Shown here piece by piece: positions 1 through 64,000 of a DNA stretch of 64,000 nucleotides; within the stretch, counting starts at the first letter, position 1; each line of letters opens with the position of its first letter. The DNA comes from an uncultured Clostridia bacterium. Lineage in GTDB: Bacteria; Bacillota; Clostridia; Lachnospirales; Anaerotignaceae. The stretch covers positions 1-64,000 of the forward strand of contig CALWGF010000010.1 of the NCBI GenBank assembly GCA_944379995.1, given 5' to 3'. The notes under the pieces are model-generated. The model ran no database searches. It was not told the origin of the DNA and was given only the letters and a program-made list of their open reading frames with translations. A program made the translations under genes and the position numbers.

Positions 1-65
1 CTTCAGACATAGCTTTAGGAGTAGGGCTATGCCCGCATATGAAAAACCACCGGCTAGGCCGGTGG
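1..65. repeat. Probable IS200/IS605-like terminal hairpins
   Basis: Two GC-rich hairpins stand out in AT-rich DNA. The first pairs GGGC (24-27) with GCCC (31-34) around TAT. The second pairs CCACCGGC (47-54) with GCCGGTGG (58-65) around TAG. Closely spaced imperfect palindromes of this kind are typical of IS200/IS605 element ends, where the transposase recognises folded single strands. No transposase lies inside the window, so any element would be to the left. A Rho-independent terminator of an upstream gene is the main alternative, because a moderately T-rich stretch follows the second stem. Confidence 0.4.
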
Positions 66-145
66 ATATTTATTGTTCTTTTCATATATAATTTTTTAGT
101 ATATAATGTTAATGTAATAATATTACATATGAAGGGAGAATTAAT

Positions 146-694
146 ATGAGCAAGAAAGTATTTCTTTTTTTAGCTGAAGGATTTGAAGAAGTTGAGGCAC
201 TTACACCTGTTGACCTTTTAAGACGTGCAGGTATTAATTGTATTACTGTTTCAATATCAGATAAACTCGAAGTTACAGGTTCTCATGGAATAACTATAAA
301 AGCAGATAGAATTTTTGATGAAAAAGAATGTATAGAAGGAGATGCTATAATACTTCCGGGAGGTATGCCTGGAACTATAAACCTTTCAAAACATTATGGC
401 TTAAAAAATGTTATTATAGAATATGATAAAAGAAAGAAACTTATAGCTGCTATTTGTGCTGCACCTACTGTGCTTGGTGAAATGGGACTTCTTGAAGGGT
501 ATAAAGCAACATGTTATCCCGGATTTGAAGATAAACTTTTTGGTGCAGATGTTTTAACTGAAAAATATGTTAATGATAAAAATTTTGTTACATCAAGAGG
601 TGTTGGAACATCAATTCCTTTTGCACTTAAAATAATAGAAATACTTGAAGGCGAAGATACAATGAATAATATTAAAAACCAAATAGTTTTTTAA
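146..694 (+). CDS. DJ-1/PfpI family protein
   Basis: A 182-residue protein of the DJ-1/ThiJ/PfpI superfamily. These are cytosolic Rossmann-like enzymes that include glyoxalase III and protein-deglycase activities as well as stress proteins without known substrates. The nucleophile-elbow motif AAICAAP places the likely reactive cysteine at residue 104. An early glutamate lies in AEGFEEVEA, and PGGMPG forms the conserved glycine loop near residue 71. The length is typical for the YajL/DJ-1 branch. The start has a good SD (GAAGGGAG) about 8 nt upstream. It appears to be a single-gene unit ended by the hairpin at 711-740. The family call is firm; the substrate cannot be read from sequence. Confidence 0.9.
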   Translation: MSKKVFLFLAEGFEEVEALTPVDLLRRAGINCITVSISDKLEVTGSHGITIKADRIFDEKECIEGDAIILPGGMPGTINLSKHYGLKNVIIEYDKRKKLIAAICAAPTVLGEMGLLEGYKATCYPGFEDKLFGADVLTEKYVNDKNFVTSRGVGTSIPFALKIIEILEGEDTMNNIKNQIVF

Positions 695-710
695 TTTATA
701 TTAAATATAT

Positions 711-742
711 AAAAGGTGGCAGATTGTACTGCTACCTTTTAT
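711..742 (+). terminator. Rho-independent terminator after the DJ-1 gene
   Basis: AAAAGGTGGCAG (711-722) pairs with CTGCTACCTTTT (729-740), with one G.T wobble and a 6-nt loop. The 3' arm ends in four Ts. Confidence 0.75.
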
Positions 743-791
743 AATTTTAATAAATTACTGTATTTAATAAAGATAGGTTGGTGGATTTTAT

Positions 792-1313
792 ATGAATCAG
801 ATACAAAAATATTTTAGATACAGACAAAGTCTTATTGACCAATATAAAAAAGGTGATATGACAAAAAGAGAGTATTTGCAGATGAATTATGATGCCGTTA
901 TAAATAATGGCATAAACCCTTTTAAAAATATTGATACAGTTGAAAAAGCTCTATATAACTATCAGTATTATAATGCACTTGCAAAACAAATGAAATCTAT
1001 AAGTACTGAAAGTGGTATGGATTATGAGATAAAAAAAGATTATAGAGAAAAATCTGATTATTATTACTATAAAAAAGATAAAGCTACAATGAAAGTATTG
1101 AAAATGCTTGATTATAGAAATATAGAAGCATATTTTGTAAAAGTACGTTCAAAATATCTTAAAGGAAAACTTTTTGAAATTGTTATACCAGAATATAATG
1201 TTATACTTCATTCAACAAATAATTTAATACTTAATAATTTAAGAGAAGAAGGTGTTTTTACAGAAGGAAGCAGAGTTTCTCTTATAGATGAATATATTAA
1301 TCATAGATATTAA
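792..1313 (+). CDS. Conserved hypothetical protein, possibly DUF6648-like
   Basis: A 173-residue soluble protein rich in Tyr, Lys and Asn, with no membrane segment, signal peptide or cofactor motif that I can identify. The N-terminal half is predicted helical (KGDMTKREYLQMNYD, then FKNIDTVEKALYNYQYYN). The C-terminal half looks beta-rich, from AYFVKVRSKYLKGKLFEIVI onward. It resembles a clostridial family that I remember as DUF6648, but that name is from memory and needs a profile search. The SD GGTTGGTGG lies just upstream. It ends 13 nt before the CYTH gene, so the two are probably co-transcribed and translationally coupled. Function unknown. Confidence 0.7.
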   Translation: MNQIQKYFRYRQSLIDQYKKGDMTKREYLQMNYDAVINNGINPFKNIDTVEKALYNYQYYNALAKQMKSISTESGMDYEIKKDYREKSDYYYYKKDKATMKVLKMLDYRNIEAYFVKVRSKYLKGKLFEIVIPEYNVILHSTNNLILNNLREEGVFTEGSRVSLIDEYINHRY

Positions 1314-1326
1314 GGAGGAAATATTT

Positions 1327-1782
1327 ATGGAAATAGAAAGAAAATTTCTTGTAAAAGAATGTCCTAAAAATATAGATGAATATGAATGTATATCAATGGA
1401 ACAAACATATATATCAGTAAGTCCCACAATAAGATTAAGACGAGAAAATGAAAAATTTATTCTTACTGTAAAAGGAAGTGGACTTATTTCAAGAGAAGAA
1501 TTTGAACTTGAAATAACAAAAGAACAATATGATAATTTATTATTAAAAAGAGAAACACCTTTTGTAAAAAAGAAAAGATATAAAATACCATTGGAAAATA
1601 ATCTTATTGCAGAACTTGATATATATTTTGAAGACTTAGAAGGTCTTATGACTGTTGAAGTTGAGTTTTTAACAGAAAATATGGCTTTAAATTTTATACC
1701 TCCAAAATGGTTTGGTAAAGATGTTACAATGGATAATAGATATAAAAATACAAATCTTTCTACATGTGGAATACCAAAATAA
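1327..1782 (+). CDS. CYTH domain protein (triphosphate tunnel metalloenzyme)
   Basis: A 151-residue CYTH-family protein. It starts with the signature ExExK motif (E2, E4, K6 in MEIERKFLV), followed by basic residues in TIRLRRE and the acidic pairs of REEFELEI. Together these line the metal- and triphosphate-binding tunnel. Bacterial members are mostly inorganic tripolyphosphatases or of unknown substrate; an adenylate cyclase role is less likely at this size. An in-frame codon upstream at 1288 would extend the protein, but the strong AAGGAGG SD at 1312-1318 sits 8 nt before the ATG at 1327, which fixes the start. Probably the second gene of an operon with 792-1313. Confidence 0.88.
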   Translation: MEIERKFLVKECPKNIDEYECISMEQTYISVSPTIRLRRENEKFILTVKGSGLISREEFELEITKEQYDNLLLKRETPFVKKKRYKIPLENNLIAELDIYFEDLEGLMTVEVEFLTENMALNFIPPKWFGKDVTMDNRYKNTNLSTCGIPK

Positions 1783-1803
1783 GCCTTTTATAAGGCTTTT
1801 TTT
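1781..1803 (+). terminator. Rho-independent terminator after the CYTH gene
   Basis: AAGCCTT (1781-1787) and AAGGCTT (1792-1798) form a 7-bp stem with a TTAT loop, running into a T-tract to 1803. It overlaps the stop codon. Confidence 0.8.
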
Positions 1804-1939
1804 ATGTCATAAAATAAATATTACAAATTATTCCAATTTAATATAATAAAATATATTTTACATATTATAAAATAAATATAAATTGTAAATATTTGTAAAA
1901 TAATAAAAAAATATACTATTTTATATGGTTTTTATTATA

Positions 1940-1968
1940 TTGCAAAACATATTTTTATAATTTATAAT
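1940..1968 (+). promoter_or_regulatory. Candidate sigma-A promoter for spo0A
   Basis: TTGCAA (1940-1945) and TATAAT (1963-1968) are separated by exactly 17 nt, giving a predicted leader of about 77 nt before the TTG start. The surrounding 1804-2051 region is extremely AT-rich, so chance matches are possible. No good Spo0A box (TTTGTCRAA) was found; TGTCATA near 1806 is a partial match only. Confidence 0.45.
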
Positions 1969-2051
1969 AATTTTTGTAGTAAATATTTTCCATTTTTACA
2001 ATATAAATGTAAAATGATGTTTTATATAATATATAAATTGGAGGGATAATT

Positions 2052-2840
2052 TTGAATAATGGAAAAATAAAAATTCTTTTAGCAGATGATAACAAAGATT
2101 TTTGTGATATTGTAAGTAATTATATTAACAAACAAGAGGATATGGAAGTTTGTAAATCAGTTTATGATGGTATAGATGCCTATAATAAAATACAAGAATT
2201 AAGACCTAATGTAGCTATTATAGATGGTATTATGCCTCGTCTTGATGGTCTTGGAGTTTTGGAAAAACTTCAAAATCAAGGTGGAAATATACCTATATGT
2301 ATTATTATTTCAGCAATAAGCCAAGAAAAAATTACACAAAGGGCTATTGAACTTGGAGCAGCATATTATATTGTAAAACCATTTGATATGGAGTCACTTT
2401 GTAGAAGAATACGTCAATTAGTAAGTGAAAAACCTGTAATAAAAACATCAACATATAATGCTATAAAAATTACAGGAAATACACAATATGACTTAGAAGC
2501 TAAAGTAACAAATATTTTACATGAAATAGGTGTACCAGCACATATAAGAGGTTATCATTACATGAGAGAAGCAATAATAATGAGTGTAAATGATATGGAC
2601 GTACTTAATTATATAACAAAAGAACTTTATCCTTCAATCGCTAAAAAATGTAATACTACACCTTCACGTGTTGAACGTGCAATTCGTCATGCAATTGAAG
2701 TTGCTTGGAATAGAGGTAAAATAGATGCAATAGATGCACTTTTTGGATATACAGTTGATAATCATAAGGGTAAACCTACAAATAGTGAATTTATAGCACT
2801 TATAGCTGATATGTTAAGACTTGAGCAAAAAGCAGTTTAA
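2052..2840 (+). CDS. spo0A: Sporulation master regulator Spo0A
   Basis: A 262-residue response regulator matching canonical Spo0A along its full length. The receiver domain (about 1-125) has an intact acidic pair D12/D13, phosphoacceptor D58 and conserved K109. The C-terminal Spo0A DNA-binding domain (about 150-262) keeps family blocks such as [11 protein letters not shown], the recognition helix [21 protein letters not shown] and KPTNSEFIA. In the family, phosphorylation drives dimerisation and binding to 0A boxes at sporulation and transition-state genes. The start is a TTG with SD GGAGGG 6 nt upstream. Unlike Bacillus, it is not next to spoIVB, which lies at 22562-23809. A diverged second Spo0A lies at 27468-28250. 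Confidence 0.95.
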
Positions 2841-2897
2841 TTTTACTTAATGTATATAAAAATTTTATATATCAGACTAGATATTTATTAAAACCGT

Positions 2898-2921
2898 AAT
2901 TATTTAATGTATTAAATAATT
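2898..2921 (+). promoter_or_regulatory. Palindrome just upstream of the pspC-like SD
   Basis: AATTATTTAAT (2898-2908) and ATTAAATAATT (2911-2921) form a perfect 11-bp inverted repeat around GT. It ends 3 nt before the AGGGTG SD of the PspC gene. It could be an operator or a weak RNA hairpin that separates spo0A from the next gene. It is composed only of A and T apart from the centre, so chance is possible. Confidence 0.35.
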
Positions 2922-2935
2922 TTAGGGTGATGTAT

Positions 2936-3121
2936 ATGAATAAAAAATTATGTCTTTCTGAAAATAAAATAATAGGTGGTGTTTGCGGAGGGATAGCTGA
3001 ATATTTTGATTTTGACCCATCTTTAGTGAGAATAGCATGGGTGCTATTAACTTTTTTATTGGAGTTTATAATGATAGCAGTATATGTTGCCTGTTGGGCT
3101 ATTTTTCCTTCAAAAAAATAA
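2936..3121 (+). CDS. Small PspC domain membrane protein
   Basis: A 61-residue protein that is almost entirely a PspC domain. It has a charged N-terminus, the family motif GGVCGGIAEYF, then DPSLVRIAW leading into a hydrophobic segment (about residues 34-56) that should cross the membrane. PspC domains occur in phage-shock and envelope-stress proteins; stand-alone copies in Firmicutes are of unclear function. GTG 2927 and ATG 2930 are also possible starts, but the ATG at 2936 has the best SD spacing (AGGGTG, 6-7 nt) and matches the usual family N-terminus. It follows spo0A after 95 nt. Confidence 0.85.
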   Translation: MNKKLCLSENKIIGGVCGGIAEYFDFDPSLVRIAWVLLTFLLEFIMIAVYVACWAIFPSKK

Positions 3122-3151
3122 AGTAACGGATTTAATCCGTTACTTTTTTGT
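3121..3151. terminator. Bidirectional terminator between convergent genes
   Basis: AAGTAACGGA (3121-3130) and TCCGTTACTT (3136-3145) form a 10-bp stem with a 5-nt loop. There is a T-run to the right and an A-run to the left, so it can serve both strands. It overlaps the stop codon of the DUF4364 gene. Confidence 0.85.
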
Positions 3152-3736
3152 TATTTTTTCAAAATCAATTGTTTCAGGTAGAGTAATCTGTTCAGTAGGA
3201 ATATCTTTGTTTGAAATCATAGAAGTAAATATTGAACCATATAAAGTATTTACATTCTTTTTCCAATTAGAACACATTAATCTGGCTTGTTCTTTTGACG
3301 GAACAGAAACGCTGATTTCCATAAGACAAGCACCTTCACTATCATATATACCGCATTTGACACTATATTCATTATTAAGTTCAAGAAAATAATTAGCTGT
3401 AACTTCGTATTCTGCTTTTATTCTTTTACCATTATCATGAACATATGTTATTATATCATTTTTTGCAGCAGGAGAAATATGTTTTATAAATATACTTAAT
3501 ACTTCAGTACCTTCATCAGTAAGAGAATATCTTGTTGTATTATTTTCTTTTTGTTGGTCAAGAAATCCAGATTCAACAAGCTCCGAAAGATATTGCTGTG
3601 CATTAAAATAATTTATGTAGTTTTTTTCAAGAAGAAACTGGCATATTTCGCTATTTGAAAGTGCTATACCCATTTTTTCAACAAGATAAAGTATTATAAG
3701 CTTATCTTCTGCAAGTCTTCGTAGCTTATTAGACAT
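3140..3736 (-). CDS. DUF4364 family winged-helix protein
   Basis: A 198-residue protein of the DUF4364 family, common in Clostridia and usually annotated as a putative regulator. The first 75 or so residues look like a winged helix: DKLIILYLVEKMGIALSNSEI, then FNAQQYLSELVESGF, then a hairpin TRYSLTDEGTEVL. The C-terminal half is a mixed alpha/beta region that includes SVPSKEQARLMCSNWKKN. No cofactor motif is visible. The SD GGGAGTG precedes the ATG. Its target genes and ligand are unknown. Confidence 0.82.
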   Translation of the reverse strand: MSNKLRRLAEDKLIILYLVEKMGIALSNSEICQFLLEKNYINYFNAQQYLSELVESGFLDQQKENNTTRYSLTDEGTEVLSIFIKHISPAAKNDIITYVHDNGKRIKAEYEVTANYFLELNNEYSVKCGIYDSEGACLMEISVSVPSKEQARLMCSNWKKNVNTLYGSIFTSMISNKDIPTEQITLPETIDFEKITKK

Positions 3737-3806
3737 TTTTAAACACTCCCAATTACATAAAAATACAATATAGTTATATTATTATATAATATTTTTTTAA
3801 CATAGA

Positions 3807-4733
3807 CTATACATTTTTTAAATTTTTTCCTTGAAAAGAATGTTTTTCTCGCATTTTTTTATGGATTAAATTAAGAGTTCCTCTTTTATCAAGACTCCAT
3901 AAAGGTTCAATAAGATTTTCTTTGCTTCCGTCACCTGTTATTCTATGAATAACGATATTTTCAGGTATATTTTCAATAGCTTCAATTATAATATCTGTAT
4001 ATTCTTCTTTATCAAGTATATGGAATTTATTTTCTTTGTAATATTCATATAATTTTGAGTCAGAAAGAATATGAAGAAGTTGAAGTTTTATTCCATCAAT
4101 ATTAAATGAACAAACATATTTTACTGTGTTTAACATATCTTCTTTTGTTTCATTTGGAAGCCCCATAATTGTATGAACAACAACTTTTATATTACGTTTT
4201 TTAAGTTCTTTTACTGCATATTCAAATACTGAATTATCATAACATCTGTTTATAAATTTTGCAGAATTTTCATTTGATGTTTGAAATCCAAGTTCAACCC
4301 ATAAATATGTTTTTTGATTTATTTCTGAAAGAAGTTCTAAAACATCAAAAGGTAAACAATCTGGTCTTGTAGCTATTGCTATACCACATATATCATCACA
4401 CTCAATAGCTTCATAGTATTTTTTTCTAAGTTCATCTATTGGAGCATATGTATTTGTATATGATTGAAAATAAGCAATATATCCTGTATCTTTCCATTTT
4501 TTTGATGTTTGTTCTTTACCTTTTTTTATCTGTTCTTTTATAGAAAGTTTACGACTTTCTGCAAAATCTCCCGAACCTTTTGAACTACAAAATATACAGC
4601 CACCATATCCAACTTTTCCATCTCTGTTTGGACAGGTAAAACCACCATCTATTGATATTTTTGCAACTTTTTTACCAAATTCTTTTTTAAGCTCATAATT
4701 TAATGAATTATAAGGTTTATCTCCCCAAAGCAT
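3807..4733 (-). CDS. TIGR01212-type radical SAM protein (YtqA/YhcC-like)
   Basis: A 308-residue radical SAM protein of the YtqA/YhcC group. The cluster cysteines are C34, C46 and C49 (CPNRDGKVGYGGCIFC). This is the wide-spaced C-x11-C-x2-C arrangement of this group, related to Elp3, rather than the classic CxxxCxxC. The motif IATRPDCLP and the TIM-barrel region (VELGFQTSNENSAKFINR, VVVHTIMGLPNET) are well preserved. The physiological substrate is unknown. The frame extends one codon to a TTG, but the ATG at 4733 has the better spacing from the AGGGGG SD. It lies 36 nt downstream of the unknown gene 4770-5195 and may share its transcript. Confidence 0.9.
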   Translation of the reverse strand: MLWGDKPYNSLNYELKKEFGKKVAKISIDGGFTCPNRDGKVGYGGCIFCSSKGSGDFAESRKLSIKEQIKKGKEQTSKKWKDTGYIAYFQSYTNTYAPIDELRKKYYEAIECDDICGIAIATRPDCLPFDVLELLSEINQKTYLWVELGFQTSNENSAKFINRCYDNSVFEYAVKELKKRNIKVVVHTIMGLPNETKEDMLNTVKYVCSFNIDGIKLQLLHILSDSKLYEYYKENKFHILDKEEYTDIIIEAIENIPENIVIHRITGDGSKENLIEPLWSLDKRGTLNLIHKKMREKHSFQGKNLKNV

Positions 4734-4769
4734 CAATATACCCCCTTTGACAATAAAAAATATTATATT

Positions 4770-5195
4770 CTAAATTCTTTTTAAAATAAAGTCGAAATTA
4801 TAATTTTCTTCTCTTATTTTTTTACAAAGTTCAGTAAGGTTTTTCCATTGTATATCAGATTTTACAAGTCTTATTTCTCTTAAAAATTCTGCCTTACACT
4901 CATCTTTTAATCTTTCTAAAATTATATTGGCTTCTTCATCAGATTTACTATTAAAAGAAGATATAAAAAGTTCATGGGTTTTGTCTGTAAGAGTAATAGG
5001 TATACAATCTTCTATTTTTTGCATAATATTTTCAAGTGTACTATTACCTAAATTTTGATTTTTCATATACAAATAAAATGAATATTCATTCATAAATGTA
5101 ACGTTTGATATATTTTTATAAGGATATTCCAATAAAAAATTCCTTATAGTGGTAAGAATGTATTCAATTCCTTGATTTGCTAGGATTTTTTCCAT
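4770..5195 (-). CDS. Hypothetical protein, 141 residues
   Basis: I do not recognise this gene. The product is a soluble, mostly helical, Lys/Glu-rich protein with no signal peptide, membrane segment or metal motif. The frame continues 37 codons upstream, but the strong SD (AAGGAGG) lies 9 nt before the ATG at 5195. The upstream extension contains hydrophobic, Tyr-rich, low-quality sequence, so the start is set at 5195. It is the first gene upstream of the YtqA-like radical SAM gene on the same strand and diverges from gdhA. Confidence 0.65.
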   Translation of the reverse strand: MEKILANQGIEYILTTIRNFLLEYPYKNISNVTFMNEYSFYLYMKNQNLGNSTLENIMQKIEDCIPITLTDKTHELFISSFNSKSDEEANIILERLKDECKAEFLREIRLVKSDIQWKNLTELCKKIREENYNFDFILKRI

Positions 5196-5312
5196 ATAAA
5201 AAACCTCCTTGTATATGTAATATATACGTATAAAAAATAAATACACTCTGTAATAGGTGGAAATTTGTTCACTGTATAAGGTACATTTATAGAAAGTATA
5301 AGACACTTTCTA

Positions 5313-5342
5313 TTGAATATTTTACTACTTTAGTACTATAAT
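5313..5342 (+). promoter_or_regulatory. Candidate sigma-A promoter for gdhA
   Basis: TTGAAT (5313-5318), an 18-nt spacer and TATAAT (5337-5342) predict a leader of about 70 nt before gdhA. No riboswitch-like structure is evident in the leader. Confidence 0.55.
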
Positions 5343-5405
5343 ATACCTATAATAAATTTAAAAATAAATATAATTTATTATATAACTCTTAATTAAAATT
5401 AATAG

Positions 5406-6752
<1,347 letters not shown>

Positions 6753-6782
6753 TTCAATATATATTTTTACAAAAGAAAAAAC

Positions 6783-6810
6783 AAAGACCTCTTTTTTAAG
6801 AGGTCTTTTT
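6783..6810 (+). terminator. Rho-independent terminator of gdhA
   Basis: AAAGACCTCTT (6783-6793) pairs with AAGAGGTCTTT (6798-6808) around TTTT, followed by Ts. Confidence 0.88.
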
Positions 6811-6824
6811 AAGTTAAAAAAATA

Positions 6825-6846
6825 AGACCTCTAAAAATAGAGGTCT
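6825..6846 (-). terminator. Rho-independent terminator of the glyoxalase gene
   Basis: AGACCTCTA (6825-6833) pairs with TAGAGGTCT (6838-6846). Read on the minus strand it is followed by a T-rich run. The arm sequence AGACCTCT is shared with the gdhA terminator 40 nt away. Confidence 0.8.
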
Positions 6847-6852
6847 ATATTA

Positions 6853-7221
6853 TTATTTTGCAGGAACTACTTCAATCCAATAATTATCAGGGTCGTTTAT
6901 AAAATATATTCCCATTTCTTCGTTATTAAAACATACATAGCCCATTTCTGAATGTTTTTTAAATGCAGCTTCATAGTCATCTGTAACAAATGCAAGATGA
7001 AATTCGTTTTCACCAAGATTATAAGGTTCTTTTCTATCTCTAAGCCAGGTAAGTTCTAATGAGAAATCACTTTTTCCATCTCCCATATATACAAGTATAA
7101 AACTTCCGTCAGATGCTTCTTTTCTTCTTACTTCTTTAAGCCCTAATGCTTCTTCATAAAATTTTATGCTTTTTTCAAGGTCAAGTACATTATAGTTATA
7201 GTGATTAAATTTGAATTCCAT
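6853..7221 (-). CDS. Glyoxalase I-like VOC family protein
   Basis: A 122-residue single VOC-fold protein. All four glyoxalase I metal ligands appear to be present at the expected spacing: H7, E56 (SLELTW), H75 (EFHLAF) and E117 (WIEVVP). This supports a methylglyoxal-thiol lyase activity, probably Ni- or Co-dependent as in other bacterial enzymes. The frame extends five codons upstream, but the GGAGG SD is placed for the ATG at 7221. It is the last gene of the operon from 9748, 17 nt after the SPL-like gene. Confidence 0.85.
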   Translation of the reverse strand: MEFKFNHYNYNVLDLEKSIKFYEEALGLKEVRRKEASDGSFILVYMGDGKSDFSLELTWLRDRKEPYNLGENEFHLAFVTDDYEAAFKKHSEMGYVCFNNEEMGIYFINDPDNYWIEVVPAK

Positions 7222-7238
7222 TTTTATTTCCTCCAATT

Positions 7239-8132
7239 TTAAAAAAGTGAAAGCTGTTCACCTGTTTCGTATGAAAACTCTGACAGCTTGTTTTTCATTA
7301 TATTAATATAATCTGTTGATATATTATATTTTTGTTTTAATTCATTTATAGTTAAGTATAGATTTTTTTTATATTTTAAATCAATATTTCCATTTTTATA
7401 AAGATTTAAGTATTTCTCAAAAAGATTTGGATATTTATTTTTTATAAAGTTTAAGTATTCTATTTTTGTGCTACCTTTTAGATTAAGAGTATCAATAATA
7501 ATATAGTCTGCATTAACTGATTTTATAGTTGAAAACAATTCTTCAATTTGATATTTACTATCTGTTATAAAAGGTAGTACAGGCATTATATGAACTCCAA
7601 CAGATGCATTTGTTTTTTTAATTTCTTTTATAACGTTAAATCTATTTTTTATAGATGATGCACCAGACTCTGTTATTTTTATAATGTTATCATCACAACA
7701 ATTTATAGAAAGAGCTATATTTATATAAGTATTTTCTGAAAGTTTATTTATTAAATCTATATCTCTTAATATAAGGTCTGATTTTGTAGATATTACAGCA
7801 GGTGATTTATATTTAATGAGTAGTTTTAATATTTCAGGCATAATTTTATATTTTTTTTCTATATGTTGATAGCTATCACAAACACTACCTATATTTATAA
7901 CATCTTTTTTCCATTTTTTTGATGATATAACTTTCTCTAAACTTTCCACAATATTTGTTTTTACATATATATCATCAAAAAAGTTTCCACCGATAAATTC
8001 ATGTGAATATCTTGCATAACAATAAACGCATCTATGAGAACAACCTCTATATATATTTAAATCCCATTTATAGGGCATTCTTGCACCTGATTTATTCAGA
8101 GGGCAGTGACTTTCCAGTTCATGTATAACCAT
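7239..8132 (-). CDS. Spore photoproduct lyase-like radical SAM protein
   Basis: A 297-residue radical SAM protein of the SplB-like group (COG1533). The cluster motif is C31-x3-C35-x2-C38 (RGCSHRCVYCYARYSHEF), followed by a Lys/Ile-rich TIM-barrel-like region that includes SVCDSYQ and VISTKSDL. True spore photoproduct lyase repairs UV-damaged spore DNA; many members of this subfamily instead have unknown substrates, and I cannot separate the two here. The ATG is only 2 nt after the stop codon of the preceding gene, and no SD is visible. Translation probably depends on reinitiation by ribosomes finishing 8135-9748. Confidence 0.82.
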   Translation of the reverse strand: MVIHELESHCPLNKSGARMPYKWDLNIYRGCSHRCVYCYARYSHEFIGGNFFDDIYVKTNIVESLEKVISSKKWKKDVINIGSVCDSYQHIEKKYKIMPEILKLLIKYKSPAVISTKSDLILRDIDLINKLSENTYINIALSINCCDDNIIKITESGASSIKNRFNVIKEIKKTNASVGVHIMPVLPFITDSKYQIEELFSTIKSVNADYIIIDTLNLKGSTKIEYLNFIKNKYPNLFEKYLNLYKNGNIDLKYKKNLYLTINELKQKYNISTDYINIMKNKLSEFSYETGEQLSLF

Positions 8133-8134
8133 AA

Positions 8135-9748
8135 TTATTTATGATGATGTCCACAATCACAATCATGGTCATGATGATGGTTGTGTCCACAACTACAATT
8201 ATGGTCGTGATGATGGTCGTGTCCACAACTGCAATCATGGTTATGATGATGGTCATGTCCACAGCTACAATTATGGTCGTGATGATAGTCCATAAGTCCC
8301 CAGTCCTCATCTTTTTCTTCTTCTGTTCTGTAATCGTATCCGTTATCAGTAAATACCATACCAGCTTTATCAACCATAAGAACTTTATGTTCAAAATCTG
8401 GAGCGTCTTCCATAGCATTTTTAATTAAATTAATTGCTTCTTCAACAGTAAATGCAGGTGGAAGTGATGAAAGAAGAAGTTGCATTGAAAGTTTTCTTAT
8501 TTTTGAAGGAAGTTTTACAAAATATTCTTTCATAACATCTATAAACTCATCAAAAACTTTACTTTTAAATTCTACTGATGCAGGAGGAAGATTTGTATCT
8601 ATATTAAAATTGAATATTTCATCATTAATATCTCCATAATACATACTTCTTACAAAACTATCACTCATAATACTTTTTGCTGTTTCATCAGAAAGATTTT
8701 CAAAAGAACCTACTTTTTCTATTATTTTAAGTTCTTCTTTACTAAGAGCATTTGCTTTGTCTATAATAGGCTCAAAAGCAACTTCAAGTCTTTCATTTAA
8801 TGTATCTGTAAATGCTAAAGCTGTTTCAGCGTCAGTTTCTCCTGTAAGTATTTCACATACTGAATGATAAAGGTCACTGTATTCAAAATCATTTTCTGTA
8901 AGCTCTTCAAATGTATATGCTGTATAGAAAATTATTATAAGTGAATTTATATCATTAAACATCTGTGCGAAATAGTCTTCGATTTTATTAAGAGTATCAA
9001 ATACAGAGTTAAAATCTGTATATTCTTCATCAAGTTCTTGGTCACTTAAATTTTCAGGAATAATATTTTTCTTTTCGCTTAACCATTCTGCAAGCTCAGG
9101 AAAATATTTTCCATAGTTTTCTTGTTTTTCAGGTGCACAAGCAGACTCTATTGTTTTAAGTGCATTTTTAATAGACTCTTCAGACTCACCACCAAATGCT
9201 ATATTAAGTGATTGTTTTATAATATCAAAATATTTCTGACGTGCCATTTTTAAAGGAACGCATTTTAAAAGTTGTCCCATAAAGTTTTTCTGTTGAACAG
9301 GGTTTTCTGCTGTTGTAAGAAATTCTACACAATCATTATAAAACATATCAAATTCAATTTTTTTGTCTGATACGTTTTCTTCTCTATATTTTCTTATAGC
9401 AACTTCATCTGTTACAGGTGCAGAATAAATTCCCCAAGATGCAAAATATCTGTAAATATTTTCATATATACTTACAATGGATTTTTTAATATCAAAGCAG
9501 TCTTCAAGAGAAGCTGTTATAACTTCTTTATCTCCGTTTAAAATATCTTCGATTTTAATAATATAGTGTTTTATTGCTTCTTTAATTTCTTTTATATCTG
9601 AATGTATTTCATAAGGAATTTCATTTTCATCTCTTTCAATATCCTCAATAGCACTCATAAGTACAAGAAGAAGGCTTCCTACTGCTTCATTATATACATA
9701 ATCGGCAGATATTTTTTTGAGTTTTTCTTCTGTTTTTATATCAACCAT
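8135..9748 (-). CDS. Large helical protein with a His/Cys-rich metal-binding tail
   Basis: A 537-residue cytosolic protein that I do not recognise. Residues 1 to about 470 are acidic and helical with no obvious catalytic motif. The last 48 residues (490-537) are four 12-residue units patterned HxHxCxCGHxHH, giving about 20 His and 8 Cys. Such tails bind Zn, Ni or Co in metal chaperones and storage proteins. The unit ends directly at the stop codon. It is the first gene of a minus-strand operon with an SPL-like radical SAM protein and a glyoxalase (enzymes that may need metal), and its promoter overlaps that of the cobalamin operon. A role in metal buffering is inference. Confidence 0.78.
   Translation of the reverse strand: MVDIKTEEKLKKISADYVYNEAVGSLLLVLMSAIEDIERDENEIPYEIHSDIKEIKEAIKHYIIKIEDILNGDKEVITASLEDCFDIKKSIVSIYENIYRYFASWGIYSAPVTDEVAIRKYREENVSDKKIEFDMFYNDCVEFLTTAENPVQQKNFMGQLLKCVPLKMARQKYFDIIKQSLNIAFGGESEESIKNALKTIESACAPEKQENYGKYFPELAEWLSEKKNIIPENLSDQELDEEYTDFNSVFDTLNKIEDYFAQMFNDINSLIIIFYTAYTFEELTENDFEYSDLYHSVCEILTGETDAETALAFTDTLNERLEVAFEPIIDKANALSKEELKIIEKVGSFENLSDETAKSIMSDSFVRSMYYGDINDEIFNFNIDTNLPPASVEFKSKVFDEFIDVMKEYFVKLPSKIRKLSMQLLLSSLPPAFTVEEAINLIKNAMEDAPDFEHKVLMVDKAGMVFTDNGYDYRTEEEKDEDWGLMDYHHDHNCSCGHDHHHNHDCSCGHDHHHDHNCSCGHNHHHDHDCDCGHHHK
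8138..8281 (-). repeat. Four 36-bp tandem repeats encoding His/Cys units
   Basis: Four in-frame copies of a 36-bp unit encode the HxHxCxCGHxHH tail. The copies differ mainly at synonymous and Asp/Asn positions, so they are old enough to have drifted while the metal-ligand residues were kept. The last copy ends in Lys and lacks the final ligands. Confidence 0.85.
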
Positions 9749-9774
9749 TTATAGTTAATCTCCTTTCAAAAAAT

Positions 9775-9803
9775 TTGTTTTTTAGATTACAATATATTAT
9801 AAT
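9775..9803 (+). promoter_or_regulatory. Sigma-A promoter of the cobalamin operon
   Basis: TTGTTT (9775-9780), a 17-nt spacer and a perfect TATAAT (9798-9803). A transcript starting near 9810 has a leader of only about 43 nt before cobQ, too short for a cobalamin riboswitch. The -10 overlaps the -10 of the divergent promoter. Confidence 0.6.
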
Positions 9804-9824
9804 TCAATATGAATTTAATAACAA
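9796..9824 (-). promoter_or_regulatory. Divergent sigma-A promoter of the His/Cys-tail operon
   Basis: On the minus strand, TTGTTA (complement of 9819-9824), a 17-nt spacer and TATAAT (complement of 9796-9801). Four bases of its -10 are shared with the plus-strand -10, so the two promoters should compete for polymerase. Confidence 0.55.
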
Positions 9825-9852
9825 TATAAAGAATATAAATCGGAGAACAGAT

Positions 9853-11334
9853 ATGAAAAATAAAAGTATAATGCTTCAAGGGACTGCATCAAATGTAGGG
9901 AAGAGTCTTATTTGTACTGCTCTTTGCAGAATATTTACAGAAGACGGATATAATGTAAATCCCTTTAAATCACAAAATATGTCCCTTAATTCTTATATAA
10001 CAACAGAAGGTGGAGAAATGGGTAGGGCACAGGTTGCACAGGCTGAGGCTTGTTATAAACTTCCTCATACTGATATGAACCCTATACTTTTAAAACCTTC
10101 AACAGATAAAAAATCACAAATTATATTAAATGGTAAAGTTTTCGGAAATATGAAAGCTATGGAATATTTTAAATTTAAACCAAATTTAAAACCTGAAATA
10201 GAAAAGACATATAAAAGACTTAGTGATAGAAGTGATATTGTTGTTATTGAAGGTGCAGGAAGTCCTGCTGAAATTAATCTTAAAGAAAATGATATTGTAA
10301 ATATGGGTATGGCTGAAATTGCTAATGCTCCTGTAATACTTGTTGGAGATATAGACAAAGGTGGAGTTTTTGCATCTCTTGCAGGTACAATAATGCTTCT
10401 TACAGAGGAAGAAAGAAAAAGAGTAAAAGGAATTATAATAAATAAATTTAGAGGAGATGTTTCTCTTTTAAAATCTGGTCTTGTGCAGATTGAAGAAATA
10501 ACAGGTGTTCCTGTTTTAGGTGTTGTACCTATGGTTGATGTTGATATAGAAGATGAAGACAGCGAAGCAGATTTTATTAAATATTCAAAAAATAAAACAG
10601 GAAATATTGATGTTGCAGTAATAAAATTACCGTATATTTCTAACTTTACTGATATAAATGCACTTGCTCTTGAAAAGAATGTGAATATAAGATTTGTAAA
10701 TAACTATGAAGAACTTGAAAATCCTGATATAATAATACTTCCTGGTACAAAAAGTACTATGAATGCTGTTAAATTTTTGAAAGAAAAAAATCTTTTTTAT
10801 AGTATAAGAGAAGCATATCAAAATGGTACATTTGTATTTGGAATATGTGGTGGTTATCAGCTTATGGGTAAAGCTATATATGATGAATATTCAGCCGAAA
10901 GTGAACAAAAATTTGCTGAAGGTCTTGGAATACTTGATATTGAAACATATTTTGAAAAAGAAAAAACAACAGTACTTTCAAATGGTGTTGAAAATATTTT
11001 TGGTGAAACTGTTAAAGGATATGAAATACATATGGGTACAGAAAAAAAAGGTGCTAATGTAAAGAGTTTTATAAACTTTGAAAATGGTTCTGATGGTGCT
11101 ATAAGTAAAAATGGAAAAGCTATAGGAACATATTTCCATGGCATTTTTGATAATGGAAAATTTACAAGAAAATTTATAAATATGGTTCGTAGAGAAAAGG
11201 GTGTTGAGGAATATAATGGAGACATTGTAAATTTCTCAGATTATAAAGAAAGTCAATATAATAAACTTGCTAAAATAGTAAGAGAAAGCATTGATATGGA
11301 AAAAATATATAGTATAGTGAGGGAAGGATTTTGA
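9853..11334 (+). CDS. cobQ: Cobyric acid synthase
   Basis: A 493-residue CobQ/CbiP that amidates four side chains (b, d, e, g) of adenosylcobyrinic acid a,c-diamide using glutamine and ATP. The N-terminal P-loop-like amidoligase domain has QGTASNVGKS and VVIEGAGSPAEINL. The C-terminal class I glutamine amidotransferase domain has the nucleophile elbow GICGGYQ and the catalytic His in YFHGIFD. The frame runs 26 codons further upstream, but the SD CGGAGA supports the ATG at 9853. It is the first gene of the cobalamin operon, overlapping cbiB by 4 nt. Confidence 0.96.
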   Translation: MKNKSIMLQGTASNVGKSLICTALCRIFTEDGYNVNPFKSQNMSLNSYITTEGGEMGRAQVAQAEACYKLPHTDMNPILLKPSTDKKSQIILNGKVFGNMKAMEYFKFKPNLKPEIEKTYKRLSDRSDIVVIEGAGSPAEINLKENDIVNMGMAEIANAPVILVGDIDKGGVFASLAGTIMLLTEEERKRVKGIIINKFRGDVSLLKSGLVQIEEITGVPVLGVVPMVDVDIEDEDSEADFIKYSKNKTGNIDVAVIKLPYISNFTDINALALEKNVNIRFVNNYEELENPDIIILPGTKSTMNAVKFLKEKNLFYSIREAYQNGTFVFGICGGYQLMGKAIYDEYSAESEQKFAEGLGILDIETYFEKEKTTVLSNGVENIFGETVKGYEIHMGTEKKGANVKSFINFENGSDGAISKNGKAIGTYFHGIFDNGKFTRKFINMVRREKGVEEYNGDIVNFSDYKESQYNKLAKIVRESIDMEKIYSIVREGF

Positions 11335-12281
11335 TAAAAATAATAATTGCCCTTGTAATTGATTATATTTTTGGTGACCCTTATAATTATCCTCACCCTG
11401 TAAAGTATATGGGAAAACTTATATCATTTTTTGATAAAAATATGAGAATATTTTTTAAAACTCCTAAAATGCTTAAATTTGCAGGTTTTTTAACAGTTGT
11501 AATAACAGTTTCTGTATCATTTTTTATATCATATTTTATTATATATAGTCTAAAAAAAATAAATCCTATATTGGGACATATAGCCGAAATAATAATAATG
11601 TGGAACTGTATAGCTTTAAGATGTCTTGATACTGAAGTTATGAAAATATACAATTCTTTAAAAGAAAGAGATATTGAAAAAGCAAGAAAACAAATATCAT
11701 ATCTCGTAAGCAGAGATACAGAAAGTCTTGATGAAAAAGGTATTGTAAAAGCAACTGTTGAAACAGCAACAGAAAATATAACTGACGGAATTATATCACC
11801 TATATTTTATATGATTATAGGCGGTGCACCTTTAGGAATAGCATATAAAGCTATAAATACTATTGATTCAATGATAGGATATAAAAATGAAAAATATTCT
11901 GATTTTGGTTTTTTTGGTGCAAAACTTGATGATATTGTAAATTTTATACCAGCAAGACTTACTGGTTTTGCTATGGTTATATTTGCTTTTATTACAGGTA
12001 AAGATTATAAAAACGGTTATCGTATAATGATTAGAGACCATAGCAAAAGTAAAAGTCCCAATGCAGGTTGGACAGAAAGTGTTGTAGCTGGTGTACTTGG
12101 TATAGAACTTTCAGGACCTACTGTATATTTTGGGAAAGTTGTTCACAAAGATACAATAGGTGATAATATAAATGAAATAAACTATGAACATATAAAAACA
12201 ACAACTGATTTTATGTATGGTGCAACGGTGATTGTGCTTTTTATAGGGGTTGTTGTATTTTTAATTAAAGGAATGATTTAA
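11331..12281 (+). CDS. cbiB: Adenosylcobinamide-phosphate synthase CbiB
   Basis: A 316-residue integral membrane protein that attaches (R)-1-amino-2-propanol phosphate to adenosylcobyric acid. Family marks are DYIFGDPYNYPHPV near the N-terminus, SRDTESLDE, ETATENITDGIISP and SPNAGWTES. Several hydrophobic segments are visible (about residues 45-70, 150-170, 200-220 and 290-312). The TTG start at 11331 overlaps the cobQ stop (TTGA) and has GGGAAGG upstream. Its amino-propanol substrate comes from the CobD protein encoded next, so the pair forms one pathway step. Confidence 0.94.
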   Translation: MIKIIIALVIDYIFGDPYNYPHPVKYMGKLISFFDKNMRIFFKTPKMLKFAGFLTVVITVSVSFFISYFIIYSLKKINPILGHIAEIIIMWNCIALRCLDTEVMKIYNSLKERDIEKARKQISYLVSRDTESLDEKGIVKATVETATENITDGIISPIFYMIIGGAPLGIAYKAINTIDSMIGYKNEKYSDFGFFGAKLDDIVNFIPARLTGFAMVIFAFITGKDYKNGYRIMIRDHSKSKSPNAGWTESVVAGVLGIELSGPTVYFGKVVHKDTIGDNINEINYEHIKTTTDFMYGATVIVLFIGVVVFLIKGMI

Positions 12282-12282
12282 T

Positions 12283-13335
12283 ATGAATTTTCATGGCGGA
12301 AATATATATGAATATGATAATAATATTATAGATTTCAGTTCAAATATAAATCCACTTGGAGTATCTGAAAAACTTAAAAATGCTATTATTGAAAGAATAG
12401 ATGAAGTTTCAATATATCCAGATATAAATTATAATAAACTCAAAAATAATATTTCAAAATATATAAATGTTGATAAAAGTATGATTACAGTAGGAAATGG
12501 TGCAGTTGATATTATTTACAGAGCGGTTCAAAACTTGCCTATGAATAATGTTGTAATTATGGCACCAACTTTTTCTGAATATAGAAAAGCAGCTGAATTA
12601 TCAGGAAAAAGATTTTTTGAAATACCTTCATTTAATTTTGAAAAAAATATATTTGATATGAGTTTTTTTGACAGTAAAATACACAGTAATTCTATTATAA
12701 TAATATGTAATCCCAATAATCCAACAGGTGTTGCTATTGATAAACAGTCTTTGACTAAATTTTTAAAAAATATTAAAGATAAAGGCTGTTTTGTGATTAT
12801 TGATGAAGCTTTTATGGAGTTTACTTGTAATGAAAATAAATTTTCAATGGTAGATATGTGTAATGAATTTGAAAATTTAATTGTTATTCGTGCTGTAACA
12901 AAATTTTTCGGACTTCCTGGTATACGTCTTGGTTATGGAATTTCAAGTAATAAAATATTTAATGAAGCTATGGAAAATTCATCAAAGCCTTGGGATATAA
13001 ATACATTTGCTGTTATTGCTTCTGCTGTTATTTTTAATGATTATGAATATATTGAAAAATCAAAAAAATGGATTAAAGAAGAAACAGAATTTATGTATGA
13101 AAATATAAGTAAAATAAAAGGATTTTTGCCATATAAAACAAACTGTAACTTTATGCTTGTAAAATCAGATAAAAATTCAGAATATATTGAAAAAGCACTT
13201 TTAAAATATAATATATTAATAAGAATACCAAAAGGTTTTACAGGACTTTCAAAAAATTTTATTCGTGTTGCAATAAAAGATAGAGAAAGTAATATTAAAC
13301 TTATAAATGCATTAAGGAGTGAGTTTTGTGAATAG
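12283..13335 (+). CDS. cobD: L-threonine-O-3-phosphate decarboxylase CobD
   Basis: A 350-residue PLP-dependent aminotransferase-fold enzyme. It resembles histidinol-phosphate aminotransferase, but the N-terminus (HGGNIYEY, then IDFSSNINPLG) is diagnostic of CobD. CobD decarboxylates threonine phosphate to aminopropanol phosphate for the corrinoid nucleotide loop. Visible active-site marks are CNPNNPTG, IIDEAFMEF and the PLP-lysine region RAVTKFFGLPGIRLGYG. It starts 1 nt after the cbiB stop. HisC is the main alternative but is unlikely in this context. Confidence 0.93.
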   Translation: MNFHGGNIYEYDNNIIDFSSNINPLGVSEKLKNAIIERIDEVSIYPDINYNKLKNNISKYINVDKSMITVGNGAVDIIYRAVQNLPMNNVVIMAPTFSEYRKAAELSGKRFFEIPSFNFEKNIFDMSFFDSKIHSNSIIIICNPNNPTGVAIDKQSLTKFLKNIKDKGCFVIIDEAFMEFTCNENKFSMVDMCNEFENLIVIRAVTKFFGLPGIRLGYGISSNKIFNEAMENSSKPWDINTFAVIASAVIFNDYEYIEKSKKWIKEETEFMYENISKIKGFLPYKTNCNFMLVKSDKNSEYIEKALLKYNILIRIPKGFTGLSKNFIRVAIKDRESNIKLINALRSEFCE

Positions 13336-13861
13336 ACAAGGAAGAATTTTAGTTTTAACAGGTAATGGAAAAGGCAAAACAACATCTGCTTTAGGTATGG
13401 CAATAAGGACTATTGGCTGGGGTGGAAAGGTTTGTATACTCCAGTTTTTTAAATCATCAGATTATGAATGTGGTGAAAGAATTTTTTTTGAAAAATTAGG
13501 TATAGAAATATATCCTCTTGGAATAGGTTTTTCTTGGCAGAAAACAGAAGAAGAACAAAGAGAGGTTTTAAAAAATGCTTGGGAAAAAACTCTTTTAAAA
13601 CTTTCTGAAAATTATGATATGGTTATACTTGATGAAATTATAAATGTATTTTCACAGAAAAATATAAAAACAGATGATATATTTACAGCAAATGAACTTT
13701 CTGAAATTATAAAAAAATATAGTTATAATAAAGATATAATACTTACAGGTAGAGGTTGCCCTAAAATACTTATTGAAACAGCAGATACTGTTACAGAGAT
13801 GGAAAATATAAAGCACGGATATGAAAAGGGAGTAAATGCTTGTAAGGGTATAGAATATTAG
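13328..13861 (+). CDS. cobO: Corrinoid adenosyltransferase (CobO/BtuR type)
   Basis: A 177-residue ATP:cob(I)alamin/cobyrinate adenosyltransferase. The P-loop GNGKGKTTSA and the motifs AIRTIGWGG, LDEI and LTGRGCP are typical. It adds the upper 5'-deoxyadenosyl ligand to Co(I) corrinoids in the cytoplasm. Two GTG codons could start it, at 13319 and 13328. AAGGAG at 13314-13319 is well spaced only for 13328, which then overlaps cobD by 8 nt. Confidence 0.93.
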   Translation: MNRQGRILVLTGNGKGKTTSALGMAIRTIGWGGKVCILQFFKSSDYECGERIFFEKLGIEIYPLGIGFSWQKTEEEQREVLKNAWEKTLLKLSENYDMVILDEIINVFSQKNIKTDDIFTANELSEIIKKYSYNKDIILTGRGCPKILIETADTVTEMENIKHGYEKGVNACKGIEY

Positions 13862-13869
13862 GAGGAGTT

Positions 13870-15234
13870 ATGAAAGCACCTAGATTTGTAATAGCAGGAA
13901 CAAACAGTGGTTGTGGAAAAACAACAATAACATCTGCACTTATTTCTGCTATTAAAAAAAGAGGACTTAAAGTTCAGCCTTTTAAAATAGGTCCTGATTA
14001 TATAGATACTATGTTTCATAGTTTTATAGCAGAGTGTGACGGAAGAAATATAGACTCATTTTTATTTAATGATGAAACTTTAAAATATGTATTTTCTAAG
14101 AATTGTAAAAAATCTGATATTGCCATATGTGAAGGTGTTATGGGAATGTATGACGGTATTGGAAGAACTTCAACAGCAAGTACAGCTGATGTATCAAAAA
14201 TAATAAAAGCACCTATTATTATGGTTGTTAATGCAAAAGGAATGTCTGTTAGTATTGTACCTATAATAAAAGGTTTTTTGGATTTTGATAAAAATATAAA
14301 TGTTAAAGGTATAATACTTAATAATGTAAAATCAAAAATGCAATATAATTTTCTTAGAAGTATAATAAAGGACAATATAAATATTGAAGTTCTTGGATAT
14401 TTTCAAGAAAATGAAAATGTAAAGTTAGGAAATAGACATCTTGGACTTGTAACAGCAGGCGAAATAGAAAGACTTGAAGAAAAAATGGATATTCTTTCAG
14501 AAATGGCAGAAGAAACTATTAATATAGATAGAATTATTGAAATTGCAAATGATACACAAGAGTTAAAAGTTAAAAATATTTTGCCTGAAGAATTAAAATA
14601 TAAATTTAATGGAATGAAAATAGGTATAGCATATGATTTTGCTTTTAATTTTTATTATCGTGATAATATAGACCTTTTGAATTATATGGGTATAGAAACT
14701 GTATTTTTCTCGCCTATTAAAGATGAAAAAATACCTGATGATGTTCATATGCTTTATATAGGTGGCGGATATCCTGAACTTTTTGCTGTTGAACTTACAA
14801 ATAATTTTTCAATGAGAAATTCAATAAAAGAATTTGCAGAAAATGGCGGATATATATATGCTGAATGTGGTGGGCTTATTTATATGAGCGAAAAAATAAA
14901 AACATTTGATGGAAATGAATATAGTATGACAGGTGTTTTGGAAGGAAGCTGCAAAATGAGTGATAAACTTCAACACTTTGGTTATATAACTGTAAAAAAT
15001 AAAGAAACAAATAAATATATAAATGCTCATGAATTTCATTATTCAGTTGAAGAAATAAAAAATGATACAGTTTTTGAAGTTTTAAAAACAAGAGGTTCAA
15101 AAACTACTACATGGGAAAGTGGATATAAATATAAAAATGTTATAGCATCTTATCCACATATACATTTCTATTCAAATATTGAATTTGTACTTAACTTTTT
15201 GGAAAAAGCATACAAGGAGGTTTATAATGCTTGA
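13870..15234 (+). CDS. cbiA: Cobyrinic acid a,c-diamide synthase CbiA
   Basis: A 454-residue CbiA/CobB glutamine-dependent amidoligase that acts on the a and c carboxylates of (cobalt-)cobyrinic acid. The N-terminal ATP site reads GTNSGCGKTT, with KIGPDYID and EGVMGMYDG. The C-terminal glutamine amidotransferase domain has YIGGGYPEL, the nucleophile region AECGGLIYM and a late conserved HIHFYSN. The length is normal. The SD AGGAGGAG gives an unambiguous ATG. It follows cobO after 8 nt and overlaps cbiC by 8 nt. Confidence 0.96.
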   Translation: MKAPRFVIAGTNSGCGKTTITSALISAIKKRGLKVQPFKIGPDYIDTMFHSFIAECDGRNIDSFLFNDETLKYVFSKNCKKSDIAICEGVMGMYDGIGRTSTASTADVSKIIKAPIIMVVNAKGMSVSIVPIIKGFLDFDKNINVKGIILNNVKSKMQYNFLRSIIKDNINIEVLGYFQENENVKLGNRHLGLVTAGEIERLEEKMDILSEMAEETINIDRIIEIANDTQELKVKNILPEELKYKFNGMKIGIAYDFAFNFYYRDNIDLLNYMGIETVFFSPIKDEKIPDDVHMLYIGGGYPELFAVELTNNFSMRNSIKEFAENGGYIYAECGGLIYMSEKIKTFDGNEYSMTGVLEGSCKMSDKLQHFGYITVKNKETNKYINAHEFHYSVEEIKNDTVFEVLKTRGSKTTTWESGYKYKNVIASYPHIHFYSNIEFVLNFLEKAYKEVYNA

Positions 15235-15874
15235 AAATATTGAAATAATATCTCCTATGGAAATAGAAAACAAAAGTTTTGAAATAATAACAGAAGAACT
15301 TGGAGAAAGAAGATTTCCACCATTATGGGAAAATATTATAAAAAGAGTTATACATACAACTGCCGATTTTGATTATGCAGATAATTTATATATAAGTGAA
15401 AATGCTGTTGAAAGTGGAATTGAAGCATTAAAACAAGGCTGTACAATAGTTACAGATACAACAATGGCTATGTCAGGAATAAATAAAAGAATTCTTTCAT
15501 TATTAGGTTGTAATGTTGAGTGTTTTATAGCAGATGAAGATGTAAAAAAAGAAGCTAAAGAAAGAGGTATAACTCGTTCTGCTGTTGCAGTTGAAAAGGC
15601 TGGTAAGGATAAAAATATAAAAATATATGTTGTTGGAAATGCTCCTACTGCACTTATAAGCCTTTATGAGCTTATAAAAAGTGGAAAAATTGAAAAACCT
15701 TCTCTTGTTGTGGGAGTTCCTGTTGGATTTGTAAATGTTGTTGAAAGTAAAGAGCTTTTTGTAAATAGTGATATTCCTTGCATAATAGCAAGAGGTCGAA
15801 AAGGTGGAAGTAATGTTGCTGCTGCTATAATAAATGCAATTCTTTATACTATTTCTGAAAATAGGAGGGACTAA
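15227..15874 (+). CDS. cbiC: Cobalt-precorrin-8 methylmutase CbiC
   Basis: A 215-residue CbiC/CobH that moves a methyl group from C11 to C12 to give cobyrinate. Motifs include RVIHTTADFDYA with the conserved catalytic His, CTIVTDTTMAMSGI, VGNAPTAL and GVPVGFVNVVESK. The open frame extends upstream, but AAGGAGG sits 8 nt before the ATG at 15227, which overlaps the end of cbiA. No cofactor is needed by this family. Confidence 0.95.
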   Translation: MLENIEIISPMEIENKSFEIITEELGERRFPPLWENIIKRVIHTTADFDYADNLYISENAVESGIEALKQGCTIVTDTTMAMSGINKRILSLLGCNVECFIADEDVKKEAKERGITRSAVAVEKAGKDKNIKIYVVGNAPTALISLYELIKSGKIEKPSLVVGVPVGFVNVVESKELFVNSDIPCIIARGRKGGSNVAAAIINAILYTISENRRD

Positions 15875-15876
15875 TA

Positions 15877-16983
15877 TTGTCAAAAGAGTTGTATACAGAA
15901 ATAGCAGGTAAAAAATACAGACTTGGTTATACTACGGGAAGTTGTGCCGCAGCTGCTGCAAAAGCAGCTGTAATGCTTTTTGAAGGAAATAAAAAAGATG
16001 TAGTTTCTATAAATACGCTATATGGAATAGATGTTGATATAGATGTTGTATATAGCGAAAAAACTGAAAATTATGCTGTATGTGGAGTTATAAAAGATGG
16101 CGGAGATGATATTGATGTAACAAGTGGTATTAAAATATTTGCAAAAGTTGAAAGAATATTTGAAGATACATTTGTTACTGGTGGAGAGGGTATAGGTATT
16201 GTTACTAAAAAAGGTCTTAAATGTGATATAGGACAGTATGCTATAAATCCAGAACCTTTAAAAATGATTAAAAAAGCAGTAAAAGAAGTTTCAAATAATA
16301 ATTATAAAATAACTATATTTGCTCCTGAAGGCGTTGAAATAGCTAAAAAAACATTTAATCCACGTCTTGGCATAGAAGGCGGAATTTCAATTATAGGTAC
16401 AACAGGAATAGTAACACCTATGTCTGAGGAGGCTTGGAAAGAGTCTTGTTCTTATGAACTTTCTATAAAAAAGGCAGAGGGTAAAAAAAATATATGCTTT
16501 GTTTTTGGAAATTATGGACAGGTTTTTTCTGAAAAGTATATTAATATAAAATCAGAAAATATTGTATCTATAAGTAATTTTGTAGGTTATATGCTTGATA
16601 CTGCTATGAATATGGGGTTTGAGTCTGTGCTTATTGTTGGACATACAGGAAAACTTATAAAAGTTGCTGGTGGTATATTTCATACGCATAGTAAAATTGC
16701 TGATGGAAGAATGGAGATACTTTGTACTCTTGCTGCATTGGAAGGTGCTAATATAAATGTTATAAAAGAACTTTATAATTGTACAACTACTGATATGGCG
16801 GAGAAAATTTTATTTGAAAATAATCTTTCTAAAGTATGGCAAAAAGCAGTTGAAATTGCTCAAAAAAAAGCAACAGAAAGAGTTTTTAATAAAATAAAAA
16901 TAGGTTGTGTTATTTTTAATAACAACAATGAAATACTTGGTAAAAGTAGTAATGCTGATGATATTATATATAGATTAAGGTGA
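15877..16983 (+). CDS. cbiD: Cobalt-precorrin-5B C1-methyltransferase CbiD
   Basis: A 368-residue CbiD, the C1-methyltransferase of the anaerobic pathway, unrelated to the tetrapyrrole methylase family. The N-terminal RLGYTTGSCAAAAAKAA is the family signature; GGDDIDVTSG, NPRLGIEGGISIIGTTG and HTGKLIKVAGGIFHTHS are also typical. It starts at a TTG with TAGGAGGG upstream, 2 nt after cbiC. Its presence, with CbiG, marks the oxygen-independent, early cobalt insertion route. Confidence 0.95.
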   Translation: MSKELYTEIAGKKYRLGYTTGSCAAAAAKAAVMLFEGNKKDVVSINTLYGIDVDIDVVYSEKTENYAVCGVIKDGGDDIDVTSGIKIFAKVERIFEDTFVTGGEGIGIVTKKGLKCDIGQYAINPEPLKMIKKAVKEVSNNNYKITIFAPEGVEIAKKTFNPRLGIEGGISIIGTTGIVTPMSEEAWKESCSYELSIKKAEGKKNICFVFGNYGQVFSEKYINIKSENIVSISNFVGYMLDTAMNMGFESVLIVGHTGKLIKVAGGIFHTHSKIADGRMEILCTLAALEGANINVIKELYNCTTTDMAEKILFENNLSKVWQKAVEIAQKKATERVFNKIKIGCVIFNNNNEILGKSSNADDIIYRLR

Positions 16984-16986
16984 TTT

Positions 16987-18201
16987 ATGAATAAAGTTTA
17001 TATAATAGGAATGGGTACAGGTGATGAAAGTCTTCTTACTTTTAAAGCTGTACAGAAAATAGAACAATGTGATGTTATAATAGGTGGAAAACGTCATATA
17101 GAAACATTTAAAAATAAAGAAAAAATAGAAATTAAAAATAATCTTTCGGAAATTGTAAAATACATAAATGAAAATAAAGACAATAAAAAAATTGCAATCC
17201 TTGCAAGTGGTGATGCCTTTATGTATGGTATAGGTTCATATATTGTAAAAAATGTTAAAGATATAGATTTTGAAAATATAAGTGGTATTTCATCAATACA
17301 ATATATGGCAGGTAAATGTGGCATACCTTGGCAAGATATATATATTGGAAGTGTTCATGGAAGAAATGAAAATTTCTGTGGTATTGTTTCTAATAATAAA
17401 AAAACAGCATTACTTACAGCAACAAATACTTCTGATGTTATAAAAGAACTTTATGAAAAAGGTTTTGATGATTTATATATTTATATTGGAGAAAATCTCT
17501 CTTATGAAGATGAAAAAATAACAGAAGGAACTCTTTCAGATTTAATTGAAAAACAGTTTTCAGAACTTTCTGTAATGATTATAATTAATAATTCAAAAAA
17601 AATATATGATTATATATCAGCAGGAATACCAGATGAAATGTTTGAAAGAGGAAAAGTTCCTATGACAAAAGAGGAAGTCAGAGCTGTATCAATTTCAAAA
17701 TTAAAATTAAAAAATGATAGTATTGTTTTTGATATAGGTTCAGGAACAGGCTCTGTTACTGTTGAATGTGGACTTAATTCTAAATTTGGAATGGTATATG
17801 GTTTTGAAAAAAATACAGAAGCAGTTGAACTTACAAAATTAAATCTCAAAAAATTTGGTGTACATAATTCATATGTATTTGAGGGAGATGCTCTTACAAA
17901 TATAAAAAATACTGATATAATTCCAACAAGAGTTTTTATTGGTGGTACTGGTGGAGATATGTATGAAATATTAGATGTACTTTATAAAAAATGTGAAAAT
18001 TTAAAAGTTGTAATAAATTGTATTGCAATAGAAAGTGTTTATGAAGCAATTAAGGGACTTGAAATATCAGGTTATAAAAATATTGAGTGTGTTTCTGTGT
18101 CTGTATCAAGAAATAAAAAAGCAGGTAGCAAAAATATGATGATAGCACAAAATAATGTATATATTATAAGTGGTGAGAAGGGAGATATAAGTGAAAGGTA
18201 A
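16987..18201 (+). CDS. cbiET: Fused CbiE-CbiT precorrin-6B methyltransferase
   Basis: A 404-residue fusion. Residues 1 to about 205 are a tetrapyrrole methylase (CbiE: YIIGMGTGDESLLT, LASGDAFMYG, SGISSIQYMAGKCG). Residues about 208-404 are a class I SAM methyltransferase (CbiT: GIPDEMFERGKVPMTKEEVR, then SAM motif FDIGSGTGSVTVE near 248-260). Together they methylate C5 and C15 and decarboxylate the C12 acetate. The two are separate genes in Salmonella and fused in CobL of the aerobic pathway. It ends inside cbiL with an 11-nt overlap. Confidence 0.94.
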   Translation: MNKVYIIGMGTGDESLLTFKAVQKIEQCDVIIGGKRHIETFKNKEKIEIKNNLSEIVKYINENKDNKKIAILASGDAFMYGIGSYIVKNVKDIDFENISGISSIQYMAGKCGIPWQDIYIGSVHGRNENFCGIVSNNKKTALLTATNTSDVIKELYEKGFDDLYIYIGENLSYEDEKITEGTLSDLIEKQFSELSVMIIINNSKKIYDYISAGIPDEMFERGKVPMTKEEVRAVSISKLKLKNDSIVFDIGSGTGSVTVECGLNSKFGMVYGFEKNTEAVELTKLNLKKFGVHNSYVFEGDALTNIKNTDIIPTRVFIGGTGGDMYEILDVLYKKCENLKVVINCIAIESVYEAIKGLEISGYKNIECVSVSVSRNKKAGSKNMMIAQNNVYIISGEKGDISER

Positions 18202-18883
18202 ATTTTTTGGAGTTGGAGTTGGTCCAGGTGACCCAGAACTTATAACAGTTAAAGCAATAAATGTACTTAAAAATTGTGATTGTGTTGTTGTACCAAAAGC
18301 AGAAGGTCGTGACAGCACAGTTTTTAAAATAGCAAAAGAATACATAAAAAGTGATTGTGAAATATGTGAAGTGGCTTTTTCTATGGTTAAGGATAGTGAG
18401 AAAAGAAAACAAAGCAGAGAAGAAGCAGCAAAAATAATAGCTGAAATACTTGATAAAGATAAAAAAGTTGCTTTTATAACACTTGGAGATATTTCTGTAT
18501 ATAGTACTTGTATGTATGTTTATAAAATACTTTTCGAAAAAGGATATGAATGTGAACTTATAGCAGGAGTACCTTCATTTTGTGCAGTTGCTTCAAAAGT
18601 AGGAGAAAGCCTTGGAGAAGATGGAGAAAGTTTTGGTATAGTTCCTTCTGCACTTGGAACAGATAAACTTTCAAAAGCTGTTAAAGATTTTGATACAGTT
18701 GTTATTATGAAATCAGCAAAAAAAATTGAATATGTAAAAGAAATTCTTAAGAAAGAAGGATTTAATAATATAAAAGGTGTTATGAATTGTGGTCTTGAAA
18801 ATGAACGTATTTTTATGAACTATGATGAAATAGAAGGTGACCTTGGATATTTTACAACACTTATAGCAAAAAGAGGTGAATAA
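18191..18883 (+). CDS. cbiL: Cobalt-factor II C20-methyltransferase CbiL
   Basis: A 230-residue tetrapyrrole methylase of the CbiL/CobI type. It opens with FFGVGVGPGDPELITVKA and has TLGDISVYSTCMYV and AGVPSFCAVASKVG, which form the precorrin and SAM pocket. CbiL puts the C20 methyl on the corrin ring, the first methylation after factor II. It starts at GTG 18191, within the cbiET gene, with GAGAAGGGAG upstream, so translation is coupled. Confidence 0.93.
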   Translation: MKGKFFGVGVGPGDPELITVKAINVLKNCDCVVVPKAEGRDSTVFKIAKEYIKSDCEICEVAFSMVKDSEKRKQSREEAAKIIAEILDKDKKVAFITLGDISVYSTCMYVYKILFEKGYECELIAGVPSFCAVASKVGESLGEDGESFGIVPSALGTDKLSKAVKDFDTVVIMKSAKKIEYVKEILKKEGFNNIKGVMNCGLENERIFMNYDEIEGDLGYFTTLIAKRGE

Positions 18884-18886
18884 TAA

Positions 18887-19630
18887 ATGGTTTATATAGT
18901 TGGTGCAGGCTCGGGAGATGTAGAGCTTATAACTGTAAAAGGACTTAAAAGAGTTAAAGAAGCAGACATAATTATATATGCAGGTTCTCTTGTTAATCCT
19001 GAAATTTTAAAAGAAGCAAAAGAAAATTGTGAAATACATAATAGTGCATATATGAACCTTGAAGAAGTAATTGATGTTATTAAAAAAGGTCATAATGAAG
19101 GTAAAAATATAGTTAGATTACATACAGGTGACCCTTCAATATATGGTGCAATACGTGAACAAATGGATATTTTAAGAGAAAATAATATTCCTTTTGAAAA
19201 TATACCAGGTGTGAGTTCATTTTGTGGTGCTGCCGCTGCACTTCAAGCAGAATATACACTTCCGGCAGTTTCTCAAACTGTAATACTTACAAGAATGGAA
19301 GGAAGAACTGCTGTACCAGAAAAAGAAAGTATTGAAAGCCTTTCAAAACATAATGCTACAATGATTATATTTTTAAGTGTGGGAATGATAGATGAACTTG
19401 TAAAAAGACTTATGGAAGGATATTCAGAAAATACACCGGCAGCAGTTGTGTATAAAGCAACTTGGAAAGATGAAAAAATTGTAAGAGGGACACTTTCTGA
19501 TATAGCTTTAAAAACAAAAGAAGCAGGCATAAATAAAACTGCTCTTGTTATAATTGGCAACTGTCTTGGTGATGATTATGAGCTTTCAAAATTGTATGAT
19601 AAAAACTTTAAAACAGAATTTAGAAAATAA
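18887..19630 (+). CDS. cbiF: Cobalt-precorrin-4 C11-methyltransferase CbiF
   Basis: A 247-residue tetrapyrrole methylase matching CbiF/CobM: VYIVGAGSGDVELITVKG, YAGSLVNPEIL (typical of this subgroup), RLHTGDPSIYGAIREQMD, PGVSSFCGAAAAL and LSVGMIDELV. It methylates C11 before ring contraction is completed by CbiG. It starts 3 nt after cbiL and is followed one base later by cbiG. Confidence 0.95.
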   Translation: MVYIVGAGSGDVELITVKGLKRVKEADIIIYAGSLVNPEILKEAKENCEIHNSAYMNLEEVIDVIKKGHNEGKNIVRLHTGDPSIYGAIREQMDILRENNIPFENIPGVSSFCGAAAALQAEYTLPAVSQTVILTRMEGRTAVPEKESIESLSKHNATMIIFLSVGMIDELVKRLMEGYSENTPAAVVYKATWKDEKIVRGTLSDIALKTKEAGINKTALVIIGNCLGDDYELSKLYDKNFKTEFRK

Positions 19631-19631
19631 T

Positions 19632-20603
19632 ATGAAAATAGCAGTTTTTTATATTACAGAACAAGGGAAAAAAACAGCATTTAAAATTTCTGAAAATATT
19701 GATTGTGATATTTTTGATAAATATGAACTTAAAAATATAGATAAATATTTTTATGAATATGACAATATTGTTTTTATAATGGCAACAGGAATAGTTGTAA
19801 GAAAAATTGCAAATCTTATAAAGAGTAAAAAAACAGACCCAGCCGTTGTTGTGTGTGATGAAAAAGGTAATTTTGCAATAAGTTTACTTTCTGGTCATAT
19901 AGGTGGTGCAAATGAATTTGCAAAAAAAATAGCTGATATAATAGGGGCGATACCTGTTATTACAACATCAACAGATGTAAATAATAAAATTGCTTTTGAT
20001 GTATTTGCAAAAGAAAATGGATTAGTTATTAAAAATATTGAAAATATGAAATATGTTAGTGGTGATATTGTAAATAATAGTAATGTAGGATTATTTTCAG
20101 ATGTTGAATTAAAAGGTGAAATTCCAAGCTATATATTAAAAAATATAAAGTGTAACAGTAATGTTTTTATTACACAATATAAAAAAGATACATCAAATAG
20201 AGATGTTGTACTTGTACCTAAAAAATATATTATTGGAATAGGTTGTAAAAAAAATACACCTTTTGAAAATATAAAAGAAGCTGTTTATGATTTTTTAGGA
20301 AATATTGATATTTTAGCTATAAAAGCATTTATTTCAATAGACCTTAAAAATAATGAAAAAGGTATAGTTGATTTTTGTAATTTATTAGATATAGATTTTA
20401 TAACATATACAGCAGATGAACTTTTATCTGTTAAAGGTAATTTTACAGAGTCAGAGTTTGTAAAAAAAACAACAGGTGTTTCAAATGTGTGTGAAAGAAG
20501 TATAAAATGTTATGATGAAAATGCTGATATTATTATAAATAAAACTGTTTATAAAGGTATTACACTTGCTTTGGGAGAAATAAAAACATATTGTAAGTTT
20601 TAA
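19632..20603 (+). CDS. cbiG: Cobalt-precorrin-5A hydrolase CbiG
   Basis: A 323-residue CbiG that opens the delta-lactone of cobalt-precorrin-5A and releases acetaldehyde. Marks include FIMATGIVVRKIA, GNFAISLLSGHIGGANEFA with a conserved His, TTSTDVN, GIGCKKNTPFENI and GVSNVCERS. The ATG at 19632 is 1 nt after the cbiF stop; the longer frame reaching back into cbiF is not a plausible start. No cbiH or cbiJ follows, although they often neighbour cbiG in other genomes. Confidence 0.94.
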   Translation: MKIAVFYITEQGKKTAFKISENIDCDIFDKYELKNIDKYFYEYDNIVFIMATGIVVRKIANLIKSKKTDPAVVVCDEKGNFAISLLSGHIGGANEFAKKIADIIGAIPVITTSTDVNNKIAFDVFAKENGLVIKNIENMKYVSGDIVNNSNVGLFSDVELKGEIPSYILKNIKCNSNVFITQYKKDTSNRDVVLVPKKYIIGIGCKKNTPFENIKEAVYDFLGNIDILAIKAFISIDLKNNEKGIVDFCNLLDIDFITYTADELLSVKGNFTESEFVKKTTGVSNVCERSIKCYDENADIIINKTVYKGITLALGEIKTYCKF

Positions 20604-20614
20604 AAGGAGTAGTA

Positions 20615-21307
20615 ATGGAATATAAAAATACTGTAAAAGGAATATTTAAAAATCGTCCAAATAGATTTATTGCAAATGTTATTATAAATGGAAAAGAAGA
20701 AACAGTACATGTTAAAAATACAGGAAGATGTAAAGAACTTCTTATTGAAGGAGTTACTGTTATACTTGAAGAAAGTGACAATACTAACAGAAAAACAAAA
20801 TATTCACTTATATCTGTATATAAAGGCGAAAAACTTATAAATATGGACTCTCAATCACCTAATTCAGTTTTTGCAGAAGCTCTTATTGATGGGGAAATAG
20901 AACAAATTGGTTCTGTGGATTTTTTAAAGAGGGAAGTAAAATATAATAATTCAAGATTTGATATATATTATGAAAAAAATAATAAAAAAGGCTTTATTGA
21001 GGTTAAGGGAGTCACTCTTGAAGAAAATGGAGTTGTAATGTTTCCAGATGCACCTACTGAAAGAGGTACAAAACATATATTAGAGCTTATTGAGGCTAAA
21101 AAAGAAGGATATGATGTTGGTATAGCTTTTGTTGTACAAATGAAAGATGTAAAATATTTTACACCAAATAAAGAAAGAGATAAAAAGTTTTATGATGCAC
21201 TTTATAAAGCATATAAAGAAGGTGTAAATATATATGTATATGATTGTATTGTTACTGAAAATTCTATAACATTGGACAAAAAAGTAATGGGCGGTGTTAT
21301 ATTTTAA
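20615..21307 (+). CDS. sfsA: SfsA family protein
   Basis: A 230-residue SfsA (sugar fermentation stimulation protein). Typical features are an OB-fold-like N-terminus with RPNRFIANV and HVKNTGRCKELL, and a nuclease-like C-terminus with KGFIEVKGVTL, PDAPTERGTKH and DVGIAFVVQM. The acidic/Lys arrangement resembles PD-(D/E)xK enzymes, but no activity is established for the family. It lies 11 nt after cbiG with its own AAGGAG, so it is likely the last gene of the cobalamin transcript. The metabolic link is not obvious. Confidence 0.93.
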   Translation: MEYKNTVKGIFKNRPNRFIANVIINGKEETVHVKNTGRCKELLIEGVTVILEESDNTNRKTKYSLISVYKGEKLINMDSQSPNSVFAEALIDGEIEQIGSVDFLKREVKYNNSRFDIYYEKNNKKGFIEVKGVTLEENGVVMFPDAPTERGTKHILELIEAKKEGYDVGIAFVVQMKDVKYFTPNKERDKKFYDALYKAYKEGVNIYVYDCIVTENSITLDKKVMGGVIF

Positions 21308-21312
21308 TTATA

Positions 21313-21352
21313 CTTTAAATATATTATAACAATAATATATTTAAGGGGTTTT
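21313..21352 (+). promoter_or_regulatory. Strong hairpin overlapping the next gene's SD
   Basis: CTTTAAATATATTAT (21313-21327) pairs with ATAATATATTTAAGG (21332-21346), 15 bp with one T.G pair and an AACA loop, then GGTTTTT. It can end the cobalamin-sfsA transcript. The 3' arm includes the AAGG of the AAGGGG SD of the carboxypeptidase gene, so it may also limit its translation. Confidence 0.55.
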
Positions 21353-21356
21353 TGAT

Positions 21357-22529
21357 TTGAATAATATATTTAAAAGAATAATAACCTTTGTTATTACAAC
21401 TGTTTTTATTATTACAAGCGTTATACCTATTTATGCAGAAGAAGAAAATACAGATATGGGGCTTGTATCAAAAAGTTATGTTCTTATGGAAGAAACAACA
21501 GGAGAAGTGCTTCTTGAAAATAATGGACATGAAAAACTTCCTCCTGCTAGTGTTACAAAGGTAATGACATTACTTTTGATATTTGAAGCATTAGAAAGTG
21601 GAAAAATTAAATATGATGATACAGTAACAGTAAGTGCTCATGCTGCAAGTATGGGTGGAAGTCAAGTTTTTCTTGAAGAGGGTGAAACTCAAACAGTAAA
21701 AGATATGATAAAATGTATATCAATAGCATCTGCAAATGATGCTTCTGTTGCTATGGCAGAGCATATAGGTGGAAGTGAAGAAGGCTTTGTAAAAATGATG
21801 AATGAAAGAGCCAAAGAATTAGGTATGAATGATACTAATTTTGTAAATGCTTGTGGGCTTGATGCAGACGGTCATGTAACATCAGCATATGACATAGCTT
21901 TAATGTCACGACAACTTATAAGTAATCACCCTGAAATAAAAGAGTATACAACAACTTGGCAGGATACAATAATACATAAAACAAAAAAAGGTGACACAGA
22001 GTTTGGTCTTACAAATACAAATAAACTTATAAAACAATATGACAAAGCAACAGGACTTAAAACAGGTAGTACAGGAAATGCTTTATATTGTCTTTCAGGT
22101 ACAGCCGAAAATGATAATATAAAACTTATAGCAGTCGTAATGGCTGCTCCTAATCCAACAACAAGATTTAATGAAGTTGTTAAACTTTTTGAATATGGTT
22201 TTGCTAATTATGGTATTGAAAATGTAGGTAAAAAAGGTGATGTTGTTGCTGAAGTTCCTATATACAAAGGCAGCGAAAGTACAGTTACAGGAAAAACCTC
22301 AGAAGATATAAATATACTTGTCAAAAAAGGAAATGGAGCTGAAATAGAAACAAAAACAGAAATATTACCATCGCTTATAGCACCTGTTAATGAGGGTGAT
22401 AAAATAGGTGAGGTTATATATATGTCTGAAGGTGTTGAAAAGGGAAGATGTGATATATTAGCAGCAAATTCCGTTGATAAAATAAATATAGGTCAAATGA
22501 TGAAAAAATTATTATCATTGTGGTGTTAA
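21357..22529 (+). CDS. D-alanyl-D-alanine carboxypeptidase (DacF/PBP5 type)
   Basis: A 390-residue secreted serine-type D,D-carboxypeptidase that trims the terminal D-Ala of peptidoglycan pentapeptides. It has an N-terminal signal segment (hydrophobic residues about 8-24, AYA-like cleavage near 27). The three active-site motifs are S65-VT-K68, S125-A-N127 and K235-T-G237. A C-terminal PBP5-type beta domain (about 285-365) and a terminal amphipathic region follow. The start is a TTG preceded by AAGGGG, which is partly inside a hairpin. It is convergent with spoIVB. Two such enzymes lie in this window; the other is at 23884-25065. Confidence 0.93.
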   Translation: MNNIFKRIITFVITTVFIITSVIPIYAEEENTDMGLVSKSYVLMEETTGEVLLENNGHEKLPPASVTKVMTLLLIFEALESGKIKYDDTVTVSAHAASMGGSQVFLEEGETQTVKDMIKCISIASANDASVAMAEHIGGSEEGFVKMMNERAKELGMNDTNFVNACGLDADGHVTSAYDIALMSRQLISNHPEIKEYTTTWQDTIIHKTKKGDTEFGLTNTNKLIKQYDKATGLKTGSTGNALYCLSGTAENDNIKLIAVVMAAPNPTTRFNEVVKLFEYGFANYGIENVGKKGDVVAEVPIYKGSESTVTGKTSEDINILVKKGNGAEIETKTEILPSLIAPVNEGDKIGEVIYMSEGVEKGRCDILAANSVDKINIGQMMKKLLSLWC

Positions 22530-22534
22530 TAAAA

Positions 22535-22562
22535 AAAGTGTGAAGTTGTCTTCACACTTTTT
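22535..22562. terminator. Bidirectional terminator, carboxypeptidase / spoIVB
   Basis: AAAGTGTGAAG (22535-22545) pairs with CTTCACACTTT (22550-22560) around TTGT. An A-run precedes it and a T-run follows, so it suits both convergent genes. Confidence 0.85.
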
Positions 22563-23809
22563 TAAAGCATATTTTCAATAAATATTCCATAGCCTTTTGT
22601 AGGGTCATTTACAAATACATGTGTAACAGCACCTATTATATGATTATCTTGTATAATAGGACTTCCGCTCATTCCTTGAATGATACCACCGGTTTGTGAG
22701 AGTAATTTTTCATCAGTAATTCTTATAATCATACATTTTGAAGGATTTGAAGTATTTATATCAATGCTTTCTATATTTATTTCATATTTTTCAACTTTAT
22801 TTCCCGAAATATTAGTAAGAATATATGCTTTTCCTTCTTTTATATTTTCTTTTGTAGCTATTGGTAAAGCTTCTTGTTCTGTAAAATCTACATTTTCGCT
22901 GTATATTTTACCATATAAACCACACTCTGTATTTTGATATATTTCTCCTATTACTTTAGTATCATCTGTTTCTCCACTAAGTTCTCCAGGTATACCTTTT
23001 TCACCTTTTTTTATACCTGAAATAATAGTTTCTGTTATTTTACCATCTTTTATTGAAAGAAGACTTTTTGTATCAATATCATAAACACCATGACCTAAAG
23101 CTCCAAAACCTTTTGTTTGAGGATTATAATATGTTAAAGTTCCTATACCTTGTGTACAATCTCTCACCCAAGCACCTATTTTTTGTTTACCATCTTCTGT
23201 TGATATTATAGGAGTAAGAGTTTCTTGTAATGTTTCGCCGTTTCTTACTATGCTAATATTTAGAGAGCCGGTTGAACTTTCTACAATTTCTATAAGTTCT
23301 TCTTTTTGAGTTATTTTTTCACCATTTACATGAGTTATTAAATCGCCTGTTTTTAATACTCCTTTAGAAGGCTGACAAACTTCGTTTGTATCTTTATTAA
23401 CATATCCTGTACCTAAAACAAGTATACCATCTGTGTCAACAGTAACTCCAACAGCTTTTCCAACAGGAACAAGTTTTATTTCTGGTGAAACATTTACACT
23501 TACACTTTTCACAGGTACACCAAGAATTGACATATCTATTTTTGCAGTTCCTGATTGTATAGGATTTATTTCTATTGTGCCAAAATCTGTTTGTATATTT
23601 TCTGAAACTGTATTTTCAGAAATGTTTAAAACATTTACACTTTCTTCATCAATACTTGCATTTGCAATACCTACAAATAAATTTTTTGTTTGTCCTTCTA
23701 TAAGTTTTATATTTGATGGAATTGAAAAATATATAAGGGCAAATGATATAATAGCTGTAATAAGTAATGATAAAGATAGTTTTTTTATAAATTTATTTTT
23801 TACTACCAT
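22562..23809 (-). CDS. spoIVB: SpoIVB signalling serine peptidase
   Basis: A 415-residue SpoIVB (peptidase family S55). It has an N-terminal membrane anchor (about 12-30), a PDZ domain (about 115-200, with GVLKTGDLITHVNG) and a peptidase domain. The probable catalytic triad is H240 (GALGHGVYD), D366 (IRITDEK) and S381 (GMSGSPII), close to the positions known in Bacillus. In the family it is made in the forespore and cleaves SpoIVFA to release pro-sigma-K processing. It follows dacF by 74 nt in the same direction. In Bacillus spo0A follows spoIVB; here it does not. Confidence 0.95.
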   Translation of the reverse strand: MVVKNKFIKKLSLSLLITAIISFALIYFSIPSNIKLIEGQTKNLFVGIANASIDEESVNVLNISENTVSENIQTDFGTIEINPIQSGTAKIDMSILGVPVKSVSVNVSPEIKLVPVGKAVGVTVDTDGILVLGTGYVNKDTNEVCQPSKGVLKTGDLITHVNGEKITQKEELIEIVESSTGSLNISIVRNGETLQETLTPIISTEDGKQKIGAWVRDCTQGIGTLTYYNPQTKGFGALGHGVYDIDTKSLLSIKDGKITETIISGIKKGEKGIPGELSGETDDTKVIGEIYQNTECGLYGKIYSENVDFTEQEALPIATKENIKEGKAYILTNISGNKVEKYEINIESIDINTSNPSKCMIIRITDEKLLSQTGGIIQGMSGSPIIQDNHIIGAVTHVFVNDPTKGYGIFIENML

Positions 23810-23883
23810 ATATTTTCACTCCATTACATTTTTATTTTCATATATAAGTTGCCCTTATAATAAAACCTTATACAGTAAAATAA

Positions 23884-25065
23884 TTAAAGTATTTCAAATT
23901 TTTTCAGTATGTTTTCAAAAAGAACATTTCCGCTTTCATTCCAAATATTAAATATTTTTTTAGACGATACTTTAATATCGTTTCTTTCTGCACTTTCTGA
24001 AGTTTTTATATTTACTTCACATTCTTTAATATCATTTATAAATATTTCTGCTTTTCCTATAATTGTATTTTCCAATACTGGTGCTTCTAAAGAGTCTGGA
24101 AGAACTATATTTATTTTTATATTTTGTTTTTCTTCTTCTGATAAAGGTAATGTTATAGAGTCACACATTTCTGTTGATATAAATTGTTTTTTTGATGTTG
24201 TTATAGGTATATTTCCTGTAAAATCACCTTCAACTACTATTTCTGTATCTGAAAAATTTTCAAAACCGTAGTTTAAAATATTTTTTGTATCAATCCATTT
24301 TTGTTCTTTTCCTGTATCTCCCCAACCACTTCCAAGTACAACAGAAATAAGAGTTTGACCATTTCTTTGGGCTGCACCAACAAAACAATGACCAGCTTTT
24401 CCAGTAAATCCTGTTTTTACACCTATTGCACCTTCATATTCTGTTAGAAGTCTGTCTTTATTTGTTACATTGTGTGTTTTTGTTCCATTTACTGTGTAAA
24501 ATGGTGTTTTTATTATTTCTCTAAATGTATCATTTTTTAATGCATAAGCTGTTATTATTGCCATGTCTTTTGCTGTTGAGTGGTGGTCATCAAGGTCAAG
24601 CCCATTTGGTGTTTTAAAAACTGTATCTGTACAACCTAAAGACTTTGCTTTTTCTGTCATCATAATACAAAAATCTTCAACACTTCCACCTATAAATTCT
24701 GCTATTGCAACAGCTGTATCATTATATGATGAAAGCATCATAGCATAAAGCATATCTTTTAATGTGTATTGTTCACCTTCAAGTATATGAAGTTTTACTT
24801 CTGGAGCAGACTGGGCACGTTTGCTTACAGTAAGTGTTTCATCAAGTTTACCACTTTCTATTGCTAATATAGCAGTCATTATTTTTGTTGTACTTGCCAT
24901 AGCTAATGGTTCATTTTCATTTTTGCCCCATAATATACGACCTGTTTCAAAATCCATAAGTACTGCACCAAGAGCATTTACTTTTGGAGAGTTTTCAGCA
25001 TATATATTAATTTGAAATGAAAATGTTATTATAAAAACAAGTAATAAAGCTATAAATTTTTTCAT
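23884..25065 (-). CDS. dacF: D-alanyl-D-alanine carboxypeptidase DacF
   Basis: A 393-residue exported D,D-carboxypeptidase with a signal peptide (hydrophobic residues about 4-20, ending near IYAEN). Active-site motifs are S58-TT-K61, S113-Y-N115 and K217-T-G219. A PBP5-like beta domain occupies about 265-350. The SYN triad and the neighbouring sporulation gene spoIVB suggest the sporulation carboxypeptidase DacF, but the paralogue at 21357 is similar and the assignment between them is inference. The SD TAGGAG is 8 nt before the ATG. It lies 65 nt after scpB on the same strand. Confidence 0.9.
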   Translation of the reverse strand: MKKFIALLLVFIITFSFQINIYAENSPKVNALGAVLMDFETGRILWGKNENEPLAMASTTKIMTAILAIESGKLDETLTVSKRAQSAPEVKLHILEGEQYTLKDMLYAMMLSSYNDTAVAIAEFIGGSVEDFCIMMTEKAKSLGCTDTVFKTPNGLDLDDHHSTAKDMAIITAYALKNDTFREIIKTPFYTVNGTKTHNVTNKDRLLTEYEGAIGVKTGFTGKAGHCFVGAAQRNGQTLISVVLGSGWGDTGKEQKWIDTKNILNYGFENFSDTEIVVEGDFTGNIPITTSKKQFISTEMCDSITLPLSEEEKQNIKINIVLPDSLEAPVLENTIIGKAEIFINDIKECEVNIKTSESAERNDIKVSSKKIFNIWNESGNVLFENILKKFEIL

Positions 25066-25130
25066 AAAAAAAACTCCTATCTTTATGTGATAGAAGTATT
25101 TTTTGTAATATTAGTATTAATATGTATTTT

Positions 25131-25679
25131 TTATTTATTTTCAGTATTTTCTAAATTTTCCAATGATATTTTTTCATCAAGAGGCGGAAGTTCTTTTACT
25201 GATGTAAAACCAAAATATCTGAGAAATTCTTTTGTTGTACCAAAAAGAATTGGTTTTCCCAGTGTATCAAGACGTCCTTTTTCACATACTAATTTTTTTT
25301 CAACAAGTTTATTTACAGCATGTTCAGAGTTTACACCTCGTATTTCTTCTATTTGTGATTTTGTTATAGGTTGTTTATATGCTATTATTGCAAGAGTTTC
25401 AAGTAGTGCCTGTGTAAGTCCCTGTTTTTGTGGTGATTTATACATATGTCGTATATAATCAAAACATTGTGGTGATGTACACATTTGATATGAATTTTCA
25501 TATTCTACAATTTGTATTCCTCTTTTTTCAGAAGCATATTTATCAGATAAAGAACGTATAATAGCTTTTGTTGTAGCTTTGTCCATATCTATTGTTTGAG
25601 CAAGTACAGATATAGGAACAGCTTCTCCGGATATAAAAAGGAGAGATTCAATTACAGCTTCAAGTTCATTAAGTTTCAA
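25131..25679 (-). CDS. scpB: Segregation and condensation protein B
   Basis: A 182-residue ScpB, the winged-helix subunit of the SMC-ScpAB condensin. Marks are AVIESLLFISGEAVP at the N-terminus, then QGLTQALLETLAIIAYKQPIT, IEEIRGVNSEHAVNKL and GRLDTLGKPILFGTTKEFLR-type sequence. It starts at a TTG 2 nt after the scpA stop, with GGAAGTGAT upstream, so the two subunits are translationally coupled. Confidence 0.95.
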   Translation of the reverse strand: MKLNELEAVIESLLFISGEAVPISVLAQTIDMDKATTKAIIRSLSDKYASEKRGIQIVEYENSYQMCTSPQCFDYIRHMYKSPQKQGLTQALLETLAIIAYKQPITKSQIEEIRGVNSEHAVNKLVEKKLVCEKGRLDTLGKPILFGTTKEFLRYFGFTSVKELPPLDEKISLENLENTENK

Positions 25680-25681
25680 TT

Positions 25682-26446
25682 TTAATCACTTCCATTATTT
25701 TTTAATATTATTATATCACCAAAAGGCTTTTCTTGTGTGATATAAACATCTTTTGTTTTTATAAGTTCTAATAATGCAAGAAAAGTAACTACTATTTCCA
25801 TTTTTTTTGCACCACTTCTAAATATAGACCTAAATATTATTTTTGGTGTTATAAAAAGTAAATCTTTTATATAATTTATTTTTTCGTCTATTGTATATAA
25901 ATCTCTTTCTACTGATTTGAATGAACTTCGTACTTTATCAACTTTTGTTTCTTTTCTTTTCATTACTTCTTGAAAGGCTTTGAAAATATCATTAAGTGTT
26001 ACTCCATTAAGAAAAGTTTCTATATTATCATTTTCTTCAATATTTTCAAAAAGTTTTTCAAATTCTTTATTTTTTTTATAAAGTACCAAAGATGCTTCTT
26101 CTTCATATTTTTTAAAATCTTGAGTTATATTTTTAAATTTCTTGTATTCAACAAGTTTTTTTACAAGTTCCTCTCGAGGGTCTTCTTCATTCTCTTCAGA
26201 TTTATCATCACGTTTTGAAGGAATAAGCATTTTTGATTTTATTTCAAGTAAAGTAGAAGCCATAATTATAAATTCGCTCATACTTTCCATATTTTTGTTA
26301 TCTGCATTTTCAATATACTCAATATATTGGTCTGTAAGAGAAGCTATTGGTATATTATATATATCTATTTCGTTTTTTTCTATAAGATGATAAAGAAGGT
26401 CCAAAGGACCTTCAAATGCTTCAAGATGAACAGTTATTTTTTTCAA
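25682..26446 (-). CDS. scpA: Segregation and condensation protein A
   Basis: A 254-residue ScpA kleisin that bridges SMC heads in chromosome condensation. The N-terminal signature is FEGPLDLLYHLIEKNEIDIY, followed by IASLTDQYIEYIE and EFIIMASTLLEIKSKML. The central region is acidic and the C-terminal winged helix ends in VTFLALLELIKTKDV. It starts at a TTG with AAGGAGA upstream. It is 17 nt downstream of the site-2-protease-like gene. Confidence 0.95.
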   Translation of the reverse strand: MKKITVHLEAFEGPLDLLYHLIEKNEIDIYNIPIASLTDQYIEYIENADNKNMESMSEFIIMASTLLEIKSKMLIPSKRDDKSEENEEDPREELVKKLVEYKKFKNITQDFKKYEEEASLVLYKKNKEFEKLFENIEENDNIETFLNGVTLNDIFKAFQEVMKRKETKVDKVRSSFKSVERDLYTIDEKINYIKDLLFITPKIIFRSIFRSGAKKMEIVVTFLALLELIKTKDVYITQEKPFGDIIILKNNGSD

Positions 26447-26463
26447 CTGAAATTCTCCTTTTA

Positions 26464-27081
26464 TTATAAACCTGCAAGAAAACTTAAAATAGTTATTACA
26501 AAATTAATTATAGGTGTAAATATAAAATCTGTTGTTCCCATAAAGAGGAAAATCATAAATACTGCCTGAACAACTTTTTCATATTGTAAGTATTGGAAAT
26601 ATTTATTTGAAGGAATTATATGTGCAAGTACCTTTAAACCGTCCATAGGTGATACAGGAACAATGTTATAAATAGCAAGACTTATGTTATATATTCCTAT
26701 TCTCATAAAAAGTGAATATATAATAATATTTCCTGTTTTTAAAAATACATTTCCAATTAAAAAACATATATATGCAACTAATATATTAGCTATATCAGGT
26801 GCTATTGCTGTTATAAGTGTATCTCTTTTTCTATTTTTATAATAAAGAGAAGTTGTATCTACTGGTTTTCCCCAACCAAAACCACCTGTTGCAAGCATAA
26901 GTATAAAACCTATTGGTTCAAAATGCTTTATTGGGTTTAATGTAACACGTCCCTTTTGTTTTGGTAAAGTATCACCAAGTATTGTTGATGTTATTGCTCT
27001 TGTAAACTCGTGTATTGTTGTTGCTACTATTATGCCTATTATGGCAAATAGTATAAATAAGAAACTATTTGTATTTAACAT
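26464..27081 (-). CDS. Site-2-protease-like membrane protein with altered active site
   Basis: A 205-residue polytopic protein of the M50/site-2-protease type. It has the family layout: an N-terminal helix with the zinc motif, LNPIKHFEPIGFILML, GGFGWGKPV, and a later YNIVPVSPMDG with the third ligand D147. The motif that should be HExxH reads H24-E25-F-T-R28, so the second zinc-ligand His is Arg. The usual AGPLSN block is AIAPDIAN. Either it is a non-catalytic member or metal binding differs. The reading frame is intact. Scission proteins of this family often neighbour scpAB in Firmicutes, as here. Confidence 0.85.
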   Translation of the reverse strand: MLNTNSFLFILFAIIGIIVATTIHEFTRAITSTILGDTLPKQKGRVTLNPIKHFEPIGFILMLATGGFGWGKPVDTTSLYYKNRKRDTLITAIAPDIANILVAYICFLIGNVFLKTGNIIIYSLFMRIGIYNISLAIYNIVPVSPMDGLKVLAHIIPSNKYFQYLQYEKVVQAVFMIFLFMGTTDFIFTPIINFVITILSFLAGL

Positions 27082-27467
27082 AAATTCAACTCCATAATAA
27101 TATTTTATAATAAATTACTGTATTAAATATAATATCAAAGTTATTATATTTAGTCTATACCTGTAAAATTAATTATATGTATATTATAAATATTTTAACT
27201 CTAAATATTTAACATAAGTATAATGATATACTGTATTTTAAGAGATATATGTAATATACAATAAATGTGCAAAAAAATGCTATTGGTGTCAAAAAACAGG
27301 GTGTATGTGCAGAATATATGGAATTTTAAACATTTATTGATATAATATTTAACGAAGTATTTTGTCATAAAAATAAATAAGGGAGATGAATTTGTGATAA
27401 TAAGTTAAAAGGATTGCTGACAAAATATTTTGATATACTTTTTTAAATTTTTAAGGGGGCGGAATAT
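27082..27467 (+). promoter_or_regulatory. Long leader of the second spo0A with 0A-like boxes
   Basis: This 386-nt gene-free region separates divergent genes. Three Spo0A-box-like sites (consensus TTTGTCRAA) are visible: GGTGTCAAA at 27285-27293, TTTGTCATA at 27361-27369, and TTTGTCAGC on the minus strand at 27416-27424. Just right of the first box, ACAGGGTGT (27296-27304) and ATGGAATTT (27318-27326) resemble a sigma-H promoter, with a 13-nt spacer that is one longer than usual. TATAAT at 27341 lacks a good -35. No convincing coding sequence was seen; the frame at 27388 closes after three codons. Confidence 0.4.
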
Positions 27468-28250
27468 ATGATTTCTGATATGTTGATTAAGGTTGTCGTA
27501 GTTGATAATAACGATATCTTTAGAAAAACCATAATTAACAGTTTGGAGAAAGAAAAAAATATTAAAGTAGTAGGAGAAGCATCAAACGGGGAAGAGGCTT
27601 TGAATTTAGTACTTAATAAAGAGGTTGATTTAGTTATACTTGATGTGATACTGCCAAAGAAAGATGGTTTATGGTTACTTGAAGAAATTGGGGATAAATG
27701 TAAAAATAAACCTAAGTGCATTGTAGTTTCTGCAATGAACTGTGATAGTATAGTAAAAAAGGCAGTTGAAGTGGGAGCATCATATTTTTTAAGTAAGCCT
27801 TTTGAAAGTGAACTTTTAATTAAAAGAATATTACAAATTTTTGATAATGAAAAAGAAGTTATACCAACAAAAACTTTTACAGAGGTTTCAAAAGAAAAAA
27901 CACTTGAGATGAAAATAACAGAAGTTTTAAATAGTTTTGGAATTACTCCAAGTATAATGGGATTTCATTATATAAGATGTGCTATTGAAATGGCTGTTTA
28001 TAATACAGAACTTCTTATAGGTATAACAAAAGGAATTTATCCTGATATTGCAAAGAAATATAATACAAGTAGTAGTAAAGTAGAAAGAGCAATAAGACAT
28101 GCAATAGAATGTATATGGCGTAATGGAAATAGTCATATATATTGTAAAACAATAGGAATTATGAATTCCAAAAAACCAACAAATAGCCAATTTATATCTA
28201 TATTAACAGAATATTTTAGACTTGGAATTATAAATGATAAAACAGCATAA
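27468..28250 (+). CDS. Divergent Spo0A paralogue
   Basis: A 260-residue protein with the same receiver plus Spo0A_C layout as 2052-2840 but clearly diverged. In the receiver, the acidic pair is D13-N14 instead of Asp-Asp, while phosphoacceptor D59 and K110 remain. In the DNA-binding domain the recognition helix is largely kept ([15 protein letters not shown]), as are LYPDIAKKYNT-like and KPTNSQFI blocks, but GVPAH and LFGYTV are lost (ITPSI, TIGIMN). It probably binds 0A-type sites with changed phosphorylation or dimer behaviour. The SD AAGGGGG supports the ATG at 27468. It stands alone, with its own long upstream region and terminator. Confidence 0.9.
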   Translation: MISDMLIKVVVVDNNDIFRKTIINSLEKEKNIKVVGEASNGEEALNLVLNKEVDLVILDVILPKKDGLWLLEEIGDKCKNKPKCIVVSAMNCDSIVKKAVEVGASYFLSKPFESELLIKRILQIFDNEKEVIPTKTFTEVSKEKTLEMKITEVLNSFGITPSIMGFHYIRCAIEMAVYNTELLIGITKGIYPDIAKKYNTSSSKVERAIRHAIECIWRNGNSHIYCKTIGIMNSKKPTNSQFISILTEYFRLGIINDKTA

Positions 28251-28264
28251 TAATTTATAAAAAT

Positions 28265-28293
28265 AAAAGTGCAGATTATAACTGCACTTTTTA
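28265..28293. terminator. Bidirectional terminator, spo0A paralogue / rqcH
   Basis: AAAAGTGCAG (28265-28274) pairs with CTGCACTTTT (28282-28291) around a 7-nt loop, with Ts following and As preceding. Confidence 0.85.
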
Positions 28294-28297
28294 TTTT

Positions 28298-30085
28298 TTA
28301 TTCTTCTATTTTTAAATTTTTAATTTTTAATGGTTCAGGATTTATATACACAGACCAGTTTTGTTCATATATTACCATACCTGGTTTTGAACCATTAGGT
28401 TTTTTAATATTTTTTCTGAATGTATAATCAACAGGTACAAGAGTACCATCTTTTGCTTTACTATTAATAACAGCTAAATTTGCTGCTTCAATAAGAGTAT
28501 TATCTGGAAGGTCATTTATATCATTGCATTTTCCTTCTGTTTTTATTATTACATGAGAGCCAGCTATATTCTTTGTATGAAGCCAAAGGTCATTTGGAGC
28601 AGCAAAATGTAATGTAAGGTCATCATTTTGAATATTACTTTTTCCTACATATATGTCAAAACCATCTGATGATATATAGTGCATAGGTTTTGATTTTTTG
28701 ATTTTTTGTCCTTTACCTTTTTTAAATGATTTTCTTTTCATATATCCAGCATCAACAAGTTCTTCGCGTATTTCTAAAAGGTCAGAGTCTGTATTTGATG
28801 TTTCAAGAGAATTTAATATACTTTCTAAATATATAAGTTCCTCATCATTTTGTTTTTTCTGAATATCAATAGCGGCAAGAGTACGTTTTGCTTTATTATA
28901 TTTTGCAAAATATTTTTGTGCATTTTCAGCAGGTGTTTTTAATGGGTCTATTTGTATTTCTATTTCAGGCATATTTTCATCATAAAAATTTATTGTCTTA
29001 AATACTGTCATACCTTTTTGAACTGCATAAATATTTGCTGTAAGAAGTTCTCCTTTTACACGCCAATCTTCTCTATTTTCAATACTTTTTAATGTCTTTT
29101 GTTGAATTTCTGACTTTTTAACACATCTTTCAATATTTGTTAAAATTATTCTTCTCATATCATGTGCCTTTTGCTGAATATGATACATATTATCTCTTTC
29201 AGCATAATATTCTTCTAAAAGTGCAGATATAGAGTCAAAATGCTGTTTTTTAAATCCATTACCATATTGTAACATTGAAATTGAAGAAAATTCTGTTATT
29301 TTTTCTGTATCTTCTGTATATATAATTTCAGGACTATATTTTTCAGATTTTATATCATTAAATACATTATAAAAAGTATCATATAATTTTGAAAAGCCAT
29401 TTTCGTCAATTTCACCACAGTAAGAAGATGGGTCAAATCCAGCTCTAAAACATATTTCACTTGCCATTACAGGACTTATACCTGTATAATTTTTATATAT
29501 AAATCCTTGAAGTTTTTGACCGTCTGTAATTTTTGATAAAGATATAAATTCATCTTTATTTGTTAATATAGGATTTTTTTTGTCTTGTGATGGTGGTAAC
29601 ATATATTGTTTGTTTGGAAGAACTTCTCTGACAGAACTTTTATCATGAGAAACTCTTTTAATTGAGTCAAGTATTATACCATTTTCATCAGTAAGAATAA
29701 TATTACTGTGTTTTCCCATTATTTCTATAATGAGAGTTTTTATACCCATATCTCCCATTTCGTTTAAGCCTTCAATTTTTATATTAATTATTCTTTCAAA
29801 ATTAGGCTGTTCTATTGAAATTATTTTACCACCTGCTATATGTTTTCTTAAAACCATACAAAACATAGGAGCTTGGGCTGGGTTGTCTTTTTGTATTTCT
29901 GTAATATGAATTCTTGGGTGACTTGAATTTGCAGTAGCTAAAACTTTAATATTTTTTCCAAGACTTCTTATTGAAAATATTATTTCATCATTTAATGGCT
30001 GATAAATTTTATCTATTCTTCCACCAATGAGTTTTTTTTGAAGCTCTGAAACTATATTGGAAACGGTTATTCCGTCAAGTGCCAT
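28298..30085 (-). CDS. rqcH: Ribosome quality control factor RqcH (NFACT family)
   Basis: A 595-residue NFACT protein, the bacterial Rqc2/NEMF homologue. It binds stalled 50S-peptidyl-tRNA complexes and directs alanine tailing for degradation. The NFACT-N domain begins ALDGITVSNIVSEL and contains NSSHPRIH. It is followed by HhH and coiled-coil regions (about 280-440) and the NFACT-R domain with DGFDIYVGKSN and NDLWLHTKNIAGSHVII. Older annotation calls it fibronectin-binding protein A. The SD CGGAGG precedes the ATG. It diverges from yicC. Confidence 0.95.
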   Translation of the reverse strand: MALDGITVSNIVSELQKKLIGGRIDKIYQPLNDEIIFSIRSLGKNIKVLATANSSHPRIHITEIQKDNPAQAPMFCMVLRKHIAGGKIISIEQPNFERIINIKIEGLNEMGDMGIKTLIIEIMGKHSNIILTDENGIILDSIKRVSHDKSSVREVLPNKQYMLPPSQDKKNPILTNKDEFISLSKITDGQKLQGFIYKNYTGISPVMASEICFRAGFDPSSYCGEIDENGFSKLYDTFYNVFNDIKSEKYSPEIIYTEDTEKITEFSSISMLQYGNGFKKQHFDSISALLEEYYAERDNMYHIQQKAHDMRRIILTNIERCVKKSEIQQKTLKSIENREDWRVKGELLTANIYAVQKGMTVFKTINFYDENMPEIEIQIDPLKTPAENAQKYFAKYNKAKRTLAAIDIQKKQNDEELIYLESILNSLETSNTDSDLLEIREELVDAGYMKRKSFKKGKGQKIKKSKPMHYISSDGFDIYVGKSNIQNDDLTLHFAAPNDLWLHTKNIAGSHVIIKTEGKCNDINDLPDNTLIEAANLAVINSKAKDGTLVPVDYTFRKNIKKPNGSKPGMVIYEQNWSVYINPEPLKIKNLKIEE

Positions 30086-30162
30086 ATTTTTTTACCTCCG
30101 CATTGTTATTTTAAGGTTAGTATATCATTTTATAAAAAGTTTTAAAAGTATATCTTTTCTTC

Positions 30163-30192
30163 TTGAAAAATAGGGCATTTTTAATATATAAT
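30163..30192 (+). promoter_or_regulatory. Candidate sigma-A promoter of the yicC operon
   Basis: TTGAAA (30163-30168), 18 nt, TATAAT (30187-30192), placing the start about 40 nt upstream of yicC. Confidence 0.45.
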
Positions 30193-30238
30193 AAAATATA
30201 ATGCAGATTAGAACTAATATAAAAAGGACTGAAAAATT

Positions 30239-31117
30239 ATGATAAAAAGTATGACAGGTTATGGAAGAGGTGAAAATTCTACTGAAGATAGAAAGTTTAC
30301 TGTTGAAATAAAATCCGTTAACCACAGATATAATGATATTTCAATAAAACTTCCACGTTCAATGGTATTCCTTGAAGATAAAATAAGAAAAACAATTTCT
30401 AAAAATATATCAAGAGGTAAAACTGATGTATACATAAGTTTTGAAACTCTTTCAACAGATGATGTTTGTGTAAAACTTAATGATGCTCTTGCAGAAGCTT
30501 ATTTTGAAAAACTTGTTATTTTAAAAGATAAATTTAAAATTGAAAGTAATGATATGCTTTCATTAGTTGCAAGATTTCCTGATGTTATTACTGTTGAAAA
30601 AGTACAAACAGAGGAAAATGTTATATGGGACGCTCTTTCTCCAGCTTTAAATGAAGCTATTTCAAATTTTATTGATATGAGAAGTATTGAAGGCGAAGCA
30701 TTAAAAAATGATATACTTATAAAAGCTGAAAATATAGAGAAACTTGTTAAAGAAGTAAAAGAAAGAGCACCTGTTGTTGTAGTTGAGTATAAAGAAAAAC
30801 TTACAGCAAGACTTCAAGAGCTTATGGGACAGGTTGATATTGATGAGCAAAGAATAGCAACTGAGGTAGCTGTTTTTGCTGATAGAGGTTGTATTGATGA
30901 AGAAGTAACAAGACTTGAAAGCCATATTATACAGCTTAGAAATATACTTGATGAAGGTGGTCTTGTAGGAAGAAAACTTGATTTTCTTGTACAAGAAATG
31001 AATAGAGAGTCAAATACAATAGCATCAAAATCAAACGATATAAATATAACAAAGGCTTCAATAGAACTTAAAAGCGAAATTGAAAAAATCCGTGAACAAA
31101 TTCAGAATATCGAATAG
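30239..31117 (+). CDS. yicC: YicC family endoribonuclease-like protein
   Basis: A 292-residue YicC/YloC protein. The N-terminal YicC-like domain begins MIKSMTGYGRG and includes EIKSVNHRYNDISIKLPR. The C-terminal DUF1732 domain has ADRGCIDEEVTRLESHI and KLDFLVQEMNRESNTIASK. E. coli YicC cleaves RNA and affects small RNA turnover; the activity here is assumed from the family. It heads the conserved order yicC-remA-gmk-rpoZ-priA, with 15 nt to remA. Confidence 0.94.
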   Translation: MIKSMTGYGRGENSTEDRKFTVEIKSVNHRYNDISIKLPRSMVFLEDKIRKTISKNISRGKTDVYISFETLSTDDVCVKLNDALAEAYFEKLVILKDKFKIESNDMLSLVARFPDVITVEKVQTEENVIWDALSPALNEAISNFIDMRSIEGEALKNDILIKAENIEKLVKEVKERAPVVVVEYKEKLTARLQELMGQVDIDEQRIATEVAVFADRGCIDEEVTRLESHIIQLRNILDEGGLVGRKLDFLVQEMNRESNTIASKSNDINITKASIELKSEIEKIREQIQNIE

Positions 31118-31132
31118 AAATTAGGTGATATT

Positions 31133-31387
31133 ATGAATAATATAAGATTTATAAATATAGGTTATGGAAATATTATTTCTGCAAATAGAATAATTGCTGT
31201 TGTAAGTCCAGATTCTGCACCTATAAAGCGTATTATTCAAGAAGCGAAAGAAGAAGGTCGTATAATTGATGCAACTTATGGCAGAAAAACAAGAGCGGTT
31301 ATTGTAATGGATAGTGGTCATGTTGTTCTTTCAACAATAATGCCAGAAACTGTTGGTAGCAGACTTTCTTTAAAAGATATGGAATAG
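31133..31387 (+). CDS. remA: RemA family DNA-binding regulator (DUF370)
   Basis: An 84-residue RemA-like protein, nearly the full family sequence: [51 protein letters not shown], and PETVGSRL. In Bacillus RemA activates biofilm matrix and osmoprotection genes and forms DNA-wrapping rings; in Clostridia the role is unknown. The ATG follows TTAGGTGAT. It is between yicC and gmk, the usual place. Confidence 0.94.
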
Positions 31388-31403
31388 AAGGAGTAATATA
31401 ATT

Positions 31404-32012
31404 ATGAATAAAGAAGGTATACTTCTTATAATTTCAGGACCTTCGGGTTCGGGTAAAGGTACTGTTGTTTCTGAACTTGTAAAAAACGGTGATTTTTGCC
31501 TTTCTATATCAGCAACAACAAGAAATCCAAGGGATTATGAAGAAAATGGTGTTCATTATTTCTTCCATACAAAACAAGAATTTGAAAATATGATAGATAA
31601 AGGTGAACTTCTTGAATGGGCAAATTTTTGTGATAATTATTATGGAACACCAAAGGAATATGTTGAAAAATGCCTTAAAGAAGGTAAAAATGTAATACTT
31701 GAAATAGAAGTACAAGGAGCTTTACAAGTAAAAAAACTTATGCCAGAAAGTGTGCTTGTATTCTTAACAGCACCAAATATAACAGAGCTTAGAAAAAGAC
31801 TTAATGGTAGAGGTACAGAAGCACCAGAGGTTATTGAAAAACGAGTTTCTAGAGCAATGGAGGAAATGGAGCTTGTAACTGAGTACGATTATGTTATAAT
31901 AAATGATACTGTTGAAAAAGCAGAAAGTGCCATAAAGGATATTGTATCAGCGGAAGGAATGAAAACTTCTCGCAATCGTGATATAAATAAAGTTTTTAAA
32001 GGAGAGATATAA
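31404..32012 (+). CDS. gmk: Guanylate kinase
   Basis: A 202-residue guanylate kinase (GMP + ATP to GDP + ADP). It has the P-loop SGPSGSGKGT, then SISATTRNPRDYEENGVHYFF of the GMP site, EIEVQGALQVKK, and RLNGRGTEAPEVIEKRV of the lid. It also sets GTP/(p)ppGpp balance in Firmicutes. AGGAG precedes the ATG. The stop codon directly abuts the rpoZ start. Confidence 0.96.
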   Translation: MNKEGILLIISGPSGSGKGTVVSELVKNGDFCLSISATTRNPRDYEENGVHYFFHTKQEFENMIDKGELLEWANFCDNYYGTPKEYVEKCLKEGKNVILEIEVQGALQVKKLMPESVLVFLTAPNITELRKRLNGRGTEAPEVIEKRVSRAMEEMELVTEYDYVIINDTVEKAESAIKDIVSAEGMKTSRNRDINKVFKGEI

Positions 32013-32297
32013 ATGTTACGTCCATCATATTCAGATTTATTAGAGGTTTTAAATAAAGATGCAAGTAAAGTAGATGCAATTAACAGTAGATATACAATAG
32101 TTATTGCAGCAGCTAAAAGAGCAAGACAGCTTGTTGATAAAGCAGAACCTTTAACAATGAACTATACTGTTGATAAACCTGTTTCAATAGCTGTAAATGA
32201 GCTTTATGAAAACAAAATAAAAATACTTCAGAATACAGAAAAAGTATCTGAAGAAGAAGTTTTGGTTTCTGATGAGGAAAACATTACAGAAGAATAA
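32013..32297 (+). CDS. rpoZ: RNA polymerase omega subunit
   Basis: A 94-residue omega subunit that assists folding and assembly of beta-prime. The conserved block is LRPSYSDLLEV and INSRYTIVIAAAKRARQLV, followed by a family-typical NELYENKI and an acidic tail. It starts immediately after gmk, with GGAGAG as SD, and is followed by a terminator, so gmk and rpoZ end one transcript segment. Confidence 0.95.
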   Translation: MLRPSYSDLLEVLNKDASKVDAINSRYTIVIAAAKRARQLVDKAEPLTMNYTVDKPVSIAVNELYENKIKILQNTEKVSEEEVLVSDEENITEE

Positions 32298-32304
32298 TTA
32301 CTTT

Positions 32305-32338
32305 AGGGTATCGGAAGATTTTCAGATACCCTTTTTAT
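32305..32338 (+). terminator. Terminator after rpoZ
   Basis: AGGGTATC (32305-32312) pairs with GATACCCT (32325-32332), with further inner pairing GA/TC, and is followed by TTTTTATTTT. Readthrough would be needed if priA has no promoter of its own. Confidence 0.8.
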
Positions 32339-32365
32339 TTTGATAAGGGAGGTGTCTGATATTTT

Positions 32366-34816
32366 ATGAAATATGCAAATGTAATTATAAATATAAACCA
32401 TACTGATGTTGACCGTATATTTGACTATGGTATACCTAAAGGTATAGAAAATATTGTAAAAGAAGGTATGAGAGTTATTGTTCCTTTTGGTAATTCAAAT
32501 AAAAAAACAGAAGGATATGTTATAAGCATTTCGGATAATACAGATGTACCTTCTGAAAAATTAAAAAATATAATAAATATATGTGATGATTTTCCTATAT
32601 TTTCAAAAGAAATGATAAAACTTGCATTATGGCTTAAAGAAAAATATTATACAACCCTTTCTGCTTGTTTAAAAACAATAATGCCTTCTGGAATAGGTAT
32701 AAAGACATCATGGCTTGTTGTTTTAAATGATTATAATGAAAACAATATTTCTTTTACTGATAAAGAAAAAGAAATAGTTGATTTTCTAAATGAAAATAAT
32801 AATATTTCTTTAAAAAGTGATATTGAAGAATATTTTGGAAAAAATATAAATAATCATTTAAAATCACTTAAACAAAAACGTGTAATATCAATTCGTCAAA
32901 GTGTTAAAGGACAAAATTATGAAAAAAATATAAGATATTTAAAACTCAATACAGATGAATGTTTTGAACAAAAATATAATGACCTTTTAAAATATAAAAG
33001 AAATGAAAAACAACGAGAAATAGTTGATTTTCTAATGGATTATGATGAAATTAAAATTTCTGAAATTAAAAGTGAATTTGGTGATATAAATTCTACTTTA
33101 AAAACTCTTGAAAAAAAAGGAATTATAAAAATTTATAATAAAATAGAGAAAAGAGATATTTTTAATATTGAAAATTATAATAAAACATATTCACCACAAT
33201 TTACAGATGAACAGAAAAAAGCAGTTGAAACAATAGAAAATATAAGAAAATCTGATAATAAAAAACCTGTTCTTGTTTTTGGTGTTACAGGTAGCGGAAA
33301 AACAGAAGTATATATGGCTATAATAGATAAAGTATTAAAAGAAGGTAAACAAGCTATTGTTCTTGTTCCTGAAATTTCTCTTACACCTCAAATTGTAGGA
33401 AGATTTATATCTCGTTTTGGTGAAAAGGTTTCATATACTCATAGTCGTATGAATTTTGGAGAACGTTTTGACCAATGGAAAAAGGCAAGAGAAGGAGAAA
33501 TTTCTGTAATGATAGGTCCTAGGTCTGCCATATTTACTCCTTTTTCAAATTTAGGTGTAATAATAATTGATGAAGAACATGAAAATTCTTATAAGTCGGA
33601 AACAACTCCTAAATATGACACTATTGAAACAGCAGTAAAATTATCTGAAATAACAAATTCTCTTGTTGTTATGGGGAGTGCTACACCTGATATATGTACT
33701 TATCATAAATGTATTAATAATGAATATAACATTGTTGAACTTTCAGAAAGAGCAAATAATAGTAGTCTTCCAGATGTTTATATAAAAGATATGAGATTAG
33801 AACTTGAAAATGGAAATCGTTCTATTTTTAGTGAAGATTTGTATTATTCTATAAAAGAAAATTTGGAAAAAGGCGAGCAAACAATGCTTTTTATAAACAG
33901 AAGGGGTTTTTCAACATTTGTATCTTGTAGAAAATGCGGACATGTAATGATGTGCGATAATTGCAATGTATCATACACATATCATTCATATTCAAATAGT
34001 CTTATGTGTCATTATTGTGGTAAAACAATAAAAAATCCTAATATTTGCCCTAAGTGTGGCTCAAAATATATAAAATATTTTGGTACAGGAACACAGAAGG
34101 TTGAAGAAGAAGTAAAAAAATATTTCCCTAATGCCAGAGTTTTAAGAATGGATATGGATACTACAACAAAGAAAAATAGTCATGAAAAAATACTTGAAAC
34201 TTTTGGAAAGGGGGAAGCAGATATTCTTATAGGTACTCAAATGATAGCAAAAGGTCATGACTTTCCTAATGTGACACTTGTAGGAATAGTTGCTGCTGAT
34301 ATTTCTTTAAATGTAAGTAGCTATAAATCATCTGAAAATACATTTCAACTTATAACACAGGTTGCAGGACGAGCAGGAAGAAGTAATAAAAAAGGTAAAG
34401 TATATGTTCAGACATATAATCCTGAAAATTATGTTATAAAACTTTCTTCAAAACAAGATTATAAAGAATTTTATAATCAAGAAACATCAATAAGAAGTAT
34501 AATGGATTATCCGCCTTTTGGTAATTTCTTTAATATAATGATAAGTGGTGAAAATGAAAGCGAAGTTATAAATTCTGCTCAAAGACTTAGTGATGTTATG
34601 AAATATTTTAATAAAAAAAATGATTTTTTAATACTTGGACCTGTTCCTGCTGTTATATCTAAAATTAAAAATGAATATCGTTTTACAATTACAGTAAAAT
34701 CTAAAGAAGAAGAAAGACTTTGTAAATTTGTTTTATATTGTATAGATAAATTTAAACAAAGAAACGGTAAAACAGGAGTTTATATAAATATTGCAAAAAA
34801 TACAGTTGTATTTTAA
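32366..34816 (+). CDS. priA: Primosomal protein N' (replication restart helicase PriA)
   Basis: An 816-residue PriA that reloads the replisome at stalled forks. The N-terminal 3'-DNA-binding domain begins YANVIININHTDVDRIFDY. The helicase core carries Walker A GVTGSGKTE and DEEH. The zinc region between the helicase lobes has paired cysteines (CRKCGHVMMCDNC, CHYCG, CPKCG), eight in all. GTGTQKVEEEV and QVAGRAGR complete the motor. The SD GGGAGG is 13 nt before the ATG, wider than usual, and no closer SD is visible. Confidence 0.96.
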   Translation: MKYANVIININHTDVDRIFDYGIPKGIENIVKEGMRVIVPFGNSNKKTEGYVISISDNTDVPSEKLKNIINICDDFPIFSKEMIKLALWLKEKYYTTLSACLKTIMPSGIGIKTSWLVVLNDYNENNISFTDKEKEIVDFLNENNNISLKSDIEEYFGKNINNHLKSLKQKRVISIRQSVKGQNYEKNIRYLKLNTDECFEQKYNDLLKYKRNEKQREIVDFLMDYDEIKISEIKSEFGDINSTLKTLEKKGIIKIYNKIEKRDIFNIENYNKTYSPQFTDEQKKAVETIENIRKSDNKKPVLVFGVTGSGKTEVYMAIIDKVLKEGKQAIVLVPEISLTPQIVGRFISRFGEKVSYTHSRMNFGERFDQWKKAREGEISVMIGPRSAIFTPFSNLGVIIIDEEHENSYKSETTPKYDTIETAVKLSEITNSLVVMGSATPDICTYHKCINNEYNIVELSERANNSSLPDVYIKDMRLELENGNRSIFSEDLYYSIKENLEKGEQTMLFINRRGFSTFVSCRKCGHVMMCDNCNVSYTYHSYSNSLMCHYCGKTIKNPNICPKCGSKYIKYFGTGTQKVEEEVKKYFPNARVLRMDMDTTTKKNSHEKILETFGKGEADILIGTQMIAKGHDFPNVTLVGIVAADISLNVSSYKSSENTFQLITQVAGRAGRSNKKGKVYVQTYNPENYVIKLSSKQDYKEFYNQETSIRSIMDYPPFGNFFNIMISGENESEVINSAQRLSDVMKYFNKKNDFLILGPVPAVISKIKNEYRFTITVKSKEEERLCKFVLYCIDKFKQRNGKTGVYINIAKNTVVF

Positions 34817-34894
34817 ATTGTTGTTTAAATTACTGTTTTATTGTATACTGAATTACAGTTATAAATATTTTTATTTTTTGGAGGAAATAATATT

Positions 34895-35350
34895 ATGGCA
34901 ATAAGACAAATAAGAACTAATGGTGATGAAATACTTAGAAAAAAATCAAAAGAAGTAAAGGAAATTACACCTTCTGTAATTACACTTCTTGATGATATGG
35001 CAGAAACAATGTATGAAGCAAATGGTGTTGGACTTGCAGCACCACAGGTTGGAGTACTTAAAAGAGTTGTTGTAATAGATATTGGTGAAGGACTTATTGA
35101 ACTTATAAATCCTGTTGTTGTTGAAACAAAGGGTTCTCAAATAGGTTCTGAAGGTTGTTTAAGTATACCTGGGGCTTGTGCTGATGTTGATAGACCAGAA
35201 TATGTAAAAGTTGAAGCATTAAACAGAGATGGTGAAAAAATAGTTGTTGAAGGAACAGAGCTTTTAGCTGTTGCTTTATGCCATGAAACAGACCACCTTG
35301 ATGGCGTTCTTTATATAGATAAGGCTATCGGTGAAATAGAAGGAATATAA
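34895..35350 (+). CDS. def: Peptide deformylase
   Basis: A 151-residue deformylase that removes the formyl group from nascent peptides. All three motifs are present: [18 protein letters not shown] (metal-ligand Cys) and the HExDH motif in HETDHLDG (two metal-ligand His plus catalytic Glu). Its length and the short C-terminus fit the type 1 enzyme. GGAGG precedes the ATG. It is followed after 21 nt by fmt, the enzyme that adds the formyl group. Confidence 0.97.
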
Positions 35351-35371
35351 TTTTTTTGGAGGTAGCATTTT

Positions 35372-36304
35372 ATGAAAATAATTTTTATGGGTACACCTGA
35401 TTTTGCTGTACCTTGTCTTGATATGCTTGTAAAAGAAGGTCATGAAGTTTGCCTTGTTGTTACTCAGCCTGATAAACCAAAGGGTAGAGGTAAAAAAATG
35501 CTTTTTCCACCTGTAAAAGAAAAAGCTATTGAGTATGGAATAGAAGTTTTTCAGCCTGTAAAAGTAAAAGAAGAAGAAGCTGTTGAAAAATTAAGAAGTT
35601 ATAATGCAGATATTATCGTTGTTGTAGCTTTTGGTCAGATACTTCCTGAAAGTATACTTAATATGCCTAAATATGGCTGTGTAAATGTTCATGGCTCACT
35701 TCTTCCAAAATATAGAGGTGCTGCACCTATACAATGGTCTGTAATAAATGGTGATACAAAAACAGGTGTAACAACTATGTATATGGAAAAAGGTCTTGAT
35801 ACAGGAGATATGCTTTTAAAAGCTGAATTTGATATAAGTGATGAAGATACTTATGGTACAGTACATGATAAAATGTGTGTAATGGGTGCTGATGTACTTA
35901 AAGAAACACTTGTTAAAATAGAAAATGGAACAATAGTAAGAGAAAAACAAGACGATGCCCTTTCAAATTATGCACCTATGATTTCAAAAGAAACAGGTCA
36001 TATTGATTGGAATAAAACATCTTTTGAAATAATAAATCTTATTAGAGGTCTTGACCCTGTTCCTGCTGCTTGGACAGTTTATAATGGTGAAGTTCTTAAA
36101 ATATGGAAAGCTGTTAAATTTGAGTGTGATAATAGTACTGCTAAATGTGGTGAAATTGCATATATAACAAAAAAAGGATTTGTTGTAAAAACTGGTGACG
36201 GTTTTGTTCTTGTTACTGAAATACAGGCAAGAGGTGGCAAAAGAATGGCAACAGATGCTTATATGAGAGGTCATGCAGTTGAAAAAGGAATAGTTTTGGA
36301 ATAA
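35372..36304 (+). CDS. fmt: Methionyl-tRNA formyltransferase
   Basis: A 310-residue Fmt that formylates initiator Met-tRNA with 10-formyl-THF. The N-terminal Rossmann domain begins IIFMGTPDFAVPCLDML. The signature HGSLLPKYRGAAPIQW holds the catalytic His, with the Asp in GLDTGDML. The C-terminal OB domain is complete. TGGAGG is a good SD. It forms the classical def-fmt pair. Confidence 0.97.
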   Translation: MKIIFMGTPDFAVPCLDMLVKEGHEVCLVVTQPDKPKGRGKKMLFPPVKEKAIEYGIEVFQPVKVKEEEAVEKLRSYNADIIVVVAFGQILPESILNMPKYGCVNVHGSLLPKYRGAAPIQWSVINGDTKTGVTTMYMEKGLDTGDMLLKAEFDISDEDTYGTVHDKMCVMGADVLKETLVKIENGTIVREKQDDALSNYAPMISKETGHIDWNKTSFEIINLIRGLDPVPAAWTVYNGEVLKIWKAVKFECDNSTAKCGEIAYITKKGFVVKTGDGFVLVTEIQARGGKRMATDAYMRGHAVEKGIVLE

Positions 36305-36397
36305 ATAATATTTTCAGACTTAAAATAATATAAAACGTACATGAGTTAAATTGATTTTATTGTAATGTATGTTTTAAAAATTAGGAGGTAAGATAAT

Positions 36398-37108
36398 ATG
36401 TTTTATCCATATTCTTTTTCGTATTTTTATATTTTAATTCCACCTATGATACTTGCCTTATATGCTCAGTCAAAGGTAGGAAGCACATTTAATAAATACT
36501 CTAGAGTATCAAACAGTAGAGGGTTTACAGGAGCTGATGTGGCAAGACAGCTTCTTAATGCATCTGGTATATATGATGTAACTGTTGAAAGAGTAAGAGG
36601 AAATCTTACAGACCATTATGACCCAAGAACAAAAACATTAAGACTTTCCGACTCTGTTTATGGTAGTACATCTATTGCTGCAATAGGTGTTGCAGCCCAC
36701 GAAACAGGTCATGCTATACAGCATGATACAGGATATGCCTTTCTTAAACTTAGAAGTGCTATGGTACCTATAACAAATATAGGTTCAAATCTTGCAATGC
36801 CACTTATATTTTTGGGTGTTTTAATAGGAGGAATGGCAGGTTCTTCTTTTGGTTATACAATAATACAGCTTGGAATTGTTTTATTTTCAGTTGCTGTTGC
36901 TTTTTCACTTATAACACTTCCTGTTGAGTTTGATGCATCAAAGCGTGCAATAGAAGCTCTTGGAATGTATAATTTTTTAAGTGAAGAAGAATTAAAACCT
37001 GCAAAAAAAGTTCTTAGTGCTGCGGCTTTAACATATGTTGCTTCAGCAGCTGTTGCAATAGCCAACCTTTTAAGACTTGTTCTTTTATTTGGCAGAAGAG
37101 ATGACTAA
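36398..37108 (+). CDS. YugP-type zinc membrane peptidase
   Basis: A 236-residue membrane metalloprotease of the YugP family. It has an N-terminal TM helix (about 5-25), the zinc motif HETGH in AAHETGHAIQHD, two central TM helices (about 125-170) with a third after LITLPVEFDAS, and a C-terminal TM helix near 205-230. The conserved EFDAS Glu probably supplies the third ligand. Substrates are unknown. It occupies the usual site between fmt and rsmB in Firmicute operons. AGGAGG precedes the ATG. Confidence 0.9.
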   Translation: MFYPYSFSYFYILIPPMILALYAQSKVGSTFNKYSRVSNSRGFTGADVARQLLNASGIYDVTVERVRGNLTDHYDPRTKTLRLSDSVYGSTSIAAIGVAAHETGHAIQHDTGYAFLKLRSAMVPITNIGSNLAMPLIFLGVLIGGMAGSSFGYTIIQLGIVLFSVAVAFSLITLPVEFDASKRAIEALGMYNFLSEEELKPAKKVLSAAALTYVASAAVAIANLLRLVLLFGRRDD

Positions 37109-37120
37109 ATTAAAAAAATT

Positions 37121-37155
37121 ACGGCAGGGGTTTATATTTTCCCTGTCGTTTTTTT
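37121..37155 (+). terminator. Terminator after the YugP-like gene
   Basis: ACGGCAGGG (37121-37129) pairs with CCCTGTCGT (37141-37149) with one G.T pair and an 11-nt loop, followed by seven Ts. Confidence 0.8.
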
Positions 37156-37247
37156 GTTTTATGACAAATAATATAAAAATATTTGCGGTATTTGATTATT
37201 TAGTTTAATATAAGATGTGAATATATTTTGGAAAGGCTTGAAAAATA

Positions 37248-38591
37248 ATGATACAAATTAATCCAAGAGAGGTTGCCTGTGAAGGACTTTACAGAATATT
37301 TGAAGAACAATCATTTAATAATGTTGTTTTAAAATCTCTTTTAAAGCAAAATGGTGCAATGCCTAAAAATGACAGAGCTTTTGTTACAGAAATAGTAAAT
37401 GGAACATTAAGAAATATATATTATATTGATTATGTTATAAATCAATTTTCAAAAACAAAAACAGAAAAAATGAAACCATGGCTTTTGGCTGTAATAAGAA
37501 GTGGTGTTTATCAAATAATATTTATGGATAAAGTGCCTAATTCTGCTGCTTGTAATGAGGCTGTAAAACTTGCAAAACTTAGAGGATATGGAAAACTTTC
37601 AGGTTTTGTAAACGGTGTTTTAAGAAATATAAGTAGAAATATTGATGATATAAAATTACCGGATATAGGTACTCCTGAATATTTAAGTGTAAAATATTCT
37701 CACCCTTTATGGCTTGTAAAAATGTGGCTTCATGAATATGATTATGAATTTGTTGAAAAACTTTGTGAAAGTAATAATAAAGCCCCTGATGTTACAATAG
37801 CTGTAAATACACTTAAAACAGATAAAGAAAGTCTTAAAAAAGAACTTGAAAAAAGTGGAATTGTTGTTGAATATGGAAAGTATTATGAAAATGTACTTCA
37901 TATTAAAAAGACAGCAGATATATCTTCTTTAGAGGCTTTTAAAAATGGTCTTTTTCATATACAAGATGAAAGTTCTGTTACAGCAGTTAATGTTTTATCA
38001 CCTAAAAAAGGCGAAAAAATACTTGATGTATGTGCTGCACCGGGAGGTAAAAGCCTTCTTTGTGCAGAAATTATGAAAAATGAAGGTGTTATATCATCAA
38101 GAGATATATATTTCCATAAAATAGAACTTATAGAAGACTCAGCAAAAAGACTTGGTATTGATATTATAAAAGCGGAAGAAAAAGATGCTCTCAAGTTTTA
38201 TGAAGAAGATGAAAATAAATTTGATAAAGTAATAGTTGATGCACCATGTTCAGGTTTTGGAATAATAAGAAAAAAACCAGATATAAAATTCAGAAGAACA
38301 GGTAACAATATTGATGAACTTATTAAAATACAAAGAGGAATACTTGAAAATGCCTCAAAGTATGTTAAAAAAGGTGGAGTATTAGTTTATAGTACTTGTA
38401 CAATATGTAAAAAAGAAAATATTAAAAATGTTGAATGGTTTCTTGAAAACTTTGACTTTGAAGAATGTGATATATCTTCTGAACTTCCTAAGGGTATAGA
38501 ACAACAAAGTAAAGGCTGTGTTTCATTATATCCTAATGTAAATGGTACAGATGGTTTCTTTATAGCAAAGTTTGTAAGAAAGGAGAATTAA
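37248..38591 (+). CDS. rsmB: 16S rRNA m5C967 methyltransferase RsmB
   Basis: A 447-residue RsmB/Sun protein. The N-terminal NusB-like RNA-binding domain begins INPREVACEGLYRIFEE. The C-terminal Rossmann methyltransferase has the SAM motif LDVCAAPGGKSL, the DAPCSGFG cysteine and the catalytic cysteine in YSTCT. It methylates C967 of 16S rRNA. The SAM-binding acidic residue following ISSRD is as expected. It is followed 4 nt later by rlmN, as in many Firmicutes. Confidence 0.95.
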   Translation: MIQINPREVACEGLYRIFEEQSFNNVVLKSLLKQNGAMPKNDRAFVTEIVNGTLRNIYYIDYVINQFSKTKTEKMKPWLLAVIRSGVYQIIFMDKVPNSAACNEAVKLAKLRGYGKLSGFVNGVLRNISRNIDDIKLPDIGTPEYLSVKYSHPLWLVKMWLHEYDYEFVEKLCESNNKAPDVTIAVNTLKTDKESLKKELEKSGIVVEYGKYYENVLHIKKTADISSLEAFKNGLFHIQDESSVTAVNVLSPKKGEKILDVCAAPGGKSLLCAEIMKNEGVISSRDIYFHKIELIEDSAKRLGIDIIKAEEKDALKFYEEDENKFDKVIVDAPCSGFGIIRKKPDIKFRRTGNNIDELIKIQRGILENASKYVKKGGVLVYSTCTICKKENIKNVEWFLENFDFEECDISSELPKGIEQQSKGCVSLYPNVNGTDGFFIAKFVRKEN

Positions 38592-38595
38592 TATA

Positions 38596-39639
38596 ATGGC
38601 AAAACAAGATTTAAAATCTATGTCACTTGAAGAACTTCAAATATTTATGGGAAGTATTGGAGAGGCTAAATTTAGAGCAAAACAGATTTTTGAATGGCTT
38701 CATAAAAAACAAGCAGGAGATTTTGAAGAAATGACAAATATTTCTAAAAATCTTAGAGAGAAACTTTCAAATGAGGCTAAAATAAGCTATGTAAAAATAC
38801 TTGAAAAACATGTATCAAAACAGGACAATACTACAAAATACTTGTTTGCACTTGAGAATGATAATATAATAGAAAGTGTGCTTATGCGTTATAATTATGG
38901 TAATGCAGTTTGTATTTCAACACAAGTTGGCTGTCGTATGGGTTGCACATTTTGTGCATCAACACTTGATGGTGTTGAAAGAAATCTTACAGCAGGAGAA
39001 ATGCTTTCACAAATTTATGAAATACAAAAGGATACAGGAGAAAGAGTTTCAAGTGTAGTTCTTATGGGTAGTGGAGAACCTCTTGATAATTATGATAATG
39101 TTTTAAAATTTATAAGACTTTTAAATGACAAAGATGGTCTTAATATTGGTCAAAGACATATAACTCTTTCAACTTGTGGTCTTATAGAAAAAATGTATAA
39201 TCTTGCAGATGAAGGACTTCAAATTACACTTGCTGTTTCACTTCATGCACCAAATGATGAAATAAGAAATAAAATAATGCCTATTTCAAAGAAAAATAAT
39301 ATGGAAAGACTTCTTGAGGCTTGTAAATATTATTCTGATACAACAAAACGTAGAATAACATTTGAATATGCTATGATAAATGGTGTAAATGACAGTATTG
39401 ATTATGCAAGAGAACTTTCTGAAAAATTAAGAAATATGCTTTGTCATGTAAATCTTATACCTGTAAATGATGTAAAAGAAAGAAATTACAAAAAGAGTAG
39501 TGGAGAAACTGTTGAAAAATTTGCTGAATTTTTAAATTCTAAAGGTATAGAAACGACAGTAAGACGAAAACTTGGAAGTGATATTAATGCTGCCTGTGGA
39601 CAATTAAGAAAAGGTTATATTGAGAGAAAGCAGCAATAA
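38596..39639 (+). CDS. rlmN: 23S rRNA/tRNA adenine C2-methyltransferase RlmN
   Basis: A 347-residue radical SAM methyl synthase that makes m2A2503 in 23S rRNA and m2A37 in some tRNAs. The cluster motif is C-x3-C-x2-C (GCRMGCTFCAS). GSGEPLDNYDN and LAVSLHAPNDEIR are typical, and a C-terminal cysteine in AACGQLR is the one that carries the methyl in the mechanism. The N-terminal helical RNA-binding domain is present. AAGGAGA precedes the ATG. The length is standard. Confidence 0.96.
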   Translation: MAKQDLKSMSLEELQIFMGSIGEAKFRAKQIFEWLHKKQAGDFEEMTNISKNLREKLSNEAKISYVKILEKHVSKQDNTTKYLFALENDNIIESVLMRYNYGNAVCISTQVGCRMGCTFCASTLDGVERNLTAGEMLSQIYEIQKDTGERVSSVVLMGSGEPLDNYDNVLKFIRLLNDKDGLNIGQRHITLSTCGLIEKMYNLADEGLQITLAVSLHAPNDEIRNKIMPISKKNNMERLLEACKYYSDTTKRRITFEYAMINGVNDSIDYARELSEKLRNMLCHVNLIPVNDVKERNYKKSSGETVEKFAEFLNSKGIETTVRRKLGSDINAACGQLRKGYIERKQQ

Positions 39640-39654
39640 AAAGAAGGTGTTGGA

Positions 39655-40395
39655 ATGAAAAGTGTTTATAAAAGCGTTGTTGGAATGAAAAGAAAAAATA
39701 ATGAGGACTCTGTTTTTTGTGGCAATGATATTTTTTCTGATTTATTTATAGTTGCAGACGGAATGGGTGGTTGTAACGGTGGAGAAGTTGCAAGTTCCGA
39801 AGCAATAAAGGCTTTTGTAGAAGAATTAAATAATAATATTGAAGAATATAAAGATGATGAAAATATTCTTGACTCCCTTATTTCAGCAATACAATACAGT
39901 AATAAATTTGTATATAATAAATCTTGTGAAAATCCCAATCTTATAGGAATGGGAACAACAATAGATGGTGCTGTAATAAGAAAAGGGAAACTTTTTGGAG
40001 TACATGTAGGAGATAGTAGGATATATATTTTAAGAGATAATAAACTTTATAGATTAACATCTGACCATTCATATGTTATGGAACTTGTTAAATTAGGTCA
40101 AATAACTATGGAGGAAGCAGAAACACACCCTACAAGAAATTTAATAACAAAGGCATTAGGTACTAAAGATAATTTAGAAGTTGACACAGTTATAGTGGAT
40201 ACTCAATATGATGATATAATACTTTTATGTACTGATGGTCTTACGACTATGATTAATGATAAAAGAATAGAAGAAATTTTAAACCTTGATAAGAGTATAG
40301 AAGAAAAAGCGGACATTCTTGTGAAAGAAGCTAATGATGCCGGTGGGTTAGATAATATTACACTTATTTTAATAGAACAGGAGGTGGATGAATGA
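39655..40395 (+). CDS. prpC: PP2C-type Ser/Thr protein phosphatase PrpC/Stp
   Basis: A 246-residue metal-dependent (Mn/Mg) PPM phosphatase. Metal-binding motifs are ADGMGG near 36-41, DGLTT and the last Asp in GGLDNITL, with GDSRIYIL in between. It dephosphorylates targets of PrkC, encoded directly downstream with a 4-nt ATGA overlap, so kinase and phosphatase are translated together. Confidence 0.96.
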   Translation: MKSVYKSVVGMKRKNNEDSVFCGNDIFSDLFIVADGMGGCNGGEVASSEAIKAFVEELNNNIEEYKDDENILDSLISAIQYSNKFVYNKSCENPNLIGMGTTIDGAVIRKGKLFGVHVGDSRIYILRDNKLYRLTSDHSYVMELVKLGQITMEEAETHPTRNLITKALGTKDNLEVDTVIVDTQYDDIILLCTDGLTTMINDKRIEEILNLDKSIEEKADILVKEANDAGGLDNITLILIEQEVDE

Positions 40396-42686
40396 TTTTA
40401 GCAAAGGGAACAATACTCAATGGAAGATATGAAATCCTTGAAAAACTTGGTTCTGGCGGAATGGCTATTGCTTATTGTGGTCATGATAAAATGCTTGATA
40501 GATATGTTACTATAAAAGTTTTGAGAGAGGAATTTTCTTCTGATGAGGATTTTAAGGAAAAATTTAAAATAGAAGCACGTTCTGCTGCTAGTCTTTCTCA
40601 TCCAAATATAGTAAATGTTTATGATGTAGGAGAATATAACGGTATAAGTTATATTGTAATGGAATATGTACATGGTGATACTTTAAAAAAAGCCATTAAA
40701 GAAAAAGCACCATTTGATACAAAAACAATAACTAATATATCATTGCAAATGGCATCAGCACTTTCAGCGGCACATAAAAACAATGTTGTCCATAGAGATA
40801 TAAAGCCACAAAATATACTTATTGGTTCTGATGGTGTTATAAAGGTTACAGACTTTGGTATTGCTAGAGCGGCAACAGGAGCTACTGTTGAAACGGCAGC
40901 AAATGCTGTTGGTTCTGTTCATTATTTTTCACCTGAACAGGCAAGAGGTGGTTATGTAGATGAAAAGAGTGATATATATTCACTTGGTATAACAATGTAT
41001 GAAATGGCAACTGGTAGAGTACCTTTTGATGGTGAAAATGCAGTAACAATAGCACTTAAACATCTTGAAGATGATTTGCCAGATATGCGTCAGTTTAACC
41101 CTAATCTTTCAAAAAATATAGAATCTATTATAAAAAAAGCTACTATGAAACATAGTAGTGATAGATATGCAAATATAGACCTTATGATTGAAGACATTCT
41201 TAAGGTAAAAATAACAGAAGATAATACTGATAATAATACATATATTGAAAAACAAAATGAAAATGATGATAAAGAGGATATTCAATTTGTTCCTACTGGA
41301 AGAAGAAGGAGCAGAATGGAACGAAAAAATGAAACTTTAGATAAACATATAGGTAAAATTAAAATATCAAAAGATACAGATGATTTTGAACCTGAGTATG
41401 TGGAAGGTGACGATATGAGACGTTCTAATATAAAAGATAGAAATACTAAAAGAAATCTGAATACTAAAAAATCTCCAGTAAAAAGTAATACAAAAAGTAG
41501 AAAAGCAAGAGAAGAAGAGTATGACGATTATGATAAGGGGCAAGAGAAAAAGGTTATTATAGCGGCTGTAATAACAGCACTTGTTATAATTGTAGGTATA
41601 TCTTTTGCTGGATTTAAGTTTCTTGGAGGAGCTTTATTAGGCTCTGATGAAAAAGTAACAGTACCATATTTTATAGGTATGGAACTTGAAGAAGCAGAAA
41701 AAGAAGCAAAAAAACTTGGTATTAGCCTTAATGAAATGGGTGAAGATTACAGCAACTATGATGCAGGTGTAATATATGCACAAAATATTGAAAAAGGTAC
41801 TTCTGTAAAAAAAGGTTCAGAAGTAGGTATAAAAGTAAGTCTTGGTATGGCTGAATATAAAATGCCAGATGTAACTGGTAAAGAAGAAAAAGATGCAATA
41901 GAGGCTATAAGTGATGAAGTTGGAAAAGAGCCAGATATAGTATATGAATTTGATAATGAAGTTGAAATAGGAAAAGTTATAAGTCAGTCACCTTCAAAAG
42001 GAACAACTGTTACAGGAAATTCTGATATTAAAATTGTTGTAAGTAAAGGTGAAGAATTTAAAAAAGTTTCAGTTCCAAATCTTTCAGGTAAAACAGAGGC
42101 TGAAGCTAAAAAACTTCTTGAGTCACAAGGACTTATACTTGGTACAGTAACTAAAACAGAAAGTGAAAAAGTTGCAGAGGGCAAAGTTATAACTCAAACA
42201 ATAGCGGCTGGTGATGAGGTTGCAAAAAATAGTGTTGTTGATATTGTTATAAGTACAGGAGCACCAGAAAAAGAAGAGCCTGAAAAAGAAGATAATAAAA
42301 ATAATTCTGATAATGAAAATAATACAAATTCAGGAACAACAAATAACGAAAATAACACAAATAACAATACAAATAATAATACTAATAACAATACAAACAA
42401 TAATACAAATAATAGCAATACAGAAACAGAAAACCCACCTGCTGAAAGTGAGTCTACATCAACAAAAAATTTCCCAGTATACCTTAAAGATGGAACTCAA
42501 TATGGGGATACTGTACATGTTAAAGTTGTAAAAACAGGTAGTGATGGAAGTGTAACAGTAGTACAAGATTCAACACAATCAACTTCTTCATTCCCACAAC
42601 AGATTTCTGTTACAGGTTCAGGCTCAGCAACTATTGAATGTTATATTGATGGAAATCTCCTTTGGAGTGAAAATGTTAATTTTTAA
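40392..42686 (+). CDS. prkC: PASTA Ser/Thr kinase PrkC/Stk
   Basis: A 764-residue transmembrane kinase. Residues about 10-270 are a Hanks kinase with GSGGMAIAY, VHRDIKPQNIL and TDFGIARA. A charged juxtamembrane region precedes one TM helix (about 386-408). Outside are three PASTA domains (about 424-487, 488-556, 559-624) that in the family sense muropeptides or lipid II. A 27-residue Asn/Thr-rich linker (about 651-677) leads to a C-terminal beta domain (about 692-764) seen in clostridial members. The start overlaps prpC. It phosphorylates cell-wall and division proteins; in spore formers it can promote germination. Confidence 0.95.
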   Translation: MILAKGTILNGRYEILEKLGSGGMAIAYCGHDKMLDRYVTIKVLREEFSSDEDFKEKFKIEARSAASLSHPNIVNVYDVGEYNGISYIVMEYVHGDTLKKAIKEKAPFDTKTITNISLQMASALSAAHKNNVVHRDIKPQNILIGSDGVIKVTDFGIARAATGATVETAANAVGSVHYFSPEQARGGYVDEKSDIYSLGITMYEMATGRVPFDGENAVTIALKHLEDDLPDMRQFNPNLSKNIESIIKKATMKHSSDRYANIDLMIEDILKVKITEDNTDNNTYIEKQNENDDKEDIQFVPTGRRRSRMERKNETLDKHIGKIKISKDTDDFEPEYVEGDDMRRSNIKDRNTKRNLNTKKSPVKSNTKSRKAREEEYDDYDKGQEKKVIIAAVITALVIIVGISFAGFKFLGGALLGSDEKVTVPYFIGMELEEAEKEAKKLGISLNEMGEDYSNYDAGVIYAQNIEKGTSVKKGSEVGIKVSLGMAEYKMPDVTGKEEKDAIEAISDEVGKEPDIVYEFDNEVEIGKVISQSPSKGTTVTGNSDIKIVVSKGEEFKKVSVPNLSGKTEAEAKKLLESQGLILGTVTKTESEKVAEGKVITQTIAAGDEVAKNSVVDIVISTGAPEKEEPEKEDNKNNSDNENNTNSGTTNNENNTNNNTNNNTNNNTNNNTNNSNTETENPPAESESTSTKNFPVYLKDGTQYGDTVHVKVVKTGSDGSVTVVQDSTQSTSSFPQQISVTGSGSATIECYIDGNLLWSENVNF
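42342..42422 (+). repeat. Asn/Thr codon repeat in the PrkC linker
   Basis: Tandem 12-bp units encoding NNNT, about six copies, with varied Asn and Thr codons. It makes a flexible extracellular linker and is a likely site of length variation between strains. Confidence 0.85.
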
Positions 42687-42702
42687 ATAGGGTGGAAATT
42701 AA

Positions 42703-43578
42703 ATGTTAAATGGTACAATAATTAAAGGAATAGGCGGATTTTATTATATAGATACTGAAAATGGTATTTATGAATGTAGGGCAAGAGGTATATTCAGAAA
42801 AGAAAAACTTAAACCAACAGTTGGAGATTTCGTGAAAATATCAGTCCTTGATGAAAAAAATAAAAAAGGCAGTCTTGATGTTATAGAACCAAGAAAAAAT
42901 ATGCTTATACGTCCAAGGGTTTCCAATGTTGAACAAGCAATAATTGTTTTTGCAGCAGTAAGTCCAGATATAAATATAGACCTTCTTGATAGGTTTTTAA
43001 TACTTGTTGCAGAGCAAAAACTTGATGTTATAATATGTATAAATAAAATAGACCTTGATACTGATAAGAAATATGAAAATATAAAAAATATGTATGAAAA
43101 ATCAGGATATAAGGTTATATGTTTAAGTGCAGAAAAAGGCATTGGTATTGATGAATTAAAATCAAACTTAAAAAATAAAATATCTGTTTTTGCCGGTCCT
43201 TCAGGGGTTGGCAAAAGCAGTCTTATAAATTCTATATCACCAAATTTACAGCTTAAAACAGGTGAAATAAGTGCTAAAATAGAACGTGGTAAACATACAA
43301 CACGTCATGCAGAGCTTATGCAAATTGAAGAAAATAGCTATATTGTTGATTCTCCAGGGTTTACTTCACTTTTCCTTGAACATATACCGGCTGAAGAACT
43401 TCAATATTATTTCAGAGAATTTGAGCCTTATTTATCAGGTTGTCGTTATACTGGTTGCAGTCATATACATGAACCTGAATGTGCTGTAAAAGAGCAGATA
43501 GGAGAAAATATACAGACTGAAAGATATGAAAGATATGTAAACCTATATAATGAGTTAAGAAAGGACAGGAAAAAATAA
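42703..43578 (+). CDS. rsgA: Small-subunit ribosome biogenesis GTPase RsgA
   Basis: A 291-residue circularly permuted GTPase. An OB fold is at the N-terminus, then the G motifs in permuted order: NKID (G4), SAEKGIG (G5), P-loop GPSGVGKSSL (G1) and DSPGF (G3). The C-terminal zinc module reads CRYTGCSHIHEPECAV (Cys-Cys-His-Cys). It helps late 30S maturation. In Firmicutes it follows prkC, as here. Its stop codon overlaps the rpe start by 1 nt. Confidence 0.96.
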   Translation: MLNGTIIKGIGGFYYIDTENGIYECRARGIFRKEKLKPTVGDFVKISVLDEKNKKGSLDVIEPRKNMLIRPRVSNVEQAIIVFAAVSPDINIDLLDRFLILVAEQKLDVIICINKIDLDTDKKYENIKNMYEKSGYKVICLSAEKGIGIDELKSNLKNKISVFAGPSGVGKSSLINSISPNLQLKTGEISAKIERGKHTTRHAELMQIEENSYIVDSPGFTSLFLEHIPAEELQYYFREFEPYLSGCRYTGCSHIHEPECAVKEQIGENIQTERYERYVNLYNELRKDRKK

Positions 43579-44240
43579 TGGAATACAAATTATCACCTTC
43601 ACTTCTTTCCGCAGATTTCGGAATTGTAAAAGAACAACTTGAAATACTTGAAAATGCAGGAACTCCATATATACATCTTGATGTTATGGACGGCGTTTTT
43701 GTTCCTAATATATCATTTGGTATACCTGTAATAAAATCACTTAGAAAACATACAAAAATGATTTTTGATGCTCATCTTATGATTATAGAGCCAGAAAGAT
43801 ATATTAAAGAGTTTTATGAAATTGGCTGTGATATTATAAATATCCATGCAGAAGCAACAAAAGATTTAAAAGGAACAATAGAGAAAATAAATAGTTATGG
43901 TGTTAAATCAGGTGTTACAATAAAACCAAAAACTCCTGTTTCTGCAATATATGATGTTCTTTCTGATGTTGATATGGTACTTATAATGAGTGTTGAGCCG
44001 GGATTTGGTGGACAAAAATTTATGCCAGAACAGCTTGAAAAAGCTCGTGAACTTAAGAGATTAAAAGATGAAAATGGATATAAATATGATATTCAAATAG
44101 ATGGTGGAATAACTCTTGATAATTTAAGAGAAGTTCTTGATGCAGGAGTAAATTGTATTGTTGCTGGTTCTTCTGTTCTTGGAAAAGAAGATATTGGACA
44201 AGCAGCTAAAGATTTTATGGAAGTGTTTAAGGAGTATTAA
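43578..44240 (+). CDS. rpe: Ribulose-phosphate 3-epimerase
   Basis: A 220-residue TIM-barrel epimerase for ribulose-5-phosphate/xylulose-5-phosphate. Motifs are SPSLLSADF, HLDVMDGVFVPNIS with metal His and Asp, VMSVEPGFGGQKF-like sequence with the catalytic region, and QIDGGIT. It belongs to the pentose phosphate pathway. Its position between rsgA and thiN is the Firmicute norm. Confidence 0.97.
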   Translation: MEYKLSPSLLSADFGIVKEQLEILENAGTPYIHLDVMDGVFVPNISFGIPVIKSLRKHTKMIFDAHLMIIEPERYIKEFYEIGCDIINIHAEATKDLKGTIEKINSYGVKSGVTIKPKTPVSAIYDVLSDVDMVLIMSVEPGFGGQKFMPEQLEKARELKRLKDENGYKYDIQIDGGITLDNLREVLDAGVNCIVAGSSVLGKEDIGQAAKDFMEVFKEY

Positions 44241-44241
44241 T

Positions 44242-44880
44242 ATGCGAGCTGTAATTTTCGGTGGTGCTGATATAGAGGAGTATGGTTTTTGTAAGAAGTA
44301 TATAACTGATGATAGTATTATAATATGCTGTGATAGAGGACTTCTTCATGCTGATAGACTTGAATTAAAACCAGATTATATTGTTGGAGATTTTGATTCT
44401 GTTTCTGATACACTTCTTGAAAAATATAAAAATTCTGGTTTTAATATTAATGAATATCCATCGCATAAAGACTTTACAGACCTTGAACTTGGAATAAATA
44501 TAGCCCTTGAAAAGGGTGCTAGTGAAGTTGTTATTATGGGTGGAATAGGTTCAAGAATAGACCATACATTTGGAAATATGCATTTACTTTACATGCTTCT
44601 TAAAAAGAATGTAAAAGCTTGTTTAATAAATAACTGCAATTACATTATGCTTACTGACTCTTATACAAAAGTTAAGGGAGAAAAGGGAGAAACTGTTTCT
44701 ATACTTCCTTTTATGGGTGATGCAGAAGGTGTAACACTTAAAGGTTTTGAATATCCTCTTGAAAATGCAAATATGAGTTTTGGAGAGTCTTTAGGTGTAA
44801 GTAATGTTCTTATTGAAGAAGAAGGTACTGTTGAGGTAAAAAAAGGTTGTCTTGCTATTATGAAAGCAAGAGATTATTAA
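44242..44880 (+). CDS. thiN: Thiamine pyrophosphokinase
   Basis: A 212-residue thiamine diphosphokinase. It has CCDRGLLHADRL, IVGDFDSV with metal-binding Asp, HKDFTDLELGI, and GGIGSRIDHTFGNMHLL; the small C-terminal beta domain binds thiamine. The frame extends back into rpe, but AAGGAG at 44230 fixes the ATG at 44242, 1 nt after rpe. It ends the long yicC-thiN gene series and is followed by a strong terminator. Confidence 0.95.
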   Translation: MRAVIFGGADIEEYGFCKKYITDDSIIICCDRGLLHADRLELKPDYIVGDFDSVSDTLLEKYKNSGFNINEYPSHKDFTDLELGINIALEKGASEVVIMGGIGSRIDHTFGNMHLLYMLLKKNVKACLINNCNYIMLTDSYTKVKGEKGETVSILPFMGDAEGVTLKGFEYPLENANMSFGESLGVSNVLIEEEGTVEVKKGCLAIMKARDY

Positions 44881-44884
44881 TAAA

Positions 44885-44926
44885 AAAACTGCAATAGCAA
44901 ATTTTTTAGCTATTGCAGTTTTTTTA
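44885..44926 (+). terminator. Strong terminator after thiN
   Basis: AAAACTGCAATAGC (44885-44898) pairs perfectly with GCTATTGCAGTTTT (44909-44922), a 14-bp stem with a 10-nt loop and seven Ts. Confidence 0.92.
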
Positions 44927-44980
44927 TTAGCTGTATTAAATAATTTGAATATAATATAGTAAAAAAAGAAGTGATTGACT

Positions 44981-45124
44981 ATGAAATGTTTTAATAAAAA
45001 TGCTTTAGGCTTTGTATGTATGGGCTTTGGTGCAGGAGTTATTCTTGTAGCATTTGTTCCTAAATGGTGTTTTTTATGGGGCGGAGTATTTATATTCTGT
45101 GGAAAAAGGCTTTTAGATGAGTAA
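44981..45124 (+). CDS. Small hydrophobic membrane protein, 47 residues
   Basis: A short open frame that begins MKCFNKNALGF and ends GKRLLDE. Two hydrophobic stretches (about 8-25 and 29-40) separated by VPKWC suggest a membrane hairpin with charged ends. Four cysteines are present. The SD is weak (AGAAGTG). It sits between two terminators and so would be its own transcription unit. I do not recognise the family, and it may be a real small protein because codon use and hydrophobic pattern look coherent. Confidence 0.6.
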   Translation: MKCFNKNALGFVCMGFGAGVILVAFVPKWCFLWGGVFIFCGKRLLDE

Positions 45125-45128
45125 AAAA

Positions 45129-45163
45129 ATAAAGGCTTTCAAATTAATGAAAGCCTTTATATA
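45129..45163. terminator. Bidirectional terminator, small protein / rpmB
   Basis: ATAAAGGCTTTCA (45129-45141) pairs with TGAAAGCCTTTAT (45148-45160) around a 6-nt loop. The A-run before it serves rpmB on the minus strand. Confidence 0.8.
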
Positions 45164-45177
45164 ATCCGTAATAAAAA

Positions 45178-45378
45178 TTAGATTGCACGAGTTACTTTGT
45201 TTGAACGTAAACATCTTGTGCAGATGTAGATTGATTTTACTGTTCCGTTATCTACGATTTTAACTTTTTTTACGTTTGGTTTCCAAGTTCTATTAGCACG
45301 TCTACTTACCTGACTACGGTTGATGCTAATTCTATGTCCTGTACGCATACCTTTTTCACAAATTTCACACTTTGCCAT
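45178..45378 (-). CDS. rpmB: Ribosomal protein L28
   Basis: A 66-residue bL28 of the large subunit. Core features are SINRSQVSRRANRTWKPN and the basic VKKVKIV strand. It has two CxxC pairs (C4/C7 and C53/C56), the zinc-binding C+ form; Bacillus lacks these cysteines. A species may carry a second, C- form elsewhere for zinc shortage. The SD GAGGAGG precedes the ATG. It is monocistronic and faces away from asp23, as is common in Firmicutes. Confidence 0.95.
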   Translation of the reverse strand: MAKCEICEKGMRTGHRISINRSQVSRRANRTWKPNVKKVKIVDNGTVKSIYICTRCLRSNKVTRAI

Positions 45379-45499
45379 TTTAAATGCACCTCCTCGAATT
45401 CTTTGTGTGACACAACAAAAGTATTCTATCAGAAAAAAAAGAATTTTGCAACAATTTTAATGTTTTTTTTAAAAATTTTTTAAAAAAAATAATTGCAGT

Positions 45500-45524
45500 A
45501 ATTACAATATTCAATTACAATATT
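45500..45524. repeat. Direct repeat in the rpmB-asp23 intergenic region
   Basis: AATTACAATATT occurs at 45500-45511 and again at 45513-45524. It is flanked on both sides by AT-rich DNA with no gene. It could be a regulator site for either divergent gene or simple AT repetition. Confidence 0.35.
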
Positions 45525-45629
45525 GAATACATAAATTTTTGTATAATTTATGTGGTTTAAAATAATGTTTTAAAAATATATATTTAGTGTTATAATAAAG
45601 GAAATTATAATTTTTTGGGAGGTAGATTT

Positions 45630-45986
45630 ATGTCAGCTAAGCTTGAAAATGATTATGGTGTCATTACAATAGAAAATGAAGTTATTGCAAGGATAGCAGG
45701 CTATGCTGCCATGGACTGCTATGGTATAGTTGGTATGGCTGCTAAAAATGTTAAAGATGGCATAGTACAGCTTTTAAAGAAAGAAAGTCTTACAAAAGGT
45801 ATCAAACTTACAGTTAATGAAAATAAAATATCACTTGATTTCCACATTATTGTTGAATATGGTACAAATATTACTGCTATTGCTGATAATATTATAAGTA
45901 CTGTAAAATATAAAGTTGAAGAGTATGCAGGTCTTGAAGTGGAAAATGTCAACATCTTCGTTGAGGGTGTTAGAGTAGACGGCTAA
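45630..45986 (+). CDS. Asp23/Gls24 family protein (YloU-like)
   Basis: A 118-residue Asp23 family protein: GVITIENEVIARIAGYAAMDCYG, the VGMAAK turn, then IVEYGTNITAIADNI and VEEYAGLEVENVNIFVEGV. These proteins are small alpha/beta cytosolic or membrane-associated factors linked to envelope stress and to the fatty-acid kinase gene that follows. The frame extends five codons upstream, but GGGAGG supports ATG 45630. It lies 14 nt before the fakA-like gene, the classic yloU-yloV arrangement. Confidence 0.93.
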   Translation: MSAKLENDYGVITIENEVIARIAGYAAMDCYGIVGMAAKNVKDGIVQLLKKESLTKGIKLTVNENKISLDFHIIVEYGTNITAIADNIISTVKYKVEEYAGLEVENVNIFVEGVRVDG

Positions 45987-46000
45987 GGAGGAACATACCT

Positions 46001-47650
46001 GTGGGTATTACTAGTATTAACGGATTATTATTAAAGAAAATGATTATTGCAGGAGCAAATAAGCTTAATAGTGAAAAACAGCTTGTTGACTCTTTAAATG
46101 TTTTCCCTGTACCTGATGGTGATACAGGAACAAACATGTCACTTACTGTTCTTGCTGCTGCAAGAGAAATAGAAAAATGTGATAGTCTTAATATAGGTGA
46201 AGTTGCTAAACTTGCAGCTAACGGTGCTTTAAGAGGTGCAAGAGGTAACTCTGGTGTTATTACTTCACAGCTTTTTAGAGGTTTTTATAAAGGTCTTGAA
46301 GGTAAAACAGAAGCAGGAACAAAAGAACTTGCACAAGCTATTGCTAATGGTGTAAAAACAGCATATAAAGCCGTTATGAAACCAAAAGAAGGAACAATTC
46401 TTACTGTGGCTAGAGCTTGCGGTGAAAGTGCTTCAAAATATGCTGATAAAATAACAGATATTGAAAAATTCCTTGAGCAAATAATAGAAGATGGAAATGC
46501 TATGCTTCTTCAAACAACAGAAATGCTTCTGGCTTTAAAGCAGGCTAATGTTGTTGACGCAGGTGGAAAAGGTCTTATTTTTATTCTTCAGGGTGCATAT
46601 GAAAATATACATACTGAAGGAGATATAACTGTTGATGAGCCTTTAAAAACACAAGCTCCTGATTTTTCAGCTATTACATCTGTTGATAATGAAAGTATTA
46701 CATTTGGATATTGTACAGAATTTTTTATAAATGTAAAAAATGCTGGTGATAATGTTGTAACAAAACTTAAAGCATATCTTGGTACAATAGGTGATTCCAT
46801 TGTTTGTGTTGCTGATGATGAAATTATAAAAATTCATGTTCATACAGACCACCCGGGACTTGCTCTTGAAAAAGCTCTTACAATAGGAAGTCTTAGTGGA
46901 CTTAAAATTGAAAATATGCGTGAACAGCATACAAATATAATTGATTTTGGTGGAAATAAAAAAGCAGAAGTAAAAAATAATGAACCAGCAAAAGAATTAG
47001 GATTTATATCTGTTTCTGTTGGTAGTGGTCTTTCTGATATATTCAAAAACCTTGGTGTTGATGAAATTATTGAAGGTGGACAAACTATGAACCCAAGTAC
47101 AGAAGATATTTTAAATGCTGTTGAAAAAATAAATGCAAAAAATATAATTGTACTTCCAAATAATAAAAATATTATTCTTGCAGCAGAACAGGCTGCTAAA
47201 CTTTCTAAAGATAAAAAAATATATGTTGTACCTTCAAAAACAATACCAGAAGGTATAACAGCAATGATAAACTATAATATTGGTGAAGGTGTAGAAGAAA
47301 ATGTTTCTAACATGATAGATAGCCTTTCATATGTAAAAACAGCTATGGTAACATATGCTGTAAGAGAAACTTCTATTGATGATAAAAAAATAGAAGAAGG
47401 GGACATACTTGGAATGCTTGGCGGAAACATTTCAGTTGTTTCAAAAGATATTATGGAAGGTACAAAAGAACTTATTGATAACGCTATTGATGAAGATAGT
47501 GAAATGATAAGTATATATTATGGTAGTGATGTTAAAGAAGAAGATGCTAATGAACTTGCACAGTATATTGAAGAAAAATATCCTGACTGTGAAGTTGAAG
47601 TTCAAATGGGTAATCAGCCACTTTATTACTATATTATTTCTGTTGAATAA
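46001..47650 (+). CDS. fakA: Fatty acid kinase FakA-like protein (DhaL + DegV-like)
   Basis: A 549-residue YloV/FakA protein. The N-terminal DhaL ATP-binding domain has VFPVPDGDTGTNMSLT with metal-binding Asp residues, GARGNSGVITSQLFRG and VVDAGGKGL. The C-terminal half binds the partner FakB. FakA phosphorylates FakB-bound fatty acids for phospholipid synthesis. It starts at GTG 46001 with AAGGAGG upstream. A FakB partner (DegV family) is not in the window. Confidence 0.93.
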   Translation: MGITSINGLLLKKMIIAGANKLNSEKQLVDSLNVFPVPDGDTGTNMSLTVLAAAREIEKCDSLNIGEVAKLAANGALRGARGNSGVITSQLFRGFYKGLEGKTEAGTKELAQAIANGVKTAYKAVMKPKEGTILTVARACGESASKYADKITDIEKFLEQIIEDGNAMLLQTTEMLLALKQANVVDAGGKGLIFILQGAYENIHTEGDITVDEPLKTQAPDFSAITSVDNESITFGYCTEFFINVKNAGDNVVTKLKAYLGTIGDSIVCVADDEIIKIHVHTDHPGLALEKALTIGSLSGLKIENMREQHTNIIDFGGNKKAEVKNNEPAKELGFISVSVGSGLSDIFKNLGVDEIIEGGQTMNPSTEDILNAVEKINAKNIIVLPNNKNIILAAEQAAKLSKDKKIYVVPSKTIPEGITAMINYNIGEGVEENVSNMIDSLSYVKTAMVTYAVRETSIDDKKIEEGDILGMLGGNISVVSKDIMEGTKELIDNAIDEDSEMISIYYGSDVKEEDANELAQYIEEKYPDCEVEVQMGNQPLYYYIISVE

Positions 47651-47677
47651 TTTTTAAAAATTTTTTAAAATGCTTTA

Positions 47678-47725
47678 AAAGGGGTAGCTATGGCATTATA
47701 TTTGCCATTAACTGCCTCTTTTTTT
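47678..47725 (+). terminator. Terminator or attenuator directly before the recG SD
   Basis: Two stacked stems: AAAGGGGTAG (47678-47687) with CTGCCTCTTT (47712-47721), two G.T pairs, and inside it ATGGCA (47690-47695) with TGCCAT (47703-47708). A T-run to 47725 follows, and the GGAGG SD of recG begins 1 nt later. No promoter fits between the T-run and the recG start, so recG expression needs readthrough or a start within the hairpin. Confidence 0.75.
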
Positions 47726-47740
47726 GGAGGTGATATAATA

Positions 47741-49792
47741 ATGTATCTTGATAGTCCTGTTACAGATATAAAAAGTATAGGTGTTGAAAAAAGTAAAAAA
47801 CTTTCAAAATTAAATATATATACTGTAAAAGACCTTATAGAACATTTTCCAAGAGATTATGAAGACAGAAGCGAAATAGTTCCATTATCTGATATTAAAA
47901 TAAATGAAGAAAATACATTTAGAGGAAAGGTTAAAGGTATACCAGAAGATATAAGAGTAAAAAACCTTAGAATAGTAAGGGCTAGAATAGAAGATACAAC
48001 AGGCGGTGTTACTGCTGTATGGTATAATCAACCTTATATGAAAAAGGCTTTTAAAGAGGGTGCAGAGTATATTTTTACAGGAAAGGCTGTTAGGAAATAT
48101 AATAAAATAGAAGTGCAATCTCCAGAGTTTGAAATTATATCTGAGGGTAGTATACTTTCCGGTGGAAGAATAGTTCCTATTTATTCTGTAACAAGTGGTA
48201 TTTCTCAAAAAATATTAAGAAGTCTTATAAAAGATACTCTTGATTATACAAAAAATCAAATTCATGACTTTATACCAACAAGTATAAGAAAAAAATATAA
48301 ATTATGTGATAGAAATTTTGCTGTTTTAAATATACATTTTCCTGAAAATAATGACAGCTTTTTTATTGCAAGAAGACGTCTTGTTTTTGAAGAGCTTTTT
48401 TTGCTTCAAACAGCACTATTAAAAATAAAATCTAATGCTAATAAAGGTAAAAAAGGAATTATTTTTAAAAATATGAACTGTGCTAGAGAAGTTCTTGAAA
48501 AATTACCTTTTGAGCTTACAGATGCACAAAAAAAGGTTATGAGAGAAATAGTAAACGACATGAAATCTGGAAAAGCCATGAATAGACTTGTACAAGGTGA
48601 CGTTGGTAGTGGTAAAACTGTTGTTGCTCTTATAACAGCTTTTATAGCTATAAAAAATGGTTATCAAGCAGCTCTTATGGTACCTACTGAAGTTCTTGCA
48701 GGTCAACATTTTGAGTTTTTTTCAAGTATATTTAATGAAATGGGTATAAAAACAGTATTGCTTACAGGTTCTTTAAAGAAAAAAGAAAAAAATAAGGCTC
48801 TTGAAGAAATATCAACAGGAAATGCTAAAATGATTATAGGAACTCATGCTGTAATACAAGATACAGTACAGTTTGAAAATTTAGGTATGGTAATAACAGA
48901 TGAACAGCATCGTTTCGGTGTACAACAAAGAGGAACTTTAAGTAATAAAGGAAATAATCCACATGTACTTGTTATGACAGCAACACCAATTCCAAGAACA
49001 TTAGCATTAATACTTTATGGTGACCTTGATATATCTATAATAGACCATTTACCTCCTGGAAGACAAAAAATAGATACATCTGCTGTTAATTCATCTTATC
49101 ATGAAAGAATATATAATTTTATAAGAAAAGAAATAGATAGAGGCAGACAGGTTTATATTATATGTCCTATGATTGATGAAAGTGATAAAATGGACGTTCA
49201 AGCAGTTACAAGTTATACAGAAAAATTAAAAAATGAAGTTTTTTCAGAATATTCTGTTGAATGTCTTCATGGTAAAATTAAGCCAGCAGAAAAACAAGAT
49301 ATTATGGATAGATTTGCTGAAAATAAAGTTAATATACTTGTTTCTACAACTGTTATTGAGGTTGGTATAAATGTTCCTAATGCAACAATTATGCTTATTG
49401 AAAATGCTGAAAGATTTGGACTTGCCCAGCTTCATCAGCTTAGAGGACGTGTTGGTCGTGGTAGTGAAAAATCTTACTGTATACTTGTTTGTGACTCTAA
49501 AAATAAAGTTGCTAAAGAAAGAATGCATATGATGACAAAATCAACTGATGGTTTTGAAATATCTGAAATGGACCTTAAACTTAGAGGTCCTGGTGAGTTT
49601 TTTGGTACAAAACAGCATGGTCTTCCAGAAATGAAAATTGCCAATTTATATAAAGATATGGATATTCTTAAAGAAGCTCAAAATGCTGCTTTTGAAATTA
49701 TTAATGATGATAAATTTATGGAAAAAGAAGAAAATAAGCTTCTTTATATGGAGATAGAAAATACACTTAATGTGGAAAATATAAACATATAA
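47741..49792 (+). CDS. recG: ATP-dependent DNA helicase RecG
   Basis: A 683-residue RecG that remodels stalled forks and Holliday junctions. The N-terminal wedge/OB domain begins around YLDSPVTDIKSIG and includes FRGKVKGI and the wedge region near 100-150. The helicase motor has VQGDVGSGKTVVA (Walker A), DEQHRFGV (motif II), MTATPIPRTLAL and QLRGRVGRG (motif VI). The frame extends 17 codons upstream, but GGAGG at 47726 fixes the ATG at 47741. The length is typical. Confidence 0.96.
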   Translation: MYLDSPVTDIKSIGVEKSKKLSKLNIYTVKDLIEHFPRDYEDRSEIVPLSDIKINEENTFRGKVKGIPEDIRVKNLRIVRARIEDTTGGVTAVWYNQPYMKKAFKEGAEYIFTGKAVRKYNKIEVQSPEFEIISEGSILSGGRIVPIYSVTSGISQKILRSLIKDTLDYTKNQIHDFIPTSIRKKYKLCDRNFAVLNIHFPENNDSFFIARRRLVFEELFLLQTALLKIKSNANKGKKGIIFKNMNCAREVLEKLPFELTDAQKKVMREIVNDMKSGKAMNRLVQGDVGSGKTVVALITAFIAIKNGYQAALMVPTEVLAGQHFEFFSSIFNEMGIKTVLLTGSLKKKEKNKALEEISTGNAKMIIGTHAVIQDTVQFENLGMVITDEQHRFGVQQRGTLSNKGNNPHVLVMTATPIPRTLALILYGDLDISIIDHLPPGRQKIDTSAVNSSYHERIYNFIRKEIDRGRQVYIICPMIDESDKMDVQAVTSYTEKLKNEVFSEYSVECLHGKIKPAEKQDIMDRFAENKVNILVSTTVIEVGINVPNATIMLIENAERFGLAQLHQLRGRVGRGSEKSYCILVCDSKNKVAKERMHMMTKSTDGFEISEMDLKLRGPGEFFGTKQHGLPEMKIANLYKDMDILKEAQNAAFEIINDDKFMEKEENKLLYMEIENTLNVENINI

Positions 49793-49819
49793 ATTTCTAT
49801 TTTTAAATGTCTTTAAATA

Positions 49820-49828
49820 TGGTATAAT
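49820..49828 (+). promoter_or_regulatory. Candidate extended -10 promoter for rsmD
   Basis: TGGTATAAT (49820-49828) is a full extended -10, without a good -35. It would start rsmD-coaD with a leader of about 75 nt. Confidence 0.4.
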
Positions 49829-49911
49829 CAATTTTATTATTGTATTTTAAAGGCTTTTTTGCTATACTCTATTTGTATTTTTAACAAATTTGTAATTTTG
49901 GAGGTTTTTTT

Positions 49912-50463
49912 ATGCGTGTTATTTCAGGAATGGCGAGAGGGCATAAGCTTTTAGCGCCTGAAGGTATGGACACAAGACCTACTACTGATAGAATAAAGGA
50001 AACTCTTTTTAATATAATTGCTCCAGATATTCCAGAGGCTAAATTTTTAGACCTTTTTTCAGGTTCGGGTGCAATAGGTATTGAGGCTTTAAGTAGATAT
50101 GCAGATAAATGTGTATTTGTTGATGAGTCATTAAAGTGTAAAGAAATTATTGAACATAATCTTAAACATACAAAATTAATTGATAAAGCAGAGATTTACT
50201 GTGTAGATGCTATTTCTGCAATAAATATGCTTTCTTCAAAAGGTGAAAAATTTGATATTATATTTATGGACCCACCATATAATCTTGGATTTTATGAACC
50301 TGTATTAAAGGCTTTGAAAAATGCAGATATATTAAATAAAGAAGGTTATATTATTGCTGAAAGGTCACCTAATAATCCTTTACCTCAAATAGATGGTATT
50401 GAGATTTTAAGAGAGAAAGAATATAAAACAACAGTTATGACCTTTATGGCTTTGGAGGATTAG
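49912..50463 (+). CDS. rsmD: 16S rRNA m2G966 methyltransferase RsmD
   Basis: A 183-residue RsmD. Key parts are MRVISGMARGHKL, TRPTTDRIKETLFNII, the SAM loop LDLFSGSGAIGIEAL and the catalytic FMDPPYNLG. It makes m2G966 in 16S rRNA. TTGGAGG is a good SD. It is 4 nt upstream of coaD, its usual partner in Firmicutes. Confidence 0.96.
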   Translation: MRVISGMARGHKLLAPEGMDTRPTTDRIKETLFNIIAPDIPEAKFLDLFSGSGAIGIEALSRYADKCVFVDESLKCKEIIEHNLKHTKLIDKAEIYCVDAISAINMLSSKGEKFDIIFMDPPYNLGFYEPVLKALKNADILNKEGYIIAERSPNNPLPQIDGIEILREKEYKTTVMTFMALED

Positions 50464-50467
50464 AAAT

Positions 50468-50953
50468 ATGAAAGCAATATATGCAGGAAGTTTTGACCCT
50501 GTTACTTTAGGACATCTTGATATTATAAAACGAGCTGCTAAGATTTTTGATACTATTGTTGTAGCTGTTTTAGAAAATCCTAATAAAAATTGTCTTTTTA
50601 CCGTTGAAGAAAGAAAAAAACATCTTGAAATTGTTACAAGTGATATAAAAAATGTTGAAGTTGCCTCATTTCAAGGACTTTTGGCTGACTTTGCAAAAGA
50701 AATAGAAGCTGATGTTGCTATACGAGGTCTTAGAAATGCTGTTGATTTTGCTTGTGAACAGCAAATGCATCTTATAAATGGACGACTTAATAAAAATATA
50801 GAAACCGTGTTCCTTGCTGCTGATGAAAGTCATATATCATTAAGTTCAAGTGCTGTTAAGGAAGTGGCTGTTTTTGGTGGAAATATTGATTTTATGGTTC
50901 CAAAAGAAATTATAGGTTTTGTACAGGAAAAATATATGAAACGAGGGGTTTAA
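50468..50953 (+). CDS. coaD: Phosphopantetheine adenylyltransferase
   Basis: A 161-residue PPAT that makes dephospho-CoA from 4'-phosphopantetheine and ATP. It has the nucleotidyltransferase motif AGSFDPVTLGHLDII (HxGH-like), AIRGLRNAVDF, and HISLSSSAVKEVAVFGG (the ISSSxVKE variant). The gene ends directly before the ATG of the next gene. Confidence 0.96.
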   Translation: MKAIYAGSFDPVTLGHLDIIKRAAKIFDTIVVAVLENPNKNCLFTVEERKKHLEIVTSDIKNVEVASFQGLLADFAKEIEADVAIRGLRNAVDFACEQQMHLINGRLNKNIETVFLAADESHISLSSSAVKEVAVFGGNIDFMVPKEIIGFVQEKYMKRGV

Positions 50954-51460
50954 ATGGAAACAGTTTTAAAACTTCTTGATGAAATAGAAGAAATATTGGA
51001 CACAAGTCATGTGACACCATTTTCATCAAAAGTAAAAGTTGATAAAGAAGAGATTTATGAAATAATATCTGAAATAAGAACAAGATTACCTAACGAGCTT
51101 AAACAGGCTAAATGGGTTATTGATGAAAGAAATAAAATTCTTGTTGATGCCCAAAAAGAAGCTGACGAAATAATTAAAAATGCTGAAGGTAGAATAGAAA
51201 AACTTATAAACGAAGATGAAATAACTAAAAGAGCTTACGAACAAGCTGCTATTATAAATGAAAACAGCAAGAAAATAGCAAAGGAAATGCGTCTTGGTGC
51301 TATGGAATATGCTGACGAAGTGCTTTCTCTTGCTGAACAAAGAGTTAAAGAGCTTATGGAGATAATGAAAGAAGAGTCTGCAAAAACAGACCAGTTCTTT
51401 AATCAAACTCTTGGTGTTATATATGAAAACAGACAAGAGCTTAGAGGTGTTAAAAAATAA
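50954..51460 (+). CDS. Coiled-coil protein, possibly DivIVA-like
   Basis: A 168-residue highly charged helical protein. From about residue 45 onward it is one long predicted coiled coil (AKWVIDERNKILVDAQKEADEI, then EQAAIINENSKKIAKEM). It is often annotated as an ATPase or ATP synthase subunit b-like protein because of compositional similarity, but there is no nucleotide motif or membrane anchor. Its place after coaD and before ylbJ is conserved in Clostridia. A cell-envelope or division scaffold role is only a guess. Confidence 0.75.
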   Translation: METVLKLLDEIEEILDTSHVTPFSSKVKVDKEEIYEIISEIRTRLPNELKQAKWVIDERNKILVDAQKEADEIIKNAEGRIEKLINEDEITKRAYEQAAIINENSKKIAKEMRLGAMEYADEVLSLAEQRVKELMEIMKEESAKTDQFFNQTLGVIYENRQELRGVKK

Positions 51461-51465
51461 ATATA

Positions 51466-52578
51466 TTACATAGTATTTTTTATACAAAAAATAAATGATA
51501 ATATTATTATAAAAAAAGATGGTATTATATATAAATCACTAAAATTTGCAGTACCTTGTAATATCAATACAGTTGGTACTGCTTTTTGTATTGTTTTTTC
51601 AAATATTCCATAAAATAATATTATATATAAAACAGTAAATAAAGAATTTATAAGTCTTGATATAATATATAATAAAGGGCTTAAATCAGTATCAGAGAAA
51701 ACACTTATTGTTTGAATATTTATTGATATTCCACCAAAACCTATTATTAATCCTATAAATATCATTTTTATAAATAAATCACAATCCCATAATGATATTT
51801 TTTCACAACCATATGTAACTTCTAAAATACCTGAAAAAATACTATATATATATTCATATGAAATATTAAAAAAATAATTAAGTGGTTTATATATAAAATA
51901 TATAATATTCCAAATTTCAAATGCTTCTGTTAATACAGAAAAAAGGACTATAAATCCACCTATCATTATTATTGTTTCTGATGATGAACATATTGCAGTT
52001 TTAATAATTACACCTATACTTGTATTTTTTGTTTTAAATGTTTTGTTTAAACAATAGTAATTATCTTTTGTGTTATATATAAATCTAAATATAAAACTTG
52101 TTGAAATTGATGATATAAAAAGTATAAAAATTAAAAAATATCCTGCTTGTGTATAATTAAGCATTGAAGAGGCTATTGTACCTATTATAAAAATAGGTCC
52201 GTTTGTATTTATAAATGATAATGTTAATTGAGCATCTCTTTTTGATATTTCACCATTTTTATATAGGTCAGAAACTACTTTTGCACCAAATGGACAACCG
52301 GCAATAAGTCCTGTTATCCAAGGAAAAGCACATTCAGGTGAAACTGAAAATATTGGTTTCATAATATTTTTGAATAGTTTCCCTAAATAATATGAAAAAC
52401 CTGTAAGAGAAAGTATTGTTGTTCCTATCATAAATATAAATAATGATGGAATTACATTTTTATACCATATTAAAAGACCTTTTAAAGATGCTGAAATTAT
52501 ATTTTGTGGAAATATTAATACTGTTATTAATACTGATATTGTTATAAATGATAGTAATATATGTAATTTTTTAAACAT
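51466..52578 (-). CDS. ylbJ: Sporulation integral membrane protein YlbJ
   Basis: A 370-residue polytopic membrane protein with about eight hydrophobic segments. It contains LIWYKNVIPSLFIFMIGT, the conserved GLIAGCPFGAKVVSDLYKNG and SFINTNGPIFIIGT. It resembles the nucleoside-recognition/Gate transporter family. In Bacillus it is needed for spore cortex formation, under sigma-E. The gene is convergent with the coaD operon. Its SD (AGAGGTG) is inside the 3' arm of the hairpin at 52581-52628. Confidence 0.93.
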   Translation of the reverse strand: MFKKLHILLSFITISVLITVLIFPQNIISASLKGLLIWYKNVIPSLFIFMIGTTILSLTGFSYYLGKLFKNIMKPIFSVSPECAFPWITGLIAGCPFGAKVVSDLYKNGEISKRDAQLTLSFINTNGPIFIIGTIASSMLNYTQAGYFLIFILFISSISTSFIFRFIYNTKDNYYCLNKTFKTKNTSIGVIIKTAICSSSETIIMIGGFIVLFSVLTEAFEIWNIIYFIYKPLNYFFNISYEYIYSIFSGILEVTYGCEKISLWDCDLFIKMIFIGLIIGFGGISINIQTISVFSDTDLSPLLYIISRLINSLFTVLYIILFYGIFEKTIQKAVPTVLILQGTANFSDLYIIPSFFIIILSFIFCIKNTM

Positions 52579-52580
52579 AA

Positions 52581-52628
52581 AAAAACACCTCTTTTTATTA
52601 TAATGAATATGAAAAAAGAAGTGTTTTT
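52581..52628 (-). promoter_or_regulatory. SD-containing hairpin between tmcAL and ylbJ
   Basis: AAAAACAC (52581-52588) pairs with GTGTTTTT (52621-52628), with a further 7 bp inner pairing (52590-52596 with 52613-52619). On the minus strand it reads as a 15-bp imperfect stem and a T-run that ends just before the ylbJ ATG. It can end tmcAL transcripts and, if read through, would hide the ylbJ ribosome-binding site. Confidence 0.6.
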
Positions 52629-52635
52629 ATGATTT

Positions 52636-53862
52636 TTATATTATCACCATTGGTGTTGAAAATTCTCTTTTTGGTAAACGCATATTTTTTGATTCTGAAA
52701 GAGCAGAGTAAATATCTGTAAATTGTATTTCTTTTTCAAACATTTTTAATCCTATATCATCAAGTTGTGAATATATATTTTTTACATTTGTAATTACAGG
52801 AATTTTTGCTTTTTTAGTTAATTCACTTAAAACTATTGATGACTTTTTATTAAATCCCAAAACCCTTATATATTGAGCAAAACCATTGTTTATAAATTCA
52901 TAAAAATCATTTTTTTGTATATCTAATATTATATGGAGTATTGCTCTTTGTATTTTTGTATATGTGTATCTTTTTGACTTTATATAATCACATATTTCAT
53001 CAAAATCATAACATTCATATAATGATTTTAAAATTCTATTTTCCAAGCCTTCTGTAACATCAAGTATATTTCTTAAATATTCTTCTGAAGACATTCTAAT
53101 TTTATAGTTTAAAAAATCGGATAAATCATTTTGAAAAATAGGTGCTTTTTTTGAGTTTAAAGCCTCTGAATATATATCAATACAATTTTTTGGTATTGCA
53201 GAAAATGCTGTTTTAATATCATTTGTTTTTATATATTCTCTTATAGCTGTTGCAGAGGCTATTGTACTTTCTATATTTTTAGAATTATAGTGTGCTTTTT
53301 CTCTTTTTACTGTTACAGGTGTTATATTACTATTTATTTTTTTTAAACTTTTAATATATTCTATACCTAATATATTATTTGGATTTTCTAATATTTCATT
53401 TGGTATATTTGCTATTTGTTTAAGTGCATTTCCTCTTGCGGTTGGAAACGGTAAACCTTTTGAAAGTTCTTTTTTTATAGCTTCTTTAAATTCTTTTGGT
53501 TCGTTATAAAGAATATTTGCTGTTTTTTCAATATATTCAATATGACCAGATTCAGAGCCGAATGAAATCATATTTACTATACCTGTATTTTCTAATATTC
53601 TTATAGCACACTCAGAAAAAAATTCTGCTGATGATGTTGAAAAATAAGTAGGTATTTCTATAACCATATCAACACCATTTAAAAGAGCAGCTTTTGTACG
53701 TGTCCATTTATCAAAAATAGCAGGTTCACCTCTTTGAACGAAATTACCACTCATAACTGCAATTACAAAATCACAACCTGAATTTTTTATTGATTGTTCT
53801 ATATGAAATTTATGTCCGTTGTGAAAAGGATTGTATTCTGATACTATTCCAAGTACTTTCAT
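52636..53862 (-). CDS. tmcAL: tRNA(Met) cytidine acetate ligase TmcAL
   Basis: A 408-residue TmcAL (YlbM). It activates acetate with ATP and acetylates C34 of elongator tRNA(Met). The nucleotidyltransferase signature is SEYNPFHNGHKFHIEQ; VIAVMSGNFVQRGEPAIFDKW and FGSESGHIEYI-type sequence also fit. The C-terminal helical domain binds tRNA. The SD GGAAGG precedes the ATG. It is divergent from the CheA-like gene and upstream of ylbJ, the conserved Firmicute order. Confidence 0.95.
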   Translation of the reverse strand: MKVLGIVSEYNPFHNGHKFHIEQSIKNSGCDFVIAVMSGNFVQRGEPAIFDKWTRTKAALLNGVDMVIEIPTYFSTSSAEFFSECAIRILENTGIVNMISFGSESGHIEYIEKTANILYNEPKEFKEAIKKELSKGLPFPTARGNALKQIANIPNEILENPNNILGIEYIKSLKKINSNITPVTVKREKAHYNSKNIESTIASATAIREYIKTNDIKTAFSAIPKNCIDIYSEALNSKKAPIFQNDLSDFLNYKIRMSSEEYLRNILDVTEGLENRILKSLYECYDFDEICDYIKSKRYTYTKIQRAILHIILDIQKNDFYEFINNGFAQYIRVLGFNKKSSIVLSELTKKAKIPVITNVKNIYSQLDDIGLKMFEKEIQFTDIYSALSESKNMRLPKREFSTPMVII

Positions 53863-54041
53863 GTTAAAAAACCTTCCATGTGATAAATTTTTGTATATTT
53901 TTATTTGGTATAATTATTATAACAGATATAGTGATTTTTGTTCAGTATTATTACTTTTTTCTATGGAAAAAAAGGGATTAAAGATATATACTTTTAGTGT
54001 GGGACATTTTATTTAATAATATATAGAGCAGGGATTGATTT

Positions 54042-55076
54042 ATGGGAGATGATTTGGATTTTCTCAAATATATTTTTGCTGATGAATGTGGAAATAACAT
54101 AGCAAAAATAAGTGAAATGGAAAAAGAGGCTTTAAATAAAAACTCTTTTGATTTGAATGAAATTAATATTATATTAAGAATACTTCATAGTATAAAAGGT
54201 TCAGCTTCTATGATGGGATTTATGGGTATTGCACAAGTTTCTCATTCATTGGAAGAATTGTATATATATATGAAAGATAGCGATTTTTCAGAAAAGGAAT
54301 TTAATTATATTATAAATCTTTCAGAGCTTGCTCTTAATTATATTTTAAAAGAAATAAGTAATATAGAAACAGAAACAATAACTTTTGATTATGGATATGG
54401 TATTACAAAATTTATAACAGATTTTCTTAATGAAAAATCTCTTGAATATGAAAATCAAAAGTTTCTTGAAAAACTTAAAAATTCCAGTGGTAAAACAATA
54501 AAACCATATAAAATAAAGAAAAAAGATTTTTATATACTTGAAGAAAAATCAAAGCGTCTTATAAGTATATTATCTATGCAACTTTCAAAAAGTGTTGAAC
54601 TTATTATAAAAGGTGCTGATGTAATAACAACAGAAAGCATAAATGAAAAAGTATCTATTGCCGTTTTACAACTAATAAAAAATAGTGTTGACCATGGCAT
54701 AGAAACAAAAGAAGAACGATTAAAAAAGGGTAAAAATGAAAAAGGTATAGTTATTATAGATATATCTAAAAATGATGACACATTAAGTGTTGTTGTAAGT
54801 GATGATGGTGCTGGACTTGATAAACAAGAAATTTTTAATAAAGCACTTAAAAAAGGATTTGTAAATAAAAACATAAATGAATATACAGATGAGGAAATAT
54901 ATTCATTTATAATGTATCCCGGTTTTACAACTAAAGATACAGTTTCTATGTTTTCTGGTAGAGGAATAGGGCTTGATGCAGCTAATGGAGCTATATGTTC
55001 TGTTGGTGGGTGTATAATAATATCAAGTAAAAAATCAGAAGGAACAAGTTTTATTATAAAAATTCCATTAAAATAA
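54042..55076 (+). CDS. Short CheA-like histidine kinase (HPt + ATPase)
   Basis: A 344-residue kinase. The N-terminal HPt domain (about 1-110) carries the phosphohistidine H49 in LHSIKGSASMMGF. The C-terminal CheA-type ATPase (about 180-344) has LIKNSVDHGIE (N box), VSDDGAGLD (G1) and SGRGIGLDAA (G2). It resembles CheA, but the P2 response-regulator-docking part, a clear P3 dimerisation helix pair and the P5/CheW domain are absent; CheA is usually about 650 residues. It cannot couple to chemoreceptors through CheW in the usual way. No cognate response regulator is adjacent; the Spo0A proteins in the window are possible targets, which is speculation. The SD GCAGGGA precedes the ATG. Confidence 0.88.
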   Translation: MGDDLDFLKYIFADECGNNIAKISEMEKEALNKNSFDLNEINIILRILHSIKGSASMMGFMGIAQVSHSLEELYIYMKDSDFSEKEFNYIINLSELALNYILKEISNIETETITFDYGYGITKFITDFLNEKSLEYENQKFLEKLKNSSGKTIKPYKIKKKDFYILEEKSKRLISILSMQLSKSVELIIKGADVITTESINEKVSIAVLQLIKNSVDHGIETKEERLKKGKNEKGIVIIDISKNDDTLSVVVSDDGAGLDKQEIFNKALKKGFVNKNINEYTDEEIYSFIMYPGFTTKDTVSMFSGRGIGLDAANGAICSVGGCIIISSKKSEGTSFIIKIPLK

Positions 55077-55110
55077 GTAAATTTATATTATAAAAAATAG
55101 TAAAAAAGTC

Positions 55111-55139
55111 TTGTATACAATAAACTCTTTATATATAAT
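55111..55139 (+). promoter_or_regulatory. Candidate sigma-A promoter of pta-ackA
   Basis: TTGTAT (55111-55116), 17 nt, TATAAT (55134-55139), about 80 nt upstream of pta. Confidence 0.5.
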
Positions 55140-55224
55140 ATATAATGTACTTTGGTTAGAATGGATTTATATAGGGTTTAAAAAGAGTAAATATAGAAAA
55201 ATTTTATTTTAGGAGGATTTAAAA

Positions 55225-56229
55225 ATGGATTTTTTAAACATTATGAAAGAAAAAGCAAAAAGTGATATTCAGACAATAGTATTACCTGAATCTTACGAAA
55301 AAAGAAATCTTGATGCAGCCGCAGCTATTCTTAAAGAAGGTCTTGCAAACATTATTCTTGTTGGAGAAAAAGATAAAATTATTGAAGCAGCAGGAGATGC
55401 TGATGTATCAAAAGCTACATTTATAAATCCTGCTGAATATGATAAAATGGACGATTTCGTTGCTACATTCTGCGAACTTAGAAAAAGCAAAGGAGTTACT
55501 CCTGAACAGGCTTTAAAAGCTCTTTCAGACCCACTTACATTTGGTGTAATGCTTGTTAAAAAAGAAGTTGCTGATGGTATGGTTTCTGGAGCAATACATT
55601 CAACAGCAGATGTTCTTCGTCCAGCACTTCAGATATTAAAAACAGCTCCGGGAACAGATATTGTTTCTTCATTCTTCGTAATGGTATGTAAAGATAATAC
55701 TTATGGAAATGATGGAGTACTTGTATTTGCTGACTGTGCTTTAAATCAAAATCCTAACTCTGCTGAACTTGCTTCAATAGCTGGAGACTCAGCTAAATCA
55801 TTTGAGGCTTTTGTAGGTGGAGAAGCAAGAGTTGCTATGCTTAGCCATTCAACAATGGGTAGTGCAAAACATGCTGATGTTGATAAAGTTGTTGAAGCTA
55901 CAAAAATAGCAAAAGAAAAATATCCTAATGTTAAACTTGATGGTGAATTACAGCTTGATGCTGCTATTGTTCCTTCAGTTGGTTCATTAAAAGCTCCTGA
56001 AAGTTCTGTTGCTGGTAAAGCAAATGTTCTTGTTTTCCCAGATATTGATGCAGGAAATATTGGATATAAACTTGTACAGAGATTTGCAGGTGCAGAAGCT
56101 TATGGTCCTGTATTACAGGGTATTGCAAAACCTGTTAATGACCTTTCAAGAGGTTGTTCTGCTGAAGATATAGTTGGAGTTGTTGCAATTACAGCAGTAC
56201 AAGCTCAGGTTCTTAAAGCAGCTAAATAA
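55225..56229 (+). CDS. pta: Phosphate acetyltransferase
   Basis: A 334-residue Pta (acetyl-CoA + Pi to acetyl-phosphate + CoA). Conserved runs are VLPESYEKRNLDAA, VSGAIHSTADVLRPALQI, LQLDAAIVPSVG-like sequence, and LVFPDIDAGNIGYKLVQRF. It is the short form without a DRTGG regulatory domain. AGGAGG is a strong SD. ackA follows after 41 nt, completing acetate formation. Confidence 0.97.
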   Translation: MDFLNIMKEKAKSDIQTIVLPESYEKRNLDAAAAILKEGLANIILVGEKDKIIEAAGDADVSKATFINPAEYDKMDDFVATFCELRKSKGVTPEQALKALSDPLTFGVMLVKKEVADGMVSGAIHSTADVLRPALQILKTAPGTDIVSSFFVMVCKDNTYGNDGVLVFADCALNQNPNSAELASIAGDSAKSFEAFVGGEARVAMLSHSTMGSAKHADVDKVVEATKIAKEKYPNVKLDGELQLDAAIVPSVGSLKAPESSVAGKANVLVFPDIDAGNIGYKLVQRFAGAEAYGPVLQGIAKPVNDLSRGCSAEDIVGVVAITAVQAQVLKAAK

Positions 56230-56270
56230 TTTGTTATATAGGTAAATATTTTATTTAAGGAGAGAAAAAA

Positions 56271-57467
56271 ATGAAAATTCTTGTATTAAACTGTGGTAGT
56301 TCATCATTAAAATATCAGCTTATTGACGGAGATACAGAGGCTGTTCTTGCAAAAGGTCTTTGCGAAAGAATTGGTATTGAAGGTTCAAGACTTAAACATC
56401 AGCCAGCAGGAAAAGAAGACTTTGTATGTGAAGAATATATGGAAGACCATACAGTAGCTGTTCAGATGGTTATTGATGCTCTTCTTGATGCTGAACATGG
56501 TGTTATAAAATCAGTTAAAGAAATTGGTGCTGTTGGACATCGTGTTGTTCATGGTGGAGAATACTTTGCAAATTCTGTAATTATAACAGAAGAAGTTAAA
56601 GAAGCTATAAGAAAATGTTGTGACCTTGCACCATTACACAACCCAGCAAACCTTATTGGTATTGATGCTTGTGAAAAAATTATGCCAAATGTTCCACAGG
56701 TTGGTGTATTTGATACAGCTTTCCATCAGACAATGCCTGAAAGAGCTTATCTTTATGCTCTCCCATATGAATATTATGAAAAATATAAAATTAGAAGATA
56801 TGGTTTCCACGGAACAAGCCACAAATATGTTGCTCAAGAATGTGCTAATATGATGAATAGACCTCTTAAAGAGTCAAAAATCATTACATGTCACCTTGGA
56901 AATGGTGGTAGTATCTGTGCTGTAAGAAATGGTAAATCAATAGATACATCAATGGGCTTTACACCACTTGAAGGTCTTGTTATGGGTACAAGAAGTGGTG
57001 ACGTTGATGCTGCTGTTATAACATATCTTATGCAGAAAGAAAATCTTACACCAACAGAAATGGATAATATACTTAATAAAAAATCAGGTGTTCTTGGTAT
57101 TTCAGGTGTATCAAGTGACTTTAGAGATATTGAATCAGCTAGTTCAGAAGGTAATGACAGAGCTAATACAGCACTTGACATTTTTGCTTACAAAGTTGCA
57201 AAATATATTGGTGAATATGCAGCAGCTATGAATGGTGTTGATGCCATTGTATTTACAGCAGGTCTTGGAGAAAATTCAGGTACAACAAGAAGAGCTATAT
57301 GTGATTACTTAAGTTTCCTTGGAGTACACATTGATTCATATAATAACAGTTTAAGAGGAAAAGCTATGGAAATTTCTGCACCAGACTCAAGAATTAGAGT
57401 ATATGTAATTCCTACAAATGAAGAATTAATGATTGCAAGAGATACAAAAGAACTTCTTGACAAATAA
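56271..57467 (+). CDS. ackA: Acetate kinase
   Basis: A 398-residue acetate kinase (acetyl-phosphate + ADP to acetate + ATP). Signature sequences are [13 protein letters not shown] near the start, [21 protein letters not shown] with the catalytic His, [11 protein letters not shown] and [17 protein letters not shown] precedes the ATG. With pta it gives substrate-level ATP in fermentation. Confidence 0.98.
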
Positions 57468-57517
57468 TCTTTGAGTATGTATAATATCATAGGTATACGA
57501 CAATAGGGGTGATTTAT

Positions 57518-58024
57518 GTGCGTGTAGATATATCTCAGTTATTTGGTCAAAGAGGAAAAAGTATTCCATTAGACCTTTCTATTGATATAAACGATACAGA
57601 GGGATATCCTGATGTTGTCGGTTTTCAGGAGCCTGTTATAATAAAAGGAAACTTGACAAATATTGATGATATTATAGTTCTTGATGCAAAAGCTAAAACT
57701 GTTATCAATGTTTCTTGTAGCCGTTGTCTTGCACCGGTCAACGTTAAGTTAGACTTTGAATTGCATGAAATGTTTAGTAAGACAGGCAATATAGATGAAG
57801 AAATCGAGGCTGTTACAGAGGACAGTATTGATTTGTATCCTTATGTAAGGAATGAGGTTTTCGAAAACATTCCTATGAAAGTTGTATGCTCAGATGATTG
57901 CAAGGGATTATGTTCTTCTTGCGGTAAAAATCTTAATGAGGGCGACTGTAATTGTGATACAAGTTATATCAATCCTAAATTTAACAGTCTGAGAGCTCTT
58001 TTCAACGTTGATGAGGAGGTGTAG
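57518..58024 (+). CDS. yceD: DUF177/YceD protein
   Basis: A 168-residue YceD (DUF177) protein, an assumed factor of ribosome or rRNA metabolism because it is nearly always linked to rpmF. It has a cysteine pair CSRC near the middle and a C-terminal cluster CSDDCKGLCSSCG with CNC, probably zinc. A GTG at 57509 is in frame; the GTG at 57518 fits the AGGGG SD better and the family N-terminus. It lies 3 nt before rpmF. Confidence 0.88.
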   Translation: MRVDISQLFGQRGKSIPLDLSIDINDTEGYPDVVGFQEPVIIKGNLTNIDDIIVLDAKAKTVINVSCSRCLAPVNVKLDFELHEMFSKTGNIDEEIEAVTEDSIDLYPYVRNEVFENIPMKVVCSDDCKGLCSSCGKNLNEGDCNCDTSYINPKFNSLRALFNVDEEV

Positions 58025-58027
58025 AAA

Positions 58028-58207
58028 ATGGCAGTACCAAAGGGTAAGGTGTCTAAATCAAAAAGAGACAAAAGAAAAGCACAGAGCTGGACAATCAAAA
58101 CTCCTGGCTTAGTAGCTTGTAGCAAATGTGGCGAATTAATGATGCCTCATAGAGTTTGTAAGGCTTGTGGTTCTTACAATAAGAAAACAGTTATTAAAGT
58201 TGACTAA
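58028..58207 (+). CDS. rpmF: Ribosomal protein L32
   Basis: A 59-residue bL32. It begins AVPKGKVSKSKRDKRKAQ and has two CxxC pairs (CSKC and CKAC) of the zinc-binding C+ form, with a Lys-rich end. GAGGAGGTG serves as the SD. It is the short second gene of the yceD-rpmF pair and is followed by a strong terminator. Confidence 0.95.
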   Translation: MAVPKGKVSKSKRDKRKAQSWTIKTPGLVACSKCGELMMPHRVCKACGSYNKKTVIKVD

Positions 58208-58219
58208 TTTGTCATCTGC

Positions 58220-58253
58220 AAGGACAGCAGGTTTTTACTTGCTGTCCTTTTTT
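58220..58253 (+). terminator. Terminator after rpmF
   Basis: AAGGACAGCAGGT (58220-58232) pairs with ACTTGCTGTCCTT (58237-58249) with one G.T pair, loop TTTT, then Ts. Confidence 0.9.
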
Positions 58254-58275
58254 GTAGAATAATATTTACAGTGGG

Positions 58276-58320
58276 TTTATAATTATATCATTATATAAAT
58301 ATCAATAATGTAATTATAAA
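58276..58320. promoter_or_regulatory. Inverted repeat upstream of plsX
   Basis: TTTATAATTA (58276-58285) and TAATTATAAA (58311-58320) form a perfect 10-bp inverted repeat with a 25-nt spacer. It does not match the FapR operator used by Bacillus for plsX genes. AT-only repeats are common here, so its role is uncertain. Confidence 0.3.
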
Positions 58321-58359
58321 ACTACTGATACTTTATTTTAATGAAACGGAGGTGTAGTT

Positions 58360-59349
58360 ATGAGTAAAAATATTACGGTTGCAGTAGATGCTATGGGTGG
58401 AGATAATGCACCTTTTGAAATTGTAAAAGGGGCTGTTGAAGCTGTAAATGAATTTGGTATAAATATTAAACTTGTTGGTGTCGAAAGTGCTGTTAAAGAA
58501 GAACTTGCAAAATATAAATATGATACATCTAAAATAGAGGTTATACATGCATCTGAAATTATAACAACTGATGAAGCACCTACAACCGCAATAAGAAGAA
58601 AAAAAGATTCTTCTATGGTTGTTGCACTTAATCTTGTAAAAAATAAAGAGGCTGACGCTTTTGTTTCTGCTGGCAGTACTGGTGCTGTTCTTACAGGAGC
58701 AACTTTTATTATTGGTAGAATAAAGGGTATAGAAAGACCAGCTTTAGGAACTTGTCTTCCAACTATAAAAGGTTTTACATTCCTTCTTGACAGTGGTGCA
58801 AATGTTGATTGTAAACCTAAATATCTTGAACAGTTTGCAAAAATGGGTTCTGTTTATGCAGAACATGTAATGGGTATAAAAAAACCAAAAGTTGGACTTG
58901 TTAATATAGGTGCTGAAAAAGAAAAGGGTAATGCTCTTACAAAAGAGGTTTATGAAATACTTGAAAATACAGATATAAATTTTTCAGGTAATATAGAACC
59001 TAGAGATATACCTTTTGGTAAAGCTGATGTTATAGTATGTGATGGTTTTGTGGGTAATACTATACTTAAATTTGCTGAAGGTCTTAGTATGGCACTTCTT
59101 AAAATAATAAAAGGTGAAATTACTAAAGGTTTATATAAATTTGCTGCTCTTGCACTCAAAAAGCCATTTGGTAATGTTAAATCAAGACTTGACTCAGAAG
59201 AAGTTGGTGGTGCACCATTTTTAGGATTAAAGTCACTTGTTGTTAAAGCACATGGAAGTTCTGAGGCAAAAGGCATACGAAATGCTATAAAACAATGTAC
59301 AATTTTTGTTGAAAATGATATAGTTTCAAAAATTGAAGAGAATTTATAA
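58360..59349 (+). CDS. plsX: Phosphate acyltransferase PlsX
   Basis: A 329-residue PlsX that converts acyl-ACP to acyl-phosphate for phosphatidate synthesis. Motifs are VAVDAMGGDNAPFEIVKGA, AGSTGAVLTGATFIIGRI, DSGANVDCKP, and NIGAEKEKGNAL. The length is standard. ACGGAGG is a good SD. acpP and rnc follow, the usual clostridial order. Confidence 0.96.
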   Translation: MSKNITVAVDAMGGDNAPFEIVKGAVEAVNEFGINIKLVGVESAVKEELAKYKYDTSKIEVIHASEIITTDEAPTTAIRRKKDSSMVVALNLVKNKEADAFVSAGSTGAVLTGATFIIGRIKGIERPALGTCLPTIKGFTFLLDSGANVDCKPKYLEQFAKMGSVYAEHVMGIKKPKVGLVNIGAEKEKGNALTKEVYEILENTDINFSGNIEPRDIPFGKADVIVCDGFVGNTILKFAEGLSMALLKIIKGEITKGLYKFAALALKKPFGNVKSRLDSEEVGGAPFLGLKSLVVKAHGSSEAKGIRNAIKQCTIFVENDIVSKIEENL

Positions 59350-59356
59350 TTTTATA

Positions 59357-59385
59357 AAGACAAATTAATAATAAGGGATTATAAT
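59357..59385 (+). promoter_or_regulatory. Candidate promoter of acpP
   Basis: AAGACA (59357-59362), 17 nt, TATAAT (59380-59385), about 45 nt before the acpP start. It would allow acpP to be made above plsX levels. Confidence 0.4.
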
Positions 59386-59429
59386 ATAATACAAAAAAGA
59401 AACATTTTTAATTTCAGGAGGATAATTTT

Positions 59430-59660
59430 ATGGATAGTTCAGTAGTAATAAGTATTATAGCAGAGCAGTTAGGAATTTCAGAATCAGACCTTAACGAAGA
59501 AACATCATTTGCAGATTTAGGTGCAGATTCTCTTGACTTATTTCAAATAATTTCTGCACTTGAAGAAGAATTTGATGTTGAATTTGAAAATGATGATGCT
59601 GAAAAAATTAAAACTGTTGGAGATGCCATTGAATTTTTAAAAGCAGCTGTGGAGCAATAA
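59430..59660 (+). CDS. acpP: Acyl carrier protein
   Basis: A 76-residue acidic ACP with the phosphopantetheine-accepting S34 in GADSLD. The four-helix layout is complete, and [16 protein letters not shown] is typical of the fatty-acid ACP. CAGGAGG precedes the ATG. It lies between plsX and rnc. Confidence 0.97.
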
Positions 59661-59664
59661 TATT

Positions 59665-60363
59665 ATGAACGCTTTTGACATAGAGGTTTTTGAAAAAAAA
59701 ATTAATTATCAATTTAATGATAAAGAAAAAATAAAACTTGCATTTACACACAGTTCATATGCTAATGAACATAGAAATACTATATCAGAAAATAATGAAC
59801 GACTTGAATTTTTAGGCGATGCTGTACTAGATATGATAGTAAGTGAATATATATATAAGAAATTCCCTAAAATGCCAGAAGGTGAACTTACAAAGTTAAG
59901 AGCTGGAGTCGTTTGTGAAGGTTCTCTTGCAAAAATAGCAAGAGAGTTTGATTTTGGAAAATATCTTCTTTTGGGAAAAGGTGAAGAATGTACTGGGGGA
60001 AGAAATAGAGATTCTATTTTAGCTGATGCATTTGAAGCTGTTATAGGTGCAATATGTCTTGATGGTGGTATTGATGCAGTTGGTAAATACATTATGAGTT
60101 TTATGGAAAAAGCCATTGATGATATGAAAATAAATTTTAGAACCCTCGATTGCAAAACACATCTTCAAGAAATAATACAGAAAAATAGCAAAAACCCAAT
60201 AGTTTATAAAATAATAGATGAAAAAGGTCCTGACCATGACAAAGTTTTTGTTGCCGAAGTATATCATGATAATAATACGCTTGGTATTGGTGAGGGCAAA
60301 AGTAAAAAAGAAGCGGAGCAAAATGCTGCATATAATGCACTTGAAAAAATAGAAAATAAATAA
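59665..60363 (+). CDS. rnc: Ribonuclease III
   Basis: A 232-residue RNase III that cleaves double-stranded RNA, including rRNA precursors. The catalytic signature is NERLEFLGDAVLDMIVSEY with Mg-binding acids, and DAFEAVIGAI supplies the last ones. The C-terminal dsRNA-binding domain (about 158-230) ends GEGKSKKEAEQNAAYNAL. It starts 4 nt after acpP and is followed by a strong terminator. Confidence 0.97.
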   Translation: MNAFDIEVFEKKINYQFNDKEKIKLAFTHSSYANEHRNTISENNERLEFLGDAVLDMIVSEYIYKKFPKMPEGELTKLRAGVVCEGSLAKIAREFDFGKYLLLGKGEECTGGRNRDSILADAFEAVIGAICLDGGIDAVGKYIMSFMEKAIDDMKINFRTLDCKTHLQEIIQKNSKNPIVYKIIDEKGPDHDKVFVAEVYHDNNTLGIGEGKSKKEAEQNAAYNALEKIENK

Positions 60364-60369
60364 ATTTAA

Positions 60370-60408
60370 AATACCAATTCAATTATATATTGAATTGGTA
60401 TTTTTTTT
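60370..60408 (+). terminator. Terminator after rnc
   Basis: AATACCAATTCAAT (60370-60383) pairs perfectly with ATTGAATTGGTATT (60389-60402), 14 bp, followed by eight or more Ts. Confidence 0.92.
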
Positions 60409-60755
60409 ATTTATTTATTAAAATTTATATACATTAATGTAATTATATATATAAATGTTCTAATAAAAATGCATTTTTAATGAAATATTTATACAAATAT
60501 AAAAATACAAATGTAAAAAACTACACTTATACATTTGTTCAATACTTTTGTCTTGATATATGGTTATTGATATGGTAACATAAATGTGTAAAGAAAATAA
60601 TAAAAAAATATAACATATCTATACATTAATACTTTAAAATATATTATATATAAATAATTTATATTAATTTATTATAAAAAATATTTTAAATATAAATATA
60701 TTTTTGTATAATTTATTTAAAGTTTAATATTTGTTTAAGGGAGGGTTTTCCCCAT
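60409..60755 (+). promoter_or_regulatory. Gene-free region with an operator-like inverted repeat
   Basis: About 350 nt without any credible gene upstream of the SorC-type regulator. The clearest structure is ACAAATGTA (60507-60515) and TACATTTGT (60530-60538), a perfect 9-bp inverted repeat with a 14-nt spacer; AAATGTGTAA near 60583 is a partial further copy. This could be the regulator's operator. Right at the gene, GGG (60743-60745) and CCC (60750-60752) can form a small hairpin over the end of the AAGGGAGG SD. Confidence 0.4.
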
Positions 60756-61724
60756 ATGAGAAAAATAGTAGATGATGTAAAAATGATTTACAAATGTTGT
60801 AGTTTATATTATGAGGAAAATAAAAGTCAAAATGAGATATGTGATTATTTTGGAATATCAAGGTCAACAGTATCAAGAATGTTAAAATCTGGAATAGAAC
60901 TTGGTATAGTAAAAATAGAAGTAATTAACCCTATGAATTATTCATATGGAAACTTAGAAGAAGAAATAAAGAAAAGATATAATCTTAAAGACATTATAAT
61001 AGTACATAGTGATGTTCTTGATAATAAAGATGATGTTTTAACTTGTTTAAGTGAAAAAGCTTCTATTTTTTTAGACAATTTGTTTTGTAATGGAGATTAT
61101 ATAGGCGTTTCTATGGGTAGAACACTTTATAATATTACAAAAATAAAAAAAGAGTTTGATGAAAATAAGGATTTAACATTTATACCACTTATAGGCGGTG
61201 TAAATCAAGGTCAGACAAATAAAATTGATATTCAATCAAATCAAATTGCTGCAAGATTTTCTCAAATGTTTGGTGGTAAATATGTTCAGTTTTTATCTCC
61301 AGCTATGTTTTCAAGTAAAGAAATACTTAATGCATTTAGAATGGAAAAATCAGTAAGCTATATTTTTGATTATTATAGTAAATTAAATACAGTAATAATG
61401 GGAGTTGGAATTCCTGAAAGAGAAAAATCAACACTTATATCTAATGGATATATTGATAATGAATATATGGATAAATTAATAGATAAAGGTGTTGTTGGAG
61501 ATGTTGCACTTCATTTTTTTGATAAAAATGGTAATTTAGAACCTTTTGAAGAATTTAATGATAGAGTTGTTTCAATATCAATGGATTTGATGAAAAAGGT
61601 TAATAATAGAGTTGCTATTGCAAGTGGTGCTGAAAAAGCACAAGCTGTAAAAAGTGCTATATATGGAGGTTTTTGTAATATATTGATTACTGATATAGCA
61701 TGTGCTGAAAAGCTTTTAGAATAG
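60756..61724 (+). CDS. SorC family sugar-responsive regulator
   Basis: A 322-residue transcription regulator of the SorC/DeoR-effector type. The N-terminal HTH (about 20-45) reads SQNEICDYFGISRSTVSRML. The rest is a SorC sugar-binding domain with GDYIGVSMGRTLYNI, PLIGGVNQG, GVGIPE and VAIASGAEKAQAVKSAIYGG. Members sense phosphorylated sugars or polyols and regulate adjacent catabolic genes. It is followed by a glucitol-family PTS protein, a SAF-domain oxidoreductase and a transaldolase, so its effector is likely a phosphorylated pathway intermediate. Confidence 0.9.
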   Translation: MRKIVDDVKMIYKCCSLYYEENKSQNEICDYFGISRSTVSRMLKSGIELGIVKIEVINPMNYSYGNLEEEIKKRYNLKDIIIVHSDVLDNKDDVLTCLSEKASIFLDNLFCNGDYIGVSMGRTLYNITKIKKEFDENKDLTFIPLIGGVNQGQTNKIDIQSNQIAARFSQMFGGKYVQFLSPAMFSSKEILNAFRMEKSVSYIFDYYSKLNTVIMGVGIPEREKSTLISNGYIDNEYMDKLIDKGVVGDVALHFFDKNGNLEPFEEFNDRVVSISMDLMKKVNNRVAIASGAEKAQAVKSAIYGGFCNILITDIACAEKLLE

Positions 61725-61806
61725 GAATGGTAAAAATATATCTAAAAGATATATTTATATAAATAGGTAGGAATGTTATTAAATTTTAGGTTTTAGGAGG
61801 TTTTAT

Positions 61807-62175
61807 ATGAAGTATGAAGTTGATATAGTTGGTGCTGGAAGCGAAGCATTTTTCTTCTTAGAAGAAACAGATATGAATTTTATAATTATATTTAATGAAA
61901 ATGCACCACCAGAATTAGCAGAAATATCTGTATTACATACAATAGGTGAATTAAAAGAAAGTTTACAAGTAGGAGATACAGTTGCTATTGGCAATAAAAA
62001 ATATAAAATATCCGCAATAGGTTCTGAAGCTGAACATACATTAAGAACATTAGGTCATTGTACACTTGGTTTTAATGGTGGTTCTGAACCAGAAAGACCA
62101 GGTTATATAATGCTTGAAGGAGAACCTTTCACAAAAGAAGAGGCAGCCGTTGGAAATAAGATAACAATATATTAA
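61807..62175 (+). CDS. PTS glucitol/sorbitol-specific IIA-like protein
   Basis: A 122-residue protein of the PTS glucitol/sorbitol IIA (SrlB/GutB) family. The likely phosphorylated histidine is H44 in ISVLHT, followed by LQVGDTVAIGNKKYKISAIG, LRTLGHCTLGFNGG and PGYIMLEGEP. It would pass phosphate from HPr to a membrane IIB/IIC protein, but no IIB or IIC is within the window; they may lie beyond 64000. TAGGAGG precedes the ATG. It need not be for sorbitol, since no sorbitol-phosphate dehydrogenase is adjacent. Confidence 0.88.
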   Translation: MKYEVDIVGAGSEAFFFLEETDMNFIIIFNENAPPELAEISVLHTIGELKESLQVGDTVAIGNKKYKISAIGSEAEHTLRTLGHCTLGFNGGSEPERPGYIMLEGEPFTKEEAAVGNKITIY

Positions 62176-62231
62176 AAATATATTATTTATAAATAATCTT
62201 TTAAAGTGGGTTAAGGAAGGAGAGTTTTTTT

Positions 62232-63539
62232 ATGTTAAACATGAACCAAAAATTAATTAAAAGACAACAGGAAGGAAAAATAATTAAAACAGGTATTGTT
62301 GGTGCTGGACAAATGGGTAGAGGTATGGTTACTCAGATGGTATTAATGAACGGAATTATGCCAGCTATCGTATCTGATATTAAAGTTGAAAACGCTGTTA
62401 ATGCATTCAAATATGCAGGTGTTACAGATGAAGATATTGTTATTGCAAAAACAATAGCAGAAGCTAATGCAGCTATTGAAAAAGGTAAATATGTTGCTAC
62501 TGAAAGTGCAGATTTTGTTTCAAAAGCTGATTTAGTAAACTGTGTTATTGATGCAACAGGTGTTCCTGATGTTGGTGCTAGAGTTTCAACAGATGCAATC
62601 GCTAACAAAAAACATGTTGTTATGTTAAACGTAGAAACAGATATAGTAATTGGACCTTACCTTAAAAAACTTGCTGAAAAAGAAGGAGTAATATATACAG
62701 GTTCAGCAGGTGACGAACCTGGTGCTGTTATGGAATTATATTGCTTTGCTAAAGCTATGGGCTTAGATGTTAAAGTAATGGGTAAAGGTAAAAATAATAA
62801 ACTTGCAAGAGATTGTAACCCAGATACAGTATTAGAAGAAGCTACAAGAAGAAAAATGAGTCCAAAAATGCTTTGTGCATTTAAAGATGGTACAAAAACA
62901 ATGGTTGAAATGACAGCAATGTCAAATGCAACAGGATTAATCCCAGACGTTATAGGTGGACATGGTATTGAATCAGATGTTAAAGGATTAAATGAAAAAT
63001 TCAAACTTATTAAAGATGGTGGTATACTTAATAAACATGGCGTTGTTGAATATGTTAACGGTATTGCTCCTGGTGTATTTGTAACAGTTTCAACTGAAAA
63101 TGATGAAATTGCTTATCAGATGCAGTATCACAGCATGGGACCTGGACCATTATGGACATTATACCGCCCATATCACCTTTGCAACCTTGAAACACCTCTT
63201 ACTGTTGCAAAAGCAGTTATTGATGGAGAAACTACAATAGTTCCTATTGACGGATTAGTTTCAGAATGTATTACAGTAGCTAAAAAAGACTTAAAAGCTG
63301 GAGAAACTATTGATGGTATAGGTGGATATACAACATATGGTTCAATCGCTACTGTTGAAGATACAGATGCAAATAATTATGTACCTTACGGATTAATCAA
63401 CAATAAAACAGTAATGAAAAAAGATGTTAAAAAAGGTCAGCTCATTACTTTAGATTGTGTAGATTTAGATACAACAACTTTAATTTACAAATTAAGAAAA
63501 GAACAGGATAAAATGTACAATAGAAAGCTTGTATTATAA
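62232..63539 (+). CDS. NAD(P)-dependent oxidoreductase with SAF domain
   Basis: A 435-residue protein related to homoserine dehydrogenase-like proteins with a C-terminal SAF domain (COG4091). The Rossmann fold begins GIVGAGQMGRGMV (about 22-34). CVIDATGVPDVGA and NVETDIVIGPYL follow, then TGSAGDEPGAVMELY. The C-terminal part (about 330-430) has SECITVAKKDLKAGETIDG and NKTVMKKDVKKGQ of SAF type. It is unlikely to make homoserine here, since no other threonine or methionine gene is near and a PTS protein and aldolase flank it. It may oxidise a phosphorylated branched or polyol substrate, which is inference. Confidence 0.85.
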   Translation: MLNMNQKLIKRQQEGKIIKTGIVGAGQMGRGMVTQMVLMNGIMPAIVSDIKVENAVNAFKYAGVTDEDIVIAKTIAEANAAIEKGKYVATESADFVSKADLVNCVIDATGVPDVGARVSTDAIANKKHVVMLNVETDIVIGPYLKKLAEKEGVIYTGSAGDEPGAVMELYCFAKAMGLDVKVMGKGKNNKLARDCNPDTVLEEATRRKMSPKMLCAFKDGTKTMVEMTAMSNATGLIPDVIGGHGIESDVKGLNEKFKLIKDGGILNKHGVVEYVNGIAPGVFVTVSTENDEIAYQMQYHSMGPGPLWTLYRPYHLCNLETPLTVAKAVIDGETTIVPIDGLVSECITVAKKDLKAGETIDGIGGYTTYGSIATVEDTDANNYVPYGLINNKTVMKKDVKKGQLITLDCVDLDTTTLIYKLRKEQDKMYNRKLVL

Positions 63540-63602
63540 TTAAAAATAGTGTATCATAATTAATGTAGTCTTTTAGTCTTAGTAAATATACTTTAGTTTT
63601 TA

Positions 63603-63645
63603 AAATTATTTCCATATTACTATAAAAGTGGTATGGAAATAATTT
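63603..63645 (+). promoter_or_regulatory. Long hairpin between oxidoreductase and transaldolase
   Basis: AAATTATTTCCATATTAC (63603-63620) pairs with GTGGTATGGAAATAATTT (63628-63645), 18 bp with two G.T pairs and a 7-nt loop. No T-run follows, so it is more likely an RNA processing or stability element, or an operator, than a terminator. Confidence 0.55.
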
Positions 63646-63695
63646 GCGTTATAAAAAATGTATATTAGAATGTATGAGAATGGAGTTGTTGTAGA

Positions 63696-64000
63696 ATGAA
63701 ATTTTTCTTAGATACAGCAAACATTGCTGACATCAAAAGAGCTGAGAGAACTGGTATTATTTGTGGGGTAACAACAAACCCTTCCCTTATTGCAAAGGAA
63801 GGAAGAAATTTTAACGAAGTTATCAAAGAGATAACAGAAATTGTAGATGGTCCTATAAGTGGGGAAGTTAAAGCGACTACTACAAGTGCCGAAAAAATGA
63901 TTGAAGAAGGTAGGGAGATTGCTAAAATACACCCTAATATGGTTGTAAAAATCCCTATGACTGAAGAAGGACTTGCCGCTACAAAAGTCCTTTCAAAAGA
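63696..64000 (+). CDS. Transaldolase / fructose-6-phosphate aldolase, partial
   Basis: The first 101 residues of a TalC/FSA-type class I aldolase, cut by the window edge. It begins [18 protein letters not shown], with [13 protein letters not shown] and [10 protein letters not shown]. The Schiff-base lysine is K85 in VVKIPMT, at the same position as in E. coli FSA. The short family is about 215 residues. The SD GGAG is 10 nt upstream. It may move three-carbon units of the sugar handled by the PTS locus, or serve the pentose phosphate pathway. Confidence 0.9.

Follow-up and report, generated by a model that had tools for sequence, protein, structure and literature searches.

A diverged Spo0A paralogue beside spoIVB in a family of Clostridia: a candidate phosphorylation-independent antagonist of the sporulation master regulator

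The second Spo0A-type protein encoded in the window (the whole stretch of 64,000 nucleotides analysed here) is ancient and family-wide rather than particular to its source genome. Among 58 genomes from the family to which its source genome belongs, nearly all had a canonical Spo0A_C domain (about 157-161 bits) and most had a second, diverged one (about 100-124 bits). The most telling fact, absent from the initial annotation of this DNA, is that the diverged copy occupies the ancestral spoIVB-spo0A site.

Results

A second Spo0A in the window

The initial annotation had claimed a second, diverged Spo0A-type protein in the window, and this proved to be real. The gene is a stop-free open reading frame with an ATG start (Table 1), whose 260 aa product matches both Response_reg (3.6e-24) and Spo0A_C (7e-34) in Pfam. 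Searching the whole 2.09 Mb draft genome returned exactly two Spo0A_C genes (matches at 2505-2816 and 27915-28214). Against the NCBIfam profile TIGR02875 (cut-off 200) the paralogue scores 226.6 bits and the canonical copy 364.2 bits, the two proteins being 38.7% identical. Alignment confirmed the D13-N14 pocket and D59 that had been described, and showed that S88 and K110 are also kept. The two reported losses were likewise borne out: GVPAH reads ITPSI in the paralogue, and the LFGYTV block is replaced by a stretch three residues shorter. The recognition helix, described as kept, is conserved in general with the exception of an R211K change. AlphaFold returned a two-domain model (mean pLDDT 76.6, pTM 0.53, 9 sequences), the receiver half of which resembles the Spo0A receivers 1qmp and 5wq0 in Foldseek (TMt about 0.9); the model adds little to what may be predicted from the sequence.

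Table 1. Features of the window that bear on the Spo0A paralogue.
Feature	Position	Strand	Basis
spo0A, canonical; spoIVB not adjacent in family	2052..2840	+	Profile matches
spoIVB, marker of ancestral recN-spoIVB-spo0A site	22562..23809	-	Peptidase_S55 2.1e-85
D-Ala-D-Ala carboxypeptidase (dacF-like)	23884..25065	-	Sequence and synteny
scpB and scpA	25131..26446	-	Synteny
M50 peptidase	26464..27081	-	Synteny, domain search
0A-box-like TGACAAA; TGGCGAA or TGACGAA there in two other species of the genus	27361..27367	-	Motif search
Second 0A-box-like TGACAAA, opposite orientation; TGGCGAA in G034	27418..27424	+	Motif search
Ribosome-binding site AAGGGGGCGG, strong	27453..27462	+	Upstream sequence, precedes ATG
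Diverged Spo0A paralogue gene, 260 aa	27468..28250	+	ORF, Pfam/NCBIfam profiles, orthologues
Receiver domain, aa 7-127, predicted pseudo-receiver lacking second Mg-binding acid	27486..27848	+	Pfam PF00072, AlphaFold model, Foldseek
D13-N14 codons (DD1, DD2, acidic pocket)	27504..27509	+	Alignment
D59 phosphoacceptor position, kept in window copy	27642..27644	+	Alignment
Spo0A_C DNA-binding domain, aa 143-253	27894..28226	+	Pfam; alignment to 1lq1, 1fc3
Recognition helix, aa 202-218; E213 R214 R217 H218 kept, R211K	28071..28121	+	Alignment, model
Replaced block, 3 aa shorter, matching B. subtilis 225-245	28119..28172	+	Alignment
rqcH (NFACT), neighbour conserved in several genera	28298..30085	-	Synteny

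Distribution, phylogeny and selection

From the names of relatives in it (Tyzzerella sp. An114, Candidatus Fimicola, Anaerotignum neopropionicum, A. lactatifermentans, Chakrabartyella piscis and Clostridium sp. MD294, i.e. ASF356), the family of 58 genomes is read as Anaerotignaceae. Genomes in which canonical Spo0A is missing, e.g. G012 and G057, are incomplete assemblies. The premise of the initial annotation that spore formers mostly have a single Spo0A is weak, since multiple Spo0A_C proteins are common among Clostridia: in a sample spanning the class, about 87 of the 229 genomes positive for Spo0A_C have two or more, some of these being fragments. The extra copies of the wider class are of several kinds, many with an intact pocket and the LFGYTV block.

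In a tree of 63 representative proteins, the paralogues of the family formed one clade (ultrafast bootstrap 91, SH-aLRT 73) that lies outside the order's canonical clade. Their branching among genera broadly mirrors that of the canonical copies, which is the pattern expected from vertical inheritance. A duplication within the family, with its paralogues and canonical copies held together, was disfavoured (AU test, p = 0.036). Diverged copies from family f12 join the paralogue clade with support of 95/88, and a single clade of all diverged copies at the level of the order (including f12, f17 and f25) was not rejected (AU test, p = 0.42), these deep joins being uncertain owing to many long branches.

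Within the genus of the window, dN/dS was 0.11-0.18 for the paralogue (0.04-0.10 for the DNA-binding domain and about 0.15-0.17 for the receiver) and 0.06-0.07 for canonical Spo0A, as simple Nei-Gojobori counts with synonymous sites partly saturated. The paralogue is under purifying selection, which is strongest in the DNA-binding domain. It has apparently been lost in genera g11, g13, g15 and g16 with SpoIIIAE retained, and is therefore not essential for sporulation. Any correlation between the paralogue and sporulation is uninformative, as SpoIIIAE is near-universal (56/58 genomes of the family).

The tree, the distribution and dN/dS together reject a recent degenerate duplicate under relaxed selection, an outcome that would have counted against the proposal of the initial annotation. 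A functionless duplicate in decay would account for the long branches, the apparent losses in a few genera and a truncation in g12. However, decay is made very improbable indeed by the dN/dS of 0.11-0.18, by vertical inheritance that is broadly congruent in most genera and by the invariance of the DNA-contact residues. A horizontal or phage origin was also considered and rejected, the matches in the phage collection being unannotated faecal scaffolds with a canonical-like Spo0A and not one of the paralogue type. These scaffolds (MT836727.1, MT835504.1 and other MT83xxxx records; L186-L191) are unverified 'Bacteriophage sp.' entries with full-length Spo0A, most of it canonical-like, and may be bacterial DNA.

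Further Spo0A-type frames were observed in the family. Short Spo0A_C frames occur several to a genome in Anaerotignum-type genomes and may be compared with the truncated spo0A borne by phages (PMC10294663). One, in Clostridium sp. MD294/ASF356 (L185:4995-5210, G029), encodes a 71 aa protein that covers no more than the C-terminal two thirds of Spo0A_C; the neighbourhood, with two large serine recombinases and a GHKL/LytTR pair, resembles that of a mobile element. In G057 (genus g17) the paralogue is present as two adjacent frames, receiver and Spo0A_C (L068:3765-4645), which is either a natural split or a frameshift in the draft assembly. G056 has an extra Spo0A besides the paralogue and the main copy (L062:3658-4581), 59% identical to P2 with an intact pocket and LFGYTV; it sits on another contig, close to a second spoIVB, and is possibly contamination.

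Genomic context

The usual location of spo0A is after recN-spoIVB, and canonical copies in many families, from the order as well as the class, show this arrangement. Within the family studied here, canonical spo0A was found up to 3 kb downstream of spoIVB in 0/50 genomes. It is the paralogue that lies within 3 kb downstream of spoIVB on the same strand, in 25/46 genomes, and within 10 kb of it in 32 of the 33 genomes that have both genes on one contig. A diverged copy near spoIVB was also found in single representatives of families f12 (L144, L145), f17 (L147, in the order recN-spoIVB-paralogue) and f25 (L150). In the window the paralogue is 3.7 kb from spoIVB in divergent orientation, the order being spoIVB, dacF, scpB, scpA and M50 (all minus), the paralogue (plus) and rqcH (minus); so the gene has here been inverted or shifted by a local rearrangement, with proximity to spoIVB kept. 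The simplest reading of position and tree is that the paralogue is the resident of the ancestral spoIVB site and the canonical sequence the relocated copy, whatever the date of the event.

Two candidates (L105 and L169), taken at first as paralogues near scpAB, actually lie after recN (with spoIVB in L105), the usual context of spo0A, and were not counted. A separate spoIVB-adjacent copy from family f19 of the same order (L149:827-1594, G075) has a DNA-binding domain of canonical type with an LFGYTV-like block (155.7 bits) and Gly at the phosphoacceptor position, and is perhaps an independent phosphorylation-free Spo0A.

Residue changes

Residues were compared between 43 paralogues and 33 canonical copies of the family, numbered by PDB 1lq1. 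E213, R214, R217, H218, T248 and N249 are invariant in both sets, and R211 is replaced (Lys or Cys) in 43/43 paralogues. The second acid of the Mg-binding pocket (DD2) is Asp in 33/33 canonical copies and non-acidic in 43/43 paralogues (Arg 29, Asn 5, Ser 3, Cys 3, Lys 2, Gly 1). The phosphoacceptor Asp is kept in 37/43 paralogues; five, all of genus g14, have Tyr in its place together with Glu for the active-site Lys. At K+2, all canonical copies have Phe, and 32/43 paralogues have Ile (26), Val (4) or Leu (2). In the window copy, DD2 is Asn and K+2 is Phe, an inactive-biased residue that is found there across the genus.

A pseudo-receiver has been defined by the absence of one of the five active-site residues of a receiver, and DD2 is non-acidic in about 80% of them (PMC12632262). 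With Asn at DD2, the active site of the window paralogue (DD, D, T/S, K) is incomplete, and as judged from sequence its receiver is a pseudo-receiver under that definition. Moreover, Ile, Val or Leu at K+2 is reported to push CheY toward active states (PMC12632262), and Lys at the DD2-equivalent site of CheY (D13K) gives kinase-independent activity (cited in PMC4671073). Genus g14 (L053, L056, L058, L059 and L060), in which Cys-Cys or Cys-Ser stands for Asp-Asp and residue 211 is Cys, is by its predicted active site a full pseudo-receiver lineage. The paralogue could still be a phosphorylated second Spo0A with altered kinetics and a different kinase. D13, D59, S88 and K110 are kept in the genus of the window, and a relative at the level of the order, located at the rqcH site, has an intact Glu-Asp pocket, both of which favour such a protein. 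This reading is nevertheless improbable, given that DD2 is non-acidic throughout (43/43, Arg/Lys in 31) and that genus g14 lacks the phosphoacceptor as well.

Residues 227-240 of B. subtilis Spo0A, F236 among them, form what we take to be the sigma-A contact region; contact of these residues with sigma-A was reportedly described in two papers in J. Bacteriol. in 1998. The block at B. subtilis positions 231-240 is altered in most of the 43 paralogues, and F236, present in 33/33 canonical copies, is lost in 36/43 (kept in 7/43). H162 is replaced in 43/43, D258 is Glu in 42/43, and A257 is replaced by Ser or Thr in 27/43 and kept in 16/43. In B. subtilis, the Spo0A substitution A257V abolishes activation of spoIIA and spoIIG with repression of abrB retained, and its suppressors map to H162 and L174 (PMC9195935).

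The replaced block is itself conserved among paralogues (VYFExxGY; G237 in 41/43), with T248 and N249 invariant, a pattern more suggestive of a new interface than of simple loss. The main rival to the reading preferred below is therefore a separate activator that has a regulon of its own, and that would bind a subset of 0A-like sites and use a different surface to contact RNA polymerase, its pseudo-receiver sensing a protein or ligand and not phosphate. Continued selection on the receiver (dN/dS about 0.15) also speaks for this. However, no obvious co-inherited targets or partner kinase were seen at the locus, where the neighbours (spoIVB, dacF, scpAB, rqcH) have housekeeping or sporulation roles, and we regard a separate activator as unlikely. 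Alternatively, the paralogue may be a hetero-dimer partner that shifts the box occupancy of Spo0A, given that Spo0A acts as a dimer on DNA and that the receiver and DNA-binding folds are predicted to be kept. Against this, the receiver has diverged, as have D258 and L260 close to the C-terminal helix, leaving hetero-dimerisation quite improbable.

Upstream 0A-box-like sites

The two sites upstream of the paralogue (Table 1) form an inverted pair at about -50 and -107 in the window and at -45 and -95 in G034, G033 having the outer site only. Within 150 bases upstream, TGNCRAA was found for 22/33 paralogues and in 28/152 control regions, and TGNCGAA for 9/33 and in 12/152, the controls not being phylogenetically independent. 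Similar enrichment was found upstream of canonical spo0A. Enrichment is confined to these looser patterns: the exact 0A box TGTCGAA was not enriched in the window (1 against 2.2 expected) or upstream of paralogues (2 against 0.42), nor was TTTTGTCRWAA with one mismatch enriched over the window. These putative sites, compared across related species, suggest that expression of the paralogue may be controlled by Spo0A or by the paralogue itself.

Discussion

We tentatively favour, at somewhat under an even chance, the reading that the paralogue is a DNA-binding, activation-deficient and largely phosphorylation-independent Spo0A that represses or competes. Under this proposal spo0A would have been duplicated before the family arose; the copy beside spoIVB then diverged, and the copy elsewhere presumably kept the sequence of the master regulator. 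The paralogue most likely still binds 0A-box DNA through its unchanged recognition helix, with little or no expected dependence on the Spo0A phosphorylation pathway. It would probably be unable to activate sigma-A promoters, because of the changed activation surface and the coupled positions H162 and A257/D258. Binding without activation could then lead to repression of early targets, or to competition with Spo0A~P at the promoters that it activates. Sporulation would thereby be delayed or given a threshold, and expression of the paralogue itself may be under feedback of the Spo0A type. The parts of this account to which sequence speaks are conservation, position, the residue changes, purifying selection and the putative upstream 0A-like sites.

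Loss of DD2 in 43/43 paralogues, mostly to Arg or Lys and thus the CheY D13K class of change, counts in favour of such a brake. Counting against it, the window copy keeps D13, D59, S88 and K110 and has Phe at K+2, and Asn at DD2 may leave it with partial Mg binding; moreover, the phosphoacceptor is kept in 37/43 paralogues, F236 in 7/43 and A257 in 16/43, and four genera that have SpoIIIAE seem to do without the paralogue. The initial annotation had proposed that the second protein might antagonise, tune or replace Spo0A. Since the DNA-contact residues are kept, the first two of these are reasonable at 0A boxes; replacement is unlikely, as canonical Spo0A is present in nearly all genomes searched. 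More doubtful, although worth considering, is the broader proposal that in part of the Lachnospirales the role of master regulator moved to a relocated spo0A, and that the resident of the ancestral site became a dedicated phosphorylation-independent antagonist of Spo0A, a brake kept across most of this family of gut bacteria.

To our knowledge, Clostridia mostly lack the phosphorelay of Bacillus; a conserved pseudo-receiver Spo0A would be a direct candidate for the means by which they restrain Spo0A. The paralogue also represents a case in which position and function were separated after duplication of a master regulator. In practical terms, calls of 'Spo0A present' that rely on TIGR02875 or on position after spoIVB can select the wrong protein in this family. 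The role of the paralogue is testable, as the family has culturable strains; to it belong ASF356, a strain of the Altered Schaedler Flora, and Anaerotignum species that have been cultured.

Comparison with known systems

Spo0A, pseudo-receivers and genomes with several Spo0A_C copies are already known. In the open-access literature searched, no description was found of a second Spo0A of this kind, nor of a pseudo-receiver Spo0A, family-wide and at the ancestral site or otherwise. The paralogue resembles Spo0A (TIGR02875) in its two domains, length and DNA-contact residues, in scoring above the cut-off and, for much of the family, in its genomic place following spoIVB. It differs at the second Mg-binding acid, H162, D258 and the 231-240 block, and in coexisting with a canonical Spo0A. 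With pseudo-receiver response regulators (PMC12632262) it shares the missing DD2 acid, whereas its output domain is Spo0A_C. As in B. subtilis Spo0A A257V (spo0A9V type; PMC9195935), the paralogues are changed at H162 and A257, with D258E in addition; in contrast to that mutant, their changes are natural, ancient and multiple. Finally, the truncated Spo0A carried by phages (PMC10294663) likewise has a DNA-binding domain presumed to be active without phosphorylation signals, whereas the paralogue is full length, chromosomal and vertically inherited.
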